From: Akkermansia muciniphila
GTDB lineage: Bacteria > Verrucomicrobiota > Verrucomicrobiia > Limisphaerales > BJHT01
DNA length: 64,000 nucleotides
Direction of reading: 5' to 3'
Assembly (NCBI GenBank): GCA_945861535.1
Contig: CAMAUZ010000011.1
Location: 1-64,000, forward strand
Shown: piece after piece, positions 1 to 64,000 of the stretch
Layout: every line of letters starts with the position of its first letter
How positions within the stretch are numbered: position 1 is the stretch's first letter
Notes under the pieces: generated by a model
Told to the model about the DNA's origin: nothing
Database searches by the model: none
What the model saw: only the letters and a program-made list of their open reading frames with translations
Translations under genes and position numbers: made by a program

Positions 1-972
1 GCCCAGCGGGTTCGAGGGCGTGGGCGGGCTGGAGATTTCCCACATGCAGCCGAGGTCCGGCGGCGTGTAGAGCACGGAGAGATGACCGCCGACTTCGAGA
101 TACTCGAAGGCGTTCTGCTTGAGCACGCGCGGCAGGCCGACCTCGTTCAGCGACGCCCACGAGAACTTCTGCCTGAGCAACGTGCCGAAGACCGGATGCG
201 CCGGTTCGAGCGGCACGAGTTCCTTGTCGGGATAAACCTTCTTCAGCTCGCTGTGAAACGCGGGGCCGAACGGGAAGCCGTAGAGGCAGTCATCCGCGTG
301 CAGGAAACCGCCGAAGTCGAGGTAGCGGCGCAGGCCGGCGGTCTCGGCCTCGGAGAGCGTGAAGGCGTTGTGCGCGGTCATGAAGATGTGCGGCCAGTCG
401 AAGAGTTCCGGGTCGTCGAAGGTGAGCGGCTTGCGGGGCTGGAGCGCCTGCGCGTCCATGCCCGTGCGGCGACGGAACTGGTCCACCATCGCGGGGAGCG
501 ACGTGGGGTCGGTGTCCCAGTCGGCGTTGAACTTCATCTCGCGGATGACGAAGCGGCGGCGGTTGCGGACGAAATCCTGCGGAACCTCAGCGTCGGCCTC
601 GGCTTGCTCGGGATTGGCGAGCACGGCGGAAAGTTCGTCAGCGGACAGGCCGATGACGCCGGTGTCCACGGGGGCGTCGGAGGCTTTGCCGGAGAGGGCG
701 GCAATCCAGTCGGCACCCGCGCGGGGCTTGGGCTCGGCGGCGGGGAGGGGGCTGGCGAGAAGCGAGAGGAGGAGAAGGAGAGATGAGAGATGGGGCAGTG
801 AAGCCGCGTGCTCGGCGTGGTTGCGCCACTGGGAAAGCGCCAGAGGGCTGGCGCAGTCCAAGACGCTGCCGCGCAGTCGTGGCGGCCTCGTGGTCGCGCC
901 AGCGTCTTGGACTGCGCCAGCCCTCTGGCGCTTTTCCCGGCGGCTTTCATTCTCCACTCGCATCGCATTCAT
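1..972 (-). CDS. DUF4159 domain protein (3' end beyond window)
   Basis: The minus-strand frame is open from 972 to the window edge, so the C-terminus is missing. A hydrophobic leader (LLLLLSLLASPLPAA, about positions 780-736) is followed by a body with DPELFDWPHIFMTAHN, GGFLHADDCLYG-like and GGHLSVLYTPPDLG segments, typical of DUF4159, which in PVC bacteria closes MoxR/DUF58/VWA operons. The ATG at 972 lies 11 bases after the stop of the upstream gene, with GAGGA as ribosome-binding site. Using this start makes a palindromic repeat (834-935) part of the coding sequence and puts about 55 residues before the hydrophobic leader. A TTG at 861 is an alternative start. DUF4159 function is not established. 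Confidence 0.8.
   Translation of the reverse strand, partial: MNAMRVENESRREKRQRAGAVQDAGATTRPPRLRGSVLDCASPLALSQWRNHAEHAASLPHLSSLLLLLSLLASPLPAAEPKPRAGADWIAALSGKASDAPVDTGVIGLSADELSAVLANPEQAEADAEVPQDFVRNRRRFVIREMKFNADWDTDPTSLPAMVDQFRRRTGMDAQALQPRKPLTFDDPELFDWPHIFMTAHNAFTLSEAETAGLRRYLDFGGFLHADDCLYGFPFGPAFHSELKKVYPDKELVPLEPAHPVFGTLLRQKFSWASLNEVGLPRVLKQNAFEYLEVGGHLSVLYTPPDLGCMWEISSPPTPSNPLG
834..935. repeat. Palindromic cassette, family A, inside a 5' coding end
   Basis: Arms of about 33 bases (834-867 and 901-935) are perfect inverted copies built on GCGTCTTGGACTGCGCCAG, with a 33-base spacer. A second cassette of the same family lies at 5281-5461. This copy stays open in the reading frame of the DUF4159 gene. 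Confidence 0.9.
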
Positions 973-983
973 GGCTTGGTTCC

Positions 984-2846
984 TCACTTGGCCTTTCCGA
1001 GGTTGAGGCTGTCAAAGTAATCCTGCACCAGCCGCCGGTCCGCGCCGCGCAGGCGGTCGGTGAGCTGCGGGGCGTTCAGGAGTTTCTCGGCGACCTTCGC
1101 GGGCGGCTCGCGGTCGGGCGACTGGCGGACGGGCACCTCGCGGTCACTCAACGTCGCGACCTTCAGCGCGTCATACCACTGCGTGGACCAGTCGTCCTTG
1201 TAAACCACCTCGGTGAACAAGTCCTCCTGCGACACCACGGCGAGCTTGTAGGCCGGCGTGCGCGCGGTGTGTGGACCGCGCTGCGGTTCGAGGTCGTAGG
1301 TGTCCTCGGCCTCCGCCCAGAAGACGATGCGCTGGCCGACGGTCGCGCCCAGCTCCGCCAGCCGCAGCAGGCTCAACTGCGGCACCTCAGCACGCGGCAC
1401 GTCGAAGCGGCGCGTGCGGCTGTCCTTGAGCTTCTCGGCGCTCGTGTCGAGGTCTTCGAGGCGATAGTGCAAGGTCACTTTGCCCACGCCCCAGTCGTCC
1501 TTCGCGCGCACGGTCAGCGCGATGCCGGCCAAGTTCTTCTCCAGAATGTGCGGCTCCTGCGCGCTCGATTTGTGCGGCAGGCCGACGAAGGAAATCGCCG
1601 GGGGCTGGTCCTTCTGCACGACCAGTTCGTAGGCGCGGTCGGCGTCGGCGTTCGTGTAGCCGAACTCGTCGGTGAGCGTGAGGCGGTAACTCTCGGGGAT
1701 GGCCGCGCGCTCGTCCACGCGCCACTGGTCGAGGTCCAGGCGCACGACGGCGCGGGCGTGCCGGCCGCCGACGCTGAACGGCTCCGGCTCCTTCGCGAAC
1801 GAGCGCGCCATCACGGCGGTCTTGAGCGGCTTGTTCGCCTCGATGGTCAGCACGACCGAGCTGCCGAAGAGCGCCTTGAGATTGCCATCGCTGCGCGGCT
1901 GGACGATGGGCGCGCGGCGGGCGTAGGCGGGCAGCTCGTATTCCACCGTGAGGTTCACGATGCGCGGGCGCTCGGTGACGTTCACCGTGACGCGCCGGCT
2001 CTGGATGCGACCCGACGCGAAATAGCACTCGAAGGTCTTCGCCGCGTTCGTGGCGCTGTGGGCCGCGCGCCCCTCGGCGTCCACGCGCAACGGCGCGGCC
2101 TGCCACTCGGCGTCGCCCTCGGCCCGCGTGAAGACCTGCATCTCCCCGCTGCGAAACCCGCGCTGGCTGGCCTGCAACGTGACGCTGCTGCCGACGAGAT
2201 AGGCGGGCCGGTCGAGCGGCGCGACGACGATTTCCGCGCCGGTGGCCTTCTGCGCGACGTTGCGCACCTCGCCCCACGCGCGGGCGAAGTTGCCCAGCGA
2301 ACGCCCCATGCCGGCAGGGTCAAAGATGAAAACGCCGAGCCAGAGCAAGAGTGTGACGCCGCCGGCAATGAGCTGCCGCCGCGCGGGCCGGCGGTCAATC
2401 ACCGCGCAGAAATCCTCCTGTGCCGTGGCGCGCTGCGTGTGCAATACGAGCGCGCCAACCATCGCCGGGTCGAAGCGCGGGCGGTCGGCGGCGAGGTCGG
2501 GATAAACTTCCAACGCGCTGACGAGGCGGGAACCCAGCTCAGGTCGCTTCGCCTCGACGAGCAACGCGGCGCGCGTCGGTGTGTAGTGCTCACGCAGCGG
2601 GCGGACGATGCGTCGCCAGCCCCACCACGCGAACGCCACGGCGAGCAGCGGCAGCACGGGCGCGCGCAGCCAGAACGGCAGGCCGACCGCGCGCTCCAAT
2701 CCCATTGCCGCCAGCAACGGCAGGCCCAGCACCCACACGAGCCAGCCCGCGCCCTCGGCGAGCGAGCAACGCCGGTGCAACGCCGCGACCGCCAGCACGC
2801 GGGAGCGCAGCGTCTCGAAGGTGGATTGGAGGTTCGGGTCGGTCAC
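984..2846 (-). CDS. DUF4175-like membrane protein of the MoxR/VWA operon
   Basis: About 620 residues. Two hydrophobic segments lie near the N-terminus (residues ~35-80, ending in the stretch with WWGWRR) and another around residue 165 (LIAGGVTLLLWLGVFIF). They are followed by a long extracytoplasmic region with repeated beta-sandwich-like segments (PAYLVGSSVTLQA, PAYARRAPIV). This is the layout of DUF4175-type proteins found in these operons. The GTG at 2846 is chosen because GGTGAG precedes it; the upstream ATG at 2891 lies inside a palindromic repeat. It is followed after 11 bases by the DUF4159 gene, so the two are probably translationally coupled. Specific function unknown. Confidence 0.75.
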   Translation of the reverse strand: MTDPNLQSTFETLRSRVLAVAALHRRCSLAEGAGWLVWVLGLPLLAAMGLERAVGLPFWLRAPVLPLLAVAFAWWGWRRIVRPLREHYTPTRAALLVEAKRPELGSRLVSALEVYPDLAADRPRFDPAMVGALVLHTQRATAQEDFCAVIDRRPARRQLIAGGVTLLLWLGVFIFDPAGMGRSLGNFARAWGEVRNVAQKATGAEIVVAPLDRPAYLVGSSVTLQASQRGFRSGEMQVFTRAEGDAEWQAAPLRVDAEGRAAHSATNAAKTFECYFASGRIQSRRVTVNVTERPRIVNLTVEYELPAYARRAPIVQPRSDGNLKALFGSSVVLTIEANKPLKTAVMARSFAKEPEPFSVGGRHARAVVRLDLDQWRVDERAAIPESYRLTLTDEFGYTNADADRAYELVVQKDQPPAISFVGLPHKSSAQEPHILEKNLAGIALTVRAKDDWGVGKVTLHYRLEDLDTSAEKLKDSRTRRFDVPRAEVPQLSLLRLAELGATVGQRIVFWAEAEDTYDLEPQRGPHTARTPAYKLAVVSQEDLFTEVVYKDDWSTQWYDALKVATLSDREVPVRQSPDREPPAKVAEKLLNAPQLTDRLRGADRRLVQDYFDSLNLGKAK

Positions 2847-2864
2847 TTGATTCTCACCGCCGGA

Positions 2865-2956
2865 TTTGGACCACAGAGACACGATGAACACAGAGAAGAA
2901 CCTTCAGAACAAATCCCCTGTGTTTCTCTGTGTTCATCGTGTCTCTGTGGTCCAAA
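2865..2956. repeat. Palindromic cassette, family B (ACCACAGAGACACGATG)
   Basis: Arms 2865-2897 and 2924-2956 are 33-base inverted copies around GACCACAGAGACACGATGAA with a 26-base loop. It fills most of the gap between two operon genes. The cassettes at 44222-44348 and 58822-58917, built on ACCACGGAT/ACACGGAT, look related in style. Confidence 0.9.
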
Positions 2957-2966
2957 AGTCTTTCGC

Positions 2967-5249
2967 TCACGCCAGGCCCCTCCGTTTACGCAGCAGCCAT
3001 TCGGCGCAGAGGCAGGTGAGTAGCAGGAGCAACACGCCCGGCGCTTGCCAGACATTCACCACGACGCGTTGCACGGCGATGCTCGACGGCGCGGTGGGCA
3101 GCTTCAGTTCCGCGTGCTTCGCGAGCGGGAGGCTCGTGCCACCGCTGGCGGCAGCGAGTTCGGCGAGCGCGGTGGTGTCGGGGACGATGTGGCGGAACTC
3201 GGCGCGCGAGGGACTCACGGTGCAGGTGAGTTGCTGCTCGCGGTGCTGGTCGCCGGGGCCGGTGATGACGGCCTTGATGGTGTGGTCGCCGGGTTGGGAC
3301 GGCGTGTAGCGGAGCGCGTAACGGCCGGGCGCGGCGGGGTCGGAGGCGGCGCGGGCGAGGAGACGTTCGCCGGCGGGCGCTTCCACGGTGAACTCGACGG
3401 CGGCGTCGGTCACAGGATTGCCGTCGGGGTCGCGGAGGTTCACGGAGAAGCCGGCGAGTTTGCCGACTTCGAGCAGCGGGTCGTCGAGCATGAGCGGGGC
3501 AGCGGGCTGGCTGAGGCGCGGGTCGTTGGCGAGCCAGCGGATGAGCAGGCCCCAGAAGCGCTGGTGGTAATCGGCGTCCCCCTTGCGCGCGAGCCGCCAA
3601 TGCCAGGTGCCGTCCAGCGCGGTCGAGTAGATGCGGCCCGCGCCATAAGGCCACGCGGCGGCGACGGGGCGCGGGCCGGCGGGCGTGCGGAGCGTGGGAT
3701 GCAGAAGCAGCGGCGTCGCGCCGGGCTTGAGCGCGCGCCACGCGTTGCCGCCCTCGACCCACGGGAGCGCGGCCCAGGCCTGCTCGTTCTTCACCGGGTC
3801 GCCTTCGAGTTGCAGCACGGGATGCACGAGGCCCTGACTCGTGGGCTGCACGTTGAAGCGGTTGATGAGCTGCATGGTTTTCTCACGGACGACTTCGACC
3901 GGAAGCATCTGCGCGAGCAACGTGCCTTCGTAGTTGCCGGCGGCGTAAACCTTCATCCCGCCGAGGGTCGCCAGCCCGCCGCCGCGCTGGCGCACGAAGG
4001 CCTCGACCTGCTCGAAGCGCCGCGCCTGCTCGAAGACTTTGCGTTCGAGGTCGCCGAGGATGAGGACATCGAAGTGGTTCAACTCGGCGGGCGTGGCGGG
4101 GAAGCCGTCGCGGGGCGCGCGCAGGACGGGCTTGGCGTCGGGGCGGTTGGTCGGGCCTTGGTAAAACCACTCGTCGCCGGGCAGGCGCACGAGGCCGTGG
4201 AACTCGACCGCCGGGTCCGCGAGCAAGGCCTGGCGCGCGTAGCGATACTCCCAACTCGGCTCGCCCTCGACGAACAGCACGCGAATCTTCTCGGGCCGCA
4301 CGTCGAGGTGGAACGCGGCGGCGTTGTTGAGCGCCGTGAGTTCGCCGGACACAGGCTCGACGCGCACGATGAAGCGCTGGAGGCCGAAGTCGGTGGCGGG
4401 GAATTCGAGGCGGGCGACGAGCGGTTCGCCGCCGGGCGCGAGGGTGATTTTGGCCGTGGCAATTTCCTTCTCGGCTCCGGCGCGGAGGCTGGCGAGGCGT
4501 AGCGTGGCTTCGCCGGAAAGGCCGGGGGAACGCAGCTCGGCGGAGATGAGCACGCGGTCCTTGGCGTAAACGAAGGGCGGGACGGAGAGGTTTTCGAGGA
4601 TGACATCGCGGGCGTTCGTCTGGCCGACGACGAGCGAGCTGACGGACGCGGGGAGTTCCGCCGCCGCGCGGGCGAGGCGTTCGCCGCTCAACTGCACGCC
4701 GTCGGAGACGAGGAGAATGTGCGCGAGCGGCTGCGGCGACGGCTGGGCGGCGGCGTGGATGAGGGAGCGGGCGAGGTCTTGCGGCGCGGCGGAGGACGGG
4801 GCCGGGCCGGTGTGCTGGACGCGGACATTGAACTGGCTTTCGAGCCGACGGAGCAGGCCGCCTTGGGAGAGGGTTTGCTCGACGGTGGCGAGGCGGTTCG
4901 TGGAGCCGTCGGGCAGGGTCATGCTCGGGGAGTTGTCCACGAGCAGGAGGAGTTCGGGGCGTTGGGTGCGGAAGACATCCACCGAGCAAACCGCGCCGCT
5001 CAGAAGCGTGAGGAGCAGGACCAGCGAGACGAAACGCAGCGCGCCGAGGGCGAGTCGCGAGCGCAGCGTGAGGCCCTCGGTGGTGCGGTAGTAACAGACC
5101 GCAACAAGCACCAGCGCGAGGGCGAGGCCGGCGAGCAAGAGGGTTTTGCCGCCCGGCGCGAAGGTCCATTCCGCCACGCCGAGGCGCTCCGCCAACAGGC
5201 TCCAAGAGCCGTCGGAAAGCAGCGCGAGTCGGGTGAGGAGGGCGGTCAT
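2967..5249 (-). CDS. VWA-type membrane protein with amidotransferase-like region
   Basis: 760 residues. Transmembrane segments lie at about 36-55 and 66-90, and a von Willebrand A-like domain begins at residue ~97 with the metal-site motif DNSPS (D105). A central segment (KIRVLFVEGEPSWEYRY) resembles the glutamine-amidotransferase-like domain found in large PVC and Bacteroidetes VWA proteins. A C-terminal membrane anchor ends in RKRRGLA. The layout suggests a protein with both ends in the membrane and a large periplasmic domain. It is third from last in the MoxR operon. Family members are thought to work with MoxR and DUF58 partners, but the substrate is unknown. Confidence 0.85.
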   Translation of the reverse strand: MTALLTRLALLSDGSWSLLAERLGVAEWTFAPGGKTLLLAGLALALVLVAVCYYRTTEGLTLRSRLALGALRFVSLVLLLTLLSGAVCSVDVFRTQRPELLLLVDNSPSMTLPDGSTNRLATVEQTLSQGGLLRRLESQFNVRVQHTGPAPSSAAPQDLARSLIHAAAQPSPQPLAHILLVSDGVQLSGERLARAAAELPASVSSLVVGQTNARDVILENLSVPPFVYAKDRVLISAELRSPGLSGEATLRLASLRAGAEKEIATAKITLAPGGEPLVARLEFPATDFGLQRFIVRVEPVSGELTALNNAAAFHLDVRPEKIRVLFVEGEPSWEYRYARQALLADPAVEFHGLVRLPGDEWFYQGPTNRPDAKPVLRAPRDGFPATPAELNHFDVLILGDLERKVFEQARRFEQVEAFVRQRGGGLATLGGMKVYAAGNYEGTLLAQMLPVEVVREKTMQLINRFNVQPTSQGLVHPVLQLEGDPVKNEQAWAALPWVEGGNAWRALKPGATPLLLHPTLRTPAGPRPVAAAWPYGAGRIYSTALDGTWHWRLARKGDADYHQRFWGLLIRWLANDPRLSQPAAPLMLDDPLLEVGKLAGFSVNLRDPDGNPVTDAAVEFTVEAPAGERLLARAASDPAAPGRYALRYTPSQPGDHTIKAVITGPGDQHREQQLTCTVSPSRAEFRHIVPDTTALAELAAASGGTSLPLAKHAELKLPTAPSSIAVQRVVVNVWQAPGVLLLLLTCLCAEWLLRKRRGLA

Positions 5250-5280
5250 CGGGGGGAGGTGAAGACGGGGCGTCCGGTGG

Positions 5281-5461
5281 GCGCGCCAGCGTCTTGGAGT
5301 GCGCCAGTCCTCTGGCGCTTTGTCCCGTGCGGGTGGAGGTGGACGTCGTGGTCAGGCGTTGAGCGGGACGTCCGGCACGGTGGGCGAGAGCGCGAGATGC
5401 GGATGTTCGAGAGTCGCGGTGAAAAGCGCCAGAGGGCTGGCGCAGTCCAAGACGCTGGCGC
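5281..5461. repeat. Palindromic cassette, family A, operon gap
   Basis: Arms 5281-5319 and 5422-5461 are inverted copies of the family A sequence (CTTGGACTGCGCCAG core), separated by about 100 bases of unique DNA. It occupies the gap between two VWA genes. Confidence 0.9.
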
Positions 5462-5478
5462 GACTTCCAGGCGGCTCT

Positions 5479-7812
5479 TCATTTTCCACCCTCCGATGAT
5501 TCGCTGGCGGTGCGCCAGGCGAGGAGGGATTCGATGACGAGGAAGGCCAGCGCGGCGACCAGGAGCCAGCGCCAGAGTTCGGTGCCGGTGTGGAGGTGCG
5601 GTGGGACCGTGGGCGTGAAGGTGATTTCCGCTTTGGGCAGCAGGCGGGTGAGGTCGGCGGCGGTGAGCGGGGCGAGGGCGCTTTCGGCGGGGCTGTGGTT
5701 CAACGAGACGGGTGTGACGGCGGCACCGAGGGCGGGTTCGCGCAGGAGGCCGGGGCCAGCGCCGGGCACGGTGGTGAGAAGGTAATGGCCGGCGTCGGGG
5801 GCGGCGGGGAGTTGCACGGAGCGGGCGTTGGCGAACCAGAAGAGCGGGTCGTAGGCGGGGCCGGACTTCTCCGCGCGCTGGCGGAAGACGGCGGGGGTTG
5901 CGCCGGAGAATTCCACTGGGATGGGCGCGGACGCACCGGAGCCGGCGACGCGCTCGGGGGCGAGCGTGGCGGGCGTGGCGGGCGCGCCGAGGGATTTCAC
6001 GAGGCCGCGCACGAGAATCGGGAACGCGGGGCGGATGGGCCAATCGCTGTCGCCGGCGTGGGCGCTGGCGGCGGCGAGTATGACACGGCCTTTGCCCGAC
6101 GTGGCTTCGACGAGCGCGGGTGAGCCGTCGGCGAAGCGCGCGAGCGGGTGGGCGGCGGCGGTGGGTTCGAGCGTGAGGCGCGTGCTGGCGCTGAGGGCGA
6201 AGAGGCCGGAGCCGACGCGGTCGCGGACTTCGAGCAGCTCAGGCGTGGTGTCGTCGAGGGATTGCACGTAGCTGAAGCTGGCGGTCTTGCGCGCGGTGAC
6301 GCGGGCGGGGAGAAATTTCCAGCCGTTGTATTCCTCGGGCGTGGTCTTCGCGCCGGGGAAGACAAGCAGGCCGCCGCCGTCGGCGACGAACTTCCCGAGC
6401 TTGTCGCGCAGCTCGGCGTCGAGGGTGGGGACGCCCGCGAGGATGATGACGGCGTATTGGAAAAGCTGGCGGTCCTTGAGTTCGGCGAGGTCGCACTCGC
6501 GCACGTCGGTGTCGGTCTCGGCGACGGCGGCGGCGCGCGGGGCAAGGGCGTTGACGAGGAAGAAGGTCTCGCGGTCGGTCGCGGCGCCGGCGGGCGTGCC
6601 GTTGACGCAGAGGACGGTGACGGGCGGACGGACGGCGACTTGGAAATGCCAGGTGTCGTCGTGCGGGAAGGGGTCGGTGGCGCTGGTGACGCGGGCGGTG
6701 CAGAGGAGGTTGCGGTCGCGGCCGGTGATGGTGATGGGGAAGTCCACGCGGAGCGCGCTGTGCGCGGGGATGGGCGGGAGCTTCACCTCGACGGCGCGGG
6801 CGCGGGGGCCGGCGGTGACGGAGAGGGTGGCGTTGTCGGAGGGCTGGGCGCTGTGGTTTCGGATGGTGGCGGAACCGGTGATGGTCTGGCCGAAGCCGGC
6901 TTCGCGGCGCTCGGGGGCGCAGTCTTCGAGGGCGAGATTTGCGCCGAGGGCGCGGGCTGGCTCGAAGGGGATGGTGATGACGGACACGCCCGCGAGGCCG
7001 GGCAGTTCGGCGAACCACTCGGATTTTTGCAGATCGGAAAGCAGCAGAACTTTCCGGTCGCCATCGTGGGATTGCTTCACGAGTTCGGCGGCGCGCGCGA
7101 GGGCGTCGGGCGCGTGGCCGGCGAGGGGGCAGAGTTTGGCTTGGGCCAGGGCGGCTTTCACCCGCGCCAGGTCGTAGTCGAGACGTGGGGCGGTGTCGGG
7201 GCCGAAGGTGACGAGGCCGACGGGCGCGTCGGCGGGGACGCGGGCGAGGGCGGCGCGGAGGGCGGTGTGATTCGTGGTGAGGCCGGGGATGGAGAGCGTG
7301 GCTCCTTGCGCGCCGCCGACCCAGAGGGCGAGGGGTTGGCCGGCGCGTTGGGCGAGGGAGCGGTCGAGCGCGGCGCGGTCGGGGAAGAGCGTGGGCGCGG
7401 CGAGCGGGGCGGTGAGGAGGAGTTCGGCGCGGTCGTTGGGGCCGAGTTGGGCGAGGGCGGACTGGGCGGCGGCTTGGGCGTGGTCGAAGAGGGATTTGCC
7501 GTCGCGCAGGCGCGCCATGCTCGGGGAGTTGTCGAGGACGATGACGAGGGAGAGGCGCTTTTCGCCGAAGGTGGATTTCCAGAACGGTCGCGCGAGGCCG
7601 AACGCGAGGGCGATGAGGGCGAGCACGCGCAGGGCGAGGAGGAGGCGGTCAATGAGGCGGTTCTGGAGGACGTTGTGTTTGATGGTGCGGTTGAAGAACC
7701 GCAGCGTGGTGAAGCGGCGCTCGGGGTAGCGCTGGCGGTGGATGAGATGAATCACCACCGGCGCGGCAACGGCGAGCAGGCCGAAGAGAAATGCGCCGCT
7801 GAGGAAGCTCAT
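5479..7812 (-). CDS. BatA/VWA membrane protein
   Basis: 777 residues. The N-terminus (MSFLSGAFLFGLLAVAAPVV then IHLIHRQR) is the aerotolerance-regulator BatA N-terminal membrane domain. A second membrane segment lies at about 57-75. The VWA domain has DNSPS at D94. A large periplasmic region follows, then a C-terminal anchor (WLLVAALAFLVIESLLAW). The ATG start is unambiguous. It follows the DUF58 gene after a 232-base gap that holds a repeat. In Bacteroides, bat genes affect oxygen tolerance; in other MoxR systems they act in protein-complex maturation. The role here is inferred only from synteny. Confidence 0.88.
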   Translation of the reverse strand: MSFLSGAFLFGLLAVAAPVVIHLIHRQRYPERRFTTLRFFNRTIKHNVLQNRLIDRLLLALRVLALIALAFGLARPFWKSTFGEKRLSLVIVLDNSPSMARLRDGKSLFDHAQAAAQSALAQLGPNDRAELLLTAPLAAPTLFPDRAALDRSLAQRAGQPLALWVGGAQGATLSIPGLTTNHTALRAALARVPADAPVGLVTFGPDTAPRLDYDLARVKAALAQAKLCPLAGHAPDALARAAELVKQSHDGDRKVLLLSDLQKSEWFAELPGLAGVSVITIPFEPARALGANLALEDCAPERREAGFGQTITGSATIRNHSAQPSDNATLSVTAGPRARAVEVKLPPIPAHSALRVDFPITITGRDRNLLCTARVTSATDPFPHDDTWHFQVAVRPPVTVLCVNGTPAGAATDRETFFLVNALAPRAAAVAETDTDVRECDLAELKDRQLFQYAVIILAGVPTLDAELRDKLGKFVADGGGLLVFPGAKTTPEEYNGWKFLPARVTARKTASFSYVQSLDDTTPELLEVRDRVGSGLFALSASTRLTLEPTAAAHPLARFADGSPALVEATSGKGRVILAAASAHAGDSDWPIRPAFPILVRGLVKSLGAPATPATLAPERVAGSGASAPIPVEFSGATPAVFRQRAEKSGPAYDPLFWFANARSVQLPAAPDAGHYLLTTVPGAGPGLLREPALGAAVTPVSLNHSPAESALAPLTAADLTRLLPKAEITFTPTVPPHLHTGTELWRWLLVAALAFLVIESLLAWRTASESSEGGK

Positions 7813-7863
7813 ACCGATGCCCGGTGAAAGCCGGTGGAATGAAAGGGGCGGCGACGGAGCGGG

Positions 7864-7990
7864 CCTTCTCCCTTCCTCGGAGGAGGGGAGAAGGTGGCCG
7901 CAGGCCGGATGAGGGGTGCGGCCACCAACGCCGACGCCCGCAACCCCTCACCCCGGCCCTCTCCCCTCATCCGATGAAGGGAGAGGGAGG
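7864..7990. repeat. Palindromic repeat (CCTCTCCCC/GGGGAGAAGG type)
   Basis: Two hairpins, 7864-7895 (CCTTCTCCC...GGGGAGAAGG) and about 7957-7989 (CCTCTCCCCTCATCCGATG...GGGAGAGG), flank a GGATGAGGGGTGCGG / CAACCCCTCACCCCGG inverted pair. It fills the gap between the DUF58 and BatA-like genes. No coding potential is seen. Confidence 0.75.
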
Positions 7991-8044
7991 GGATGCGCGT
8001 CGCGGCTGCACGACGATTCCACCGGCTTGCGCTTGGGAATGGTT

Positions 8045-8941
8045 TCACCGCGCCCTCCTCATGCGGAATTTGAGGTAGCTGGAGAGGACTTTCTCCAGCG
8101 GCTCGGAGGTGCGGACGAGGTGGTAGTCGATGTTCGTGCGGAGGCAGCCTTGATTGAGCTCGTCGCAGAAGGCGCCGATGCGGCGGCGGTATTCGGGGCG
8201 GAAGGCGGCGGGGTCCACGGCGAGGCGCACGCCGGATTCGAGGTCGCGGAAGTTCGCGAGTTCCTGGTAGGGGAGGTCGAGTTCGCCGTCGTCGAGGACG
8301 TGGAAGACGATCACGTCGTGTTTTTTGTGCTGGAAATGGCGGAGGGCGTTGAGGACTTCGGCGGTGTCGTCGAGGAGGTCGCTGATGAGGATGACCATGC
8401 CGCGCGATTTCATCGTGTCAGCGAGATGATGACACGCGGCGGGGACGTTCGTCGCGGGGCCGGGTTTGATGCCGCCGAGGATGTGCAGCAGGCTGCGGAG
8501 ATGGGCGCGGCTGCCGCGGGGCGGGAGGTAGTTCTGAATCTTGTCGTCGAAGGTGACGAGGCCGGCCATGTCGTTTTGATGGATGACAAGGTAGGCGAGG
8601 CTCGCGGCGAGATACGAGGCGTAGGTGAGCTTGGTGAGGCGGCCGTCGCCGAAGTCCATGCTGCGCGAGGTGTCGAGGACGATGGTGGCCTTGAGCTGGC
8701 TCTCCATCTCGAAGCGCTTCACGTAATACTTGTCCTTCCGCGCCCACACGCGCCAATCGACGGTGCGGAGATCGTCGCCGGGGACGTAGTCGCGATGGTC
8801 CACGAACTCGACGCTGTATCCGAAATCGGGGCTTTTGTGGTAGCCGACGAACACGCCGCGCACGAGCCGCTTGGCCACGAGTTCGTGGTTGGGCAGGCTG
8901 GCGAGAATCGCGGGGGCGAGGAAATGGGAGCCGGAGGACAA
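8045..8941 (-). CDS. DUF58 (VWA-like) domain protein
   Basis: 298 residues with the DUF58 signature YVPGDDLRTVDWRVWAR at about 52-68 and a VWA-like fold with the metal site DTSRS at D90. It is a soluble cytoplasmic protein with no membrane segment. DUF58 proteins are encoded beside MoxR ATPases and are presumed partners or adaptors. The start is TTG at 8941, because an in-frame stop lies just upstream and no ATG precedes the conserved region. It lies downstream of moxR after a 190-base gap carrying a family D palindrome. Confidence 0.9.
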   Translation of the reverse strand: MSSGSHFLAPAILASLPNHELVAKRLVRGVFVGYHKSPDFGYSVEFVDHRDYVPGDDLRTVDWRVWARKDKYYVKRFEMESQLKATIVLDTSRSMDFGDGRLTKLTYASYLAASLAYLVIHQNDMAGLVTFDDKIQNYLPPRGSRAHLRSLLHILGGIKPGPATNVPAACHHLADTMKSRGMVILISDLLDDTAEVLNALRHFQHKKHDVIVFHVLDDGELDLPYQELANFRDLESGVRLAVDPAAFRPEYRRRIGAFCDELNQGCLRTNIDYHLVRTSEPLEKVLSSYLKFRMRRAR

Positions 8942-9008
8942 GCGAAGGAAGAATTAAGAATTAAGAATTAAAAATGGGGGAAGGGCGGCGGGAACGCCTT
9001 GCGCCCGG

Positions 9009-9119
9009 CGGAGCGCGGCTTTAGGCCGCAGAGACGTCCGCATGGAACGGAAGCATCGGGTAAACCCAGCGGTCCATTAACTCTCGACGCTTCTGCGGCG
9101 TGAACGCCGCGCTCCGGTC
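9009..9119. repeat. Palindromic cassette, family D
   Basis: Arms 9009-9037 (GAGCGCGGCTTTAGGCCGC...) and 9085-9116 (TGCGGCGTGAACGCCGCGCTC) are imperfect inverted copies. Related cassettes lie at 17857-17962, 29313-29478 and, as a half, near 57709. Just upstream, at about 8948-8972, is a short GAATTAA triplication. Confidence 0.8.
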
Positions 9120-9131
9120 GTGGCGGTGCGC

Positions 9132-10145
9132 TCATTCCTTCGGCTCGGGGACGGATTTCACGAGTTCCTGAATCACCTTCACCGTGTCGATGCCCTCCGC
9201 TTCGGCGGCGAAGTTGGGGATGAGGCGGTGGCGCAGGACGCTGGTGGCGCAGGCGCGAACGTCGTCGGTGGAGACATGGAAGTTGCCGCGCAGGATGGCG
9301 CGGGCCTTGCCGCCGAGGAGGAGGTTTTGCACGGCGCGCGGGCCGGCGCCCCATTGCAGCCATTTCTTCGCGATGTCGGAGGAGTCGGGTTGGCCGGGGC
9401 GGGTGGCGCGGACGAGCTTCGCGGCGTAGGCGGCGACGTGATTGGCGACGGGGACTTTTCGGACGATGGCTTGGTAGCGCAGGATGTCCTCGGCCTTCAT
9501 CACGGTCTTGAGGTCGGGCTTCGCATCCACGGTGGTGGCGAGGCCGATCTGGACTTCCTCGGCCTCGGTTGGGTAGCCGATGTAGATGTTGAACATGAAG
9601 CGGTCCTGCTGCGCCTCGGGGAGCGGGTAGGTGCCTTCCTGCTCGATGGGATTTTGCGTGGCGAGGACGAGGAAGGGCGGGGCGAGCTGGTAGGTTTTGT
9701 TGCCGACGGTGACTTCGCGTTCCTGCATGGCCTGGAGCAACGAGGCCTGGGTCTTGGGCGGGGTTCGGTTGATTTCGTCGGCGAGGATGATGTTCGCAAA
9801 AATCGGGCCGGGGAGGAACGCCACCTCGCGTTTGCCGGTGGCGAGATTTTCCTCGATGACATCGGTGCCGGTGATGTCCGAGGGCATCAGGTCAGGCGTG
9901 AACTGGATGCGTTTGTATTTCAGGTCGAGGATGCTCGCGATGGTCGAGACGAGGAGCGTCTTGGCGAGGCCGGGCACGCCGACGATGAGCGCGTGGCCAC
10001 GGCTGAAGAGACAGGTGAGCACGTCATCAATCACATCCTGCTGGCCGATGATGACCTTGCGGACCTCGCGGAGAATGTCCTCGCGGGCCTGCCGGAGCTG
10101 CTCGACGCCTTGGAGCGTGTCGGTGGGGGAGGCGGTGTTTTGCAT
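9132..10145 (-). CDS. MoxR-family AAA+ ATPase
   Basis: 337 residues from the ATG at 10145; a TTG at 10157 would add four. Walker A is GVPGLAKT, Walker B is ILADEINR, followed by the MoxR signature TPPKTQASLLQAMQE, sensor 1 ATQNPIEQEG and an arginine-finger region PEAQQDRF. It is first gene of the minus-strand operon DUF58 - BatA/VWA - VWA - DUF4175 - DUF4159. MoxR ATPases act as chaperone-like remodelers, often inserting metals or cofactors or maturing surface complexes; the client here is not evident. Confidence 0.95.
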   Translation of the reverse strand: MQNTASPTDTLQGVEQLRQAREDILREVRKVIIGQQDVIDDVLTCLFSRGHALIVGVPGLAKTLLVSTIASILDLKYKRIQFTPDLMPSDITGTDVIEENLATGKREVAFLPGPIFANIILADEINRTPPKTQASLLQAMQEREVTVGNKTYQLAPPFLVLATQNPIEQEGTYPLPEAQQDRFMFNIYIGYPTEAEEVQIGLATTVDAKPDLKTVMKAEDILRYQAIVRKVPVANHVAAYAAKLVRATRPGQPDSSDIAKKWLQWGAGPRAVQNLLLGGKARAILRGNFHVSTDDVRACATSVLRHRLIPNFAAEAEGIDTVKVIQELVKSVPEPKE

Positions 10146-10212
10146 GAAAATGGCCAAGGGTGACTGGCAACGGAAGGACGGGCTTCAACCAATTCCGGTT
10201 TGGGCGGGATCA

Positions 10213-10486
10213 CGGGCGCATCTCAGTTTCCGGCAACGATCGGTGCGCGTTGGCGCAGTCCCGCAGGGACGACCGAAAATAGCCCAGCCCTTCAGTGCTG
10301 GGCGTATGGTCGGGAAACCGGAAAGTCCCGTCAGGGACGAAAGCGGCGAGATGGCGCACGGTTTCTTTCGTCCCTGCCGGGACTGGCTTCGCTACCGACA
10401 CGGACCCTGAAGTGCTGGGCTATTGTCTTTCGCCCGCTGGGCTGGGGATGGGAACCAGAGGGCGTGCAATAAACTGAGATGCGCCC
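10213..10486. repeat. Three-layer nested palindrome in a divergent promoter gap
   Basis: The outer arms are 10213-10229 and 10470-10486 (GCGCATCTCAGTTT). The middle arms are 10278-10303 and 10405-10424 (AATAGCCCAGC...GCTGGGC). The inner arms are 10320-10343 and 10365-10389 (AAGTCCCGTCAGGGACGAAAG). The 590-base gap between moxR and the DUF1549 gene has no convincing gene; its remainder (10490-10735) must hold the promoter of the plus-strand pair, but no clear -35/-10 was recognised. Parts of this cassette recur at 49925-50060. Confidence 0.85.
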
Positions 10487-10735
10487 CGAAATCACACGGT
10501 CAGGCGACCGAGATCGCAGCATCTGCGCGCGGGCTGCACGGCGCACGACGATGGGGGAAAGGAGGGGAGCGCCGGTTTCAATACGGGCCGGAACGGAGGA
10601 ATCGGGACACGCCGCTTTGGAAACCGGTGCCCCGTCAGCGCGCGCCTCCCCGCTCACCAGGTGGCGCCCGGACCGCTGTAATCTCGGTGAATCGCCGCGA
10701 GGTGCCGGCGTCGGACACCGAACTTTTACATCCTC

Positions 10736-13345
10736 ATGCGATCTTTTCTTTTCTCGGGTTTGGTGGCGTTGGCGATGGTGGCCGGGGCGCAGGTTGTGGC
10801 GGGGGCGGGCAAGGCGGATTTGCGCCCGCCAAGTGAGCGGTTTGCGAGTTTGGCGACGGCACCGGAGCCCAGTTTCCGGCGGCAGGTGGTGCCGCTGCTG
10901 AGCCGGGCGGGGTGCAGCGGGCGCGAGTGTCACGGTTCGTTTTCGGGTCAGGGAGGCTTTCAGCTTTCGCTGTTTGGTTATGATTTCGACAAGGATTTGA
11001 AGGCGATGACGGTGAATACCAACGGAGGCGAGAAGCAGGTGCGCATCGACCGGACCAATGCGGCGAAGAGCCTGCTGCTGACGAAGCCGACGATGGAAGA
11101 GCATCACAAGGGGAAGAAGCGGATCGACAAGGGATCGTGGGAATACAACCTGATACTGAAATGGATTCAGGGTGGCGCGAAGGGCGATGTCGAGGCGACG
11201 GGGGAATTTGACCGGCTGGAGATCACGCCGAAGGAGATCGTGTTCAAGGCGACGGGCGGGGCGGTGCAGCTCAAGGTGCTGGCGTATTGGAAAGATGGCG
11301 CGGTGGAGGATGTCACGCAGCTCACGCGGTTCCGCTCGAACGATGATTCGGTCTCGACCGTGTCACTCACCGGCGTGGTGACGGCGAAGGAGAAGGGCGA
11401 CACGCACATCGTCGCGTTTTATGACAACGGCGTGCAGCCCATTCCCGTGATGCTGCCGGTGTCGGAGCGGACGGGGCCGCGGTATCCGAAGGTGGCGGCG
11501 CCGACGAAGGTGGACGAACTCGTGATCGCCAAGCTGCGCAAGCTGGGGATCGTGCCGTCGGCGCGCAGCACCGACGCGGAGTTTCTGCGGCGGGTGACCA
11601 TTGATCTCACCGGCGGGCTGCCGACGGTGGAACAGGTGACGAAGTTCCTGGCCGATCCGTCGGGCAACAAGCGGAGCGCGAAGATTGATGAACTGCTGCG
11701 CACGCCGGCGTATGCGGCCTGGTCGGCGACGAAGCTGTCGGATTATCTCGGAAACAATGCCGGGCAGTTGCGGGCGCAGGGCGGGTCGCAGAACTTCGGC
11801 GCGAAATTCAGCCGGCAATGGTTCGACTGGCTGTACGAGCGGATTTTGAAAAACGAGCCCTACGACAAGATGATGGAGGGCGTGGTGCTGGCGACGGGGC
11901 GCACGCGGCCGGACCAGACGTACGAGGAATATGCGCGGGAGATGTCGTCGTATTTCCGCACGGAGAATCCGGCGAAATTCGCCGAGCGCCCGAACATGCC
12001 GTATTTCTGGCAGCGGCAGAACTTGAAGAAGCCCGAGGACAAGGCGCTGGCGTTCGCGCACAGTTTCCTGGGGGTGCGCATCGAGTGCGCGCAGTGCCAC
12101 AAGCATCCGTTCGATCAGTGGACCCAGCAAGATTTCAAGAAGTTCCAGGCGTTCTTCGAGGGGATTGATTACGGGTCGAAGGCGGCCAAGGACGAGAAGG
12201 TGACGTTCGCGAGCCTGACGAAGGAGTTGAAAGACGCGGTGCCGGCGGATCCGAAGGGTGGGAACAATCAGAAGGCCACCAGCGCGGAGTTCGACAAGCG
12301 CGTCGGAGCCGGCGAGCCCGTGCCGTGGCAGGAAGTGATCGTGTCCAACAAAGGCAAATCAAAGCTTTCGGAAAAGGAACTCGCCAGGCTCAAGGCGACC
12401 AATGCGAAGCTGGACGGGCGCGTGTTGACGCCCAAGATTCTCGGCGGCGACGAGGTGCTGCTGAACGAATATCCGGACCCGCGCATGCCGCTGATGCAGT
12501 GGCTGCGGAGCGCGAAGAATCCCTATTTCGCGCGGGCCTTTGTGAATCGCGTCTGGGCGGGCTACTTCGGTCGCGGACTGGTGGAGCCGGCCGATGACAT
12601 GAACCTGGCAAATCCGCCGGTGAACCGGGAGCTGATGGATTATCTGTCCGATGGCTTCGCGGCGCACGGCTACGACATGGCGTGGCTGCATCGCGAGATT
12701 CTGACCAGCGACACGTACCAACGAAGCTGGAAACCCAATGCGACCAACCAGCAGGACGAGAAAAACTTCAGCCGCATGATCCCGCGCCGCCTGCCGGCCG
12801 AGGTCGTGGTGGATGCCATCGCCCAGGCCACGCTGAGCGCCGAGCGCGTCGAGAAGTTCGTGGCGGACATCGAGAACCGCGCCATCGGACCCAATGCCAA
12901 CGCGGGCGTGCTCAAGGGCGGCAAAGGCGGCGGCAACTATTCGCTGGCCATTTTCGGCAAGCCGATCCGCGAGACCAACTGCGACTGCGAGCGCACGACC
13001 GACCCGACGATCCTGCAGACGCTCTTCACCCGGAATGATCCCGAGATGTTTTCCGCGCTCGATCAGGCGCGCGGCGGCGCGGCGTGGATCGAGGAACTGC
13101 GCAAGAGCGTGGCGGGCAACCAGGCGCGCAAGAAGGGTGATACGGCCCCAGCGCCGGCGACCAAGACCCTCGACCTCGACCAGGTGATTCCCGAAGTCTT
13201 TTTGCGCACCGTCAGCCGGCCGCCCACCGCGGACGAGATGAGCCGCGCCAAGACCGACATCGCCGCCGCGAAAAACCCGGTCGATGGCGTGCGCGAACTG
13301 CTCTGGGCGATGCTCAACACCCGCGAATTCATGGTGAACCACTGA
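10736..13345 (+). CDS. DUF1549/DUF1553 surface protein with cytochrome-like head and Ig-like domain
   Basis: 869 residues. A signal peptide (about 1-25) precedes a cytochrome-like segment with GCSGRECHG and SLFGYD, typical of this PVC family. A bacterial Ig-like (BIG2) domain follows at about 160-245, then DUF1549 (about 258-470) containing the second heme-like motif CAQCHKHPFDQW. DUF1553 spans about 580-865. Such proteins are exported and very common in Planctomycetes and Verrucomicrobia, nearly always next to a DUF1501 gene, as here (67 bases downstream). The biochemical role is not established; the CxxCH motif suggests electron transfer or heme attachment. Confidence 0.92.
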   Translation: MRSFLFSGLVALAMVAGAQVVAGAGKADLRPPSERFASLATAPEPSFRRQVVPLLSRAGCSGRECHGSFSGQGGFQLSLFGYDFDKDLKAMTVNTNGGEKQVRIDRTNAAKSLLLTKPTMEEHHKGKKRIDKGSWEYNLILKWIQGGAKGDVEATGEFDRLEITPKEIVFKATGGAVQLKVLAYWKDGAVEDVTQLTRFRSNDDSVSTVSLTGVVTAKEKGDTHIVAFYDNGVQPIPVMLPVSERTGPRYPKVAAPTKVDELVIAKLRKLGIVPSARSTDAEFLRRVTIDLTGGLPTVEQVTKFLADPSGNKRSAKIDELLRTPAYAAWSATKLSDYLGNNAGQLRAQGGSQNFGAKFSRQWFDWLYERILKNEPYDKMMEGVVLATGRTRPDQTYEEYAREMSSYFRTENPAKFAERPNMPYFWQRQNLKKPEDKALAFAHSFLGVRIECAQCHKHPFDQWTQQDFKKFQAFFEGIDYGSKAAKDEKVTFASLTKELKDAVPADPKGGNNQKATSAEFDKRVGAGEPVPWQEVIVSNKGKSKLSEKELARLKATNAKLDGRVLTPKILGGDEVLLNEYPDPRMPLMQWLRSAKNPYFARAFVNRVWAGYFGRGLVEPADDMNLANPPVNRELMDYLSDGFAAHGYDMAWLHREILTSDTYQRSWKPNATNQQDEKNFSRMIPRRLPAEVVVDAIAQATLSAERVEKFVADIENRAIGPNANAGVLKGGKGGGNYSLAIFGKPIRETNCDCERTTDPTILQTLFTRNDPEMFSALDQARGGAAWIEELRKSVAGNQARKKGDTAPAPATKTLDLDQVIPEVFLRTVSRPPTADEMSRAKTDIAAAKNPVDGVRELLWAMLNTREFMVNH

Positions 13346-13412
13346 GCGCCGCCACCGATTCCTCCGAACCACGAACCACTTTTTAGCACCACCACCAACC
13401 AACCAAAACCAC

Positions 13413-14714
13413 ATGTCCATCCATACCAACTGTGAAGGAGTAAGCCGCCGCGACTTTTTGCGCGTCGGCGCACTGGCCGGCGTCGGCCTGAGTCTCAGCG
13501 AATATCTGGCCCTCGCCAACGCGGGCGGCGTCTCGCCCGGTGCCCGGGGCAAGTCCGCGATCTTCGTCCGCCTCGGCGGCGGGCCGAGCCACATGGACAG
13601 CTTCGACCTGAAACCCGACGCACCGGACACCCATCGCGGCGAGTTCAAGGAAATCGCCACCAACGTCCCCGGCGTGCGCATTTCCGAGCATCTGCCCAAG
13701 CTGGCCAAGTGCGCGGAAAAGTACGTGATCCTGCGCGGCGTCAGCCACACGCTGGCGGCGCACGAGCTGGGCACGATCTACATGAACACCGGCAACCGTC
13801 CCCTGCCCTCCCTCAACTATCCGCACTACGGCGCGGTGGCGGCGAAGGAACTGCGCGCGGCGGATTATCTCCCGCCGTTCGTCGCCATTCCAAATCTCGG
13901 GGCCAAGGCGACGGGCTATCTCGGGGTGGAATACGGGCCGTTTGAAACGGGCGGCTCCCCGACCGCGGGAAAGGCGCTGGAAGTGCGCGGCATGGCGCTG
14001 CGACCGGGCGTCACCTTCGAGGATCTGGATCGCCGGCAGAACCTGCTGCAGCGCTATGACACGGCGTTCGGTGATTACGCAAAGAGCGACAAACTGCTGC
14101 AGGGCATGGATCAATTCGGCCAGAAGGCCTACGCGATGATGCGTTCGCCCAAGGCGCGCGAGGCGTTTGATCTGAGCAAGGAATCGGCCAACATCAACAA
14201 GCTCTTCGGCAAGGAACAGTTCTCGCAGAGCTGCCTGCTCGCGACGCGCCTCGTGGAATCCGGCGTGCGCTTCGTCACCGTTTCGCTCGGCGGCTGGGAC
14301 ACGCACTCGGAAAATTTCAGCAAGCTCAAGGGCACCAATCTGCCGACGCTCGATGCGGGCCTGAGCGGCCTGTTTACGGCGCTCGCCGAGAAGGGCCTGC
14401 TCGACTCGACGGCGGTCTTCGTGACCGGTGAATTCGGCCGCACACCGAAGATCAACAAGAACGGCGGACGCGACCACTACCCGCGCGCGATGTTCTGTCT
14501 ACTCGCCGGTGGCGGCATCCAGGGCGGCCAGGTGGTTGGCGAATCCGACGCCAAGGGCGAAGGCCCGAAGGATCGCGCCATCACGCCCGACGATGTGGCG
14601 GCGTCCTTCTACACCGCGCTCGGCATCGACCACGCAAAGGAATACCACACGCCCACGGGCCGCCCGGTGATGCTCGTCCGCAACGGCAAACCGCTCAAAG
14701 AACTCTTCGCCTGA
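13413..14714 (+). CDS. DUF1501 domain protein, TAT-exported
   Basis: 433 residues. A twin-arginine signal (SRRDFLRVGALAGVGLSL) lies at about residues 12-30. The body has the DUF1501 features RLGGGPSHMDSFDLKPDAP, GGWDTHSEN and GEFGRTPKIN, which resemble the metal-binding motifs of the alkaline-phosphatase/sulfatase fold. It forms a two-gene operon with the DUF1549/DUF1553 gene and ends at a strong intrinsic terminator (14739-14778). Confidence 0.92.
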   Translation: MSIHTNCEGVSRRDFLRVGALAGVGLSLSEYLALANAGGVSPGARGKSAIFVRLGGGPSHMDSFDLKPDAPDTHRGEFKEIATNVPGVRISEHLPKLAKCAEKYVILRGVSHTLAAHELGTIYMNTGNRPLPSLNYPHYGAVAAKELRAADYLPPFVAIPNLGAKATGYLGVEYGPFETGGSPTAGKALEVRGMALRPGVTFEDLDRRQNLLQRYDTAFGDYAKSDKLLQGMDQFGQKAYAMMRSPKAREAFDLSKESANINKLFGKEQFSQSCLLATRLVESGVRFVTVSLGGWDTHSENFSKLKGTNLPTLDAGLSGLFTALAEKGLLDSTAVFVTGEFGRTPKINKNGGRDHYPRAMFCLLAGGGIQGGQVVGESDAKGEGPKDRAITPDDVAASFYTALGIDHAKEYHTPTGRPVMLVRNGKPLKELFA

Positions 14715-14738
14715 GCGGCGCGGCAACGGTTTCGCAAT

Positions 14739-14778
14739 GAGCCTTGTGGGATGTCCCGCAAGGCTCGTTTGTTTTTCT
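14739..14778 (+). terminator. Intrinsic terminator of the DUF1549-DUF1501 operon
   Basis: The stem GAGCCTTG/CAAGGCTC has an inner GGGA/TCCC pairing (14739-14766) and is followed by GTTTGTTTTTCTT. It lies 25 bases after the DUF1501 stop. Confidence 0.8.
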
Positions 14779-14786
14779 TGGCGATT

Positions 14787-14865
14787 GGTAGGGCGCGTCT
14801 GTCCCCAGCGCGCCGGTTACGCGTCCACACGTTCCGCGGCGCGCTGAGGACAGACGCGCCCTACC
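14787..14865. repeat. Palindromic cassette, family C, copy 1
   Basis: Arms 14787-14814 and 14838-14865 (GGTAGGGCGCGTCTGTCC type) lie between two converging terminators. Copies 2 and 3 are at 47554-47632 and 59990-60068, with conserved arms but different loops. Confidence 0.9.
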
Positions 14866-14898
14866 CAACTCGGATCGTCCCCCCCATTTCTCGGCCAT

Positions 14899-14940
14899 AA
14901 AAAAAAACCGGGCCTCGCCCGTTTCCAGACGAAGCCCCGT
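14899..14940 (-). terminator. Intrinsic terminator of the TlpA-like gene
   Basis: Read on the minus strand, CGGGGCTTCGTC pairs with GGCGAGGCCCGG (11 of 12 positions, two G-U), followed by nine T. It lies 23 bases after the stop of the gene ending at 14964. Confidence 0.75.
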
Positions 14941-14963
14941 TCTCCGGCCCGCGCCGCCGCCCG

Positions 14964-16169
14964 TTATTCCGCGAGCAGCTTCTCGACTTTCGCGACCAGA
15001 TTTTCGCGCGCGTTCATGTCCCGCAGGTTGCCCTTCTTGTCGATGAGCCACATCGCCGGAATGCCCGTGATGCCGTATTCCTTGCCGAAATCGTTGTCCC
15101 ACCCCTTGCCATCGAAGTACTGCGCCCACGGCATTTTCTCTTTCGCGACAAACGCGGTCAGCGACTCGAGTTGCTGATCGAAGCTGATGCCGATGATTTC
15201 AAACCCCTTCGGATTAAGCTTCTCGTAGGCCGCGCGGACATTCGGGATTTCCTTCACGCACGGGCCGCACCACGTCGCCCAGAAGTCCACCAGCACCACT
15301 TTGCCCGCCATCTTGGTCAGATCGATTGCGCGCTTGTCCACCGCCGTGAACTTGATCGCCAGCGGCTTGCCCACCAATCCCAGCTTCTTCACCAGCATCG
15401 CCGCCTTTTCCTTCACTTCGTCGTCCGTCGCATTGGCTGCGATCTCCTGCGCCAGCGCCTTCGCCTTCTCGCCGTCGATGTTGGAGGCCACTTCCAGCAG
15501 CATCCCGTAAACCTCCTGCCGCTTTGGGAACTCCTTCTGCAACGCGCGGATGCCCTTCTCGTATTCGGCCAGCATCGCGTCCTGCCCCTTGTCGTTGAGC
15601 GCCATCGTCGCGCGTTCGACCGCGCGGAAGCGCAGTTTGAAACGCTGCTCCTCGCTCGCCGCCGGGTCTTTCAACATGTCGCTCTCGAGCGCCTCGACGC
15701 GGGCGACGTGATTCGTCTGCCCCAGCCGCACCGCCGCGCGCAGCAGCTCGTACTCCATCTCCTTCGCTTCGCCGGCCTGCTCGTGCTTGGGAAATTTCGT
15801 GTAAAAATCCATCGCCCGCGCGGCCGTGGCACCCATGCGTTTCGCCTCCGCCTCGCGAAACTTGGCGATCTCCGCCTCGGCGGGCCGCTTCGTCTGCCAC
15901 TCCTCCGGCGGCGCGGTCGGCTCGCTCAGCTTGACCAGCGCATCCCACGCGAGATCGGCGGCGTTGGTCTTGGTCAGGGCCGTCAGCGCCGGCAGATCGG
16001 TGATCGGCTCCGCGGGTTCGACCGGCCGTTGGGCGACGCCCGCGGGCTTCGGTGAACTGCTGAAAGGATCCGATTCCGCCGGCTTGGAGCACGCGGTCAG
16101 CCACAGCGCGAGAGCGGCGGTGGCGGCGAATCCAAGCGGGACACGAGAGGAGAAGGCAGGGGTTGTCAT
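14964..16169 (-). CDS. TlpA-like thioredoxin-fold lipoprotein
   Basis: 401 residues. A lipoprotein signal has lipobox LTAC at C27. An alpha-helical region (about 50-270) precedes a thioredoxin/AhpC-TSA domain at about 275-401 with the redox site WATWCGPC. It is probably a periplasmic, lipid-anchored thiol-disulfide reductase or sensor. The helical N-terminal domain is usual in long Verrucomicrobia/Bacteroidetes TlpA homologs. It is preceded by the gene at 16197-16991 with a 27-base gap, so the two are probably cotranscribed. Confidence 0.9.
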   Translation of the reverse strand: MTTPAFSSRVPLGFAATAALALWLTACSKPAESDPFSSSPKPAGVAQRPVEPAEPITDLPALTALTKTNAADLAWDALVKLSEPTAPPEEWQTKRPAEAEIAKFREAEAKRMGATAARAMDFYTKFPKHEQAGEAKEMEYELLRAAVRLGQTNHVARVEALESDMLKDPAASEEQRFKLRFRAVERATMALNDKGQDAMLAEYEKGIRALQKEFPKRQEVYGMLLEVASNIDGEKAKALAQEIAANATDDEVKEKAAMLVKKLGLVGKPLAIKFTAVDKRAIDLTKMAGKVVLVDFWATWCGPCVKEIPNVRAAYEKLNPKGFEIIGISFDQQLESLTAFVAKEKMPWAQYFDGKGWDNDFGKEYGITGIPAMWLIDKKGNLRDMNARENLVAKVEKLLAE

Positions 16170-16196
16170 GAATTAAAATAGTGTTCGTTCGCGGGT

Positions 16197-16991
16197 TCAC
16201 TCTGCGGATTTGCCGGCCGGTGGAACATCAAAAAGTGGCCGCAGCTTTTCCAGCGTGAGCAACAGCCGGCGCGGATTCGCCGGCGAACCGGTGTCGCCCT
16301 CACGCACGCCCGAATCGGGCTGCCCCAGCGCAGCTTCCAACGCCGCGAGAATCGTCGCGCCATCGCTCGGTGCCAGCGCAAGCGTCAGCTTTTCCTCCTG
16401 CTCGATGCGCGCGGCCTTGCGCGCCAGCTCCAGCAAGATCGCGCACGGCTCCAGACACGGGACCAGGCTCTTCCCCGCGACGCTGTCGGCCGCCAGCGCG
16501 CCGACCGTCCACAGCCGCTGCTTCAGACAGAAGCGCCGGTCGCAACCCGCGCGCGTCACGCGCTCCGCCGCCGCGTCTTCGAGCATGGTCGTGACGCGAT
16601 ACATCCCGGTCTGGCGTTCGGTGAACGCGCGGTAGTGCGTCACCGGCGGAGTCGCCGCCCGCGCCGCGTGCCAGTCCGCCAGCGCGCCGGGATAAAGAAT
16701 GTGGAGGGCGGTTTCCAAATCCGCCTCGCCCGCCGCAAGCACGCGCCAGCCGCGACGCAAATTCGGCGCGCTCTTCAACGGCCGAAACGCGCCCGTCGCC
16801 GTGAACTGCGCCAGCGCCCGCAGCTCGGGAGCCGTGACCAGTTTGAGCGCGTCATCCGCCGCTTCAGCATCATCCGCGTGCCGCAGTTCGAAGCCGCCCG
16901 CGCGCCGGCGGAGCAACACCTGCACGAGCGTGGCCTCGCCGGGGAACTGCGCGAGCAAGGCCGTCAATGCTGGATGGTGCGCCGATGTCAT
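16197..16991 (-). CDS. Four-cysteine protein, possibly DR2241-type 4Fe-4S domain
   Basis: 264 residues with no signal peptide. Four cysteines are arranged as GCDRRFCLKQRLWT (Cx4C, about residues 149-154) and PCLEPC (Cx3C, about 178-182), preceded by the segment ERQTGMYRV. From memory, this resembles the iron-sulfur domain of DR2241-like proteins associated with CbiX-type chelatases, but no chelatase domain is present. The assignment is an inference from the cysteine pattern. It is located upstream of a TlpA-like gene in the same direction. Confidence 0.5.
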   Translation of the reverse strand: MTSAHHPALTALLAQFPGEATLVQVLLRRRAGGFELRHADDAEAADDALKLVTAPELRALAQFTATGAFRPLKSAPNLRRGWRVLAAGEADLETALHILYPGALADWHAARAATPPVTHYRAFTERQTGMYRVTTMLEDAAAERVTRAGCDRRFCLKQRLWTVGALAADSVAGKSLVPCLEPCAILLELARKAARIEQEEKLTLALAPSDGATILAALEAALGQPDSGVREGDTGSPANPRRLLLTLEKLRPLFDVPPAGKSAE

Positions 16992-17091
16992 GTGCGGCGG
17001 ACGCTAGCGCCCCGCGCCCGCTTGCAAACGGAAAACTTCCGGCGAAGGCGGAGTGCGACCGTCCCCGGGCGCAGCAACGCGTCGCCCCCGG

Positions 17092-17250
17092 GTAGCGCAG
17101 ACCTCCAAGTCTGTTGTATCGCGGGTTTCTAAACCCGCTGGCCGTCCGGCAATCCATAACGCCTCGGCTCGCCGCGCGCGCCCGAACACAGCAGCCCCTG
17201 CCAATTTGGAAATCGGCGATACAGCAGGTTGGGAAACCTGCGCTACAGGG
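17092..17250. repeat. MITE-like cassette, family E, copy 1
   Basis: About 160 bases bounded by GTAGCGCAGA and CCTGCGCTAC. Inside are four short hairpins: AGACCTCCAAGTCT, GCGGGTTTCTAAACCCGC, GCCAATTTGGAAATCGGC-like and CAGGTTGGGAAACCTG. Copy 2, with the same order, is at 57813-57970. Confidence 0.85.
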
Positions 17251-17285
17251 ACAGCGCGCGGACGCGTCCCGGCGTGGTGCAATCT

Positions 17286-17407
17286 TCCAGCCCGCCAGTG
17301 CGGGCGGCATCCTTGCCGCCCGTTTCCCGCGGCGGCGCGGGGTGGCGGAACTAGGAACACGGGGCAGGGATGCCCCGTGAACTGGCAGGCAAGGATGCCT
17401 GCCCCAC
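17286..17407. repeat. Palindromic cassette, family F, copy 1
   Basis: Consecutive hairpins GGGCGGCATCCTTGCCGCCC, GGGGCAGGGATGCCCC and GGCAGGCAAGGATGCCTGCC lie in one block. The opposite-orientation copy is at 40224-40361. Together with family E it fills the gap between the four-cysteine gene and the TauE/SafE gene. Confidence 0.85.
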
Positions 17408-17467
17408 ACTCACCGCGCGTTCGGGAAAACAGTTGCCCGCCCTTCCCCCCGTCGGCAGAAACGCCCG

Positions 17468-17833
17468 ATGCACTTTGTCATCGCGGGTTTGATCGGTCTG
17501 GTGAGCGGCATCACCAGCGGCCTCTTCGGCGTCGGCGGCGGCATCGTGATGGTTCCCGCGATGATGTTTTTCATGAAGGGCGACATGCGCGACATCAAGA
17601 TGGCCATCGGCACCTCGCTCGCCGTCATCATCCCCACCGCGCTGATGGGTTCGTTCAAGCACTACCAGCAGGGCAACATCAACTGGCAGGCTGTCCTGGC
17701 CATCGTGCCGCTCGCCGTGCTCGGCGGCCTGATCGGCGCGAAACTCACGACGGTCATCCACGCCGATCACCTGCGCCGGGCGTTCGGCGGTTTCATCGTC
17801 GTCGTCGGCTGTCGCCTGCTCTTCTTCAAGTAG
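17468..17833 (+). CDS. Half-size TauE/SafE (DUF81) permease
   Basis: 121 residues, four predicted membrane segments. The N-terminal motif GLVSGITSGLFGVGGGIVMVP is the TauE/SafE repeat signature. Family proteins normally have two such repeats (about 250 residues); this has one, so it would function as a homodimer or with a partner. It is a putative anion or organosulfur exporter of the inner membrane. No neighbour gives substrate information. Confidence 0.85.
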   Translation: MHFVIAGLIGLVSGITSGLFGVGGGIVMVPAMMFFMKGDMRDIKMAIGTSLAVIIPTALMGSFKHYQQGNINWQAVLAIVPLAVLGGLIGAKLTTVIHADHLRRAFGGFIVVVGCRLLFFK

Positions 17834-17856
17834 CCGCCGGCGGCGATTCACGGCAG

Positions 17857-17962
17857 GAGCGCGGCCTTCAGGCCGCAGAAACGTGGCTCGCGAAGTGAGC
17901 CGTGGTTTTACCTGCGCCCCCGGTCCCGACGGACGTCTCTGCGGCGTAAACGCCGCGCTCCG
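17857..17962. repeat. Palindromic cassette, family D, copy 2
   Basis: Arms 17857-17884 (GAGCGCGGCCTTCAGGCCGC...) and 17933-17962 (inverted) lie between the convergent TauE and MscS genes, where it could serve as a bidirectional terminator, although no T-run follows. Confidence 0.85.
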
Positions 17963-17969
17963 CTCCGCC

Positions 17970-19241
17970 TCACGCCTTCGGCCCGGCCTGCTTCACATGC
18001 ACCGTCTGCGCCGGAAACGCGAACTCCACACCCGCCGCTTCCAACCGTTCTTTCACCGTCAGATTCAACTCCTGCATCCCGGCGAGATACATGCGGTGAT
18101 CCAGCGCCTTCCACCAGTGGATGATCTGAATGTTCAACGCCGAGTCGGCGAACTTGGTGAAATTCACCCAGACATCGTGGGTCATCGGATGGCTCCGGTA
18201 CACCGCTTCGAGAATGCCGAGCGCCTCGCGCAGCTTCTCGTTCGGCGTGCCATACGGCAGCCCGAGGTTCATCTCCGTGCGGATGTTCGGGCGCTCGCTC
18301 ACGTTCGTGATCGTGGCGTTGCCCATCGCCTTGTTGGGGATGCTGACCAGATGCCCGTTGCCATTCCGCACGCGCGTGCTCCGCAGGCCGATCAGCTCCA
18401 CGGTGCCGTCAATTGCGTCCACCAGAATGCGGTCGCCGACGCGAAACGGCTTGTCGAGGAAGATGGCCACCGCGGCGAACAAATTGGCCAGCGTGTCCTG
18501 CGCCGCCAGGCCGAGCGCGAGGCCGCCGATGGACAGCGAAGCCAACAGGCTCGTGATGTTCACCCCGAGATTCTGGGCCGTGACCAGGATCGCCACCACG
18601 ATGATAAACGCCGTCGCGCTGTTGCGAATCAGCGGGAACAGATGCTGGTCGAGCACCTGATCGCCTTCGCGCGCAGCCCGCTCCTTCCAGAGGTTCATGA
18701 ACACATCCACGCACCGCACGGCGACATAGGTCAGCGAGACGGCGACGACCAGCTTGAGTCCTTTGGAAAGGGAGACTTCCATCCAGTCCGGCCAGGTGAA
18801 GATGCGCAGGCCGATGTGGAGCAGTATGACAAACGCGACCACCTTGACCGGTCCCGCCGCCAGTTTGAGCAGGAGATCGGCCGCGACCGTTTTGGTCCGC
18901 GCCACAAACCGCTGCAGGATCGCATTGACCAAAAAATTGATCAGGCGCGAGACCAGGAACGCTCCAACCGCATAGATGAGAAACGCCACATACTGCCAGA
19001 GCGGCCGCCCCAGCAGCGTCCCCTGCAGCGCGCCAAGCTGATCGAGTCCAAACGTCACCGGCTCCGGCGCGAACACGAAACCGGCCGGATTCGCCGCGGC
19101 CGCCGGGGCATTCGTGGCACGCCCCGCCACGGACGCGGAAGCCACAGGATTCGTCTGGGCGCTCGCCCACACGGACCAAAACAAGCCCGTCAGCAGCAAC
19201 GCCAGCCCCGCGTAATACACCGTGATGAACTTCGGTCTCAT
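17970..19241 (-). CDS. MscS-family mechanosensitive channel
   Basis: 423 residues. Signal-like or first membrane segment at about 8-28, an Ala/Asn-rich linker, then four more membrane segments. The MscS core contains LGLAAQDTLANLFAAVAIF and FRVGDRI, then a beta domain (VELIGLRSTRVRNGNG, SIPNKAMGNATITN) and a C-terminal alpha/beta domain. It probably opens under hypo-osmotic tension. The ATG at 19241 overlaps the stop of a small upstream ORF (ATGA), suggesting translational coupling. Confidence 0.92.
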   Translation of the reverse strand: MRPKFITVYYAGLALLLTGLFWSVWASAQTNPVASASVAGRATNAPAAAANPAGFVFAPEPVTFGLDQLGALQGTLLGRPLWQYVAFLIYAVGAFLVSRLINFLVNAILQRFVARTKTVAADLLLKLAAGPVKVVAFVILLHIGLRIFTWPDWMEVSLSKGLKLVVAVSLTYVAVRCVDVFMNLWKERAAREGDQVLDQHLFPLIRNSATAFIIVVAILVTAQNLGVNITSLLASLSIGGLALGLAAQDTLANLFAAVAIFLDKPFRVGDRILVDAIDGTVELIGLRSTRVRNGNGHLVSIPNKAMGNATITNVSERPNIRTEMNLGLPYGTPNEKLREALGILEAVYRSHPMTHDVWVNFTKFADSALNIQIIHWWKALDHRMYLAGMQELNLTVKERLEAAGVEFAFPAQTVHVKQAGPKA

Positions 19242-19483
19242 GCTTTTCTCGTCATTCGATCATTTTCGCGCCCGGCAGCGATTTGCGATCTGAACACCGG
19301 CGAGGTGCCGTTTCGGCTGCCGCCAAACCGGAGCGCGAGCGTCTCGCCGGCAGCGGCGCCAGCCCTGCGAAACCGCAACAACACTTCGCTCACCTCGCCT
19401 CGGCCACGTGGAGCCGCTGCGGCCCGGAGGGTCGCGCTCCGCAGTTCGCGTCGTAACGCGTCGCTGACACTTGACCGAAACAT
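19238..19483 (-). CDS. Small arginine-rich ORF between thiS and mscS
   Basis: 81 codons that exactly fill the gap between thiS and mscS. GGAGGT, formed by the last codons of thiS, lies 7 bases before its ATG, and its stop overlaps the mscS start as ATGA. The protein is rich in Arg, Ala and Gly, with no recognised domain. Coding status is uncertain: the spacing and ribosome-binding site favour it, the composition does not. Confidence 0.3.
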   Translation of the reverse strand: MFRSSVSDALRRELRSATLRAAAAPRGRGEVSEVLLRFRRAGAAAGETLALRFGGSRNGTSPVFRSQIAAGRENDRMTRKA

Positions 19484-19487
19484 TCGA

Positions 19488-19697
19488 CTAACCTCCCGCC
19501 GTGATCATCGCAATCTCCAGCCGGTCCCCCGCGGCCACGCGACGCGCGGCGAACTCCGATGGTGCCACCGCCTGGCCATTGTGCTCCACCACGACACTGC
19601 GCGGCAGCAACCCGTGCGCGACGAGAAATTCCTCGAGCGTCGCCGGCACTCGCGCCGCGACCTGCTCCCCATTGGCGATCACAAACATGGCATCCAT
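19488..19697 (-). CDS. thiS: ThiS sulfur carrier protein
   Basis: 69 residues, ubiquitin-like, ending in the required diglycine (ITAGG). The N-terminus FVIANGEQV and the middle VVVEHNGQAV match ThiS. It carries sulfur as a C-terminal thiocarboxylate for thiazole formation. It lies 62 bases downstream of thiH on the same strand. ThiG, the thiazole synthase it serves, is not in the window. An alternative ATG at 19688 would give 66 residues. Confidence 0.92.
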   Translation of the reverse strand: MDAMFVIANGEQVAARVPATLEEFLVAHGLLPRSVVVEHNGQAVAPSEFAARRVAAGDRLEIAMITAGG

Positions 19698-19759
19698 TTT
19701 CCGCTTTTCCGCTTCAAGCTGCGTTCCCGCCCCACTCCCACACGCTCACACCTTCGCAC

Positions 19760-20965
19760 TCACCCCATCACCCCTGCATCCCAATCCTTCCAAACCGGCT
19801 CATACCCGAGCCGCCGAAGGAGCGCCGCGATCTCGGCCGGCGAGCGATCATCCGCGATCTCGAACTGCCCCGTCGCGTTCGTGCTGCGGCCCGTCACCGG
19901 CGCCCATTCGCTCGCGTTCGCCGCCAGCTCCACGATGCGTCCGCGCTCGGTGTGATGCAGCTTCTCCTTCCCCGCGCCCGTGTAACCGCCCGGCTCCGTG
20001 TGACTGCCCGCGCTCATCAGCGTGATGCCCAGCGGGATCAAGCCATCGCGCAACCGCGCCGGCTCGCGTGTCGAGAGCACCAGTCCCACGTCGGGCAAGA
20101 AGATGCGAAACGCCGCGATCAACTGCGCCAGCTCGCGATCCGCCAGATGCGTGAGCGGCTGAAACTCCCCCGCGCACGGCCGCAGCCGCGGCAGCGAAAC
20201 CGTCACCTGCGCCTTCCAGCAATGCCGCAGCAGATATGCCGCGTGCGCCGCCACCGCAATCGCCTCGCGCCGCCAGTCCGACAACCCCAGCAACGCGCCG
20301 ATGCCGAGCCGCCGAAACCCCGCCGCCGCCGCGCGCTCGGGCGTTTCAAGACGCCAGTCAAAATTCCGCTTCGGCCCCGCCGTGTGCAGCTCCGCATACA
20401 CCGCGCGGTCGTACGTTTCCTGATACACCACCAACCCCTCGGCCCCGGCCTCGACCATTGGTCGGTATTCCGCCGTTTCCATCGGCCCGACCTCCAGCGA
20501 GATCGACGGCACCTCCGCGTGCAGCGCGCGCACCACGTCGGCCATGTAGCCATTCGAGACAAACTTGGGATGCTCGCCCGCGACGAGCAGAATGTTCCGA
20601 AACCCGTCCGCCGCGAGCGCCCGCGCCTCGCGCAGCACCTCCGCGACCGACAGCGTCACGCGCAGAATCGCGTTGTCCCGGGAGAAGCCGCAGTACTGGC
20701 AGTTGTTGATGCACTCGTTGGAAAGGTAAAGCGGCGCGAACAGCCGGATCACCCGCCCGAACCGCTGCCGCGTGATCGCCTGCGACCGCTGACTGAGCGC
20801 TTCGAGTTGCTCGCCCGCCGCCGGCGAAATCAGCCGCGCAAAATCCGGCAGTCCCAGGCCCGTCCCGCGCGCCATCGTCTCGCGCACCATGCCCGCAGAT
20901 GCGCGTCCGGATAGCGACACCAACGCGTCCAGCGGCAGTTCATTGAATTCAGCGACAAAGCTCAT
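19760..20965 (-). CDS. thiH: ThiH 2-iminoacetate synthase (radical SAM)
   Basis: 401 residues with the radical-SAM cluster motif C85-x3-C89-x2-C92 (CINNCQYCGFSRDN). ThiH cleaves tyrosine to 2-iminoacetate and p-cresol for thiazole synthesis. Other features, such as GPMETAEYRPMVEAGAEGLV and YQETYDR, match ThiH. It is transcribed ahead of thiS. No TPP riboswitch-like sequence was seen upstream. It is more likely ThiH than the related CofG/MqnC because of the thiS neighbour. Confidence 0.92.
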   Translation of the reverse strand: MSFVAEFNELPLDALVSLSGRASAGMVRETMARGTGLGLPDFARLISPAAGEQLEALSQRSQAITRQRFGRVIRLFAPLYLSNECINNCQYCGFSRDNAILRVTLSVAEVLREARALAADGFRNILLVAGEHPKFVSNGYMADVVRALHAEVPSISLEVGPMETAEYRPMVEAGAEGLVVYQETYDRAVYAELHTAGPKRNFDWRLETPERAAAAGFRRLGIGALLGLSDWRREAIAVAAHAAYLLRHCWKAQVTVSLPRLRPCAGEFQPLTHLADRELAQLIAAFRIFLPDVGLVLSTREPARLRDGLIPLGITLMSAGSHTEPGGYTGAGKEKLHHTERGRIVELAANASEWAPVTGRSTNATGQFEIADDRSPAEIAALLRRLGYEPVWKDWDAGVMG

Positions 20966-21044
20966 GCAGAAAAAACCAACGTCCGGTATTCGGAACGCGC
21001 GAAACTAAACACCGCCCCCGGCGGGTCAAGCAGCGCCCCGAGAA

Positions 21045-21614
21045 GCGCGGCTGTGTCCGCCGAGGACCAGCCGCAGCGGCCCCGAAACCTCGTGGGCACC
21101 CGTTGGCATCGGAGGCGTCCCCTGCTGCCAACCTGCTGCGGCTGGTGCGGCGCGCGGGGATTTTGGCTCGGCCCTGGCCGCGAGCCGACGACCAAAAAAT
21201 TGTGATCACCGCTTTGTTCTTCGTCACGGAGGGACCCCGCAGGAAATTAGCCGGGGGCAAGCCCGCGCAGCGGGCGCGGCCCCCGGTTGCGAAGCCAAAC
21301 AGGCCATGCCCCAGCGGGGCATCGAAGAAATTTTTGGCGGCGTTCTCCCCGCTGCTTTTCCGCCAGCACTCGTCGTCGCGGGCCTGTTTCTTCGATGCCC
21401 CGCTGGGGCACGGAGCCAAGCGGCACCGTTTCCGGGGGCGGCGTCCGCTGGGGCGAACTTGCCCCCGGCTAATCTCCTCCGGCGTCCCTCCGGGACGGGA
21501 ACCGGGCTTCCCCGCCCGCAGCGGGTTGGCGCACGGAACGCCTCTTAATCCACCGGGCGCTTCCGAATTGTCGCGGCCGCTGCGGCTGGTCCTCGGCGGA
21601 CACAGCCGCGCTCC
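21045..21614. repeat. 570-base nested palindrome, family G outer arms
   Basis: The outer arms are 21045-21080 and 21578-21614 (GCGCGGCTGTGTCCGCCGAG...). A second layer is 21226-21263 with 21461-21500 (TTAGCCGGGGGCAAG and CTTGCCCCCGGCTAA). A third is about 21304-21330 with 21388-21414 (CCCCAGCGGGGCATCGAAG). It fills the whole space between thiH and the pyrophosphatase gene; no gene is seen. Other family G cassettes lie at 31661-31778 and, as a half, 47313-47350. Confidence 0.85.
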
Positions 21615-21624
21615 CACACCGCCT

Positions 21625-23271
21625 TCACACCTGCGCCAGCGTGTGCGTCAGGTACGGCAGCAACTGCTTCTTGCGCGACACCACGCCGGCCAGCTCGAAG
21701 ATTCCCTCCTCGAGTTTCGGATAATCAATCCGCCCCACAAACTCGTCCGGACCGCTCACGAGCAGCAGCGAGGTCTGCATCACCACGTCCGTGACGAGCA
21801 ACGTGGAGATGTAGTAGCTGCGGCTGCGGCGATATTGCTGCAGCGCGTCCAGCACCTCCTGCTTGCGCTTCCAGAACTGGTCGAAGCCGATCTCCTCGAT
21901 CTGCGCCACGCTGAATCGGCGCGCGCCTTCCTCGTATTCCTTGCAGTCCGTCGTGATTGCCTGCGGCGCGGGCTTGGAGGTCAGCAGCGAACCCGACGCG
22001 AAAAGTTTGTCCGTAAACTCCGCCGCGTTCACGCCGGCGATGGCTTCGAGTTTCTCCAAAATCTCCGCGTCGCGCGCGGTGGTCGTGGGCGACGTGAGAT
22101 TCAACGTGTCGGAGACCAGGCCCGCCAGCAGCAGTCCCGCAATCGACGGCGGCAGCGTCACGCCGTAGCGGAAGAAGCAGTCGGCCACGATGGTGCTGGT
22201 CGAGCCGACCGGTTCGTTGCGAAACAAAATCGGACGCGCCGTCGCCAGCGAGCCGATGCGGTGATGGTCGATGATCTCGATGATGTCCACCAACTCGGCC
22301 CCGGCGACCGCCTGCGACAGCTCGTTGTGATCGACCAGGATGAGCTGGCGGTCGGCCGGCTTGAGCAGGTCGGACTTGGCGAGAATGCCGACCACGCGGC
22401 GCTCGGCATCGACCACGGGAAAGGCGGAAAACAGCGACTGCGCGGCCACCCGCTGGATCGCGGCGAGATTTTCATCCTCGCGGAAGGTCAGATATTTCTC
22501 ATTCAAAACGTGATCCACCGTGACGGCGGCGCGGGCGAGCATGGCGGTCGTCGCCGTGTCGTGCGGGCACTGAATCAGGCTGACTTCATTGCGTTTCGCC
22601 TCGGTGAAGACCTCCGATTCGATGGGCATGCCGCCCGTCACCACAAGCACGCGCACGCGGCCAAAGATCGCGCGTAGCTGGATGTCGCGCCGGTCGCCGA
22701 CCACGACGACGAGTTTTTCCGCCGGGTAATTGGCCAACCGTTTGCCGAAAGACTCCTCGCTCATCGCGCCGATCATCAGGATCAAGTCCTCCTCTTTTTC
22801 CGCCTCGATGCCGAAGAGCATCGTGCCGCCCAGCGTGCGCGCCAGCCGTCGGACCGACGAGACGACCCGCCGCGAATCAAACACGCGCGAACTCGACGAG
22901 AAGAAGAACTTGCTGATCTTGAACAGCGAGATCAGGCCGCGGCAGGTGCGGTCGGCGTTGAGCACCGGCAGCACGCGGATGGCGCGCTCGTCCATCATTT
23001 CCAGCGCCTCGGCCACGGTGTGCTGCGCATTCACGCTGACGACGCGGGTCTGCATCACGTCGCGCACCTTGGGCGAGACATCGGAGACGAAGCGCGGCGC
23101 GGGAACGCCGAAGGTCCGCAGCACAAAATCAATGCGGTCGTTGGTGTCGCCGCAGCGGGCCGCGACGGCGCGCTCCATGCCGGTGCGGCGCTTGAACTCC
23201 GCGTAGCCGATGGCGGCACAAATCGAATCGGTGTCGGGATTGCGGTGCCCGATGACAAAAATTTCACTCAT
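21625..23271 (-). CDS. CBS/DRTGG-type Mn-dependent inorganic pyrophosphatase
   Basis: 548 residues. DHH motifs are at the N-terminus (GHRNPDTDS) and in the middle (IIDHHR, VGSTSTIVAD). Inserted between them are two CBS domains (VSDVSPKVRDVMQTRVVSVN; NEKYLTFREDENLA) and a DRTGG-like region. DHHA2 ends with SRKKQLLP, the typical substrate-binding end. It hydrolyses diphosphate to phosphate in the cytoplasm; CBS versions are inhibited by AMP/ADP and often regulated by diadenosine polyphosphates. Confidence 0.93.
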   Translation of the reverse strand: MSEIFVIGHRNPDTDSICAAIGYAEFKRRTGMERAVAARCGDTNDRIDFVLRTFGVPAPRFVSDVSPKVRDVMQTRVVSVNAQHTVAEALEMMDERAIRVLPVLNADRTCRGLISLFKISKFFFSSSSRVFDSRRVVSSVRRLARTLGGTMLFGIEAEKEEDLILMIGAMSEESFGKRLANYPAEKLVVVVGDRRDIQLRAIFGRVRVLVVTGGMPIESEVFTEAKRNEVSLIQCPHDTATTAMLARAAVTVDHVLNEKYLTFREDENLAAIQRVAAQSLFSAFPVVDAERRVVGILAKSDLLKPADRQLILVDHNELSQAVAGAELVDIIEIIDHHRIGSLATARPILFRNEPVGSTSTIVADCFFRYGVTLPPSIAGLLLAGLVSDTLNLTSPTTTARDAEILEKLEAIAGVNAAEFTDKLFASGSLLTSKPAPQAITTDCKEYEEGARRFSVAQIEEIGFDQFWKRKQEVLDALQQYRRSRSYYISTLLVTDVVMQTSLLLVSGPDEFVGRIDYPKLEEGIFELAGVVSRKKQLLPYLTHTLAQV

Positions 23272-23512
23272 GCGGAACGGTCACTTTCAGGCGGTTTTCC
23301 GGCGGTGGAACCCGGTCTCCCCACGCCCTTCCCGGCGAGGGAGGCGCGAGCTTAGGAGCAAAGGAGCGCGGTGCAATCGGAAAGGCGGGGGAGACGACGG
23401 AAAAGAAACGTGCCTCTCAACTTCGTGTAATTATCCTCCGCGTTGATGCAGATCCGTCGGGCCAGCCGACCTAGATCACTACCAGTCTCTCGCTGTGCCC
23501 CGGATCGTTGCC

Positions 23513-25039
23513 TTACTTCCCACCCGATTTCTCCGCCAGCTCCTTCCGTATTTTCGCCACCAAACTCTTCGCGGATTTCGTATGCGGATGTTCCCCGCCC
23601 AGCTTGGCCCGCAATCCCTCCTCCGCCCGCAGCGCCAGTCGCACCGCCTCTTCCAATTTGCCCTGGGCTTGTCGCAGGCTGGCCAGACCCATGACAGTGA
23701 GAAGGGTGGTCGGGTGTTCCTCACCCAAGCCGCGCTCCTGTCCGCTCAGCGCACGCAGATAGAGCGGCTCCGCACCGGCCAGATCGCCCTTGGCTTGAAG
23801 CACGCGGGCCAGACTGTTGTCGGTGGCGTGCGTTAGGGGATGCTTGCCACCCAGCACGCGTTCGCAGCCCGTTAGTGCCCGGCGCAACAGCGGCTCCGCT
23901 CCCGCGAGATCGCCCTTGGCTTGCAGGATTTCCGCCAGACATGTGAGGCTCGCAAACGTGTCCGGGTGTTCCTCCCCCACGGCGCGCTCATAGCCTGTCA
24001 ATGCCTGTCGAGACAGCGGCTCGGCTTCGGCGATCTCACCCTTGTCCTTCAACAGGCCCGCCAGATTGCGGAGGCTGGAGAGCGTGTAGAGATGCGCCTG
24101 GCCCAGAGTGCGCTCGTAGCCCGCCAAAGCACGCCGCGAGAGCGGCTCCGCCCCGGTCAGGTCGCCCTTGGCGCGGAGGAATTCAGCCAGGTTGTTGACG
24201 CAGGTCAGGGTATCCCGATGCTCCTCTCCCCGGACGCGCTCGCAGCCGGCCACTGCCCGGCGGAACAGCGGCTCAGCCTCGGTCAGTTCGCCCTTGTCGT
24301 GCAGCAGGCCGGCCAGATTTGCGATGCAGACCAGCGTGTCCGGGTGCTCGCCGCCGCGCAGGCGCTCGCGGACCTCGAGCACCCGCCGCAACACGGGTTC
24401 GGCCCCCGCCAAGTCGCCCCTGGCCTTCAGCAACATGGCGAAATTATTGAGCCCCGTGAGCGTGTTCGTGTGCTCGATCCCGAGCACGCGCTCCTGGATG
24501 GCGGTCGTCTGCCGATACATCGCCTCAGCGCCCGCCAAATCGGCCTTGCTCCACAGCAAGTTGGCAAGGTCCGTGGACGTGGCCAGCGTCTCCGCGTGGC
24601 CTGCGTCCAACGTGCGCTCGCGAACTGTCAGCACTCGCCGGTAGAGAGTCTCAGCCCCCGCGAAATCGCGCTTGGTCCGCAGGAAACTGGCCAAGTTACA
24701 GGCGCGTTTGAGGGTTTCCTCATGGTCGGGACCGAGCGCGCGTTCGCTGGCGATCAGTGCCTGCCGGAACAGCGGCTCGGCCCGGACTAAGTCGCCCTTG
24801 CTGACCAGATAATGGGCAAGCTCGGTGTCGCTGGCGTCCGCAGCCTGCCTTCTATCTTCTTTGTCCCGGCTCGAACGAAAGGAAGTTACCGACAACAGAG
24901 CTACGATCAGCAGGCCTATGATCGCCTGCGGATTGCGGCGATATAGCCGCACCAGCCAGTTGCCCTGGCGGTCTGGTTCAGCCACCGAATCGCCCGTTTC
25001 GCAGGCATGAGGCTCAGTTGGTTGCGGCTCGTCGTTCAT
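23513..25039 (-). CDS. Membrane-anchored TPR (kinesin-light-chain type) protein
   Basis: 508 residues. A single membrane segment (IIGLLIVALLSVTSF, about 41-55) precedes roughly nine 42-residue tetratricopeptide repeats with the pattern LAGAEPLLRRAL...GxEHPxT. It is probably a protein-interaction scaffold; the charged N-terminus suggests an N-in topology. No catalytic domain and no informative neighbour. Confidence 0.88.
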   Translation of the reverse strand: MNDEPQPTEPHACETGDSVAEPDRQGNWLVRLYRRNPQAIIGLLIVALLSVTSFRSSRDKEDRRQAADASDTELAHYLVSKGDLVRAEPLFRQALIASERALGPDHEETLKRACNLASFLRTKRDFAGAETLYRRVLTVRERTLDAGHAETLATSTDLANLLWSKADLAGAEAMYRQTTAIQERVLGIEHTNTLTGLNNFAMLLKARGDLAGAEPVLRRVLEVRERLRGGEHPDTLVCIANLAGLLHDKGELTEAEPLFRRAVAGCERVRGEEHRDTLTCVNNLAEFLRAKGDLTGAEPLSRRALAGYERTLGQAHLYTLSSLRNLAGLLKDKGEIAEAEPLSRQALTGYERAVGEEHPDTFASLTCLAEILQAKGDLAGAEPLLRRALTGCERVLGGKHPLTHATDNSLARVLQAKGDLAGAEPLYLRALSGQERGLGEEHPTTLLTVMGLASLRQAQGKLEEAVRLALRAEEGLRAKLGGEHPHTKSAKSLVAKIRKELAEKSGGK

Positions 25040-25337
25040 GGAGATTCACTTAATTTTCTGCGCCAGCGTTCCCGAGTCGTGTGTGGGCTGCGTGAGGATC
25101 ATAAGGATTTTCCGGTGGTAAGAACGGCGGCACATTGCCAAGTCGTGGAGGCAGTGCAATTCGCTTCCGCCGGGCGATTGGTGTGTTCCCCATCCTTACT
25201 GCCAAGTCCGCTGCTTGTGCGACAGCGGAGGAACACCAAAGGCATTCGCCCTTCCCGCGCATCGCGGGCGCGTAAATGGACAACCTCCGGCCTCCGCACT
25301 GCCCGTCGCTCGCCAAAAAATCTCCGCCAATGCCCGA

Positions 25338-25373
25338 GCCAAGTTCGTGTTGCATATGCAACATAAACTTGGC
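25338..25373. promoter_or_regulatory. 36-base dyad with perfect core TGTTGCATATGCAACA
   Basis: GCCAAGTT(CG)TGTTGCAT is mirrored by ATGCAACA(TA)AACTTGGC, 16 of 18 positions paired, with a 16-base perfect palindromic core. It lies in the 500-base gap between the TPR gene and the SMP-30 gene, 300 bases upstream of the TPR start. No T-run follows, so it is a candidate protein-binding site rather than a terminator. The rest of the gap (25040-25541) contains no supported gene. Confidence 0.55.
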
Positions 25374-25541
25374 CCGGCAGCTTTGAGGCCATGGCTCGAA
25401 TTTCAATGCCGTGGAATTGGTTCCGACGGCGCAGAGAGGGGGTTGCGGTGGGCACGGGTGGGCTTCTCGTGGGGCGGACGGTTGGGGGAAAAAGGTGCGG
25501 ACGCGCGCAACGCGTCCCTACCGGGAATGGGAACGACGCGG

Positions 25542-27455
25542 TCACCGCGCCGTCGCCGAGATCACCTGGCCGCGCATCCATCCCGAGAGCTTCTTGGCGT
25601 CGGCAGGTTGCTTGAGGCGGAGAGTGATTTCGGCGGAGCCGGAGCCGTAGGTGCCGAGATTTTTGCGGGTGAGGAGTTCAGCTTCAATGGCATCGCCGGT
25701 TGGGGCATAGCTGGGCGTGGTGGCGCGGAGGGCGAGGGTTTGGCCGGGCTTCCATTGGCCGGCTTGGAACCAGTAGGTGGAGTGGACGAGGAAGTGGACG
25801 GTGTCGCCGTTGACGGCCTCAACGAAGCCGGTGACGCCGTCGCGCGCGACGCGCGTGCGCACGCGCTCGGCTTCGGCATTTTTCACGAGGTCGAGGCTGG
25901 CGTCGTCGGCGAGGAGGCGCACGACGCGACGGTCGGCGTCGAGGGTCCAGGTGAAGTAGAGGCGGTCGCCGGTTTTCAGGGCGGCGTCGGTGGCGGGCTG
26001 GCCGGCGCGGAAGACGCGGGCATCGGGTGCGAGCGTGAAGTCGCGGGTTTTTTCCTCGAACACTTTGTCGCCGCTGAAAACCTGGGCGGTGAAGTCGCGG
26101 CCGCCGGGGGCCACGGTGCGGATGATCCACGCGTGGTTGTGGCCTTTCATCTGGCAGAGTTCGTCCTGGTAATGCACGAGGTAGCCGCGGCGTTTGTCGC
26201 CGTCGGGATGGAAGAAGGCGTTGACGCGTTCGCCGGGGAGCAGTTCGTCGATGTGCGCGCCATAGACGAGGTGGCGGTAGGTGGTGGCCCACGGGAGGAC
26301 TTTGGTGGTGAAAATTTCGCCGGAGGATTCGTTCTGCATTTCCGCGGTCCAGGTGGCGGGATCGAACTTGCGCCAGAGATACCAGCCGCGCGCGACGCCG
26401 ATGGAGCCGGACGCGCCGAAGCGCCGCGGATGAATGGCGTGCGCGCCTTCGTAGGGCTGCACGGGCAGCGTGCGGAGGGGCTTCAGCGCGACGCCGGGAT
26501 GGCCGGGGAAACCTTTCACGCCGACCTTCGCGTGGAACACGCCGGGCGGGCCGCCGGTGGTGCAGAAGATCTCAGTGTGGTTGGTGCCGCCGAACGCGAT
26601 GTTGCTCACGACCTGCGCGGGGACGTCAATTTGCCCGAGCACTTTGGCGGCGGGGCTGAGGACGGTGATGCGGCCCTGCTTGGTCTCGGGGCGGTGGAAG
26701 TCGGCGACCCAGAGATTTCCCTCGGCATCGAAGACGCAGCCGTCGCCGCCGCTGCCGCCGAGGTCGTAGAAGAGTTCGGAGGCGCCGAGCGGTTGGTCAT
26801 CGGCCGGGAGCGGGAAGCGGAGGATTTTTTTGGACTGCGATTCGATGAGGTAGAGGAAGCGGCTGGCGGGGTCCACCTCGAGGCCGTTGGGAAACGCGAA
26901 GCCGGTGCCGATGCGCGTGACGGTGCCGTCGGGGCGGAGGCGGAAGATGTTCCCGACGGGCTTGGCGAGCGAGGAGCCGCTGGGGTCGGTCCAGTAGATG
27001 TTGCCGCGGGCATCGACGGTGAGGTCGTTGAGGCTGTTGAGGGGTTTGCCTTCGAAGGTGTCGGCGAGGACGCTGAGGGTGCCGTCGGGCGCAAGGGCGA
27101 GGAGGGCTTTGTGTTTGTTGTCGGCGATGAGGAGATGGCCGTCGCCGCGCAGCACGGTGCCGCCGGGGGCGAGGTCGAGCCAGAGGATGACCTTGCCGTT
27201 TTTGTCCACGCGGCGGAGGCCGTCGCTGCAGAAGAAGACGTCGCCGTTGAGCCAGGTGGGGCCTTCGGAATAGCCGGGGGCTTGGGCGTAGTGGGTGAAT
27301 TTCGCGGTGGCAAGGGACTCGGCGATAGTCGCGGCGGGGATGGCGGGGGCGATGGCCAATAGGCAATAGGCGATGGTTAAGAGGAGGGCGGGGAGCGGGA
27401 AGCGGGCGGCGCGGGCAAGGGCACGGGAGGGCTGGGAGGCGAGGTGTGATCTCAT
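25542..27455 (-). CDS. SMP-30/gluconolactonase-like propeller with extra C-terminal domain
   Basis: 637 residues. A signal peptide or anchor (about 16-42) is followed by an SMP-30/SGL beta-propeller at about 45-325 (GYSEGPTWLNGDVFF, NSLNDLTVDARGNIYWTDP, FPNGLEVDPASRFLYLIES, GDGCVFDAEGNLWVADF). The propeller is followed by about 300 residues with no recognised domain, although QMKGHNHAWIIR and a final beta-rich segment are distinctive. The propeller is probably a lactonase or sugar-acid esterase of the periplasm. It is located alone on the minus strand. Confidence 0.85.
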   Translation of the reverse strand: MRSHLASQPSRALARAARFPLPALLLTIAYCLLAIAPAIPAATIAESLATAKFTHYAQAPGYSEGPTWLNGDVFFCSDGLRRVDKNGKVILWLDLAPGGTVLRGDGHLLIADNKHKALLALAPDGTLSVLADTFEGKPLNSLNDLTVDARGNIYWTDPSGSSLAKPVGNIFRLRPDGTVTRIGTGFAFPNGLEVDPASRFLYLIESQSKKILRFPLPADDQPLGASELFYDLGGSGGDGCVFDAEGNLWVADFHRPETKQGRITVLSPAAKVLGQIDVPAQVVSNIAFGGTNHTEIFCTTGGPPGVFHAKVGVKGFPGHPGVALKPLRTLPVQPYEGAHAIHPRRFGASGSIGVARGWYLWRKFDPATWTAEMQNESSGEIFTTKVLPWATTYRHLVYGAHIDELLPGERVNAFFHPDGDKRRGYLVHYQDELCQMKGHNHAWIIRTVAPGGRDFTAQVFSGDKVFEEKTRDFTLAPDARVFRAGQPATDAALKTGDRLYFTWTLDADRRVVRLLADDASLDLVKNAEAERVRTRVARDGVTGFVEAVNGDTVHFLVHSTYWFQAGQWKPGQTLALRATTPSYAPTGDAIEAELLTRKNLGTYGSGSAEITLRLKQPADAKKLSGWMRGQVISATAR

Positions 27456-27540
27456 GTTTTTTTCGAGTTAGACGGCGTGACGGTTTTCAGAAAATGAAAT
27501 CGGTGGAGCGTGCGGGTGCCACGGTGTGTCCACCGAGGAT

Positions 27541-27915
27541 GGCAAAGGAATGGAGGCAAAGGAATGGGGAAGAGGGAAGGGATGCTCAGATTTCTGGGAT
27601 GCCGAGGTCTCATTTCTTTTCCCCATTCCTTTGCCTCCATTCCTTTGCCAACAGTCCGGCGTCGCAGAGAGCGACGCAGCGGTTTGAGCGGCGGGACGTC
27701 CGCCGCGACGGGGAGCGCACGCCGCTGGCGTGCTGTTTTCGGCGGCCCGCCGAAAACATCGTTCCACTAACTTTTTCGCGCGCCGGAAAAGGCAGACTGG
27801 GGAACGAGGGTTTGGGCGGGCCGCCCAAACCGGCACGCGGGCCGCGTGCGCTCCCCTTCCGGTCACGGGCGGCGAGACGCCGCCCGAACTCGCAGGCGAG
27901 GACGCCTGCGGTACG
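27541..27915. repeat. Block of inverted repeats in a 480-base gap
   Basis: Arms 27541-27571 and 27619-27649 are exact inverted copies of GCAAAGGAATGGAGGCAAAG. Further pairs follow: GCGGCCCGCCGAAAAC-type and GCGGGCCGCCC-type stems at about 27700-27860, then GGGCGGCGAGACGCCGCCC and CGCAGGCGAGGACGCCTGCG at about 27867-27912. No gene is seen in 27456-27935. Confidence 0.75.
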
Positions 27916-27935
27916 GGGGCGGCGACGGCGCGCGG

Positions 27936-29210
27936 TTATTTCTTCGGCGAGATGCACCAGAGGTGTTTGTAAGTGCGGAGGAAGAGTTCGCCGTCGGACG
28001 GGGCGACGGAGCTGTTCGAGGGTTCGCCGAGGGGGTTGAGGCTCACGAGTTCGAACTTGGGGATGGCCTTGAAGACAGGGCAGTCGCCGGCGCGGTTGAG
28101 GGCGTAGAGGAGGCCGTCGGCGAGGACGAGGGAGGACCAGTTCTCACCCGAGGAAGTGGAGCCTTTGATGCGTTCTTCCCACACGAGTTTGCCGGTTTTG
28201 AGTTCGAAGCATTCGGCGACGCCGGGGTCGTTGAGGATGTAGATGTGGCCGCCGTGGATGACGCCGGAGCCGATACGCTGCTTGGTGCGGGGATGATGCC
28301 AGAGGCGATGGGTCGCGGTGACATCGCCGGTGCCGCCGGGTTTCACGGCGACGCTCATGCCGCCGAAGCCGCCCATGCCGACGACGATGCCGTCGCTGAA
28401 AATGGGCGAAGTGTACACGAGCGGATTGAGGCCGGCGCAGGTCCAGAGCTCCTTGCCGGTGGCGGGGTCGAAGGCGAGGACGCGCTTGGGGAAGGTCATC
28501 AGAAGTTCGTCACGGTCGGCGGCGCGGATGGCGACGGGCGTGGACCAGGAGCCGTTCCAGACGGGCTTGGCGTCGCCTTTTTTCTCGCCGGATTCGCCGC
28601 CGGGTTCGTCGTGCTGCCAGAGGGTTTTGCCGGTGAGCTTGTCCACGGCGACGAGGAAGGTGCGTTCGCCGGGGCCGAAGTTCAGGATGCAAAGGTTGCC
28701 GTGGAGCATGGGCGACGCGGCGTTGCCCCAGATGTGGCGCTGTTTGCCGAGGTCGCGGTGCCAGAGTTCCTTGCCGCTGAAATCGAAGCACCACAGGCCG
28801 CCGGTGGCGAAGGAGGCATAGACGCGTTCGCCGTCGGTGACGGGCGAGGCGGCGCAATAGGGGTTGGTACCGTGGGTCAGCTCTTTCTCGACATTTTTCG
28901 CGCCGGATTGCCAGAGGAGTTTGCCGGTGGCGCGGTCGAAGCAGAAGAGCAGGCGGTCATTGCCGACGGATTGGGTGACGAAGACGCGGTCCTTCCAGAT
29001 GATGGGCGTGGAGTTGCCGCGCTCGGGGAGCGGGGTTTTCCAGCGGACGTTTTCGGTGGTGCTCCAGCGGGTGGGGAGATTTTTTTCGGAACAAACGCCG
29101 GTGCCGTCGGGGCCACGCCAGGCGGGCCAGTTCGCGGCGTGGGTGGTGAGGAGGGTGGTGCCGAGAAGGGCGACGGTGAGCAGGCGCGCGGCGAGGGCGG
29201 GTGAGTTCAT
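27936..29210 (-). CDS. Secreted PQQ-like beta-propeller protein
   Basis: 424 residues. A signal peptide (about 1-25) is followed by NWPAWRGPDGTG, the standard opening of PVC PQQ-like propellers, and repeated blades (DRATGKLLWQSGA, FDFSGKELWHRDL, DKLTGKTLWQHDE, DPATGKELWTCAG). No heme motif or catalytic dehydrogenase residues were recognised, so it may be structural or scaffold rather than a PQQ enzyme. Isolated gene between repeat blocks. Confidence 0.9.
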   Translation of the reverse strand: MNSPALAARLLTVALLGTTLLTTHAANWPAWRGPDGTGVCSEKNLPTRWSTTENVRWKTPLPERGNSTPIIWKDRVFVTQSVGNDRLLFCFDRATGKLLWQSGAKNVEKELTHGTNPYCAASPVTDGERVYASFATGGLWCFDFSGKELWHRDLGKQRHIWGNAASPMLHGNLCILNFGPGERTFLVAVDKLTGKTLWQHDEPGGESGEKKGDAKPVWNGSWSTPVAIRAADRDELLMTFPKRVLAFDPATGKELWTCAGLNPLVYTSPIFSDGIVVGMGGFGGMSVAVKPGGTGDVTATHRLWHHPRTKQRIGSGVIHGGHIYILNDPGVAECFELKTGKLVWEERIKGSTSSGENWSSLVLADGLLYALNRAGDCPVFKAIPKFELVSLNPLGEPSNSSVAPSDGELFLRTYKHLWCISPKK

Positions 29211-29312
29211 GCCCGCAGTGTGTAGCAGCGGGAGCGGGGTGGTTCAATAGAGCGATTCGGGGAAGTCGCTGCGTCGCTGCAAGGCGGCGAGATTCAGGCT
29301 TAACGACGCGGT

Positions 29313-29478
29313 CGGAGCGCGGCCTTCAGGCCGCAGAAACGTGCGATGTGTAACGGAGCGAGCGAATTCCCGGACGGCCTTTTTCCGACTCGCCAAGGCG
29401 TGGGTGGCGGGAAGCGGTCGGGTTGTTTGAAGCGGCCGTTGCGGATGGGCGCTTCTGCGGCCTGAAGGCCGCGCTCCT
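29313..29478. repeat. Palindromic cassette, family D, copy 3
   Basis: Arms 29313-29342 (GAGCGCGGCCTTCAGGCCGC) and 29451-29478 (inverted) enclose about 110 bases of unique sequence. It separates the PQQ-like gene start and the YjfB-like gene end. Confidence 0.88.
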
Positions 29479-29503
29479 GACGCCCTGACCGCATCGGTGC
29501 GGC

Positions 29504-29686
29504 TCAGGCGTAGGTGTCGAGCCGTTGGTGGCTGTCGGACGGGGGCGGTTGGTCGATGGACTCGATGAGCGCGGTGGCTTGCTGTTTCATCTGGTCCTGG
29601 GCCTTTTTGAGGACCGTGACGCCGATCTCAGTACGGGGATCGACCTTCGACGGATAGCCGCTGACTCCGGTTGTGCTGACGCTCAT
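29504..29686 (-). CDS. YjfB-family small protein
   Basis: 60 residues from the ATG at 29686. IGVTVLKKAQDQMKQQATAL matches the core of the YjfB putative-motility family. The longer open frame upstream is composed of repeat sequence and is not used. YjfB in Bacillus is a flagellum/swarming-associated protein, but no flagellar gene is in this window, and similar proteins occur in bacteria without known motility. No strong ribosome-binding site is visible. Confidence 0.65.
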   Translation of the reverse strand: MSVSTTGVSGYPSKVDPRTEIGVTVLKKAQDQMKQQATALIESIDQPPPSDSHQRLDTYA

Positions 29687-29790
29687 GCGCAGGTCATCGG
29701 CGGGGATGGGGCGGCGCTTGAGGAGAGATTTTATCCAATCGTTCGGTCGCGGTGCGGGGCGCCGCGGCGGCGGAGTTTTTCGGCCGAGGG

Positions 29791-30045
29791 GATTTGGCAG
29801 ACGAATAGGGGCAGGCGAATGGGGAGGGATTTCCCCGGACCACAATTCGCGCTGCGAACCCCTGAACCATGCCGCGACCGGAGCGCCGAGCACTCGGCCT
29901 GTGGGCGCGTCACCGACATCGTGCCGAGCGATGCTCGGCGCTCCGCTTCTTGGGGAGGAGACGGGGTGACTCGCTGAGTTTCATTCGGATACCTCCCCTG
30001 CCCTGCCCTTTCCCCATTCGGTTGCCCTCACTCGTCTGCCAAATC
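29791..30045. repeat. Two-layer nested palindrome
   Basis: The outer arms are 29791-29823 and 30011-30045 (GATTTGGCAGACGAATAGGG / ACTCGTCTGCCAAATC). The inner arms are 29880-29899 and 29923-29944 (GAGCGCCGAGCACTCGGC / GCCGAGCGATGCTCGGCG). It occupies the 450-base gap between the YjfB-like gene and the cytochrome/WD40 gene. Confidence 0.85.
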
Positions 30046-30138
30046 GGTTCCCGGTTTTCGCGCGGTCCGGCGTGGCGCCTAAAATTATTTCTGTATTTCC
30101 CCCTGTTCGCCGTCGGAAGCGCGAATCAAAATTACGCC

Positions 30139-31563
30139 ATGCGCCACTCAAATCTTTTTTCGCCGCCGATTCTTCTGCTCCTGCTGCTGCCGTGTTTACT
30201 CGCGCCGGGAGGGGCAGGCACGGCGGCGGAAAAGCCCGCGGGGGAGATCAGCTTCCGTCGCGACGTCGCGCCGATCCTGATCGCGCGGTGTCAGAGTTGT
30301 CATGATGCAAAGGTGTCGAAGGGCGGGTACCGGCTGGACACGTTCGAGTTGCTGATGCGCGCGGATGCGAAGAAAGGCGCGGCGGTTTCGCCCGGCAAAC
30401 CCGAGGCGAGCAAGCTGCATCAACTGCTGATCACCCCCGACGCGGACGACCGGATGCCGCAGAAAGCGGACGCGTTGCCGGCGGCGGAGATCGCGGTGAT
30501 CAAGGGCTGGATCGCGGCGGGCGCGAAGTTCGATGGCGGCGATGCGAAGCTCGCGCTGGTCGAGATCGTGCCGAGCCTGACGCATCCGGCCGCGCCGGTG
30601 GCGTATCCGGCGGCGGTGCCGGTGACGGCGCTGGCGTTCTCGCCGGAGGGCGCGGAGCTGGCGGTGTCGGGGTATCGCGAGATCACGTTTTGGAATCCGA
30701 CCAATGGGCAACTCGCGCGGCGGGTGGGGAATGTCGCGCCGCGCACGCAGGCGCTGGCGTTCAGCCCCGATGGCAAGACGCTCGCGGTCGCGGGCGGGCA
30801 GCCGGGGGAATTGGGCGAACTGCGGTTGCTCGAGGCGGCATCGGGCAAGCTGGTGAAAGTGGTTTTCTCGGCCGCCGATCTGGTGCTCGACGTGCAGTTC
30901 AGCACGGATGGCAAGACGCTGGCGGCGGCGGGCGCGGATGGTTCGATCCGTCTTTTCAATTTTCCTGCGGCGACGAAGAAGCTGCAGATCGACAATCACG
31001 CGGACTGGGTGAACGCGGTGGCGTTCAGTCCGGACGGCTCACTGCTCGCGAGCGCGAGCCGGGACAAGTCGGCGAAGGTGTTCGATGCGGTGAGCGGGGA
31101 GATTCTCACCACTTACAACGGGCACGGCGTGGGGGTGTTCGGCGCGGTGTTTTCGGCGGATGGCAAATCGGTTTTCACGGCGGGGCAGGATCGGAAGATT
31201 CACGTCTGGCTGGCGCACGACGCGGCGCAGTCACGCAAACAGTCGGACGCGAAGAAGCAGGCGGAGATCACGGGGTTCGGGAAGGAGGCGTATCGGCTGG
31301 CGCGGGGCGATGGGTCGCTGTTCTCGTGCTCGGCGGACGGGCTGATCCGCGAGCACGCGTTGAGCGATCGCAAAGAGCGTCGCACTTACCTGGGGCTGGG
31401 GGATTGGGCATACGCGGTGGCGGTGCATCCGGGCACAAAGCACGTGGCGGGCGGGGCGTTCAACGGGCGCGTGTGTGTGTGGAGTTCGGCGGATGGGAAG
31501 CAGGTGGCGACGTTTGTGGCGTCGCCGGGGTTGGTGACGGCGGCGGGAAAGCTCAAAGATTAA
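30139..31563 (+). CDS. Cytochrome-c (PSCyt1) and WD40 protein
   Basis: 474 residues from the ATG at 30139, chosen because it begins the signal peptide (LFSPPILLLLLLPCLLAPGG). The upstream open frame is repeat-derived. A planctomycete-type cytochrome domain has RCQSCHDAK with the YRLDTFELLM motif, followed by seven or so WD40 blades (VTALAFSPEG, ALAFSPDGKTL, NAVAFSPDGSLLASASRDKS, VFSADGKSVFTAGQD). It is a periplasmic protein presumably binding one heme. No partner is adjacent. Confidence 0.9.
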   Translation: MRHSNLFSPPILLLLLLPCLLAPGGAGTAAEKPAGEISFRRDVAPILIARCQSCHDAKVSKGGYRLDTFELLMRADAKKGAAVSPGKPEASKLHQLLITPDADDRMPQKADALPAAEIAVIKGWIAAGAKFDGGDAKLALVEIVPSLTHPAAPVAYPAAVPVTALAFSPEGAELAVSGYREITFWNPTNGQLARRVGNVAPRTQALAFSPDGKTLAVAGGQPGELGELRLLEAASGKLVKVVFSAADLVLDVQFSTDGKTLAAAGADGSIRLFNFPAATKKLQIDNHADWVNAVAFSPDGSLLASASRDKSAKVFDAVSGEILTTYNGHGVGVFGAVFSADGKSVFTAGQDRKIHVWLAHDAAQSRKQSDAKKQAEITGFGKEAYRLARGDGSLFSCSADGLIREHALSDRKERRTYLGLGDWAYAVAVHPGTKHVAGGAFNGRVCVWSSADGKQVATFVASPGLVTAAGKLKD

Positions 31564-31840
31564 AGCTCAAAGCTCAAGGGAAGTGGCAAGTGCCAAGCTC
31601 CAAGCAGAAGTCTCCCGATGTCGTAGGAGCGGTCACGCGAGTTCGGACCCTTTTCCGGGGCGCGACTGTGTGCGGAGCACCAGCCGCAGCACGCGGAAAT
31701 AGGCGGGAGCTGCGGAACTTCTCCAGCCGTTCCGCTGGCCGAGCGGCTGCGGCTGGTCTGCGACACAGCCGCGCTCCGCAGCCAGGGCGTTGGAATTTGG
31801 AACTCGGAGCTTCCCTTGAGCTTTGAGCTTTAAGCTTTGT
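31561..31840. repeat. Nested palindrome: family H around family G
   Basis: The outer arms are 31561-31582 and 31811-31839 (TAAAGCTCAAAGCTCAAGGG). Inside are family G arms 31661-31690 and 31745-31778. The gap 31564-31919 has no gene. Other family H arms are at 57585-57622, 58018-58050 and 63966-63989. Confidence 0.88.
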
Positions 31841-31919
31841 GCTTTTTTCCCTCGTCGGCGGTGATGGAAAACCGCGGCGGGAAAAAAGTCAGAGTTTCCT
31901 GACGTCGTCTCCTCCAAGC

Positions 31920-32687
31920 TCAGCGGAAAAAGCGGCCGCCGTTGATGTCGAGCAGCGCGCCGGTCATGAAGCGGCTGGCGTCGCTGGCGAGGAACACAAC
32001 GGCGGCGGCGACTTCATCGGCGCGGCCGTTGCGGCCGAGGGGGGTTTGCAGGCGGTATTGCTGCATCCGGTCGGGGCTGGAGAACACCTCGTGATGCCGG
32101 GTTTCGATGACGCCGGGCATGATGGCGTTGACGCGGACAAAGGGGGACAGCTCGCGGGCAAGCGTGCGGGTCATCACCTGAAGGCCACCTTTGGCGATGG
32201 CGTACGGTCCCGCGCCGCCGCTGCCGCCGGTCTGGACGGAGAGCGAGAGGTTGTTGATGACCGAGCCGTTGCGGCTCGCGCGCAGGTGGGGGATGGCGCT
32301 CTGGGTCACGAGAAAGGCGCTGGTGAGGTTCACATTCAGCGCCGCCAGCCAGAGTTCGAGTGAGCAGTCTTCGAGCTTGGTGCGGCTGATCGGGGAGCCG
32401 GCGTTGTTGACGAGGATGTCGAGGGCGCGGCCTTTCTCCATGAAGCGACCCACGAGATCGCGCGCCTGCGCCGGGTCGGTGAGATCGGCCTGGAGGATGA
32501 CGCCGTCGCCGTTTTTGGCGCGGATTTTGGTGAGCGCTTCGGTAGCGCCCGCGACGCTTTCGTTGCAGTGCAGACCGACGTAGGCCCCGGCGTCGGCGAG
32601 GGCTTCGGCGATGGCACGACCGATGCCGATGCCCGCGCCGGTGACCAGTGCGCGGCGGCCGGTGAGTTCAAATTTCGTCAGGTTCAT
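31920..32687 (-). CDS. SDR-family oxidoreductase
   Basis: 255 residues from the ATG at 32687. It has the Rossmann motif TGAGIGIGRAIA, NNAG, the catalytic Ser-Tyr-Lys region (NNLSLSVQTGGSGGAGPYAI, then AKGG) and a C-terminus SDASRFMTGALLDINGGRF typical of classical FabG-like SDRs. NAD(P) preference and substrate cannot be assigned. The longer open frame to 33011 is not supported. Confidence 0.9.
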   Translation of the reverse strand: MNLTKFELTGRRALVTGAGIGIGRAIAEALADAGAYVGLHCNESVAGATEALTKIRAKNGDGVILQADLTDPAQARDLVGRFMEKGRALDILVNNAGSPISRTKLEDCSLELWLAALNVNLTSAFLVTQSAIPHLRASRNGSVINNLSLSVQTGGSGGAGPYAIAKGGLQVMTRTLARELSPFVRVNAIMPGVIETRHHEVFSSPDRMQQYRLQTPLGRNGRADEVAAAVVFLASDASRFMTGALLDINGGRFFR

Positions 32688-32869
32688 GCGACAAGGTTCA
32701 GGCGAGCAATTGGGTGACTGACACCATGGGCCCCGACCGCCGGGCGCAGGGACCAACGCCAAGGGTGAATTTTCGGCGATGGCTGGCGCATGTGGCGAAG
32801 GTCGTAATGCGAGAAGAATCTGGGGGAAGGTCCGGGATTTTCCAAGCAAACAAATTGCAACCAAACATC

Positions 32870-32893
32870 GGCAGGGCCGATCTCGACCCTGCC
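32870..32893. repeat. Short hairpin in a 435-base gap
   Basis: GGCAGGG and CCCTGCC (32870-32876, 32887-32893) enclose a 10-base loop. The gap 32688-33122 has no supported gene; it is the upstream region of the SDR gene on one side and the 3' end of the Ala/Pro-rich gene on the other. Confidence 0.5.
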
Positions 32894-33122
32894 AATGGAA
32901 GCGGGACGCAACCATGAGTTGCGGCGCGGCGGGAAGGGCCGCGACGGAGATGAAGAAGCGCGGGTTTCCAGTCCGCTCACGTTGTGTGCGGCGGCCGAAA
33001 CCGGAGGGCAAGCACGAGCACGTCGGTTCACGACTTCAATCCCCTTGCTCACGCCGCCCCAACCTCACCTCGAAGTCATGTGGACGGCGTGAGCGCCCGT
33101 GCGCCGACTGCCTGGACACGGC

Positions 33123-33836
33123 TCAGAAGCTCGGCACCACCGCGGCGCGCTCGCCGGGGCGAACCGCGAAGTTCTCGCCGGCGGACCAGACCGCATCATT
33201 GAGCAGCACCTTGAAAACGAGCTGCTCAGCGGGTTGGTCGGTGGTCCACACCCACAGGTCGGCAGCGCGGCATTCCAGCGGCTGGCCGATGTCCCAGTCC
33301 AGACCGGCACCTTCGCCGCGGAGGGAAAGGTAGTTGCCGAAGCCGGCGTCAAAGCGGACCTCGATGGTGGTGACGAGGGGCGGGGCCTTGCGGGCGGAGG
33401 GACCGGTGAATTTATCCGGGGCTGGTGCGACGGCCGCAGGCGCGGTGGGCGCGACGGACACAGGAGCGGGAGCGGCCTTGGGCGCGGGCGCGGCGGGCGC
33501 GAGGGCAGTCACCGGGGCGGCCTTGGCGGGACCGGGTTTGGCCGGTGTCGGCTTGGACGCCGAGGCAACCGCGGCGGCGGGGGCGGCCTTCGGGGCCGGG
33601 GCGGCGGTGAGTGCGGGTGCCGCCGGCGGCGCCGGGACGACCGTGAGAGTGGGAGCCACTGTGGGGGCGGCGGAAGCTCTGGGAGCCGGGGCGGCTGTCT
33701 TCACCGGTGCTCGTTTGGGAGCCGCCGGGGCGGGTGCGGACGGGGCCTTGGCGACCACGACGGGTTTTGCGGCTGGCTGGGCTTCGAGGGTGAATTTCGG
33801 CACCGCTTTGCTGGCAGCGGCGACCGGGGCGGCCAC
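33123..33836 (-). CDS. Ala/Pro/Lys-rich protein with C-terminal beta domain
   Basis: 237 residues from a GTG at 33836. Residues 1-145 are a low-complexity AAPKAAPA-type linker. The C-terminal ~90 residues (TIEVRFDAGFGNYLSLRGEG, LDWDIGQPLECRAADLWVW) form a conserved-looking beta domain resembling a starch-binding/glycogen-recognition fold, seen with similar linkers in Verrucomicrobia. The same frame continues upstream to 33914 and, beyond an ochre codon at 33915-33917, to an ATG at 33950, so the true start is unclear. No signal peptide. Function unknown. Confidence 0.7.
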   Translation of the reverse strand: MAAPVAAASKAVPKFTLEAQPAAKPVVVAKAPSAPAPAAPKRAPVKTAAPAPRASAAPTVAPTLTVVPAPPAAPALTAAPAPKAAPAAAVASASKPTPAKPGPAKAAPVTALAPAAPAPKAAPAPVSVAPTAPAAVAPAPDKFTGPSARKAPPLVTTIEVRFDAGFGNYLSLRGEGAGLDWDIGQPLECRAADLWVWTTDQPAEQLVFKVLLNDAVWSAGENFAVRPGERAAVVPSF

Positions 33837-33950
33837 GCTTTTCGCGGGCGCGGCCTTGATGCCCTTCGCCGCGTTGGGCGCGGAGACCGGCGCTGCGGCG
33901 GTGGATTTGCTGATTTAGTTTGGTTTCAGTGTGGTCTTGTTCGATTTCAT

Positions 33951-34327
33951 TTGATGTCTGGTTTTGAACTCCAATGGCCGTTCTTAGACAGCGTGGGCTT
34001 ATAGCTGCAGCGAAACTGGATTCAAAGCTCAATCCGGGCCGTTTCCGGATAGTAACATGGGTGAAAGCAGGTTCGGTTCCATGCGGGACGGGGACCTTGA
34101 GTCCGAAAAATGGGAGAGATGGATTCGGGGCGCATCTCCGTTGCCGGCAGCCAACTCCCCATCTCACTGCCTCAGTGCGCGCTCAAGTTGCGGCTGAATC
34201 CCGTCGGGATATCCGCTGCGGGCACAACACGCGGAAGGAGCGTATCCAATGTCGGCAAGGGTTTGGTCCCTCGCCGCGCCCGTAATTTCCCATTGCTCAA
34301 ACCCCACCGCCGGGCCACAACCGCGGA
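33951..34327. other. Intergenic region upstream of the esterase gene
   Basis: No gene is seen. It contains GCGCATCTCCGTTGCCGGCA, which resembles the outer arm of the nested palindrome at 10213, here without its partner. It lies between divergently transcribed genes and must contain both promoters, but no clear promoter was identified. Confidence 0.4.
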
Positions 34328-36376
34328 ATGAATTCCCGCACGCTCAGTTGCCTGCTCGCCGCCTCCCTGCTCTCCCTGAATCTCGTCGCCGCCCAATCCC
34401 CACCGGCGTCCCCGCCCGCGACCAATGCGCCTTCCGACGCATTCCTGCAATTTGTCAAAGCCCGCGCCACCGAACTGCGCGGTGCCGACGCCGCGCCCGC
34501 CACCCTCGGCGATTGGAACCGCCAGCGCACCGAACTCCGCGCCAACTTGCTCAAAGCATGGGGCGGTTTTCCCACCGAACCCTGCCCGCTCAATCCCAAG
34601 AAACTCGGCGAATTTCAGCGCGAGGGTTATCGCGTCGAGAAGCTGATTTTCCAAACCCGTCCCAAGGTCTGGATGACCGCCAATGCCTACGTGCCCGACC
34701 GCCCCGGCAAACTCCCCACCGTCCTCTGCGTCCACGGTCACTGGCGCGGCGCCAAGCAAGACCCCGTGGTGCAATCGCGCTGCATCGGTCTGGCGAAACT
34801 CGGCTTCTTTGTCCTGGTCGTGGATGCCTTCGGCGCGGGCGAACGCGGAGTCGGCAAGGCCCTCGGCGAATACCACGGCGAGATGACCGCCGCCACGCTC
34901 TTCCCCGTCGGCCTGCCGCTCTCCGGCCTGCAAGTCTATGAAAACATGCGCGCCGTGGACTATCTCCTCACCCGCCCCGAGGTGGATGGCGCGCGCCTCG
35001 GCATCACGGGCGCGAGCGGCGGCGGCAACCAGAGCATGTATGCCGGGGCCTTCGACGAACGCTTCAAAGCCGTCGTGCCCGTCTGCTCCGTCGGTAACTA
35101 CCAAGCCTATCTCGGCGCGGCATGCTGCATGTGCGAGGTCGTCCCCGGCGCGCTGCGGTTCACCGAGGAATGGGGCCTCCTCAGCCTCGTCGCGCCACGC
35201 GCACTCATGGTGGTAAGTGCGACCAAGGACGCCTTTCAATTCTCCGTCGGCGAAGCCAAGAAGTCACTCGCACTTACCGAGAAGGTATTTCAAGCGCATG
35301 GCTATCCCGACCAGCTCCGCCACACCATTTTCGAGTCACCCCATGCCTACAACCAACCCATGCGCGAAGCCATGTACGGTTGGATGACCAAGCATCTCAA
35401 AGGCGAAGGGGATGGCTCCCCTGTCCCCGAACCCGCCTTCAAAACCGAAGACCCCGAGACACTCCGCTGCTATCCCGGCGATACTCGGCCGGATGATTGG
35501 ATGACTATTCCGAAGTTTGCGGCGACCACCGGCCGGGCGCTGCTGGCCGCCCGAGCTACCCCAAATTCGGCCACCACCTGGGAGCATCAGTCGCGGACCG
35601 CGCGTAGAGTCTTGGAGACCGAGGTCTTGGCATTGAATCTCTCGGATCGCGAGCAACGGGAATCTTACGGCAGCTCCGTATTCAAGAGCCAGGGAACAGG
35701 CGGCAATCAGGCTGTGCAGGGACTGGCAATCCTGCTGGATTTTCAAGGCGAGGAAGCAGCCGCTGCCAGCCCGCTGGCCAAGGCGCTGCTCGACGCCCGT
35801 TGCCAAGTCCTCGCGGTGCGCCTGCGCTCCACGGGCGCCGAATCCAATCCGCGAGATCAAATCGGCCGCGCACCAGACCACAACACCGCCGAGTGGTCGC
35901 TCTGGCTGGGTCGTCCCCTGCTGGCGCAATGGACCCACGAAGTCCGCTCCGCACTGACGCGCCAGTTGCAGGCCAGCCCAGGGACCTCGCAGCCGGTGAC
36001 CATCGTCGGCACTGGCCCCGCCGGCGTGGTCGCGCTCTGCGCCGCCGCGCTCGATCAGCGCATCACCCGCGTCGTCACCGTCGGCACGCTCGCGAGCTAT
36101 CTCACGGACGTTCCCTACGAAGGCCAGCGCCTCGGCATCATGGCTCCCGGCATTGTGCGCGACGTGGGTGACATCCAGCACCTCGCCGCCCTCCTAGCCC
36201 CGCGGCGGCTCATTATCGCCGGACCCGTCGCTGGCAGCGGCAAACCGCTCACGGTTCCGGAGGCTAAGAAGGACTTCGCCTTTACCCAAGCCACCTACCA
36301 CCTCCTCGACCGCGACGAGCAGTTCACAGTGACCACTTCCACGAACGTCACCGACCTCCTGCGGGAGCTGAAATAG
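34328..36376 (+). CDS. Secreted tandem alpha/beta-hydrolase (acetyl-xylan-esterase-like)
   Basis: 682 residues. A signal peptide (1-22) is followed by a complete alpha/beta-hydrolase at about 60-380: VLCVHGHWRG oxyanion region, nucleophile elbow GASGGG, Asp in VSATKDAF and His in ESPHAYNQ. The second half (about 450-680) repeats a hydrolase-like core (GLAILLDFQG, IVGTGPAGVVAL), but the nucleophile position is Gly rather than Ser, so it appears inactive. Likely removes acyl groups from plant polysaccharide. Located upstream of another secreted gene on the same strand. Confidence 0.82.
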   Translation: MNSRTLSCLLAASLLSLNLVAAQSPPASPPATNAPSDAFLQFVKARATELRGADAAPATLGDWNRQRTELRANLLKAWGGFPTEPCPLNPKKLGEFQREGYRVEKLIFQTRPKVWMTANAYVPDRPGKLPTVLCVHGHWRGAKQDPVVQSRCIGLAKLGFFVLVVDAFGAGERGVGKALGEYHGEMTAATLFPVGLPLSGLQVYENMRAVDYLLTRPEVDGARLGITGASGGGNQSMYAGAFDERFKAVVPVCSVGNYQAYLGAACCMCEVVPGALRFTEEWGLLSLVAPRALMVVSATKDAFQFSVGEAKKSLALTEKVFQAHGYPDQLRHTIFESPHAYNQPMREAMYGWMTKHLKGEGDGSPVPEPAFKTEDPETLRCYPGDTRPDDWMTIPKFAATTGRALLAARATPNSATTWEHQSRTARRVLETEVLALNLSDREQRESYGSSVFKSQGTGGNQAVQGLAILLDFQGEEAAAASPLAKALLDARCQVLAVRLRSTGAESNPRDQIGRAPDHNTAEWSLWLGRPLLAQWTHEVRSALTRQLQASPGTSQPVTIVGTGPAGVVALCAAALDQRITRVVTVGTLASYLTDVPYEGQRLGIMAPGIVRDVGDIQHLAALLAPRRLIIAGPVAGSGKPLTVPEAKKDFAFTQATYHLLDRDEQFTVTTSTNVTDLLRELK

Positions 36377-36408
36377 CGGTAAATCGGGCGCCCGCGAGTG
36401 TGCTTGCA

Positions 36409-36495
36409 GGAGACGACGTGAGGAGACTCTGCCCTCCTTTTGCCGAAGAACGCTGCTCCCGCGGAAAAGGTTAGAGACTCCCCACGTCGTCTCCT
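36409..36495. repeat. Palindrome (AGGAGACGACGTG type)
   Basis: Arms 36409-36430 (GGAGACGACGTGAGGAGACT) and 36473-36495 (inverted) lie just after the esterase stop, where the hairpin could act as a terminator. A GACGTCGTCTCCTCC half copy lies near 31898. Confidence 0.8.
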
Positions 36496-36540
36496 ACAAA
36501 AGCTGGCGATCAGCGGCAGCTCTCACTACGGTCCCGCCGC

Positions 36541-38931
36541 ATGAAATTTACTTCCTTCGCCATGCTGCTGACTGTCGTCGGGCTCGTCGCCGTTGTCGGC
36601 GAGCCGACGCGCGCGCTAGCTGCGGCCCCGAAGGCGGCGGCGGTCACGCCGCGGCACGATCCGCCGGACATGCCGTTCCGGGCCGCGCCCACGCCGGCGG
36701 CCACGCGCAGCATTGCCATCGCGGTGAGCACCAATCTCCACGTCGGTTTCGACACCGACCTCTGCCGCATCCACACCGTCTGGCGCGGACGCGGTCTCAA
36801 CCTCTACGGCCCGCAATACAGCTTCGCCAAATCACCCTTCATCTCGACCTTCGACGGCGAGGTGGTGTGGACCATGCCGCCCTCCTATCCGTGGGCTGTT
36901 GGAAAAATCCCCGAAACTGGTCTTCCGGAAAGACCGGAGAAACTGGGTTTCCGTGAGGTGACGACGACGGACTGGGGAAACAGAACTACAACCGCCATTC
37001 ACCACCGCTGCGAGACTGTCGGAAGTCCGGCAGGTATCCACGAATCGTATGGTTACGAACTGGTGGGCGGGACTAAGGCGCTCGTTCGCAACTTCAAATT
37101 TGTTCAGCCACTGTCGGGACCTCTCTATTATCTGGCTCACGCCGAGGAGGGCGACCCAATCCGCATCCCAAACCATGACGATGCGATCATCATCCAACGA
37201 AAGTCAGACGTACTCTTGGTTATCGCCCGCGGCCCGGCCCGTGGCAAATGGCATGCCGTATCCGGGAATGTGGAATACCCGGTCGAACGCATAAGTGAGA
37301 CCGGAATGGAGAAGGGAAACGCCCGTGTGTTGGTCAAGCGGCGAGAAACTCGGCTCTGGGTAGAAACTTCCAACAATACGGGTGACCATTGTTCAATCGT
37401 AACCGCCGTTCTTCCCGCGGAAGCACAGGCTCTGGAGGCGCTCAGACTCGACGCCAAAAAGACGGATTCCGAGGTGGAAGCAGCGCAACGGCTCACCTAC
37501 CGACGGGACAACAACGGTCTCGTGAAGATATTCCAACCGATGCCCTCAGTCCGTCCGAGCGTGGCGGGCAATGCCTATTTTCGGGTCGAGAACTTCCCAG
37601 TCCCGAAGGATGCTGAATTGCTCTTCACTGGCATGGATTTCTACACGAATGGAAATCTGGCCGTCACCACTTGGGTTGGGGATGTCTTCATCATTGATGG
37701 TGCCACCGGGCCGTTGGAGAAAGCCCGGTATCGCCGGGTTGCACGTGGGCTGCTCGAACCAATGGGGGTGGTCGCCAACTCCAAGTTACCAGAAAGGTCT
37801 GAACTCATGTCTATTGCCCAGAAATCTGAGCTTACCGGCGTGTCCGTCGCGACTGAGTCTGGAAAGCAGTCATTAGGGTGTTACCGAGGAAGTGCTGACT
37901 GGGACTATTCCGGGCACTACAACGCTTTTGTTTATGGCCCTGTCATGGATCGCAAAGGGCAACCAATCGTCGCCATGGCTGGGCACGCGGGCCGATGGGA
38001 CCTGAAGCACATGGGCTGGGCGCTGCGAATTCGCACCGATGGCACGGCCGAACCCATCGCCAGCGGCCTGCGCGAGCCCAACGGCATCGGCACCTTCGGG
38101 CCGGAGCGCGACCTGTTCGTGACGGACAACCAGGGCAACTGGATCGCGGCGTGTAAGTTGAACCACATTCAGCAGGGAAGGTTTTATGGGCATCCCAGTT
38201 CCAAGCCCGCGCCCGAGAGTGAGTATGGCAAGACTACTAAGTTCGATCCGCCGGCGGTCTGGTTTCCCTACAAGCTCGTCCGTTCGGCTTCGGGTTTTGT
38301 CGAGATTCCCGATGATCGCTTCGGGCCGTTCAAGGGTCAGTTGCTGGTCGGGGATTTTCAGAACGCGCTCGTCACCCGCGTGTTTCTGGAAAAGGTGAAC
38401 GGAGAATATCAGGGCGCGGTGTGGCCGATGTTGAAGGGCTTTCTCTCGGGCGTGAACCGGCTGGCGTTCGGTCCCGATGGCAATCTCTATGTCGGTGGCT
38501 GTCAGCGGACGTGGGCGGCCGTCGCACCGCTCGAGGCCGCCCTGGAACGCGTGAGTTTCACTGGCAAGGTGCCGTTTGAAATCCGCGAGGCCCGCGCACG
38601 GGTGGATGGCTTCGAGCTTGTCTTCACCCAGCCCGTCGATCCCGCCACCGCCGGCAATGTCGAGAGCTATGACGTGGGGCAGTATAACTACCGCTACAGC
38701 GCCAAATACGGTTCGCCCGAATTGGACCACGACGGCCGTGAGAACCGCTCCACCGCGATAACTGTCACCAAGGCTGAAGTCTCCGCCGACCGCCTGACCG
38801 TGCGCCTGCGCCTGCAAGGCTGGAAGACGGGCTATGTCACCTCGGTCCGCGGGACTGATGTGAAAAGCGCGAAGGGTGAAGGGCTGTGGAATCCCACGTT
38901 TTACTACACGTTGAACCAGCTGCCGAAGTAG
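36541..38931 (+). CDS. Large secreted sorbosone-dehydrogenase-like protein (DUF6797-type)
   Basis: 796 residues. A signal peptide (about 1-28) is followed by a region with DTDLCRIHTVWRGRGLNLYG and then a long beta-rich body. FYTNGNLAVTTWVGDVFIIDG and LREPNGIGTFGPERDLFVTD resemble glucose/sorbosone-dehydrogenase propeller blades. The C-terminal segment (FELVFTQPVDPATAGN) matches the end of PVC DUF6797 proteins. No CxxCH is present. Codon usage between about 36890 and 37990 is visibly less GC-biased than on either side. Annotation to family rests on memory of PVC proteins. Confidence 0.7.
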   Translation: MKFTSFAMLLTVVGLVAVVGEPTRALAAAPKAAAVTPRHDPPDMPFRAAPTPAATRSIAIAVSTNLHVGFDTDLCRIHTVWRGRGLNLYGPQYSFAKSPFISTFDGEVVWTMPPSYPWAVGKIPETGLPERPEKLGFREVTTTDWGNRTTTAIHHRCETVGSPAGIHESYGYELVGGTKALVRNFKFVQPLSGPLYYLAHAEEGDPIRIPNHDDAIIIQRKSDVLLVIARGPARGKWHAVSGNVEYPVERISETGMEKGNARVLVKRRETRLWVETSNNTGDHCSIVTAVLPAEAQALEALRLDAKKTDSEVEAAQRLTYRRDNNGLVKIFQPMPSVRPSVAGNAYFRVENFPVPKDAELLFTGMDFYTNGNLAVTTWVGDVFIIDGATGPLEKARYRRVARGLLEPMGVVANSKLPERSELMSIAQKSELTGVSVATESGKQSLGCYRGSADWDYSGHYNAFVYGPVMDRKGQPIVAMAGHAGRWDLKHMGWALRIRTDGTAEPIASGLREPNGIGTFGPERDLFVTDNQGNWIAACKLNHIQQGRFYGHPSSKPAPESEYGKTTKFDPPAVWFPYKLVRSASGFVEIPDDRFGPFKGQLLVGDFQNALVTRVFLEKVNGEYQGAVWPMLKGFLSGVNRLAFGPDGNLYVGGCQRTWAAVAPLEAALERVSFTGKVPFEIREARARVDGFELVFTQPVDPATAGNVESYDVGQYNYRYSAKYGSPELDHDGRENRSTAITVTKAEVSADRLTVRLRLQGWKTGYVTSVRGTDVKSAKGEGLWNPTFYYTLNQLPK

Positions 38932-39030
38932 GCACCGCAGCCGCGGATTCAAAAGGCTCCCGCAGCTTCAGGGCGCCCGCAGATTAGTTTTTCCATCTGT
39001 GGTCGGTTTGAATCGGTGGGAAGGCACGCA

Positions 39031-39258
39031 GGTTCGGAGTTCCGGCTTTAGCCGGCGGAACGGGGAAGGGAGAGCGACTGGCAGCATTTCACGGCGCGCG
39101 TATTCGTAGCGCTTGCCGGCTAAAGGCGGGACTCCAAACCTCCGCCCCGGTTCGGAGTTCCGGCTTTAGCCGGCGGGACGGGGAGGGGAGAGCGACTGGT
39201 AGAATGTCACGGCCCGCGTATTCGGAGCGCCCGCCGCCTAAAGGCGGAACTCCAAACT
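39031..39258. repeat. Tandem duplication of a 115-base palindromic unit
   Basis: Two near-identical units (39031-39139 and 39149-39258) each begin GGTTCGGAGTTCCGGCTTTA and end with AAAGGCGG(G/A)ACTCCAAAC, so each unit is itself an inverted repeat. They fill the convergent gap between the propeller gene and the LytTR gene, a good position for a bidirectional terminator. Confidence 0.9.
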
Positions 39259-40020
39259 TTAGTCCAGCCCGAGTTGATGCAGCTTCGAGCGATGGCTCCG
39301 GCTGAGGGTGAGCTGGGTGTCGTTGCGCAGAATCACGGCGTAGTCGCCGTGGAAGAGCGGTTTCAATTCCCGGATTTGCTCGATGTTCACAATGGTCGAG
39401 CGGCTGATGCGGACAAATTGATCGGTGGCAAGCCGGGCCTCCAGCGCGGTCATGGTCTCGCGCAGCATGTACGCTTCCTTGCCCACGTGCAGGTTTACGT
39501 AATTGTCCGCGGCCTCGATCCAGTCCACGTCGGTGGTTTTGAGAAACAGGATGCGGCCGCCGGACTTGACCACGAGGCGGTCGGCGCGTTTGGCCTCGGG
39601 CTTCAGAAAGGTGCGCAGCGACGAAAGGTGTTTGCCGAGACGCTGGGCCATGCCTTCGTGAACCAGTTCCTTGGCCCGCTCAACGGCCGTGTGGAAACGT
39701 TCCTTGTCGAAGGGCTTCACCAGATAGTCCGCCGCCTGGGCGTCGAAGGCCTGCGCCGCAAATCTCTCGTGGGCGGTGACGAAGACGAACACCGGCTTCT
39801 GTTGATCGCCCACTTCCTTGATGGTGGCGAAACCGTTGAGGCCGGGCATTTCCACGTCCATGAAAACGAGGTCGGGTGCCTGCTTGCGGATGGCGGCGAG
39901 GGCCTCCTGGCCGTCGGCGCATTCTCCGAGCACTTCGATGTCCGGTTCGTTCTGCAACAGGTTGTTGAGAACTTTGCGGGCCAGCGGTTCGTCATCGACG
40001 ATCAACGAGCGAATCTTCAT
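39259..40020 (-). CDS. LytTR-family response regulator
   Basis: 253 residues from the ATG at 40020. Receiver domain at 1-118 with the phosphoacceptor D55 (LVFMDVEMPG), DD at 9-10 and the conserved Lys in YLVKPFDK. LytTR DNA-binding domain at about 150-253 (WIEAADNYVNLHVG, FVRISRSTIVN, LSRSHRSKL). It would be phosphorylated by a LytS-type kinase, not encoded nearby. The upstream open frame to 40449 is repeat sequence. Confidence 0.93.
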   Translation of the reverse strand: MKIRSLIVDDEPLARKVLNNLLQNEPDIEVLGECADGQEALAAIRKQAPDLVFMDVEMPGLNGFATIKEVGDQQKPVFVFVTAHERFAAQAFDAQAADYLVKPFDKERFHTAVERAKELVHEGMAQRLGKHLSSLRTFLKPEAKRADRLVVKSGGRILFLKTTDVDWIEAADNYVNLHVGKEAYMLRETMTALEARLATDQFVRISRSTIVNIEQIRELKPLFHGDYAVILRNDTQLTLSRSHRSKLHQLGLD

Positions 40021-40223
40021 TGCCAAATCAGTAGGTTCATCCGCCGCCCTCCGCCGCCGACGGGGAATCCGAGGGCGAACGAGAAACGGCTGGCTTGACC
40101 AATAGCTATATCGGCGGTCATCCGCGTGCGCTTGAGGGGAACCTGCCGGAAAGCCGGGGCGGGGTGGGGCTGGGCAAGGGCGGGGATCGTGAAGGATCGG
40201 GGCGCGCGACGGGCGGGGCGCGG

Positions 40224-40361
40224 GTGGGGCAGCCATCCTTGCCTGCCGGTTCACGGGGCATCCCTGCCCCGTGTTCCTGCGGCCGCCGGTCGTAAGTTCG
40301 CCGCGAGAAACGGGCGGCAGGATGCCGCCCGAACCGGCAGGCTGGAAGCCTGCCCCACAGC
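40224..40361. repeat. Palindromic cassette, family F, copy 2
   Basis: The same hairpins as at 17286-17407 but in opposite orientation: GGCAGCCATCCTTGCCTGCC, GGGGCATCCCTGCCCC, GGGCGGCAGGATGCCGCCC. It lies between the divergent LytTR and prfB genes. The rest of 40021-40508 contains no recognised gene. Confidence 0.85.
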
Positions 40362-40508
40362 ATCGCGGCCTCCACACTTCTGATCGTGCTTGCGGGATTG
40401 CGCCAACGCGTACGGATCGTTGCAAGCGACTGCGCCTCCGCCCTCGCACCCTTCCCCACCGCAGAATTTCCTTTGGTCCCGCCGCCCTTCCCCTTTAGCT
40501 TCGCGCCC

Positions 40509-41655
40509 ATGTTCGAACCGATCACCGCCCAAATCGCCACCTGCGCCGAGAAGCTTACGCACCTGCGGAGGTTTCTTTGACGTCCCCAACGCGCAGAAGC
40601 GGTTGTTGGAACTGGACGCTCTGATGACCCAGGACAATTTCTGGACCAACCGCGAGCAGGCCCAGAAGTTCATCGACGAGTCCAACACCCTCCGCCGCCG
40701 CGTCGAGCCGCTGGGCGAGGCCGAGAAGAACCTCGACGATTTCCGCGTCATGCTCGAGCTCGGTGCGGACGAACCGCCCGCCGCCCAGGCCACGCTCGAA
40801 GCCGAGCTGCTCCGCGACCTCGGGAAGTTCACCAAGAATCTCGACGCGCTCGAGCTGCGGGTTCTCCTCAACGGCCCGCTCGACAAGAACAACTGCATTC
40901 TCTCGATCAATGCCGGCGCGGGCGGCACCGAGTCGTGCGACTGGGCCAGCATGTTGCTCCGCATGTATCAACGCTGGTGCGAAGCCCGCGGCTGGACGGT
41001 GGAAATCACCGACGCGCTCGAAGGCGAGTCCGCCGGTCTCAAGAGCGTCACGATGCTCGTCACCGGCGAGAACACCTACGGCTTTTGCAAAGCCGAGCGC
41101 GGCGTTCACCGGCTCGTGCGCATTTCGCCCTTCGACTCGAACAAGCGCCGGCACACCAGCTTTGCCAGTGTTGATGTCATCGCCGAGATCGCCGAGCAGT
41201 CGGCCGACATCACGATTCCTCCGGTCGAGTTGCAGGTGGACACTTATCGCGCCGGCGGCAAGGGCGGGCAGAACGTGAACAAAGTCGAGACCGCCGTCCG
41301 CATCACGCACTTGCCCACGGGTCTCGTGGCCGCGTCGCAGGGCCAGCGTTCTCAACATCAGAACCGCGCCGCCGCGATGACCCTCCTCATCTCGAAACTC
41401 TTCGCGCTCCGGCAAGACGAGCAGAAGGCCGAAATGGAGCGCTTCTACGGCGAGAAGGGCAGCGTCTCGTGGGGCAACCAGATTCGCAGCTATGTCTTCC
41501 AGCCGTATCGCCTCGTGAAGGACCTCCGCACCGGCTGCCAAACCAGCGACGTGCAGGCGGTGATGGATGGCGACCTCGACGCGTTCGTCCACGCCTGGCT
41601 GCGCGCCGGCGGGCCGATGAAGCGGATGCAGGGGGTGAAGGATGAGGACGAGTAG
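40509..41655 (+). CDS. prfB: Peptide chain release factor 2 with programmed +1 frameshift
   Basis: Two overlapping frames. Frame one starts at ATG 40509 and reads 23 codons ([20 protein letters not shown]...) to a TGA at 40578-40580. Frame two continues from GAC at 40579 to 41655, giving 381 residues in total. The junction CTT TGA C with the upstream GGAGG is the classical prfB autoregulatory site, where scarce RF2 favours frameshifting. RF2 marks are all present: SPF at [12 protein letters not shown] and GGQ at [14 protein letters not shown]. It releases peptides at UGA and UAA. It is followed by trpC after 189 bases. Confidence 0.97.
40567..40581 (+). promoter_or_regulatory. prfB: prfB programmed frameshift site
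   Basis: GGAGG TTT CTT TGA C. The Shine-Dalgarno-like GGAGG is three bases before the slippery CTT, followed by the UGA stop and C, as in E. coli prfB. Both frames encode RF2-like sequence on each side. Confidence 0.95.
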
Positions 41656-41844
41656 GAAGTACTCAGTGATTAGTAATTAGTGAGTGGTGCCCGGCCTGCT
41701 GCTTGACCAGAGCGGCCATCGGAGCGACAAACACGGCGTGAACACGGACACCGTCAGGAAACAAATCCCCGCGAACCTTCTCGGATATCCCCGTCGCCAA
41801 GATTTCGAAACCAACCCTTCTCGGAAAGGTGAAGTAATTTTCCT

Positions 41845-42648
41845 GTGAACATCCTCGACACCATCGTCGCCCAGAAACAACTCGAGGTCGCCCGGCTCCC
41901 CGCGCGCCTGCTCGCCGCGGGCGATCTGCGCGACGCTCTCCTCGAACGCGACGAACCCCGCGACTTCCTCGCCGCCCTCCGCCGCGGCGCGCCCGTCGCC
42001 CTCATCGCCGAGGTCAAGAAAGCCTCGCCCTCCGCCGGGATCATCCGCGCCGATTTCGATCCCGTGCGCATCGCCCGCGACTACGAGCGCGCCGGGGCCA
42101 GTTGCCTCTCGGTGCTCACCGACGAGAAGTTTTTCCAAGGCTCGCTCGATTACCTCCGCCAGATCCGCGCCGCTGTGAAACTCCCGCTGCTGCGCAAGGA
42201 TTTCATCATCGACGAACGCCAGATCCTCGAGGCCATCGAGTGGGGTGCGGATGCCGTCCTCCTCATCGTTGCGATCCTCACCGACGAGCAGCTCCGCCAC
42301 TTCCACACGCTCGCCCGCGCCGCCGGACTGGCCGCGCTGGTCGAGGTTCACGACGAGGCCGAACTCGACCGCGCCCTCGCCGCCGGGGCCGAACTCATCG
42401 GCGTCAACAACCGCAATCTAAAAGCCTTCACCGTCGATCTCGGCACCACCGAGCGCCTTGCCGCCCGGCTCGCCGAGCCGCTCCGCACCGGGGCGAAACT
42501 CCTCGTCGCCGAGAGCGGTATCCATACCGCCTCGGATGTCCAGCGCCTCGCCCACTGCGGCGCGCGCGCCATTCTCGTGGGCGAATCCCTGATGCGCCAC
42601 GCCGACATTCCCGCCAAGGTCCGCGAACTCCTCGGCCCCGCACCGTAA
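41845..42648 (+). CDS. trpC: Indole-3-glycerol-phosphate synthase
   Basis: 267 residues from a GTG start. The TIM-barrel active site includes IAEVKKASPSAG, LLRKDFIID, GVNNRNLKAF and AESGIHT. It catalyses closure of the indole ring in tryptophan synthesis. The gene stands between prfB and a phosphatase regulator; no other trp gene is in the window. Confidence 0.96.
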   Translation: MNILDTIVAQKQLEVARLPARLLAAGDLRDALLERDEPRDFLAALRRGAPVALIAEVKKASPSAGIIRADFDPVRIARDYERAGASCLSVLTDEKFFQGSLDYLRQIRAAVKLPLLRKDFIIDERQILEAIEWGADAVLLIVAILTDEQLRHFHTLARAAGLAALVEVHDEAELDRALAAGAELIGVNNRNLKAFTVDLGTTERLAARLAEPLRTGAKLLVAESGIHTASDVQRLAHCGARAILVGESLMRHADIPAKVRELLGPAP

Positions 42649-42669
42649 ACCAACCCCGCACGCCCGCTT

Positions 42670-44196
42670 ATGCCCCAGCCCCTCCGATTGCTGCTGGTCG
42701 AGGACTCCGAGATCGACGCACTCCTCATGACCACTTGGCTCGCGCGCGGCGGCTTCCAGCTCCAGACCCGTCGCGTGCTCAAGGTCGATGATTTCGAGCG
42801 CGCCCTCGCCGAGGAAACCTGGGACGTCATCATCTCCGACTACAATCTCCCGAGCTTCGACGCGCTCTCCGCGCTGCGTCTCTATCAGGGCAAAAACCTC
42901 GACGTCCCCTTCATCATCGTCTCCGGCGGCATCGGCGAGGAAACGGCCGTCGCCGCCATGCGCGCCGGCGCGCACGATTACGTGATGAAGGACAACCTCC
43001 ACCGGCTCGCCCCCGCCGTGGAACGCGAGCTCCGCGAAGCCGAAGTCCGCACCGCCCGCCGCCGCGCCGAACTCGCCCTGCGCGAAAGCGAGGAACGCTA
43101 CCGCGCGCTCTGGGAGACCGCGACCGACGCCGTCTTGCTGCTCGACGAATCCGGCACCATCCGGTTCGCCAATCCCGCCGTCGCCCAGGTCTTCGGCCAC
43201 ACCCCTGAGCAAGCCGTCGGGCTGCCCTTCGCCGCCCTGTTCCCAGCCCGCCTCGCCGCCGAACACACCCAGACCATGACTGCCGCCGCGGCCAATATTT
43301 CCGGCCCGCAACGGCCCATTCTCGAAAGCGTCTGCGTGCGCCGCGACGGCCGCGAATTCCCGGTCGAACTGATGGTCAACCGCCTCCCCCTGCCCGGCCG
43401 CAACTGGCTCGTCGCCTTCGTCCGCGACGTGATGGAACTCAAGCGCGCCAAGGCGCAACTGCATGAGAACGAGGAGCAATTTCGCGTCGCCCGCGAGATT
43501 CAGCAGCGCCTCTTTCCCAAGGCCGCCCCGCAGCTCGCGAACATTGAAATCTCCGGCTTCTCCCTGCCCGCCGACGCGATCGGCGGCGACTATTTCGACT
43601 ATATTCCCCTGCTCCGCGGCCGCTGGGGATTCGTCGTGGGCGATGTCACAGGCCACGGTCTCGGACCCTCGTTGCTCATGGCGGAGACCCGCGCCTGCCT
43701 CCGGGTGCTCGCGCAAACGCACGAGGCCGCGGGCGACATCCTCAGCCAAGCGAACCGCATGCTCTCCGGCGACGTCGGCGAAGAACGCTACGTCACCCTG
43801 CTTCTCGCCAGCATCGACCCCGTCGCGCGGACGCTGAATTTCGCCAACGCCGGCCATCCCGCGGCGGTCCTGTTCGACCGCGACGGCGTCGTCAAGGCCA
43901 CGCTCAAACGCTCCGGCCCGCCCCTCGGTGTCCGATCCGGGTCCGAATACGCGACGTCACCCGAGCTGCCCCTCCACCCCGGCGACCTGCTGCTGCTCAT
44001 GACCGACGGCATCGAGGAAGCCATGTCGCCGGCCGAGGAATTCTACGGCACCGAGCGCGCCTGCGACGTCGTGCGCGCACACCGCGAGCAACCGGCCGCC
44101 GCCATCGTCGCCGCCCTGGCCGCCGCCGTCGGCGACTTCTCCCGCACCACCGTCCAGCTCGACGACCTCACCGCCATCGTCGTGAAAGTGCTCTGA
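42670..44196 (+). CDS. REC-PAS-PP2C serine phosphatase
   Basis: 508 residues. Receiver domain 1-125 with D57 (IISDYNLP) and Lys in DYVMKDN; PAS domain about 140-258 (YRALWETATDAVLLLD...). The SpoIIE/RsbU-type PP2C domain runs from about 290 to 508 with EIQQRLFPKAAP, IGGDYFDY, VGDVTGHGLGPSLLM and TDGIEEAMS. It probably dephosphorylates an anti-sigma antagonist under control of a kinase. Starts 21 bases after trpC, so cotranscription is likely. Confidence 0.93.
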   Translation: MPQPLRLLLVEDSEIDALLMTTWLARGGFQLQTRRVLKVDDFERALAEETWDVIISDYNLPSFDALSALRLYQGKNLDVPFIIVSGGIGEETAVAAMRAGAHDYVMKDNLHRLAPAVERELREAEVRTARRRAELALRESEERYRALWETATDAVLLLDESGTIRFANPAVAQVFGHTPEQAVGLPFAALFPARLAAEHTQTMTAAAANISGPQRPILESVCVRRDGREFPVELMVNRLPLPGRNWLVAFVRDVMELKRAKAQLHENEEQFRVAREIQQRLFPKAAPQLANIEISGFSLPADAIGGDYFDYIPLLRGRWGFVVGDVTGHGLGPSLLMAETRACLRVLAQTHEAAGDILSQANRMLSGDVGEERYVTLLLASIDPVARTLNFANAGHPAAVLFDRDGVVKATLKRSGPPLGVRSGSEYATSPELPLHPGDLLLLMTDGIEEAMSPAEEFYGTERACDVVRAHREQPAAAIVAALAAAVGDFSRTTVQLDDLTAIVVKVL

Positions 44197-44221
44197 GTTT
44201 GGAAGCGGCAGTTGGAACTGG

Positions 44222-44348
44222 GAAACCACGGATAAACACCGATAAACACGGGAGGAAACGGGTTTCCGTTGCTTCCCTTCTTGGGTGAATCCCGAACCCG
44301 TGAAATCCCCGTTCCGATCCGTGTTAATCCGTGTCCATCCGTGGTTAA
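44222..44348. repeat. Palindromic cassette, B-like (ACCACGGATAAACACC)
   Basis: Arms 44222-44250 (AAACCACGGATAAACACCG) and 44313-44348 (inverted, ATCCGTGTTAATCCGTG) lie between convergent genes, with AACGGGTTTCCGTT hairpin between them. Confidence 0.85.
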
Positions 44349-44426
44349 AATGCTTTTTCCGGTTGAACCGCCCGGAGCGCGGCCCAGTCCGCAAACACTG
44401 GTGAAGCCCGCTACCTCCCCGCGCCG

Positions 44427-47270
44427 CTACTCGAGAATCAGCAGGTCAATCTCCGCCATCTCCGGCAGCGTCACCGCGTCTTGATTCAACGCGAGCGGCC
44501 CGTGAACGAGCGAGCGCACGGACTTCAGCGCCGCGCCGCCCGCCAGCTCGACGCGAAGATTTTTCGCGACCTGCAATCCGCCTTTGCCGCTCGCGCCGGC
44601 ATCGCGGCCATACGCCCAGTTGATGAGCGCCACCGAGCGGCGGCCGTCGCGTTCAAGCGCGATGGCCTCGACCAGCGGCTCGGACGGACGCGCGGGCTGG
44701 GCCACGCCGCGCGCCAATGCCGGCGCGGCGATGAGCGCACGCACGGCGGCGGGAAAATCTTCGCGCATCGAAAACTCCGCGCGCCGGACCTTCGCCGAAT
44801 ACGTCAGTCCCGACCAGCAGCCCACCACCGTCGCGTCGCCTTTGCCGAAGCGCTGGCGCGTGACGGCGGGCTTTTGATCGGCGAAACGCGCGATAACTTC
44901 GGCAGCTCTCGCATCGAGTGATTCGCGGCCGATGGCGGCCTGGATGTCGCCGCCTTGCCACGCGAACCGCGCGCCCGCCGGAGCGTTGGTCTCGGCGAGC
45001 GGCGTGAGGCCCGTCGCGCGGTAACCATCGACGCTGCCCCAGGTTTCGAGTTTGCGCGCACCCAGGCCGAGGACTTCCGCGAGCGCGGTCGCGGGCTGGT
45101 TGGCTTCGTCACGCGCGAGGCCGAACGCATCGGTCCAGAGCGAGCCGCCCGCGGCGACCCAGTCGCGCACCGCGCCCGCCGCGTCGCGACGCAGGTGCGT
45201 GCCGGGAACGTAGATGACCTTGTAGCGCGCGAGTTTTCCCTCCGCGAGTTGCGCCTCGCTCAGGATGTCCACGGGCACATGCGCGTGGGCGAGCGCGAGG
45301 TAAACCCACTTGGCATTCTCAAACGCCGCGCCCGCGAGGCCGTCCGCCCGGCCCCAAATCTCCGACGCGCGGGGCGAGACGAACGCCACTTCCGGCGCGG
45401 TGGCCAGCCGCGCGCCGTAGAGCCACTCCTCGCTGCGACCGAGGAACCGCGCCGCGCGTGCGACCCGTTCGAGCAGCTCGGGCGATTGCGAGAAACTGTC
45501 GCCTTTCGCGTAGTCGGGGCCGTAGGTGTACCACTCGATCACCCGCGTGCCGCGCGCGGCGACGGCGAGCATCCGCTGCGCGGGCGCGCCGCGATGCGGC
45601 TTCACGAGACAGCCCATCGGCATCGCGTGGCGCGCCGCGATGCCGCGCCCGAGATCGGCGAGATACGATTCCCACTGCCACACGCGCGCGTCGCGGTTCG
45701 AGGTCTCGAAGACAAACGCCGTGTTCGCGTGGTGATCGTAAAACTCGTGCCAGTCGAGGCTCGCGCCGCTCCAACTCGGCGTCGGCCCCTGCATCGCATA
45801 AAGCGGAATGCCTGCTTTCTGAAACTCCCGCGCCGGTCCGGGAAACACCTGCGCCGTGGCGTGGGTCATGAAACGAAACGTGTAGTAATAACGCAACGCG
45901 TCCGCGGCATTGTCCGGCATCGGCGGCGCGCTCGCGGCGCGGGTGGCCTTGCCCTTCGCGGCGGGCGCGGGCGCGGCGGCGGCGGGCTTGGGCAGGGACA
46001 GCGGCGGCGCAAGGTCGGCCGCGGGTTTGGGAGTCGTTGGTTTTTCCAACAGGCTCGCCACTTCATCGACCGCCTTCGCAGTCGCGGTCGGCGCGGCGGG
46101 CGGCGGCGCGGACCACATGTTGAAAGGCAGCACTGGTTCCCAGGAGGTTTTGCCGAAGTCTCCCGGCGTCAGTTTTTGCGCGCGCAGGTACTCGCGGAAT
46201 CTCCCCACGCACCGCTCGCAGTGAACGACGTGCTCCTTGGCGAACACGCCGATCTCGTCCACCCACAACGCCCACGATTCGCGCGCGCCCACGGCCCGAT
46301 GCTCGGTAATCGCGCGCTGCGTGGTCGCGGCCATGAGCGGCGGCAGCGCGGGATCGAAGGGGCAATGATCGCCCGGATCGGTCTTGCTCGATCCTTGATG
46401 CAGCCCCGCCAGCGGACTGCCGGAGCCGGGGCCGCCCCAATACACACGGCGGAAATCCGCGCCAAAACCCGCCGCGTCGGCAAGCTGGACCGAGCCGACG
46501 AGGCTGTTCACCCCGAGCATCCGCAGCGTGCGGCATTCGTCGGCGAGAATCTCCGGATTGCAATGGCGCACGCCGTAACCCGAGCCGCTGCCGCGCCCGC
46601 CGCCCATCGCGTCGCCGTAACCCGCGAGATGACCGATCAGCGCGAACTGCTTGGGCAACGGCGCGGGTTCGGGGAAAAGTTTTTCCAGCCGTTCCCGCCG
46701 CGCCCGCGCGTGGGCGGCGAGGCCGTTCAGTTGCGCGACAAACTCCGGTGTCACGCCCGCCGCCAGCGCGCTGCCGGGAAACGCGAAGCCCACGGACGAC
46801 CCGCGCGGCGCGGCTTCGGTGAAGCGGTGGAACGTCTTGCCACCGTCGGCGAACTCGAACTCGACGGCGACATTCGTCAACGCCACCGCGGCCCGCGCGG
46901 GTTTGCCCTTCGCGCCGCCCGCCGCCGGCGCGACCTCGACCACGACGGTCGGAAACTCCCAGCCGCGCGTCCCGCCGATGAGGCCGGCCAGCGGCGTCCA
47001 CACGGACCACTCGCCGAACGGAATGTCCAACTGCTGCGACGCGGCCATGAAACCGCCGCGCGTCACGGTGCCGCCCAAGCCCTCGCCCCCGCGCCGCCAC
47101 CCGATGCGGACGACCGCCGGCTCGGGCGCGGCGCGCGTCACCCGCACGCGCAGCGCGAGCTTGGTGAGCGCGGCAGACGCCTTGCCGCGCGCGTCCGCCT
47201 TGTCGATTTGCTCTTGGGCGGTGACGGCGACGGAGCAGAGAATCAGCGCGAGGGTGAAAAGGAATTTCAT
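44427..47270 (-). CDS. Large secreted glycosidase-like protein
   Basis: 947 residues from the ATG at 47270; the open frame also reaches a GTG at 47282. Signal peptide (MKFLFTLALILCSVAVTAQ). An N-terminal beta region leads into a barrel-like centre (ALIGHLAGYGD, CRTLRMLGVNSLVG). A Pro/Ala-rich linker is at about 425-470, then a long C-terminal part with WEFPT-, EWYTYGPDY- and VIYVPGTHLRRDAAGAVRDW segments, the last resembling a beta-galactosidase trimerization/amidotransferase-like fold. Catalytic acids cannot be assigned with confidence. Isolated on the minus strand. Confidence 0.6.
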   Translation of the reverse strand: MKFLFTLALILCSVAVTAQEQIDKADARGKASAALTKLALRVRVTRAAPEPAVVRIGWRRGGEGLGGTVTRGGFMAASQQLDIPFGEWSVWTPLAGLIGGTRGWEFPTVVVEVAPAAGGAKGKPARAAVALTNVAVEFEFADGGKTFHRFTEAAPRGSSVGFAFPGSALAAGVTPEFVAQLNGLAAHARARRERLEKLFPEPAPLPKQFALIGHLAGYGDAMGGGRGSGSGYGVRHCNPEILADECRTLRMLGVNSLVGSVQLADAAGFGADFRRVYWGGPGSGSPLAGLHQGSSKTDPGDHCPFDPALPPLMAATTQRAITEHRAVGARESWALWVDEIGVFAKEHVVHCERCVGRFREYLRAQKLTPGDFGKTSWEPVLPFNMWSAPPPAAPTATAKAVDEVASLLEKPTTPKPAADLAPPLSLPKPAAAAPAPAAKGKATRAASAPPMPDNAADALRYYYTFRFMTHATAQVFPGPAREFQKAGIPLYAMQGPTPSWSGASLDWHEFYDHHANTAFVFETSNRDARVWQWESYLADLGRGIAARHAMPMGCLVKPHRGAPAQRMLAVAARGTRVIEWYTYGPDYAKGDSFSQSPELLERVARAARFLGRSEEWLYGARLATAPEVAFVSPRASEIWGRADGLAGAAFENAKWVYLALAHAHVPVDILSEAQLAEGKLARYKVIYVPGTHLRRDAAGAVRDWVAAGGSLWTDAFGLARDEANQPATALAEVLGLGARKLETWGSVDGYRATGLTPLAETNAPAGARFAWQGGDIQAAIGRESLDARAAEVIARFADQKPAVTRQRFGKGDATVVGCWSGLTYSAKVRRAEFSMREDFPAAVRALIAAPALARGVAQPARPSEPLVEAIALERDGRRSVALINWAYGRDAGASGKGGLQVAKNLRVELAGGAALKSVRSLVHGPLALNQDAVTLPEMAEIDLLILE

Positions 47271-47312
47271 GACAGCGTTCACCGACTGCGGGGGCGTCCC
47301 ACGACTTCACCC

Positions 47313-47632
47313 CGGAGCGCGGCTGTGTGCGCAGCACCAGCCGCAGCACGTCCGCCCGCTCGAAGGTGGCGGGAATTCGCCCGCGACCCACTGCGCGCCC
47401 CACTCCTCTGCGCCTTTTCAATCTCTGCGGTGTTCTGATGCGCGCCCGGACGGCGGAAGGTCCGACCGAGCACCGCAGAGATGGGAAATGCGCAGAGAGA
47501 GGAGTGGTCCGCGCGCCGACGTGTGAGATCGAACGCGGGCGAGGCAATCGAGATGGTAGGGCGCGTCTGTCCTCAGCGCGCCGCTGGTGCGTACGGACGG
47601 CCCGCGGCGCGCTGAGGACAGACGCGCCCTAC
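47313..47632. repeat. Cassettes of families G, CGCAGAG-type and C (copy 2)
   Basis: A family G half (47313-47350) is followed by an inverted pair at about 47407-47436 and 47470-47503 (TGCGCCTTTTCAATCTCTGC against GCAGAGATGGGAAATGCGCA). Family C copy 2 has arms at 47554-47582 and 47604-47632. It fills the divergent gap between the glycosidase-like gene and the Gfo/Idh gene; promoters were not identified. Confidence 0.8.
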
Positions 47633-47717
47633 CCACACCCTCGAAAATGCCCACCGGCTCCGTTGGTCCAAAAAATTCGTTCGCCTTCGCCTCCACTGGC
47701 GGGCAGGTTTTCGCCGC

Positions 47718-49091
47718 ATGAAACATCTTCCCAAGACGCCCCGCACTCCCACGGTGAACCGGCGTGATTTTGTCAAAGGCGGCTCGCTCGCCACCATGAT
47801 GTCCCTGATGGGCGGGGTGGAACTCGTCGCCCAGGAAACCAAGAAAGACGCCGCGGCGGACAAGGCCGCCGGACCGCAGGTGAAGGTCGGCGTGATCGGT
47901 CTCGGCGCGCGCGGCCGCGAAGTCCTCGGCACGCTGGCGCTGCAGAAAGACGCTGCCGTCGCCGCCATCTGCGACACCTACGCGGCGGCGTTGCGCCGCG
48001 CATCCGAGGCGGCTCCGAAGGCCACGAAACATGCCGACTACAAGGAAATCCTGGCGAACAAAGAAATTCAGGCCGTGATCATCGCGACGCCCACGCACCA
48101 GCATCGGGAGATCGTGATCGAGGCGCTCAAGGCGGGTAAGCACGTCTATTGCGAAGCGCCGCTGGCGAACACCCTCGAGGACGCCAAGGCCATCGCGCTG
48201 GCGGCCAAGGCGGCGGTGAAGCAGGTGTTTCAAGCCGGCCTCCAGTTACGCTCGGACCCGCAACGACATTTTCTTTTGCAGTTCATCCGCTCCGGCGCGA
48301 TGGGCAAAAATCTGATGGCGCGCACACAGTGGAACAAGAAGCTGAGCTGGCGCTTCACGTCGCCGAATCCCGAGCGCGAACGCGAGATCAACTGGCGGCT
48401 GCGCAAGGAGACGTCGCTCGGATTGGTCGGCGAACTCGGGCTGCACCAGATCGACGCGGCATTGTGGTTCCTCAACAGCAAGCCGAGCGCCGTGAACGGC
48501 TACGGCGCGGTAATGCACTGGGAGGACGGTCGCGAGGTGGCGGACACGATGCAGGCGATGTTCGAGTTTCCGAGCGGCCTCACGCTCACGCACGCGAGCA
48601 CGCTGGCCAACTCGTTCGATTCGGATCACGAGGTTTATTTCGGCACCGACAGCGCGATCATGGTGCGCGGCAACAAGGCCTGGATGTTCAAGGAAGCCGA
48701 CGCACCGCTGCTGGGCTGGGAGGTTTATGCGCGCAAGGACGAGTTCTACAAGGAGACCGGCATCGCGCTCGTGGCCAACGCCACCAAGCTCGTCGCGCAG
48801 GGCGACAAGCCGGTCGAGGACGCGCCGTTTTCCAACACGCCGCTCTCCTACGCGCTCGAGGCGTTCGTCGCGAACGTCAATGAAATCGGGGCCGCGGTGG
48901 AGGATTTCAACGCCACCTTCAACCCGAACGACACCAAGGCGCTCGTGAAATATCTGAGCGAAATCAAGCGCCAGCCCGCCGCCGGATTCAAGGAAGGCTA
49001 CGAAGCCACGGTCATCGCGATCAAGGCCAGCGAAGCCGTGCAGAAGCAGCAGCGCGTGCTGATTCCCAAGGAACTGTTCGCCCTCGCGTGA
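47718..49091 (+). CDS. TAT-exported Gfo/Idh/MocA oxidoreductase
   Basis: 457 residues. TAT signal NRRDFVKGGSLATMM (about 14-30). Rossmann motif GVIGLGARGREV followed by the family domain (VIIATPTHQHREIVIEALKA). The usual EKP motif reads CEAPLA, with Ala in place of the catalytic Lys. C-terminal alpha/beta domain has GLVGELGLHQIDAALWFL. Periplasmic NAD(P)-binding protein of unknown substrate. It precedes a YceI gene by 89 bases. Confidence 0.92.
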   Translation: MKHLPKTPRTPTVNRRDFVKGGSLATMMSLMGGVELVAQETKKDAAADKAAGPQVKVGVIGLGARGREVLGTLALQKDAAVAAICDTYAAALRRASEAAPKATKHADYKEILANKEIQAVIIATPTHQHREIVIEALKAGKHVYCEAPLANTLEDAKAIALAAKAAVKQVFQAGLQLRSDPQRHFLLQFIRSGAMGKNLMARTQWNKKLSWRFTSPNPEREREINWRLRKETSLGLVGELGLHQIDAALWFLNSKPSAVNGYGAVMHWEDGREVADTMQAMFEFPSGLTLTHASTLANSFDSDHEVYFGTDSAIMVRGNKAWMFKEADAPLLGWEVYARKDEFYKETGIALVANATKLVAQGDKPVEDAPFSNTPLSYALEAFVANVNEIGAAVEDFNATFNPNDTKALVKYLSEIKRQPAAGFKEGYEATVIAIKASEAVQKQQRVLIPKELFALA

Positions 49092-49180
49092 ACCGGTCTG
49101 CGAGGCGCCCTGCGAAATCCATTTCCAACGAAACCCCGATCCAACAGAAGAAGTCCCGCCCCGCCAACGTCACTACCGCC

Positions 49181-49828
49181 ATGAAAACCGCCCGCTCCCC
49201 CCGCTCCTTCGCCGCCCTCACTCTCGCGTTCGTCTTCGCCGGCATCGGCGGGGTCCGCGCCCAAGCGTGGATCAAATACGAAGCCCAGCCCGGCAGCAAA
49301 GTCCGGATCAACGGCACCTCGACCATTCACGACTGGTCGGTCGAGAGCCAGATGATCGGCGGCGCGATGGAACTCGAGACCAGCACCGCGGCCGATCTCA
49401 AATCGATGAAAGTGAAGCCCAAGGTCGAGGTCGCCATCCCCGTGCGCTCGCTCAAGAGCGGCAAAAAGCCCATGGACACGGTGATGTACAACGCCATGAA
49501 GCAGACCGATCATCCGAAGATCGAGTATCATCTGACCCAGCTCACGCCCGCCGGCACGGGCACTGCTGCGGACTCTTACGTCTACACCGCCGTCGGCGCG
49601 CTCACCGTCTCGGGCGTAACGCGCACCAACTCGATGACCGTGAACATCAGCCGCATCGACAAGACGCAGTTGAAGGTGACGGGCACCACCAACCTGAAGA
49701 TGACCGACTTCGGCATCAAACCGCCTGCGCCCGACCTCGCGCTGGGCCTCATTAAGACCGGCGACGACATCAAGATCACCTTCGAGTGGATCACCGCCCA
49801 GACCGAGACGGCGACGAAGACACCGTAA
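49181..49828 (+). CDS. YceI-family protein
   Basis: 215 residues from the ATG at 49181. Signal peptide (about 1-27), then the YceI lipocalin-like fold: STIHDWSVESQMIGG, VAIPVRSLKSGKKPMDTVMY, TDHPKIEYHLTQL, GALTVSGVTR and MTDFGIKPPAPDLALGLIKT. Family members bind isoprenoid or amphiphilic compounds in the periplasm. Probably cotranscribed with the Gfo/Idh gene. Confidence 0.9.
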   Translation: MKTARSPRSFAALTLAFVFAGIGGVRAQAWIKYEAQPGSKVRINGTSTIHDWSVESQMIGGAMELETSTAADLKSMKVKPKVEVAIPVRSLKSGKKPMDTVMYNAMKQTDHPKIEYHLTQLTPAGTGTAADSYVYTAVGALTVSGVTRTNSMTVNISRIDKTQLKVTGTTNLKMTDFGIKPPAPDLALGLIKTGDDIKITFEWITAQTETATKTP

Positions 49829-49924
49829 AGGGACGGGGACCGATGGCAGAAAAGTGGGGGCAGACAAATGGGGAAGCGAGGAAGTCTCGCATCTGCCGCG
49901 GCACGGATGCACTTCAGTTTATTG

Positions 49925-50060
49925 CACGCCTTCTGATTCCCATCCCCAGCCCAGCGGGCGAACGCCAATAGCCCGGCACTTTAGTGCTGGGCTATTTTAA
50001 GTCGGCGTTGTGCGGCTGATCCAACGCGCCCCGACCGTTGCAGAGGATGAAGATTTCCCC
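49925..50060. repeat. Partial relative of the 10213 nested palindrome
   Basis: Contains CCCATCCCCAGCCCAGCGGG and AATAGCCCGGCACTTTAGTGCTGGGCTATT, both also in the cassette at 10278-10465 but in inverse order. Located after the YceI stop; the hairpin followed by TTTAAG could terminate that transcript. Confidence 0.7.
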
Positions 50061-50110
50061 CAGCGGCACCGATCTGTGCCCCGCACTCCGTTCCCCATTA
50101 TTCTGCGCCC

Positions 50111-50905
50111 CTATTTTTCGCCAGTTCCGTTTTCACCACCGCGCGCGGAGAAGCTGTGCGCTTCGGCGAGGCGGGCCTCGAGGCGGCGGACGCCGAGACT
50201 GAGTTCGATGATCGCACCGACGGCGGCGGGAGCGCTGATGCAGGAGCGGACGGCTTCGTATTTCCCGGCGGTGGCGACTTCGACATCGCCAGTGAGGCGG
50301 TCGTCGGTGGATTTCCACTCTAGCGCTATGTCCTTCCCTCAACCGGGAGCTACGCATCGACGTTTTGACAGCCAATCGTGTTATTTATGGTGGCAAGACC
50401 AACGTGAGTTAAGCGAAAGGGATGGCCCTAATGTCGTTATCTTTTACCTCCCATCTGTTACCAAAAATTTCTCCGGCAGCACCGGCACGAGCTATGGCCA
50501 GGCTTTCGCAGCGTGATCGCCAAGGAAGCCGTCATCGGCTGAACTTTTTTACAATCACGGAGCCGCTGGACCGGTTCGACGAGATTGCGGCGCAGGCAAG
50601 AAAGCCAATCCAGCGCACGAGACTGAAGGGATGGTAAAAGATGGGAAAGCTCGGCTGTTTTTCAGAGCTATGCACTGGCCTCAACCGACAGCTACGCATC
50701 GCCATTTTTGCAGCCAGTTGTGCTATTAGTCGTGGCCAGATCGAGGTGAGTTGGGGCAAGGGGATAGCCCTATTCCACTTTTCGAAATAGGAGCAATTCG
50801 GCGCGTTGGCGCTGCGTATCGGGTCGCCGTGCGCAAGCCCATCGCGCGCGGCTCGCCCGCGAGTTCCTCGCAGTCCACCACCATTGCGGCGGCTCCCCTA
50901 ACCGA
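50111..50905 (-). pseudogene. Sulfatase C-terminal remnant split by an insertion
   Basis: Minus-strand translation gives AARDGLAHGDPIRSANAPNC-SYFEKW (about 50861-50778), and, after an interruption, KSTDDRLTGDVEVATAGKYE followed by AAVGAIIELSLGV and a TAG stop at 50111. These match, in order, the C-terminal region of Planctomycetes/Verrucomicrobia sulfatases (RSANAPNCSYFxxW...DDRxTWDxEVxTAGxYE). An in-frame stop near 50905 and loss of the N-terminal catalytic part show that the gene is dead. The interruption at 50321-50772 is an element whose removal restores the frame exactly. Confidence 0.6.
50321..50772. mobile_element. 452-base insertion element with 23-bp ends and 8-bp target duplication
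   Basis: Ends TAGCGCTATGTCC (50321-50343) and the inverse of TAGGGCTATCCCC (50750-50772) match at 18 of 23 positions. Flanks TTCCACTC (50313-50320) and TTCCACTT (50773-50780) differ in one base, an 8-bp target duplication. Inside are two direct copies of a ~110-base module (about 50321-50431 and 50665-50772), each with an end-like sequence at both sides, separated by about 235 bases without a recognised gene. No transposase is present. GC is lower than in neighbours. Confidence 0.7.
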
Positions 50906-50932
50906 CACTTACTGGCACCCGCCTGCCATTTC

Positions 50933-51745
50933 TCAACCACACACCGCCGGTTGGGTCTGCGGCACCAGCGTCAACGTGGGGCTGGGGGTGTCCTGCGAGG
51001 TGGACGCAAGGTGCGTGTGGGTGGCCCCGATTTTTTGGAGGCGGTGGTTGACGATCCGGTGCGCGAGTTCGGGGCGATTGCAGTCGCGGCTGAGGTGGCC
51101 GAGGTAAATGTGACGCAGGTCGGCGTGCATGATCTGCTCGGCGACATCCGCGGCGGCGTCGTTGGAGAGATGGCCGTGGCGGCTGAGGATGCGCTGCTTC
51201 ACGCTCCACGGGCGCTTGGTGTCGTCCTGCAACAGTTTGAGATCGTGATTGGCTTCGAGGACGAGCGCGTGCGAGGAGCGGACGCGTTCGAGCACGAGCT
51301 TGGTGGCGTGCCCGAGGTCGGTCAGGAAGCCGATGTTTCCCGCCGAAGTATGCAGGAGAAAGCCCACAGGATCATACGCGTCATGCGGCACGGCAAAAGT
51401 GTCCACCGTGAGGTCGCCGACCTCGAAGGAAGCACCCGTGGTGAAGAGCCGGAAGTCCAGGCGCGTGGCGGACTGGGCCTGGATGACTTCCTGGGTGAGG
51501 CGGTTGCAGTAGATGGGAATCTGATGCTTGGCGCACAAAGCCGAGAGGCCCTGGATGTGGTCGCAGTGCTCGTGGGTGATGAGAATACCGGTGAGGGTTT
51601 CGGGCGTGCGGCTGAGCGTGGCGAGGCGCTGGCGAATCTGCCGTCCGCTGAAGCCGGCATCAATGAGGATGCGGGTGTCGTCCGCTTCGAGGTAGGCGCA
51701 ATTGCCGGCGGATCCGCTGCCGAGGATGGTGAATTGGACGGGCAC
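50933..51745 (-). CDS. WalJ/YycJ-like metallo-beta-lactamase-fold hydrolase
   Basis: 270 residues from a GTG at 51745, chosen because conserved sequence starts at FTILGSGSAGN. Metal motif THEHCDH (His-x-His-x-Asp-His), DAGFSG and GHATKL, then ANHD and LGHLSRDCNRP. WalJ-type proteins are cytoplasmic nucleases linked to the WalKR system in Firmicutes; their substrate here is unknown. Stands alone on the minus strand, divergent from nusA. Confidence 0.88.
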   Translation of the reverse strand: MPVQFTILGSGSAGNCAYLEADDTRILIDAGFSGRQIRQRLATLSRTPETLTGILITHEHCDHIQGLSALCAKHQIPIYCNRLTQEVIQAQSATRLDFRLFTTGASFEVGDLTVDTFAVPHDAYDPVGFLLHTSAGNIGFLTDLGHATKLVLERVRSSHALVLEANHDLKLLQDDTKRPWSVKQRILSRHGHLSNDAAADVAEQIMHADLRHIYLGHLSRDCNRPELAHRIVNHRLQKIGATHTHLASTSQDTPSPTLTLVPQTQPAVCG

Positions 51746-52051
51746 AAAACGACGGTAGAGAGCGGCGCGGGGTGGGGCAACGCTTTTCCCGAGTGGCCCC
51801 ACCGGGACGCGCCTCCCGAGGGTGTTGGCAGGCAAAAGCGGACCCCATTACCACGCCGCCGAAGTGCCGGTGTGTCGCCGACCAGCCATCCCATCTCGCT
51901 CTGCCGCGAGAACCGGACCCGGTCGGAAGTCGCCCGCCATTTCCAGCAGGCGGCGGCGGGTGCAGCGGACGCGGCCAGGCCGCGGAGCAGGGCCGGATTC
52001 GCCGAGACGCCCCAGCAACGGCAAGCTGTCCGCCCAGTTTTCGGTTGAAGC

Positions 52052-52080
52052 TTGACGTTCCGTCCGGGCCTTCCTACCTT
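52052..52080 (+). promoter_or_regulatory. Candidate sigma-70 promoter of the nusA operon
   Basis: TTGACG (52052-52057), 17 bases, TACCTT (52075-52080). It lies 105 bases before nusA and directly ahead of the leader terminator at 52123. The region 51836-52051 contains no recognised gene. Confidence 0.5.
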
Positions 52081-52122
52081 GCCGCCGCGAAAATCTTAGA
52101 AGCTGGTAGTCCAGCGCGGGGC

Positions 52123-52151
52123 AAGTCGGTGATATTTCAACCGACTTTTTT
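52123..52151 (+). terminator. Intrinsic terminator/attenuator in the nusA leader
   Basis: AAGTCGGT (52123-52130), a 9-base loop and ACCGACTT (52140-52147), continuing into six T (52146-52151). It sits between the candidate promoter and nusA, 34 bases before the chosen start, and the only upstream gene is on the other strand, so it cannot terminate another plus-strand gene. Confidence 0.7.
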
Positions 52152-52184
52152 ATTCCCCTGATGAGACGGACTAGCGCGACACTT

Positions 52185-53480
52185 ATGATGAAGGACGAAT
52201 TGCTGGCGGTACTGGAATATTGGGAGCGCGAAAAAGGCGTGCCCAAGGCCGTCCTCATTGCAGCGGTCGAGGAAGCGTTGGTCGCGGCCGCCAAAAAGTC
52301 GGTCGGCCCCGCCCGCGACCTGCGGGTATCCATTGACCCGAAAACGGGGATCGTCCGGGCGTTTGCCAAACTGGTGGTCGCCGAAAAGGTGCTCAGCAAA
52401 CACGATCAGATCACCGTCGCCGACGCGCGGCGCATCCGGGCCGACGCGGAGATCGCCCAGGAAGTGGAGATCGAAGTCACCCCGACGGGCTTTGGGCGCA
52501 TCGCCGCCCAGTATGCTAAGCAGGCCATTTTGATGCAGGTCAGGAAGTACGAGAAAGAACTCATTTTCAAGGAATTCCGCGACCGGGTCGGCGAGATCGT
52601 GTCGGGGATTGTCCGCCGGTTCGAACGGTCGGACGTCCGGATCGACTTGGGAAAATACGAGGCCGTGATGCCCAATCGCGAACGCGTGCCGACCGAGGAA
52701 TACCAGATCGGCGACCGCGTCTCGTGCTATGTCAAAGCGGTGGATCAGTCAGGCGGCGGGCCGGAGATCATTCTCAGCCGCGCCGATGCGCAATTCGTCA
52801 TCCGACTGTTCCGGCGCGAGGTTTCCGAAGTCAGCGATGGCACCGTCGAGATCAAGGCCATCGCCCGCGAGCCGGGGTTTCGCACCAAGCTGGCCGTCTA
52901 TTCCCGCGACGAAAAGGTGGACCCGGTCGGCGCGTGTGTCGGGCTGCGCGGACAGCGGGTGAAGAACATCGTCCGCGAGCTGAACAACGAGAAAGTGGAC
53001 ATCATCCGGTGGGATCCCAACATCAAGGTGTACCTCACCAACGCCCTGGCCCCGGCCAAGCTGAAGTCGTTCGACGTAAATGAAGTCGGCCGCCGCGTGA
53101 AGGTGATCGTCAGCGAAGACCAGCTCTCGCTGGCCATTGGCAAGCGCGGCCAGAATGCGCGCCTGACCTCCCGGCTCACCGGCTGGCAGGTGGACATCGA
53201 CGCCGAGCATGTGATCACGCTCGGGTTTGACGAGAAGGTGGCGGCGGCGGCCACCCGGTTCGCGACGATTTTGGCGATCAGTCCCGAGCACGCGATGGTG
53301 CTGGTGAAGTCGGGATTTCACACGCTGGAAGACCTCTTGCAGGCGGACGTGGCCGACCTGGAGAGCATCCCGCAATTAACTGGACACGCCGCATCGATCA
53401 TGGATGCTGCCCGCGCTGTTGCTGCGCGAGGTACCGAAACCCCGGCCGAACCCCCAAAAGGTAAGTCAGATGAAACCTGA
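52185..53480 (+). CDS. nusA: Transcription termination/antitermination factor NusA
   Basis: 431 residues from the ATG at 52185; an ATG at 52161 would add eight. N-terminal RNA-polymerase-binding domain (about 1-130), S1 domain (about 135-205, GIVRRFERSDVRIDLGKYEA), KH1 and KH2 (CVGLRGQRVKNIVREL; AIGKRGQNARLTSRLTG) and a C-terminal helix-hairpin-helix (GFHTLEDLLQADVADL). Starts the nusA-infB-rbfA-nrnA series. rimP, often upstream, is not in this location. Confidence 0.96.
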   Translation: MMKDELLAVLEYWEREKGVPKAVLIAAVEEALVAAAKKSVGPARDLRVSIDPKTGIVRAFAKLVVAEKVLSKHDQITVADARRIRADAEIAQEVEIEVTPTGFGRIAAQYAKQAILMQVRKYEKELIFKEFRDRVGEIVSGIVRRFERSDVRIDLGKYEAVMPNRERVPTEEYQIGDRVSCYVKAVDQSGGGPEIILSRADAQFVIRLFRREVSEVSDGTVEIKAIAREPGFRTKLAVYSRDEKVDPVGACVGLRGQRVKNIVRELNNEKVDIIRWDPNIKVYLTNALAPAKLKSFDVNEVGRRVKVIVSEDQLSLAIGKRGQNARLTSRLTGWQVDIDAEHVITLGFDEKVAAAATRFATILAISPEHAMVLVKSGFHTLEDLLQADVADLESIPQLTGHAASIMDAARAVAARGTETPAEPPKGKSDET

Positions 53481-53547
53481 CACAGACACCCTTCCGGGCT
53501 GATCCCATGAAAACCATGTGGCCGGCCAAGCACGGAAGAAATGCATT

Positions 53548-56163
53548 ATGCCCGTTCGAATTTACGACATCGCTAAAAAGCTTGGTATTGAAAGCAAGGA
53601 CGTCTTGGTCAAGGCCAAGGAACTGGGCATAACGGCCGCCAAAGTCCCCTCCAGCTCGCTCGACAAAATCACCGCCGAATTCCTCGAAGAAAGTTTGGCC
53701 GCCTTTGCCAAACCGCGCGAGTCCGCCGCCCCACCATCCTCCCCCGGCGAGTCCGCCCCGGTCGCCGCTCCCAAAGAGGAACCGCCGCCGCTCCCACCCC
53801 TGCCCGAACTGATCGTCATCACTGCGCCCGCACCAGTGCCGGTCGTACCGGAGGTGCCCGCGCCTCAACCGATCACCGCCGAACCGCTGCCGTCCGGTGT
53901 CGAGCCAGTCGCGACCACCGAGACCGCGCCCGCTCCGTCTCCCGTCCCCGTCGCCGGAGAAACCGGCCTCGCCACCCCGCCGCCCGCGGTCGCCGCACCA
54001 ACTCCCGCTCCCGCGCCAGCATCCGCTCCCGTTCCGACGCCGCCCCCCGCGGCGGCTCCCAGTTCCAAACCGCCTGCTGCGGCGCTTGGCTCCCTCGTCG
54101 GCCGCGTCGATCTCAGTTCAATGGGCTACCGCAGCCCGCGCGCGGACGAACGCGCGGCAGCCAAGACTCCCCCGCCCCGCCCGGCCCCGCCGACGCGCCA
54201 AGGTCAGGCCCGACCCGGTCAGGACAACCGCGGTGGCGATAATCGCGGTGGCGATCAACGCCGCGGCGGCTACAATCAGCCGCAATCTTCCCGTCCCGCC
54301 CCCGAACCCGCCAAGCCCGCCGAACCCAAGTTCGTCCCGCTCACCACCGGCGAGATCATCACCATGAAGCCGCCCATCGCCATCCGCGATCTGGCCGAGC
54401 GGCTCAAACGAAAACCCTTCCAGCTCATCGCCGACCTGATGGAGTTGAACGTCTTCGCGACGGTCAACCACACCATCGACGAGGTCGTCGCGCAGAAGCT
54501 TTGCGCCAAACACGGGTTCCGCTTTGAAGTGGAGAAACGGGAACGCGGCCAGGGCATCGTTCACGCCCCGAAAAAAGCCAAGGCGAACGACGATTACGAC
54601 ACCGAGGACAAACCCGGCACCCTCAAGCCCCGCCCGCCCGTCGTCACCATCATGGGCCACGTCGATCACGGCAAAACCTCGCTGCTCGACGTCATCCGCA
54701 AAGCCAACGTCGCCGCGGGTGAAGCCGGCGGCATCACCCAGCACATCGGCGCCTACACGATTTCCTTCCCGCACCCGGAGCGGAAAAACGAACTCCAGCA
54801 GATCACCTTCCTCGACACGCCCGGCCACGCGGCCTTCAGCGCCATGCGCGCCCGCGGTGCCAACGTCACCGACATCGTCGTCCTCGTCGTCGCCGCCAAC
54901 GACGGCGTCATGCCACAGACCATCGAGGCGCTCAAGCACGCCCAGGCCGCCAGCACTGAAATCCTCGTCGCCGTCAACAAGTGCGACCATCCCAACGCCA
55001 ACCCGATGCGCGTGCGCCAGCAATTGCAGGAGCACGGTCTCACCTGTGAAGAATGGGGCGGCAAAACCCTCTTCGTCGATGTCTCCGCCATCACCAAGCT
55101 GGGAGTGGACAAGCTCCTCGAAGCCATCCTGCTCCAAGCCGAAGTCATGGAACTCAAGGCCAACCCCGACCGCATGGCCAAGGGCAACGTCATCGAGTCC
55201 GGCATGGAACCCGGCGGCCCCACCGCCACCGTCCTCGTCCGCAAGGGCACGCTCCGCACCGGCGACATCGTTTTGTGCGGCGAGTTTTACGGCAAAGTCC
55301 GCGCGCTCATCACCGAAGAAGGCAAGCGCCTGAAAGAAGCCGGCCCTTCCACCGCCGTGAAATTGCTCGGTCTTAACGGCGTTCCCTTCGCCGGTGCCGA
55401 CTTCGCCGTCGTCGAGTCCGACAAGGCCGCGCGCGATGTCGCCGAGCAACGCCTCTTCGCCCGCAAAGGCGAGGAAAACACCGACAGCACCGCCGGCCGC
55501 AAAGACCGCGTCACCCTCGAGGGTCTCTTCGCCGCGCTCACCGCCGAGCAGGCCAAAGTCCTGCGCGTCGTCATCAAAGGCGACACGCAAGGCTCCGTCG
55601 AAGCCATCGTCGAGGAACTCAAGAAAATCGATTCCACCAAGGTTTCCATCGACATCATCCTCCATGGCGTCGGCACCATCACCGAGAACGACATCAATCT
55701 CGCCGCCGCCTCCAAGGGCGTCGTCCTCGGTTTCCACACCCGCATCGACACCGGCGTGGCCGACAAAGCCAAGCATCAGGGCGTCCAGATCAAGCTCTAC
55801 ACCATCATCTACGAACTCGTGGACGAGGTGAAAGCAGGCATGGCCGGCCTGCTCGATCCCATCGAACGCGAAGTCGTCATCGGGTCCGCCGAAGTCCGCA
55901 AACTCTTCGCGCTCTCCAAGGGCGGCAATGTCGCCGGTTGCTCCGTCGCCTCCGGCCGCGTGCTCAAGGGCAAGGTCCGCGTCATGCGCCGCAAGAGCCT
56001 CATCTACGAGGGCAACACCCTCTCGCTCCGCCGCTTTCAGGACGAGGTCACCGAGGTTCGCGCCGGCATGGAATGCGGCATCCGCATCGATGGCTTCAAC
56101 GACTTCCTCATCGGCGACCTGATCGAGTCCTACACCGTCGAACGCGTCGCCCAAAAGCTCTGA
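53548..56163 (+). CDS. infB: Translation initiation factor IF-2
   Basis: 871 residues from the ATG at 53548, preceded by GGAAG. N-terminal helix ([17 protein letters not shown]), a long Pro/Ala-rich and Gly/Arg-rich linker (about 60-250), IF2_N domain ([19 protein letters not shown]). GTPase domain with G1 GHVDHGKTS (about 370), DTPGHAAF and NKCD, then domains II-IV ending [13 protein letters not shown]-dependent fMet-tRNA delivery to the 30S subunit. It follows nusA after 67 bases. Confidence 0.98.
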
Positions 56164-56180
56164 CCCCTGCGGTTGCTGCC

Positions 56181-56558
56181 ATGTCCTCCCTCCGTCTCCA
56201 GCGAGTCGGCGAGCTGCTCAAGCGTGCCATCGGCGAGATCATCCAGCGGGAAATCCCGGTGGGCGAAGCCGGCTTGATCACCGTCAACGAAGTCCAGCCC
56301 GCCACCGATTTGCGCAGCGCCAAGGTCTTCCTCGGCGTCATCGGCAGCCCCGAGCAACGCCGCCACGCCCCTGCCCTGTTGCACAAAATGCGGCCCCGCA
56401 TCCAGTCGCTCGTCGCCCAAGCCGTCGTGTTGCGCTACACGCCCGTCCTCCATTTCGAATTGGACACCACCATCGAGCGCGGTAACCACATCCTGAAGCT
56501 GATCGAGGAAATCGAGAAAACCCTGCCCCCGGAACCCAAGCCCGCGCCCCCGGCATGA
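56181..56558 (+). CDS. rbfA: Ribosome-binding factor A
   Basis: 125 residues from ATG 56181. KH-like RbfA fold: LQRVGELLKRAIGEIIQREI, DLRSAKVFLGVIG, LRYTPVLHFELDTTIERGNH. It matures 16S rRNA in the 30S subunit. 17 bases after infB; its TGA overlaps the ATG of the next gene. Confidence 0.95.
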   Translation: MSSLRLQRVGELLKRAIGEIIQREIPVGEAGLITVNEVQPATDLRSAKVFLGVIGSPEQRRHAPALLHKMRPRIQSLVAQAVVLRYTPVLHFELDTTIERGNHILKLIEEIEKTLPPEPKPAPPA

Positions 56559-57541
56559 AGCCCGCCCCCAAAACCATTCAGCGCATTCTCGAAGGCATCG
56601 CGCAAAGCGAGACGATCTGCGTCGTCGGCCACATCCGCCCGGACGGCGACTGCATCGGCTCGCAGCTTGGCCTCACACTCGCGCTGCAAAACGCCGGCAA
56701 AAAAGTCACCTGCTGGAACCAAGACCCCGTCCCCGCGAAACTCCACTTTCTCGACCCCGACAAAATCGTCCAGCAACCCCGCGCCGGCAGCGCCTTCGAC
56801 TGCGTGATCGCCACCGACTGCGCCAGCTTCGAGCGCCTCGGCTCCGTCGGCGAATTCATCAAGGACCGCAAACTCCTCATCAACATCGACCACCACGCCA
56901 GCAACACCCGCTACGGCGATTGCAACTGGATTTCCCCGCGCGAACCCTCCAGCGGCGAACTCATCCTCAAGCTCGCCAAGGCCGCCCGCTGGCCCATCAC
57001 GCCGCCCATCGCCGACTGCCTCTTCACCGCCATCTCGACCGACACCGGCTCCTTCCAATACGCCAGCACCCGCCCCGCGACCTATCATGCCGCCGCCGAA
57101 CTGGTGAAACGCGGTGCCGATCTCGCCAAGGTTTGCAACGAGGTTTACCAATCCTATCCCCTTTCCCGCGTCCGCCTCCTGCGCCACGTTTACAATCACT
57201 TTCACCTCCTCCACCAGAATCGCATCGCCTACTTCTGGTTGAAGAAAGCCGACTACGACCGCACCGGCGCGGCGCCCAGCGACAGCGAAGGTCTCATCGA
57301 CCACATCCGCGACATCGAACCCGTGGTCGTCGCCTGCACCTTCGAGGAAGCCGAACCCGGCCTCACCCGCATCAGCCTCCGCTCGAAAAGCCAGAAGGTG
57401 AATGTCAACACCATCGCCACCCAGTTCGGCGGCGGCGGCCACCACGCCGCGGCCGGCGCGCGCACGCCCGGCTCCCCGCTCTCCGTCCAGCGCCGCGTCC
57501 TCAAAGCCATCAAGCAGGCCATCGACGCTGCGGGCGAATAG
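56555..57541 (+). CDS. nrnA: DHH phosphoesterase, NrnA-type
   Basis: 328 residues. DHH motifs GHIRPDGDCIGS, DCASFERLG and NIDHHASNT, and C-terminal DHHA1 with QFGGGGHHAAAGAR. NrnA proteins degrade short RNAs and dephosphorylate 3'-phosphoadenosine 5'-phosphate; some homologs hydrolyse cyclic dinucleotide products. ATGA overlap with rbfA shows translational coupling and matches the common rbfA-nrnA-truB order. Confidence 0.92.
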   Translation: MKPAPKTIQRILEGIAQSETICVVGHIRPDGDCIGSQLGLTLALQNAGKKVTCWNQDPVPAKLHFLDPDKIVQQPRAGSAFDCVIATDCASFERLGSVGEFIKDRKLLINIDHHASNTRYGDCNWISPREPSSGELILKLAKAARWPITPPIADCLFTAISTDTGSFQYASTRPATYHAAAELVKRGADLAKVCNEVYQSYPLSRVRLLRHVYNHFHLLHQNRIAYFWLKKADYDRTGAAPSDSEGLIDHIRDIEPVVVACTFEEAEPGLTRISLRSKSQKVNVNTIATQFGGGGHHAAAGARTPGSPLSVQRRVLKAIKQAIDAAGE

Positions 57542-57584
57542 CTATGCCTCGTCCCGATTGCGAATGGCAGGCAGCGGGGGCGGG

Positions 57585-58052
57585 GAAAAGCTCAAAGCTC
57601 AAAGCTCAAAGCTCAAGGGAAGTACCAAGCCCCAAGCTTCAACCCTCGCCTGTGAGTCGCTTCCCACGGAGCGACCGGCCAAGCCGTAACGATGCAGTGA
57701 AGGCGACCGGAGCGCAGCCTTCAGGCCGCAGAAACGTCCACCCGCAGCGACCGTCCCAGACCACCCGAACCCGTCCCAGCGCTCCCCATTTCGTATCCGC
57801 GCACGGCCCCCCTGTAGCGCAGACTTCCCAGTCTGCTGTATCGCAGGTTTCCAAACCTGCGGGCGGTCCGACCACCCGCAACGCCTCGACTTGCCGAATA
57901 CGCGCGAAACTCCGTGGCCCCTGCCGATTTGGAAATCGGCAATGCCGCAGCTTTGGAAACCTGCGCTACGCAGGCCGTGCGCGAATGCGCCCGATGAATC
58001 TTGGTCCTTGGCTCTTCCCTTGAGCTTTGAGCTTTAAGCTTTGAGCTTTTCC
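57585..58052. repeat. Nested block: family H around families D and E
   Basis: The outer family H arms are 57585-57622 (AAAGCTCAAAGCTCAAAGCT) and about 58018-58050 (inverted). Inside, a family D half copy (about 57709-57735) is followed by the complete family E cassette (57813-57970). It fills the gap between nrnA and truB, inside what is usually one operon. Confidence 0.88.
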
Positions 58053-58065
58053 CCCTCCCCCATCT

Positions 58066-58782
58066 ATGCACGCTTTCTCCTCCCTCGACGGTGCGCTCCT
58101 CATCGACAAACCCGCCGGCCCGACCTCGCACGATGTCGTTGACTACATCCGCGGCTACTTTGACCTCCAGAAAGTCGGCCACTGCGGCACCCTTGACCCC
58201 AACGCCACCGGCCTGCTGATCATGGTCCTCGGCCGCGCCACCAAGCTCTCCGAGAAACTCATGGCCGACGACAAAGTGTACGAAGGCTGCATCCGTTTCG
58301 GCATCGCCACCAACAGCTACGACGCCGCCGGCGAAGTCACCGCGACCCTTCCGGTTCCGCCCCTGTCCGTCGAAAAACTCGCGCCCGCGTGCGAACCCTT
58401 TCTCGGCGACATCCAGCAGATTCCCCCCATGGTTTCCGCGGTGAAACTCGGCGGCGTGCCCCTCTACAAACTCGCCCGCAAGGGCATCGAAGTGGAACGC
58501 AAACCCCGCCTCGTCCACATCTACAGCTTCAGCTTCCTCGCCTACGACGAGCCATTCGGCTGGTTCCGCGTCGCCTGCACCAAGGGCACCTACGTCCGCG
58601 CCATCGCCCACGAACTCGGCCAGAACCTCGGCTGCGGCGCGCACCTCCAGACCCTCCGCCGCACCGTCAGCGGCCGCTTCGATGTCGCCGACGCCATCCC
58701 GATGGAAGACCTCTGCAAGATGCCTTTCGCCGACGTGCAGAAACGCATCATCCCCTTCCTCACCCTCGCCGCCCAAGGCTGA
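58066..58782 (+). CDS. truB: tRNA pseudouridine(55) synthase TruB
   Basis: 238 residues. Catalytic Asp D44 in HCGTLDPNATG, DKPAGPTSHDVV and CTKGTYVRAIAHELG. It makes pseudouridine 55 of tRNA. At 238 residues it is shorter than E. coli TruB (about 314), lacking the C-terminal PUA domain, as in many bacteria. Separated from nrnA by a repeat block. Confidence 0.95.
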   Translation: MHAFSSLDGALLIDKPAGPTSHDVVDYIRGYFDLQKVGHCGTLDPNATGLLIMVLGRATKLSEKLMADDKVYEGCIRFGIATNSYDAAGEVTATLPVPPLSVEKLAPACEPFLGDIQQIPPMVSAVKLGGVPLYKLARKGIEVERKPRLVHIYSFSFLAYDEPFGWFRVACTKGTYVRAIAHELGQNLGCGAHLQTLRRTVSGRFDVADAIPMEDLCKMPFADVQKRIIPFLTLAAQG

Positions 58783-58821
58783 CGCGCCAGGTGCCGGTGA
58801 CTTTCGGCAGAGGGATTTTTT

Positions 58822-58917
58822 AAACCACGGATGGACACGGATGGACACGGATAAAAACCGAACCATGAACATCGCCACCGCAAACCTCCCCTTCCCATCC
58901 GTGTCCCTCCGTGGTTA
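58822..58917. repeat. Palindromic cassette (ACCACGGATGGACACGG)
   Basis: Arms 58822-58848 (AAACCACGGATGGACACGGA) and 58896-58917 (inverted) lie between truB and ribF. Style related to the cassettes at 2865 and 44222. Confidence 0.85.
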
Positions 58918-58937
58918 ATAAAATTCCCACCCCGAGG

Positions 58938-59864
58938 ATGAACCTCATCCGCCATCCACACGAACTCCCCGCCGCGCCGCGCCGCGTCTGCGTCGCCATC
59001 GGCACGTTTGATGGCGTCCACCTCGGCCACCAACAGGTCCTCCGGCAGGCGCTCATGAACGCCCGCCAGCACGGCGCGCTCGCCGTCGTCGTGACCTTCG
59101 ACGCCCACCCCGCCACCGTCGTCGCCCCCGGACGCATCCCGCCGCTCCTCTACTCCCTGCCCCAGAAACTCCGCGCCATCGAATCCCTCGGCCTGGACGC
59201 CACCCTGCTCCTCCACTTCGACCGCGCCCTGAGCGAACAGCCCGCCGAGGACTTCATCCGCGCCCTCGTCCGCGACTGCGGCCACGTCCACAGCATCTGC
59301 GTCGGCGCGCACTTCACCTTCGGCCACCAACGCGGGGGTAATGTGGAACTCCTCCGCCGGCTTGGTGCCGAACTTAACTTCGCCGTTCACGACCTCGCCT
59401 CCGTCGCCCTCGACGGCGAGACCGTCAGCAGCACCCGTATCCGCGAAGCCATCCGCGCCGGCAACCTTGATGCCGCCAGCCAGATGCTCGGCCGCGCCTA
59501 CGCCCTCGCCGGCACCGTCATTCCCGGCGATCAAGTCGGCCGGCGCCTCGGCTTCCCCACCGCCAACCTCGATACCCGCGGCCTCATCCTTCCCCCCAAC
59601 GGAGTCTATGCCGTCCTGGCCCACACCCGGCAGACCACCCACTTCGCCGCCCTCAACATCGGCCTCCGCCCGACCCGCGCCCAGCCCACGCCCCAAGTCC
59701 ACGTCGAAGCCCATCTTCTCGATTACACCGGCGACCTCTACGGCACCGAACTCGAACTGACCGTGGTGGAAAAACTCCGCGACGAAATCCACTTCCCCGA
59801 CCTCCCCGCCCTCCGCGCCCAAATCGCCCGCGACATTGACCACGCCCGCGCCGTGCTGGCCTGA
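58938..59864 (+). CDS. ribF: Bifunctional riboflavin kinase/FAD synthetase
   Basis: 308 residues from the ATG at 58938. N-terminal FAD synthetase with IGTFDGVHLGH; C-terminal riboflavin kinase with GRRLGFPTANLD (about 201) and the ending VVEKLRDEIHFPDLPALR. It makes FMN then FAD. truB-ribF order is standard. Confidence 0.96.
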   Translation: MNLIRHPHELPAAPRRVCVAIGTFDGVHLGHQQVLRQALMNARQHGALAVVVTFDAHPATVVAPGRIPPLLYSLPQKLRAIESLGLDATLLLHFDRALSEQPAEDFIRALVRDCGHVHSICVGAHFTFGHQRGGNVELLRRLGAELNFAVHDLASVALDGETVSSTRIREAIRAGNLDAASQMLGRAYALAGTVIPGDQVGRRLGFPTANLDTRGLILPPNGVYAVLAHTRQTTHFAALNIGLRPTRAQPTPQVHVEAHLLDYTGDLYGTELELTVVEKLRDEIHFPDLPALRAQIARDIDHARAVLA

Positions 59865-59989
59865 ATTCCGGGGATGTGGCGGGGATTGTTTTTCAGCAGT
59901 GCCGGTTCGTGCCGGTCAGTGATTTCCGGTCCGGCAGCCTGAGCAACGGATGGATGTACGCTGACCGGCATCGGCTTGGCCTTTGACTG

Positions 59990-60068
59990 GGTAGGGCGCG
60001 CCTGTCCCCAGCGCGCCGCTATCCGTGCGGGCACGCAACCGGCGCGCTGAGGACAGACGCGCCCTACC
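59990..60068. repeat. Palindromic cassette, family C, copy 3
   Basis: Arms 59990-60017 and 60041-60068 (GGTAGGGCGCG...GCGCGCC type) after ribF. The nearby stretch 59865-59989 and 60069-60184 has no supported gene. Confidence 0.88.
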
Positions 60069-60184
60069 AGAGCCGCCCCATCGGCAGGCAGTTGGCGACC
60101 GATGCCGACGCGGGGACCGCAAGCTCCGGTCATTCGAATCAGAACCGCGGAGAATCAGAGTGTTTAGGTGTTCAGGCGCATCGT

Positions 60185-60680
60185 GCTGGCATTTAGAACG
60201 CTCGTTTTAGCAGCAGGAGCAGTGGCTTTGACGTTTTAATCGACGGTTTTTGCCTCTGCCTGATGGGTGGTGACGTTTGGATCGCCAGCTTTGGCATCTG
60301 GGGTATCGATCCTGGTATCGGGAGGGCCAGTCTTGGCCTCAGGAGTAAAATCAATCGTAACTGGAGGAGTAGCTTTGGTATCGGGACGCTCAGGTGCAAT
60401 GTCTGGACGGTCAACTTCTGTATTCCGGCAGGCACCTTCCCTATTACGGCGAGCAACTGCCGTATTCCGGCAGGCAACCTCCCTATTGCGGCGATCAACT
60501 TTCTTGTTCCGGCGTGCAACTTCCCTATTTCCGCGAGCAACTTTCGTATTCCGGCAGGCAACTTCCATATTGCGGCAGTCAACTTCCGTGTTCCGGCAGT
60601 CCACTTCCATATTCGGGCGGTCAGGTTTCCTACTTGGACGATCTGAATTTGTGTCTGGATCGTTAGTTCTGGCATAGGGA
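60185..60680. repeat. 21-bp-period degenerate array open in several frames
   Basis: About 23 degenerate copies of a 21-base unit such as TATTCCGGCAGGCAACTTCC. Because the period is a multiple of three, translations show heptapeptide repeats in several frames; the longest on the minus strand covers 60193-60675 with ATG at 60675 (160 residues, PAGIRKLLAEIGKL-type), and the plus strand has 60267-60677. Plus-frame stops at 60240 and 60261 limit one reading. GC is lower than the surroundings. Which frame, if any, is translated cannot be decided here. 60681-60881 has no further gene. Confidence 0.8.
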
Positions 60681-60881
60681 GCTATTGCTTTGGATTTGGT
60701 TTAGCTTCCCCAATGCCGATCTTGGTGCTCCTAAAGATGGAAGGGTGGCTTGAATGGTTCTGGGAACCACCCGGATGATCGGATCAATGGCTCGGCGGCA
60801 AACTATTGATGCTTCCCATGCGCTTTACGCTCGGCGAACGCTGAGCTTTCCCTCCCCAATCCCCATACCCGACCGCCCCGT

Positions 60882-63848
60882 TTACGCCGCCCCTTCCTGC
60901 ACCAACGTATTCACCGCCGCCGCCAGCTCTTCCATCTTGTAAGGCTTCGCCACCACGCCCTTGAAGCCGTAGTGCCGATAGTTCGCCATCACCGCGTCGT
61001 TCGAGTACCCGCTCGACACAATCACCCGGGCCGTCGGGTCCAATTCCAGCAAGCGTTTGATCGCTTCCTTCCCCCCCATGCCGCCGGGAATGGTCAGGTC
61101 CATGATCACGGCGGCGAAGGGCTGCCCCGTCGCCTTCGCCTCGCCGTACATCCGCAGCGCCTCGGTCCCATCGGGTGCCGTCTCCACCTGATAGCCCAGT
61201 TGGCTCAGGCCCATCACGGCCAGCTCCCGGATCAGGGCCTCGTCGTCCATCACCAGCACCCGGCCTTTGCCGCGGGGCGCGACCAGTTTGGGCTGCAAGC
61301 TCTTCTCCACGGGTTTGTTGGAGGCCGGCAGATGAATGCGAAAGGTCGTGCCGCGCCCCAGCTCCGACTCGACCGTGAGCATCCCGTCGTGCTTCTTGAT
61401 GATCGAGTACGATGTCGCCAAACCCAGCCCGCTGCCCTTCTGCTTGGTCGTGAAATAGGGATCAAAAATGTGCGGCAGATGCTCCGGCGCGATCCCGACG
61501 CCCCGGTCCGCCAGCGAAACCCGCAGATACGGTCCGGGCTTCAAGCCCTGCGCGTCGCCGGCCGCCAGCGTCACATTTTCCGCCACCACCCGGATCACCC
61601 CGCCGTCCGGCATCGCCTGCACGGCGTTGAGCACGAGGTTGTGAATCACCTGGCTCATCTGCCCTTCGTCCACCTCCGCCGTCCACAGGCCCGGCGCCAG
61701 GTCAAACTCACAGCGGACATTGGCCCCGCGCAGGGCGAAGGTGGCGGATTCCTTGATCAATTCTTTCAACGACGCCGTGTGCTTGAGCGGCGCGCCGCCC
61801 TTGGCAAACGTGAGCAACTGCTGGGTCAAATCCTTCGCCCGCAGCGACGCCCGTTCCGCCTCGCCCAGCCGCGGATACAACCGGTCGGTGGGGTCGCAAT
61901 ACATTTTGGCGAGCGACAGGTTGCCGAGAATCGCCGTGAGGATGTTGTTGAAGTCATGCGCGATCCCGCCCGCGAGAATGCCGAGCGACTCCAGTTTGTC
62001 GGCCCGCAGCGATTCCTCGAACATGTTCTTCTGCTCGGTGATGTCGCGGAACACGAGGATCGCGCCGAGGTCGCCGCCGTCGCGATCCAGAATCTTCGCG
62101 GCGCTGCTGGCGATCACCCGCTCGGTGCCGTCCTTGGCGATCAACACGGCGTAATGCGGCAGCTCGAAGATGTAGCCCGTGTCGAACAGCCGCTGGATGG
62201 GACCGAGGCAGCGTTCGCGCGTCTTGTGATCGACCACATGGAATATCTCCTGCAGCGGCCGGCCGTACGCCAGCGACAGCCGCCAGCCGGTTAGCTTCTC
62301 AGCCACGTTGTTGACCAGCGAAACCTTCCCGGCGACATCGAGCGTGATCACGCCATCGCCAATCGACCGCAATGTCACCGCCAGCCGCTCCTTTTCCGCC
62401 GCGAGGTCGGCCTCCGCGCGGCGATGCTCGGTGATGTCGAACATCGAGCCGAGCATCCGCACCGCCAGCCCCTGCCGGTCCTTCACGATGTAACCGCGGT
62501 CGATCACCTCCGCATACGAGCCGTCCCGGCGCTGAAACCGATACTCGTCCGCCCAGAATTCGCTCCCCGTCTGCACCGCCGTCTCGCGCCCGCTGGCGAT
62601 CCGTTTCCGGTCCTTGGGATGCACCCGATCGAGCCACCAATCCACCTTCGCCTGCACCTGCTCGGGCGGATACCCGAACTTGTCCAGCATCGCGCCGTTC
62701 CACGTCATGATTCCGCCCGTGATGTCCCAGTCCCAGATCACATCGTTGGTCGCCTTCTCCACCAGGCGGTCCCGCTCGTGGCTCCGGCGCAGGTTCTCGT
62801 TCAGGTGCTCCGCCAGTTTCCGCGCCCGGTCCTGCGTCCACGCAATGCCGAACAACGAAAAGGAAACAATCAACCCGCCGACCAGCACCAGATAGCCGAG
62901 GTAATGCTGCGAATCCGCCTCGAACGCCGGGAGGCTCGACGCCCGAAAAATCCACCGCCGCCCGAAGATTCCCAGCGAATGCTCCACCTGCATGCGGGGA
63001 TGCGGCGGCACCGCGACGTCCTTCTCGCCCCCCACGCGAAAGAGCAGACTGCGCGACCGGCCGCCATCGCTGTCGAAAACTTCCAGCGCCACATCCCCCG
63101 GCACCCCGGAATCGCCCAGCCCGCGCATGAATGCCGGCAGTTGCACCAACGCCACGACAAAGCCATCCAGCCCCTCGCGCCGCCGGGCCGACGTCGGCTC
63201 CACGCCGCCGGACTGGTAGGCCGGCAGGTACACGATCAAGCCCTCCGCGCCCCGGTCCGGCAGCAACGGATACAACTCCACCTTCCCCGTCGCCACCGCC
63301 TGGCCCGTGTCGCGCGCGCGATCCATCGCCAGCCGGTGTTCCTCCGCAAACCCCACGTCCGTGCCCAGCACGCCATGCTGGATCGCGTCATACGGCTCGA
63401 ACTGCACCACGGGGAAATATTCCGCGCGATTGTCCTCCCCCACGATGGCGTAACCCGCCAGGCCCTGCATCCGCATCCAGGCCTCGTGCGCCTCGCGCTC
63501 CGCCGCCGGCACCCGCTGCGCGTAGGCCAGCCGCCGCACGGCAGGAAAGCGCTGCGCCAGATTCAGGCTCGTGAAATACTGATTCCACTGGGCGCGGGTG
63601 ATGTTCGTGCGCGACGAAACAAAACCGCGCACGCCATTCAACAGGTCGGTGTGATGCGTCGCCGCCGCCGCCACCACCTTCGCCCGCTCCTCCACCGCCC
63701 GGTCGAACCGCAATCGATCCCGCTCCAGAGCGATCTCGCGAACCAAGTAATACGCCGTCACCGTCGGCACCAACGAGAGCAGCAGGACGAGATACGCCGC
63801 GCCAAAGCGGCTCTTCGTCCGGGCCAGTGTTTGATACCACGCGCTCAT
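60882..63848 (-). CDS. CHASE-PAS hybrid histidine kinase
   Basis: 988 residues from the ATG at 63848. One membrane segment (about 20-40), a periplasmic CHASE-type sensor (about 45-270, VRGFVSSRTNITRAQWNQYF), a second membrane segment (about 305-325), two PAS domains (about 350-580). Histidine kinase with H631 in GGIAHDFNNILTAILGNL, HATPase_c (GLGLATSYSI). Fused receiver domain (D917 in VIMDLTIP) at the C-terminus. No response regulator is adjacent; phosphotransfer goes to the fused receiver first. The frame above the ATG (to 63983) includes family H repeat and is not used. Confidence 0.93.
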   Translation of the reverse strand: MSAWYQTLARTKSRFGAAYLVLLLSLVPTVTAYYLVREIALERDRLRFDRAVEERAKVVAAAATHHTDLLNGVRGFVSSRTNITRAQWNQYFTSLNLAQRFPAVRRLAYAQRVPAAEREAHEAWMRMQGLAGYAIVGEDNRAEYFPVVQFEPYDAIQHGVLGTDVGFAEEHRLAMDRARDTGQAVATGKVELYPLLPDRGAEGLIVYLPAYQSGGVEPTSARRREGLDGFVVALVQLPAFMRGLGDSGVPGDVALEVFDSDGGRSRSLLFRVGGEKDVAVPPHPRMQVEHSLGIFGRRWIFRASSLPAFEADSQHYLGYLVLVGGLIVSFSLFGIAWTQDRARKLAEHLNENLRRSHERDRLVEKATNDVIWDWDITGGIMTWNGAMLDKFGYPPEQVQAKVDWWLDRVHPKDRKRIASGRETAVQTGSEFWADEYRFQRRDGSYAEVIDRGYIVKDRQGLAVRMLGSMFDITEHRRAEADLAAEKERLAVTLRSIGDGVITLDVAGKVSLVNNVAEKLTGWRLSLAYGRPLQEIFHVVDHKTRERCLGPIQRLFDTGYIFELPHYAVLIAKDGTERVIASSAAKILDRDGGDLGAILVFRDITEQKNMFEESLRADKLESLGILAGGIAHDFNNILTAILGNLSLAKMYCDPTDRLYPRLGEAERASLRAKDLTQQLLTFAKGGAPLKHTASLKELIKESATFALRGANVRCEFDLAPGLWTAEVDEGQMSQVIHNLVLNAVQAMPDGGVIRVVAENVTLAAGDAQGLKPGPYLRVSLADRGVGIAPEHLPHIFDPYFTTKQKGSGLGLATSYSIIKKHDGMLTVESELGRGTTFRIHLPASNKPVEKSLQPKLVAPRGKGRVLVMDDEALIRELAVMGLSQLGYQVETAPDGTEALRMYGEAKATGQPFAAVIMDLTIPGGMGGKEAIKRLLELDPTARVIVSSGYSNDAVMANYRHYGFKGVVAKPYKMEELAAAVNTLVQEGAA

Positions 63849-63965
63849 TCTTCGCGCGTACGCTAACCCGCCGCCTGCCCCGTGCCAAAGCCATTTCCCG
63901 TCCTCCCGCAAAACCGCTGCGTCCCGCGATCGGTGGCAGACCGGAGGGCGGCGGAAGCTCCAAGA

Positions 63966-63989
63966 ATAAAGCTCAAAGCTCAAGGGAAG
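63966..63989. repeat. Family H arm at the window edge
   Basis: AATAAAGCTCAAAGCTCAAG, as at 31561 and 57585; its partner may lie beyond the window. Confidence 0.8.
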
Positions 63990-64000
63990 CGCCGAGTTCA

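Follow-up and report, generated by a model that had tools for sequence, protein, structure and literature searches.

A nested palindrome in Akkermansia muciniphila as a dispersed, two-layer mobile element: a miniature transposon shell around a REPIN-like dimer

Introduction

Three inverted pairs of sequence, set one inside another around a short centre, lie between two divergent genes of an Akkermansia muciniphila assembly (GCA_945861535.1, contig CAMAUZ010000011.1), raising the question of how many mobile units such a structure contains and which of them has carried the others. The window, meaning the whole stretch of 64,000 nucleotides that was analysed, holds this nested palindrome at 10213-10486. 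An original prediction, made from the sequence, had read the concentric layers as the repeated insertion of one palindromic cassette into the loop of another.

Two kinds of bacterial repeat are relevant here. REPINs, as described in part of PMC3116915, consist of two REPs in inverted arrangement and are linked to their own RAYTs. A portion of PMC3733652 reports that the Verrucomicrobium O. terrae has GTAG-REPs and that Acidobacteria carry Y1 genes with terminal repeats on both sides.

Architecture of the nested palindrome

All three concentric pairs were recovered by an inverted-pair search, comprising an outer pair at 10214-10229 and 10471-10486 (16 nt, 100%), a middle pair at 10267-10295 and 10407-10435 (29 nt, 83%) and an inner pair of 20 nt (95%; Table 1). 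Folded as single-stranded DNA, the nested palindrome reaches -87 kcal/mol, compared with a mean of -52.9 (sd 4.2; z -8.2) for 200 dinucleotide shuffles, none of which (0/200) was as good. Its placement between divergent genes was also correctly described, with a MoxR-type ATPase gene running leftward on one side and a PSCyt2/PSD1 gene running rightward on the other.

Two mobile units, a shell and a dimer, and not three cassettes, account for the three nested pairs. The shell is a miniature transposon (MITE) with the outer pair as its terminal repeat, and the middle and inner pairs together are one REPIN-like dimer of two-hairpin REP units. The hpA of the right REP unit has lost 5 nt relative to 15 of the 16 other full-length copies, the gap being shared by L073.

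Table 1. Features of the nested palindrome and its surroundings in the window
Feature	Position	Strand	Basis or remark
MoxR-type ATPase gene, left neighbour	9132-10157	-	leftward
Left copy of 9-bp target duplication (CGGGATCAC)	10205-10213	.	7/9 match with 10487-10495
Shell arm A	10214-10257	+	end pattern at 2 mismatches; arm past the end common with b-class L150, L156, L155, L159
Terminal inverted repeat of arm A, 21-22 nt	10214-10234		start of arm A
Left REP unit	10257-10302	-	full-length match to RF01687 (Acido-Lenti-1), 51.6 bits (gathering score 37)
Left REP unit hairpins and tag	hpB 10258-10270; hpA 10282-10303; tag TAG 10280-10282, before hpA		coordinates read from sequence
Interior: REPIN-like dimer, two inverted REP units and loop	10258-10442	.	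shell-free copies mostly start at element position 40-45
hpB' left, subterminal hairpin of dimer (left arm of inner pair)	10324-10343	+	95% complementary to 10365-10384
hpB' right, subterminal hairpin of dimer (right arm of inner pair)	10365-10384	-	inverted-pair search
Right REP unit, decayed	10405-10443	+	RF01687 15.6 bits, below threshold; hpB 10432-10442
Shell arm B	10443-10486	-	end pattern at 1 mismatch; full-length alignment
Terminal inverted repeat of arm B	10466-10486		end of arm B
Right copy of 9-bp target duplication (CGAAATCAC)	10487-10495	.	flank comparison of 70 shells
PSCyt2/PSD1 gene, right neighbour	10736-13345	+	rightward
Decayed short-form copy, reversed	49905-50070	-	left end at 5 mismatches; right border approximate

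Dispersal in the genome

A search of the window's own genome (7.94 Mb in 169 contigs) with the window element returned at least 83 match rows on both strands, many of them end to end; family copy counts are lower bounds, with 19-40 candidates scored per genome. Seventeen full-length copies, including that of the window, align from outer arm to outer arm and sit in unrelated flanks. Short forms of ~155 bp, in which the inner segment is absent and one central hairpin is retained, were also identified (L093, L099 and others). With one hairpin at its centre (AATAGCCCGGCACT/AGTGCTGGGCTATT), the second copy in the window appears to be a member of this family that has decayed and stands reversed. The original prediction had reported a recurrence in changed order at 49925-50060; the second place is real, and the change of order amounts to reversed orientation and the absence of the inner segment. 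In plasmid and phage collections, the nested palindrome had no match at the blastn level.

The fragmentation of the assembly into so many contigs might invite the suspicion of chance or an assembly artefact. This reading, whose probability is practically nil, is already refuted by the large number of copies, which are spread over different contigs and differ in their flanks, by their target duplications and by the occurrence of the same ends in other genomes.

Shell ends and target duplications

The shell end, GGGCGCATCTCAGTTTCTTGC, occurs at least 104 + 103 times in the own genome at no more than 3 mismatches, with 0 occurrences in a backwards-read control. Shells were sought in the window and 128 fetched loci, 129 sources from the own genome in all, as facing end pairs with at most 6 mismatches each, 90-420 bp apart, and 70 distinct shells with flanks were retained. 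Comparison of the two flanks of each shell gave an identity of 0.619 for length 9 and of 0.27-0.33 for lengths 5-8 and 10-12; a control that paired flanks across elements gave 0.28 (28.0%). A flank match of at least 7/9 was present in 35/70 shells, compared with 0.37% of control pairs; the flanks of the remaining 35/70 fell below 7/9, with no clear duplication. The window copy itself matches at 7/9. Flank agreement at length 9 and at no other length is the signature of a transposase with a 9-bp stagger.

The shell has dispersed as a single unit that duplicates 9 bp of target, and the window element, too, is mobilised in one block by its outer ends. A structure found everywhere as one fixed unit was the outcome that the original prediction had named as refuting stepwise nesting. 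Such a block is what the window subfamily displays, with 17 end-to-end copies and duplications outside the outer arms, but the wider set of shells does not.

A Y1 transposase was considered as the mover of the whole element and was excluded, because the shells bear 9-bp duplications and IS200/IS605-type enzymes are not known to duplicate their target.

Beyond the own genome, shell ends at no more than 2 mismatches were detected in at least 22 of 58 genomes, with 0 in the control. An unpaired shell end (4 mismatches), with no dimer seen, lies at 34128-34148 of the window.

A probable ISKra4-family parent

An exact-pattern scan of genome contigs yielded at least 97 stretches with shell ends; among the matches listed, nearly all titles were Verrucomicrobiota MAGs, a few being unspecified and one labelled Proteobacteria. 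Two 1.47-kb elements, from related Verrucomicrobiota MAGs, carry the shell's 21-nt ends, of which L243 is bounded by a perfect 9-bp duplication (tgcggcaca) and L220 starts at a contig end. Their 473-aa proteins score 233.5 and 209.7 bits, respectively, with the NCBIfam ISKra4 model NF033572, both passing its cut-off of 205. More distant copies (L413, L414, L415) have 9/9 duplications. A query with this ISKra4 protein found matches in 27 of the 56 genomes searched and none in the own genome.

The shell fits an ISKra4-type MITE in that its ends are common with an autonomous ISKra4 element and its duplication length equals that of the parent. Comparison of the arms past the terminal repeat with ISKra4 element ends gave best p values of 0.01-0.18 in 14 comparisons per arm, none convincing, lending no support to the arms as remnants of insertion-sequence ends. 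With the arms not convincingly matched, the tie between shell and ISKra4 consists solely of ~21 nt of end and the 9-bp duplication; parent-derived sequence inside the ends is not required of a MITE that shares ends only.

One further own-genome locus (L160:284-1446, C133) has 1163 bp between two shell ends and half a b-class dimer, a class defined below, at its start. As an autonomous parent it was rejected, having no clear flank match or duplication and no transposase seen between its ends.

The interior as a separate unit

The left REP unit matches the covariance model of Acido-Lenti-1 (RF01687). Acido-Lenti-1 hits of the own genome that exceed the gathering score number 85 and were grouped as 55 elements. 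The 30 paired elements comprised 17 with both shell ends, 5 with one end and 8 with none, that is, none at 7 mismatches or fewer; the 25 single hits comprised 1 with two shell ends, 19 with one and 5 with none, and a reversed-end control found ends in 4/220.

In most shell-free copies, from the own and other genomes, the match to the window element starts at position 40-45, and matches reaching the far side end at about 222-240; the border hairpins of the window dimer stand at element positions 45 and 229. The starts of L083 (33), L086 (36), L095 (8) and L033 (32) are exceptions, among which L086 and L095 may be decayed shells, as their matches extend into the arms. Only short pieces of the window element were matched by L405, L407, L409 and L412, and none of it by L408 and L404. 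The interior is separable from the shell.

Like a REPIN, it has inverted REP units at a fixed spacing: of the 31 cases in the own genome in which Acido-Lenti-1 hits neighbour each other within 500 bp, 30 are inverted pairs facing outward, and the distance is 144-156 bp in 27. For the tag beside the hairpin, which in a REPIN would be GTAG or GTGG, reading by eye gave ATAG for the window, GTAG for L402 and L102, GTGG for class b and CCAG for class d.

Y1 transposase genes and Acido-Lenti-1

Across the class, Acido-Lenti-1 had a match in at least 65 of 188 genomes, exceeding the gathering score in at least 41. Among the matches listed, two outward-facing pairs stood 600-700 bp apart, and both enclose an IS200-like Y1 gene (L403:590-1295 and L402:424-1356), bracketed by units over the gathering score. 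The order at both loci is hpB-hpA-hpB'-gene-hpB'-hpA-hpB, and the window dimer repeats it with a short loop replacing the gene. The inner pair, taken by the original prediction for a cassette of its own, proves to be the subterminal hairpins of the dimer, as seen in shell-free copies and at the two IS200-like genes. Three independent cassettes are excluded, since the inner pair belongs to the dimer.

The own genome has 9 Y1_Tnp matches, and four of these (L081, L132, L133, L134) are flanked by other two-hairpin repeats. No Y1 gene flanked by the window REP was found among them, the flanks of 6/9 having been inspected, or by motif scan at 24 Y1 loci in six further genomes, where L316 and L318 were the only loci with repeats of two-hairpin design. 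The IS200 model NF033573 was passed by L081, L132, L133, L134, L402 and L403, whereas with the RAYT model NF047646 (cut-off 80) L081 reached 26.1 bits and L134 19.3 bits, and L132, L133, L402 and L403 were unlisted. These Y1 proteins are therefore called RAYT-like. In design, the interior corresponds to the repeats found on either side of IS200-like Y1 transposase genes.

RF01687 is listed in Rfam as 'Gene; sRNA', and Table 1 of PMC2864571 marks Acido-Lenti-1 as likely RNA, classifications from which the interior might be taken for a structured RNA gene spread for its RNA function, with palindromes that serve the RNA. The 85 over-threshold hits in one genome, their outward pairing and spacing described above and the bracketing of IS200-like genes all argue against such a gene, which on the sequence patterns seen would be very improbable. 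Because Acido-Lenti-1 units bracket an IS200-like transposase gene in two relatives, this 'RNA' is probably a transposon end.

Different interiors in shells with the same ends

Sorted by motif, the 70 shells comprised 38 of class b (GTGGGGCAGGCATCC...), 26 of the window class, 3 of class c (CACCCGGCTTCAGCCGGGTG...), 1 of class d/e (CAGCCCAGGGC...) and 2 others, tallies that do not constitute a census, as the loci were fetched by similarity to two classes. Mixtures of interiors also occur in other families of the order, including class c in L170 and L171 and class d/e in L175, the last with a 9/9 duplication. Short shells without a REP-like dimer were present in other genomes (L219, L224 (132 bp) and L247 (119 bp)); in the own genome, an empty shell was not encountered.

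Past the terminal repeat, arm A of the window element is common to four b-class shells (Table 1; p = 0.001, the smallest value attainable with 1000 shuffles). No sharing was detected with L157, also of class b, or with L142, L149 and L146, and arm B had no significant between-class match in 15 comparisons. The sharing of arm A with b-class shells indicates that at least one arm was retained while the interior differs.

Could shell and interior nevertheless be a single MITE family, its REP an original part and its shell-free REPs truncated MITEs? Coxiella burnetii QMITE2 was so read: a part of PMC5896051 describes it as a MITE with terminal repeats, 7-9 bp direct repeats and a GTAG REP inside, whose small copies are REPs alone, lacking terminal repeats. 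Shell and interior do travel together in the window subfamily. However, unrelated interiors occupy shells that have these ends in common, IS200-like genes are bracketed by the REP unit at loci where no ISKra4 shell was noted, and the border hairpins are retained in shell-free dimers, making a single family improbable.

Interiors might also have been swapped by homologous recombination or template switching between palindromes, without REPIN transposition into shells. The partial sharing of arms is compatible with such exchange, as are the short forms, which resemble crossovers inside the hpA palindrome. It remains rather unlikely, given the little sequence common to the interior classes and an independent loop insertion, seen once (L111, below) and made by a MITE, not a REPIN.

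Some loci preserve older or incomplete forms. At 40224-40440 of the window, a b-class dimer (GTGGGGCAGCCATCC...CCTGCCCCAC) precedes a decayed arm A with its terminal repeat; this is an old shell of class b that the end scan, limited to 6 mismatches, did not pick up. A partial b-class dimer with no shell end nearby lies at 17300-17410. Elsewhere in the own genome, C18:15323-15812 (L066) holds two shells of different interior classes ~10 bp apart.

Nesting and mobility between species

Insertion of one palindromic element into the loop of another is seen directly at L111 (C4:115350-116250), where a 194-bp insert, its 23-nt ends matching at 21/23, sits in the loop of a window-class dimer. The insert is bounded by a perfect 9-bp duplication, ACGGCCGAC, and contains a 92-bp palindrome (88%), and its uninterrupted counterpart loop is present in L104 and L110. 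L111 is a real doll-in-doll event, one level deeper than that of the window. The inserted element (L111:341-534 on C4; 194 bp, 9-bp duplication) is a second MITE type with ends GGGTGYGAYTGAAAGTGGGTGAG, of which no further copy was found among the fetched loci.

The central idea of the original prediction, a palindrome placed in another's loop, is sustained in that shell and interior are separable, shells with the same ends hold other interiors, and a MITE occupies the loop of L111. For the window shell itself, insertion into the loop is something we infer, in a genome that yielded no empty shell.

Joined flanks of 13 sites were searched in the congeneric genome G001, with matches for 6 sites and none for 7. 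L157 and L336 have continuous empty counterparts there. L347 (C2:57636-57899) is a shell within a dispersed ~170-bp repeat that has many copies in G001, the 3 inspected being uninterrupted. For L064, L338 and L339, the right flank alone was matched. The shell end was absent at all 5/5 G001 loci checked (L157, L336, L064, L338, L339). At the window site in G001, the left flank is conserved to 10204 and no shell end occurs within the 4-kb locus; with the right-hand gene placed on a different contig, however, a clean empty site for the window element is lacking. The left flank of L157 (C14) itself carries a ~110-bp repeat, often tandem, with dozens of match rows in G001.

Discussion

The nested palindrome is a genuine mobile element of two layers, with dispersed copies. 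It is likely to be a non-autonomous ISKra4-type MITE, the shell, carrying a REPIN-like dimer of two-hairpin REP units as its interior. An ISKra4 transposase, now absent from the own genome, would have moved the shell in trans, and the interior would be what is left of a Y1 transposon after loss of the gene from its loop. This remnant may have entered an older shell by a Y1-type insertion, or two ISKra4 ends may have come to flank a dimer, after which the shell's transposase would have multiplied shell and interior together; other shells would have gained other REPIN-like dimers likewise. Within this scheme, the mode of spread of the shell is well supported and the cassette-in-cassette arrangement is supported, whereas the entry of the REPIN, by insertion or enclosure, is put forward as conjecture.

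A broader proposition, which seems slightly more probable than its negation, is that Verrucomicrobiota ISKra4 shells recurrently acquire dimers of different Y1 lineages, which then spread by a DDE-type transposase with their own enzyme dispensable, and that the Acido-Lenti-1 'RNA' is the terminal unit of such Y1 transposons, not an RNA gene.

QMITE2, as described in the part of PMC5896051 considered here, is the nearest precedent found. The likeness, one of layout, lies in a REP inside terminal repeats, short direct repeats and REP-only copies; the differences lie in the ISKra4-family parent, the several REP classes in shells with the same ends and a dimer interior linked to Y1 genes. REPINs and RAYTs, as portrayed in parts of PMC3116915 and PMC2817692, share the inverted REP pair, the possible long hairpin and Y1 genes flanked by units, but the present units have two hairpins each, the Y1 proteins reach the cut-off of the IS200 model but not that of the RAYT model, and the dimer sits in a shell of DDE type. 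From ISKra4-family MITEs, represented here by the ends and 9-bp duplication of the full-length elements found, the shell differs in that its interior is a different mobile palindrome and not an insertion-sequence remnant. The left REP unit matches the Acido-Lenti-1 covariance model end to end, yet it behaves as a repeated transposon end, unlike the sRNA gene under which the family is filed.

TIRYT/TIRtrons with double-palindromic ends, in the portion of PMC3733652 considered, resemble the present Y1 genes in being flanked by longer, partly self-complementary repeats, with Acidobacteria among the hosts. Going by this description, those repeats may include, and be identical to, Acido-Lenti-1. 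In the open-licence literature, no paper was found on interior exchange, an ISKra4-family parent or the Acido-Lenti-1 link, and QMITE2 was the only MITE-with-REP precedent noticed.

If the proposed reading is true, a DDE-type shell carrying several REPIN-like classes would constitute a second route of REPIN spread, and its 9-bp marks would let each shell event be counted and dated. Re-examination of the curated RNA family RF01687 as transposon DNA is suggested, and such a re-reading of Acido-Lenti-1 would alter RNA annotation in Verrucomicrobiota and possibly in Acidobacteria.

Follow-up and report, generated by a model that had tools for sequence, protein, structure and literature searches.

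The window, meaning the whole 64,000-nucleotide stretch of DNA analyzed here, contains a four-gene operon in the order nusA-infB-rbfA-nrnA, of which nusA (52188 to 53480, plus strand) is the first gene. Its product matches TIGR01953 (385 bits) and carries NusA_N, S1 and KH domains; alignment with relatives places the start codon at 52188, with a further in-frame ATG at 52185. The same operon encodes infB (53518 to 56163, plus strand, TIGR00487), rbfA (56181 to 56558, plus strand, start taken from the open reading frame, TIGR00082 matching from 56229 on) and an nrnA-like phosphoesterase (56555 to 57541, plus strand), the last matching NF053633 at 139.5 bits, below the curated cut-off of 350. 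The gene 5' of nusA encodes a metallo-beta-lactamase fold protein (50933 to 51835) on the minus strand, divergent from nusA, and the closest plausible plus-strand gene 5' of the leader ends at 49828. This arrangement bears out the first-pass annotation, which held that the terminator ahead of nusA has no other plus-strand gene to serve. Two plus-strand open reading frames that overlap the leader region (51772 to 52161 and 51822 to 52055) look spurious, and a Pfam search with the first of them gave no match. No tRNA or tmRNA gene, such as the E. coli metY, was found across the window, and an Rfam search returned no family at the nusA leader. The sole Rfam match in the window at gathering score is an Acido-Lenti-1 RNA at 10257 to 10302 on the minus strand (51.6 bits).

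The nusA leader combines a promoter with a hairpin followed by a T tract, all on the plus strand. Direct reading gives a -35 box TTGACG (52052 to 52057) and, after a 17-nt spacer, a -10 box TACCTT (52075 to 52080), from which we infer a transcription start near 52087. The terminator hairpin, P3 (52123 to 52147, -11.3 kcal/mol), consists of two arms, AAGTCGGT (52123 to 52130) and ACCGACTT (52140 to 52147), that form 8 bp around a 9-nt loop, and it is conserved in relatives. The T tract TTTTTTATT (52146 to 52154) begins with a run of six T (52146 to 52151), two of them inside the P3 stem, and continues with ATT; relatives carry purine-TT at this place. Read on the opposite strand, P3 has no T run. 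A simple promoter and terminator scan of the window listed neither element, and returned fewer sites than in shuffled sequence. Its limits (a loop of 8, a TATAAT match) shut both elements out, the P3 loop being one base above the limit and TACCTT agreeing with TATAAT at only 3/6 positions, and the scan was dropped as a test. Both elements are instead accepted as real because they are kept across relatives.

The relatives compared include Limisphaerales, Pedosphaera and ‘subdivision 3’ genomes, the order of the window being Limisphaerales-type Verrucomicrobiota. The nusA gene was located in 106/116 related genomes and at 61 loci of a genome collection, and in 140/141 genomes of the class and 141/145 of the phylum; from the last two sets, leaders were taken from about one or two genomes in each family. 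A terminator was scored where a hairpin with a folding energy of -6 kcal/mol or lower preceded a T run no more than 160 nt from the start. By this measure, a terminator is present in 160/160 same-order upstream sequences, compared with 117/480 (24%) of their shuffles; this set was freed of exact repeats but retains near-copies since two collections overlap, it skips loci with less than 130 nt upstream, and it reduces to 113 non-redundant leaders. A terminator was also scored in 61/66 upstream sequences from other orders (shuffles, 45/198) and in 34/40 leaders from other classes, and was absent from the remaining 5/66 and 6/40, respectively. As a control, the same measure found a terminator ahead of 2/30 other window genes tested. 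The proposal that stem and T run should be conserved in relatives thus held throughout the order. The promoter is equally persistent: TTGAC occurs in 159/160 same-order leaders, TAnnnT follows 16 to 18 nt from it in 152/160, and the median distance from the -10 box to the hairpin is 40 nt, so that the promoter lies at a near-constant distance. From the T tract to the start of the nusA match the median is likewise 40 nt. Comparison with relatives therefore confirms the TTGACG-17-TACCTT promoter and the 8-bp hairpin with six T before nusA that the first-pass annotation had read from the window, and its coordinates were right.

The arms of P3 are constrained to the level of individual bases. Among the 113 non-redundant same-order leaders, 104 carry AGTCGG in the 5' arm and 110 carry CCG[AG]CT in the 3' arm; six T follow in 106 of the 109 leaders with a CCGRC arm, then mostly purine-TT, with mostly C next. 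In an alignment of 86 of the 113 leaders, from which 27 divergent ones were excluded by hand, the P3 columns are mostly invariant or nearly so, 3/7 pairs never vary, and no pair has changed in both partners. The terminator is thus constrained in sequence within the order, and does not covary there.

This element is also a single-copy feature. The pattern AGTCGG..CCGRCTTTTTT occurs exactly once in 96/112 genomes and is missing from the other 16; a reversed control pattern gave 3 matches in total. When handles and coordinates were compared by hand, 94 of the 96 single matches proved to be nusA leaders; the other two come from G017, where the match is at a contig end, and from G053, and neither assembly gave a nusA match. 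Counted from the gene side, leaders match the pattern in 96/103 genomes with a fetched nusA locus, a set that overlaps the 112-genome set and is not identical to it. The idea of a wider regulon was rejected, a second copy of the motif being found in 0/112 genomes. That the terminator exists and serves nusA is close to certain.

Beyond the order, one stem pair changes identity. Earlier tallies by regular expression fix several of the pairs, and the tally was redone on folded hairpins, with the counted pairs left free; three ‘A-G’ rows of the regular-expression tally were pattern misplacements. In the folded hairpins, pairs 4 to 6 read C-G, G-C, G-C in 104/113 same-order leaders, compared with G-C, G-C, G-C in 44/66 leaders from other orders and 21/40 from other classes; in another 7/66 other-order leaders the last of the three is A-T. 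Pair 4 alone is C-G in 108/113 same-order leaders versus G-C in 56/66 and 30/40 leaders from other orders and other classes, respectively, so that both sides have changed. Covariation of the stem in relatives, a check proposed at the outset, is accordingly seen across the phylum, at pair 4, but not within the order, at 0/7 P3 pairs. The commonest form outside the order is AGTGGG..CCCACTTTTTT followed by a T run, and its stem includes the GGG..CCC core reported in the rimP-leader. The window stem is most plausibly this element after a compensatory flip of one pair from G-C to C-G, a change that would most simply have occurred a single time, close to the base of the order. A fast NusA tree needed two stem-pair changes, the second within the order, where one row was scored G-C.

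Further structure surrounds the terminator. P2, an upstream hairpin (GCTGG-TAGT-CCAGC, 52102 to 52115, plus strand), covaries in the 86 aligned leaders, with changes on both sides at 3/5 pairs; across the 113 leaders its region folds more stably than any of 100 shuffle sets, and 109/113 form a hairpin of at least 5 bp. P4, a small hairpin after the T tract (52155 to 52165, plus strand), reads CCCC..GGGG in many relatives and is weakened in the window (-1.6 kcal/mol on its own); over the 113 leaders its region, too, exceeds each of 100 shuffle sets in folding. A long-range pairing, P1, beats all 200 cross-species permutations and all 100 shuffle sets over the 113 leaders, the within-sequence shuffles being the safer control since the comparison of own with permuted partners is open to a base-composition effect. 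Leader by leader, P1 falls in the best 5% of its own shuffles in 15/113 cases (5 to 6 expected), and in the window leader it is within chance against its own shuffles. In one group of leaders, L055, L057 and L058 with their relatives, a very long helix (-27 to -35 kcal/mol) may enclose the terminator by pairing of the 5' end with the sequence preceding the start codon. A search for an antiterminator competing for the P3 arms found flank pairing no better than in shuffles (55 and 69 of 100 sets were as good).

RimP is a widespread ribosome-maturation factor, and rimP is usually the first gene of the nusA operon. In the present phylum the protein is undetectable. RimP_N was found in 0/58 relatives and 0/145 phylum genomes; in the class, 2/141 genomes gave matches, both weak and inside open reading frames of more than 1000 aa, and none came from the 126 good-quality genomes. 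RimP_C was found in 0/58 relatives, the set in which the C-terminal domain was searched. In each case 10/14 control genomes were positive; a RimP so divergent that it escapes both models may still be present.

On these grounds the leader probably functions as a promoter-proximal attenuator of nusA-infB-rbfA-nrnA, under feedback by NusA-stimulated termination, and the attenuator of the nusA operon postulated in the first-pass annotation is well supported by the conserved stem and T run. RNA polymerase would start near 52087 and form P2, then P3 with its six-U tract. Part of the polymerases would stop after ∼65 nt and the remainder would read through into nusA. Read-through is expected because the terminator sits between the promoter and the operon and serves no gene upstream, and termination is assumed to be partial, not complete, because nusA needs to be expressed and no second promoter is evident. 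NusA would stimulate termination at a suboptimal terminator, in which a purine interrupts the U tract after six U, so that high NusA would lower expression of the operon and low NusA would permit read-through. NusA-dependent terminators have been described as suboptimal with U-tract interruptions; the distal interruption is found here, and is common enough to be weak evidence. A competing antiterminator is neither needed nor seen in this mechanism. Because the search for competing structures gave none, a protein that modulates termination is indicated, and NusA is the best candidate regulator, favored because of the precedents in B. subtilis, S. agalactiae and E. coli and because RimP is undetectable.

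The attenuator could be real and respond to a different signal: NusG, events linked to Rho, RNA chaperones of the cold-shock type or translation-related signals from this operon, which serves ribosome assembly. Many B. subtilis terminators are described as depending on NusA and NusG jointly, and the E. coli operon is reported to be strongly cold-induced (PMC6511841). NusA, however, is itself a product of the operon, and other species offer a precedent for it at the corresponding operon; we regard another regulator as unlikely, while giving it some weight. It is improbable that the conserved element acts chiefly as a folded 5' end for the nusA mRNA, serving stability or RNase III processing, with termination minor and P1 forming after read-through. 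The behavior of P1 over the 113 leaders, its length in L055 and L057 and the RNase III sites described in the E. coli region (PMC6511841) speak for such a role, but P1 is individually supported in just those 15 leaders and not in the window's own, and six T followed by purine-TT is a termination-like signature. Less probable still is a small trans-acting RNA, the short terminated transcript itself being the product and lying before nusA by chance. It would have its own promoter, a conserved P2 and a terminator, and the rimP leader is among the listed ProQ-associated RNAs; yet the element is present in one copy per genome and is apart from nusA only in the two assemblies in which no nusA was found, and its T tract precedes the start of the nusA match by a median of 40 nt. 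No source of nusA mRNA other than read-through is evident. Finally, although intrinsic terminators often close genes, a terminator that ends an upstream transcript and is unrelated to nusA control is hardly credible here, with the upstream gene on the opposite strand, a conserved promoter just 5' of the hairpin and no T run on its other strand.

NusA might read the stem by sequence, and the order-wide flip from G-C to C-G might have been accompanied by a change in its RNA-binding surface, an idea that we consider quite doubtful. The candidate residue for stem reading is Q256 (∼52953 to 52955), directly after the GLRG loop of the first KH domain; all 58/58 proteins of the order have Q here, and 27 others mostly carry M, A, S or L. 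The GLRG loop is a GxxG-type motif. Q256 is one of 7 sites that separate the order from the rest in a NusA scan, which is no evidence of coevolution, given few sites and full phylogenetic confounding. The compensatory flip of an otherwise nearly fixed pair offers a clean test of sequence reading by NusA. Near the start of the gene, the first Leu codon among nusA codons 4 to 7 (about 52197 to 52208 in the window) is TTA in 51/93 relatives versus 41/1357 Leu codons in the gene body; relatives have a T-rich nusA start (GATTTTTTAGC), and the window uses TTG.

More broadly, the promoter and leader of nusA can now be annotated reliably in a poorly studied phylum. Moreover, a phylum without detectable RimP that keeps an attenuator before nusA amounts to a natural deletion experiment, and points to NusA as the sensor. 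A literature search covering open-license papers, without supplements, found no description of this nusA leader in Verrucomicrobiota, and the main text of Naville and Gautheret (2010, PMC2965389) leaves Verrucomicrobia unmentioned.

That study describes the closest counterpart, the rimP-leader, for which NusA is named as the best sensor candidate and RimP as the alternative, the choice being left open; the argument there is that, with no visible antiterminator, a protein modulates termination. The likeness is close: the (rimP-)nusA-infB operon has an intrinsic terminator in its 5' UTR, no antiterminator is visible in the common form, the stem joins a G-rich 5' arm to a C-rich 3' arm, both conserved to an unusual degree, and NusA is the proposed sensor. 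The window element differs in lying directly before nusA, with rimP not the first gene and RimP undetectable, in having the stem AGTCGG..CCGACT instead of GGGc(...)gCCC, a motif that the window stem lacks, and in the covarying hairpin P2 that this order adds upstream. The RF01770 model, which was built for Gammaproteobacteria and scores the E. coli control at 102 bits, gave no match to the window leader up to E = 10 and none to 20 class leaders up to E = 5. From its position, its operon and the phylum-wide GGG form, the window leader is probably a diverged homologue of the rimP-leader.

Functional precedent comes from three further systems. In B. subtilis, NusA is autoregulated through NusA-stimulated termination in the 5' leader (Mondal et al. 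2016, as described in a 2025 review, PMC12288461). The operon, the architecture and the proposed logic are all shared; there, however, the result is experimental and rimP (ylxS) is the first gene, whereas here the logic is a proposal and nusA comes first. In S. agalactiae, a single start site at rimP-nusA yields two RNAs, one short and one long, and negative feedback by NusA has been proposed (PMC4448216). The promoter-proximal terminator is common to both, but termination there occurs 31 nt after the start, compared with the ∼65 nt predicted here, and rimP is present. To call the window leader a compact version of the E. coli arrangement, as the initial annotation did, is fair, but given the distance in S. 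agalactiae its compactness is not unusual. In E. coli, transcripts of the operon rise when NusA-dependent termination is impaired (PMC6511841). The metY-rimP-nusA-infB operon resembles that of the window in being preceded by terminators and in its control linked to NusA, and differs in starting with a tRNA gene and rimP, with two leader terminators 5' of rimP, where the window has one hairpin and nusA first. The window leader would thus work like the known rimP-leader attenuator and the autoregulation of B. subtilis, but from a position directly before nusA.
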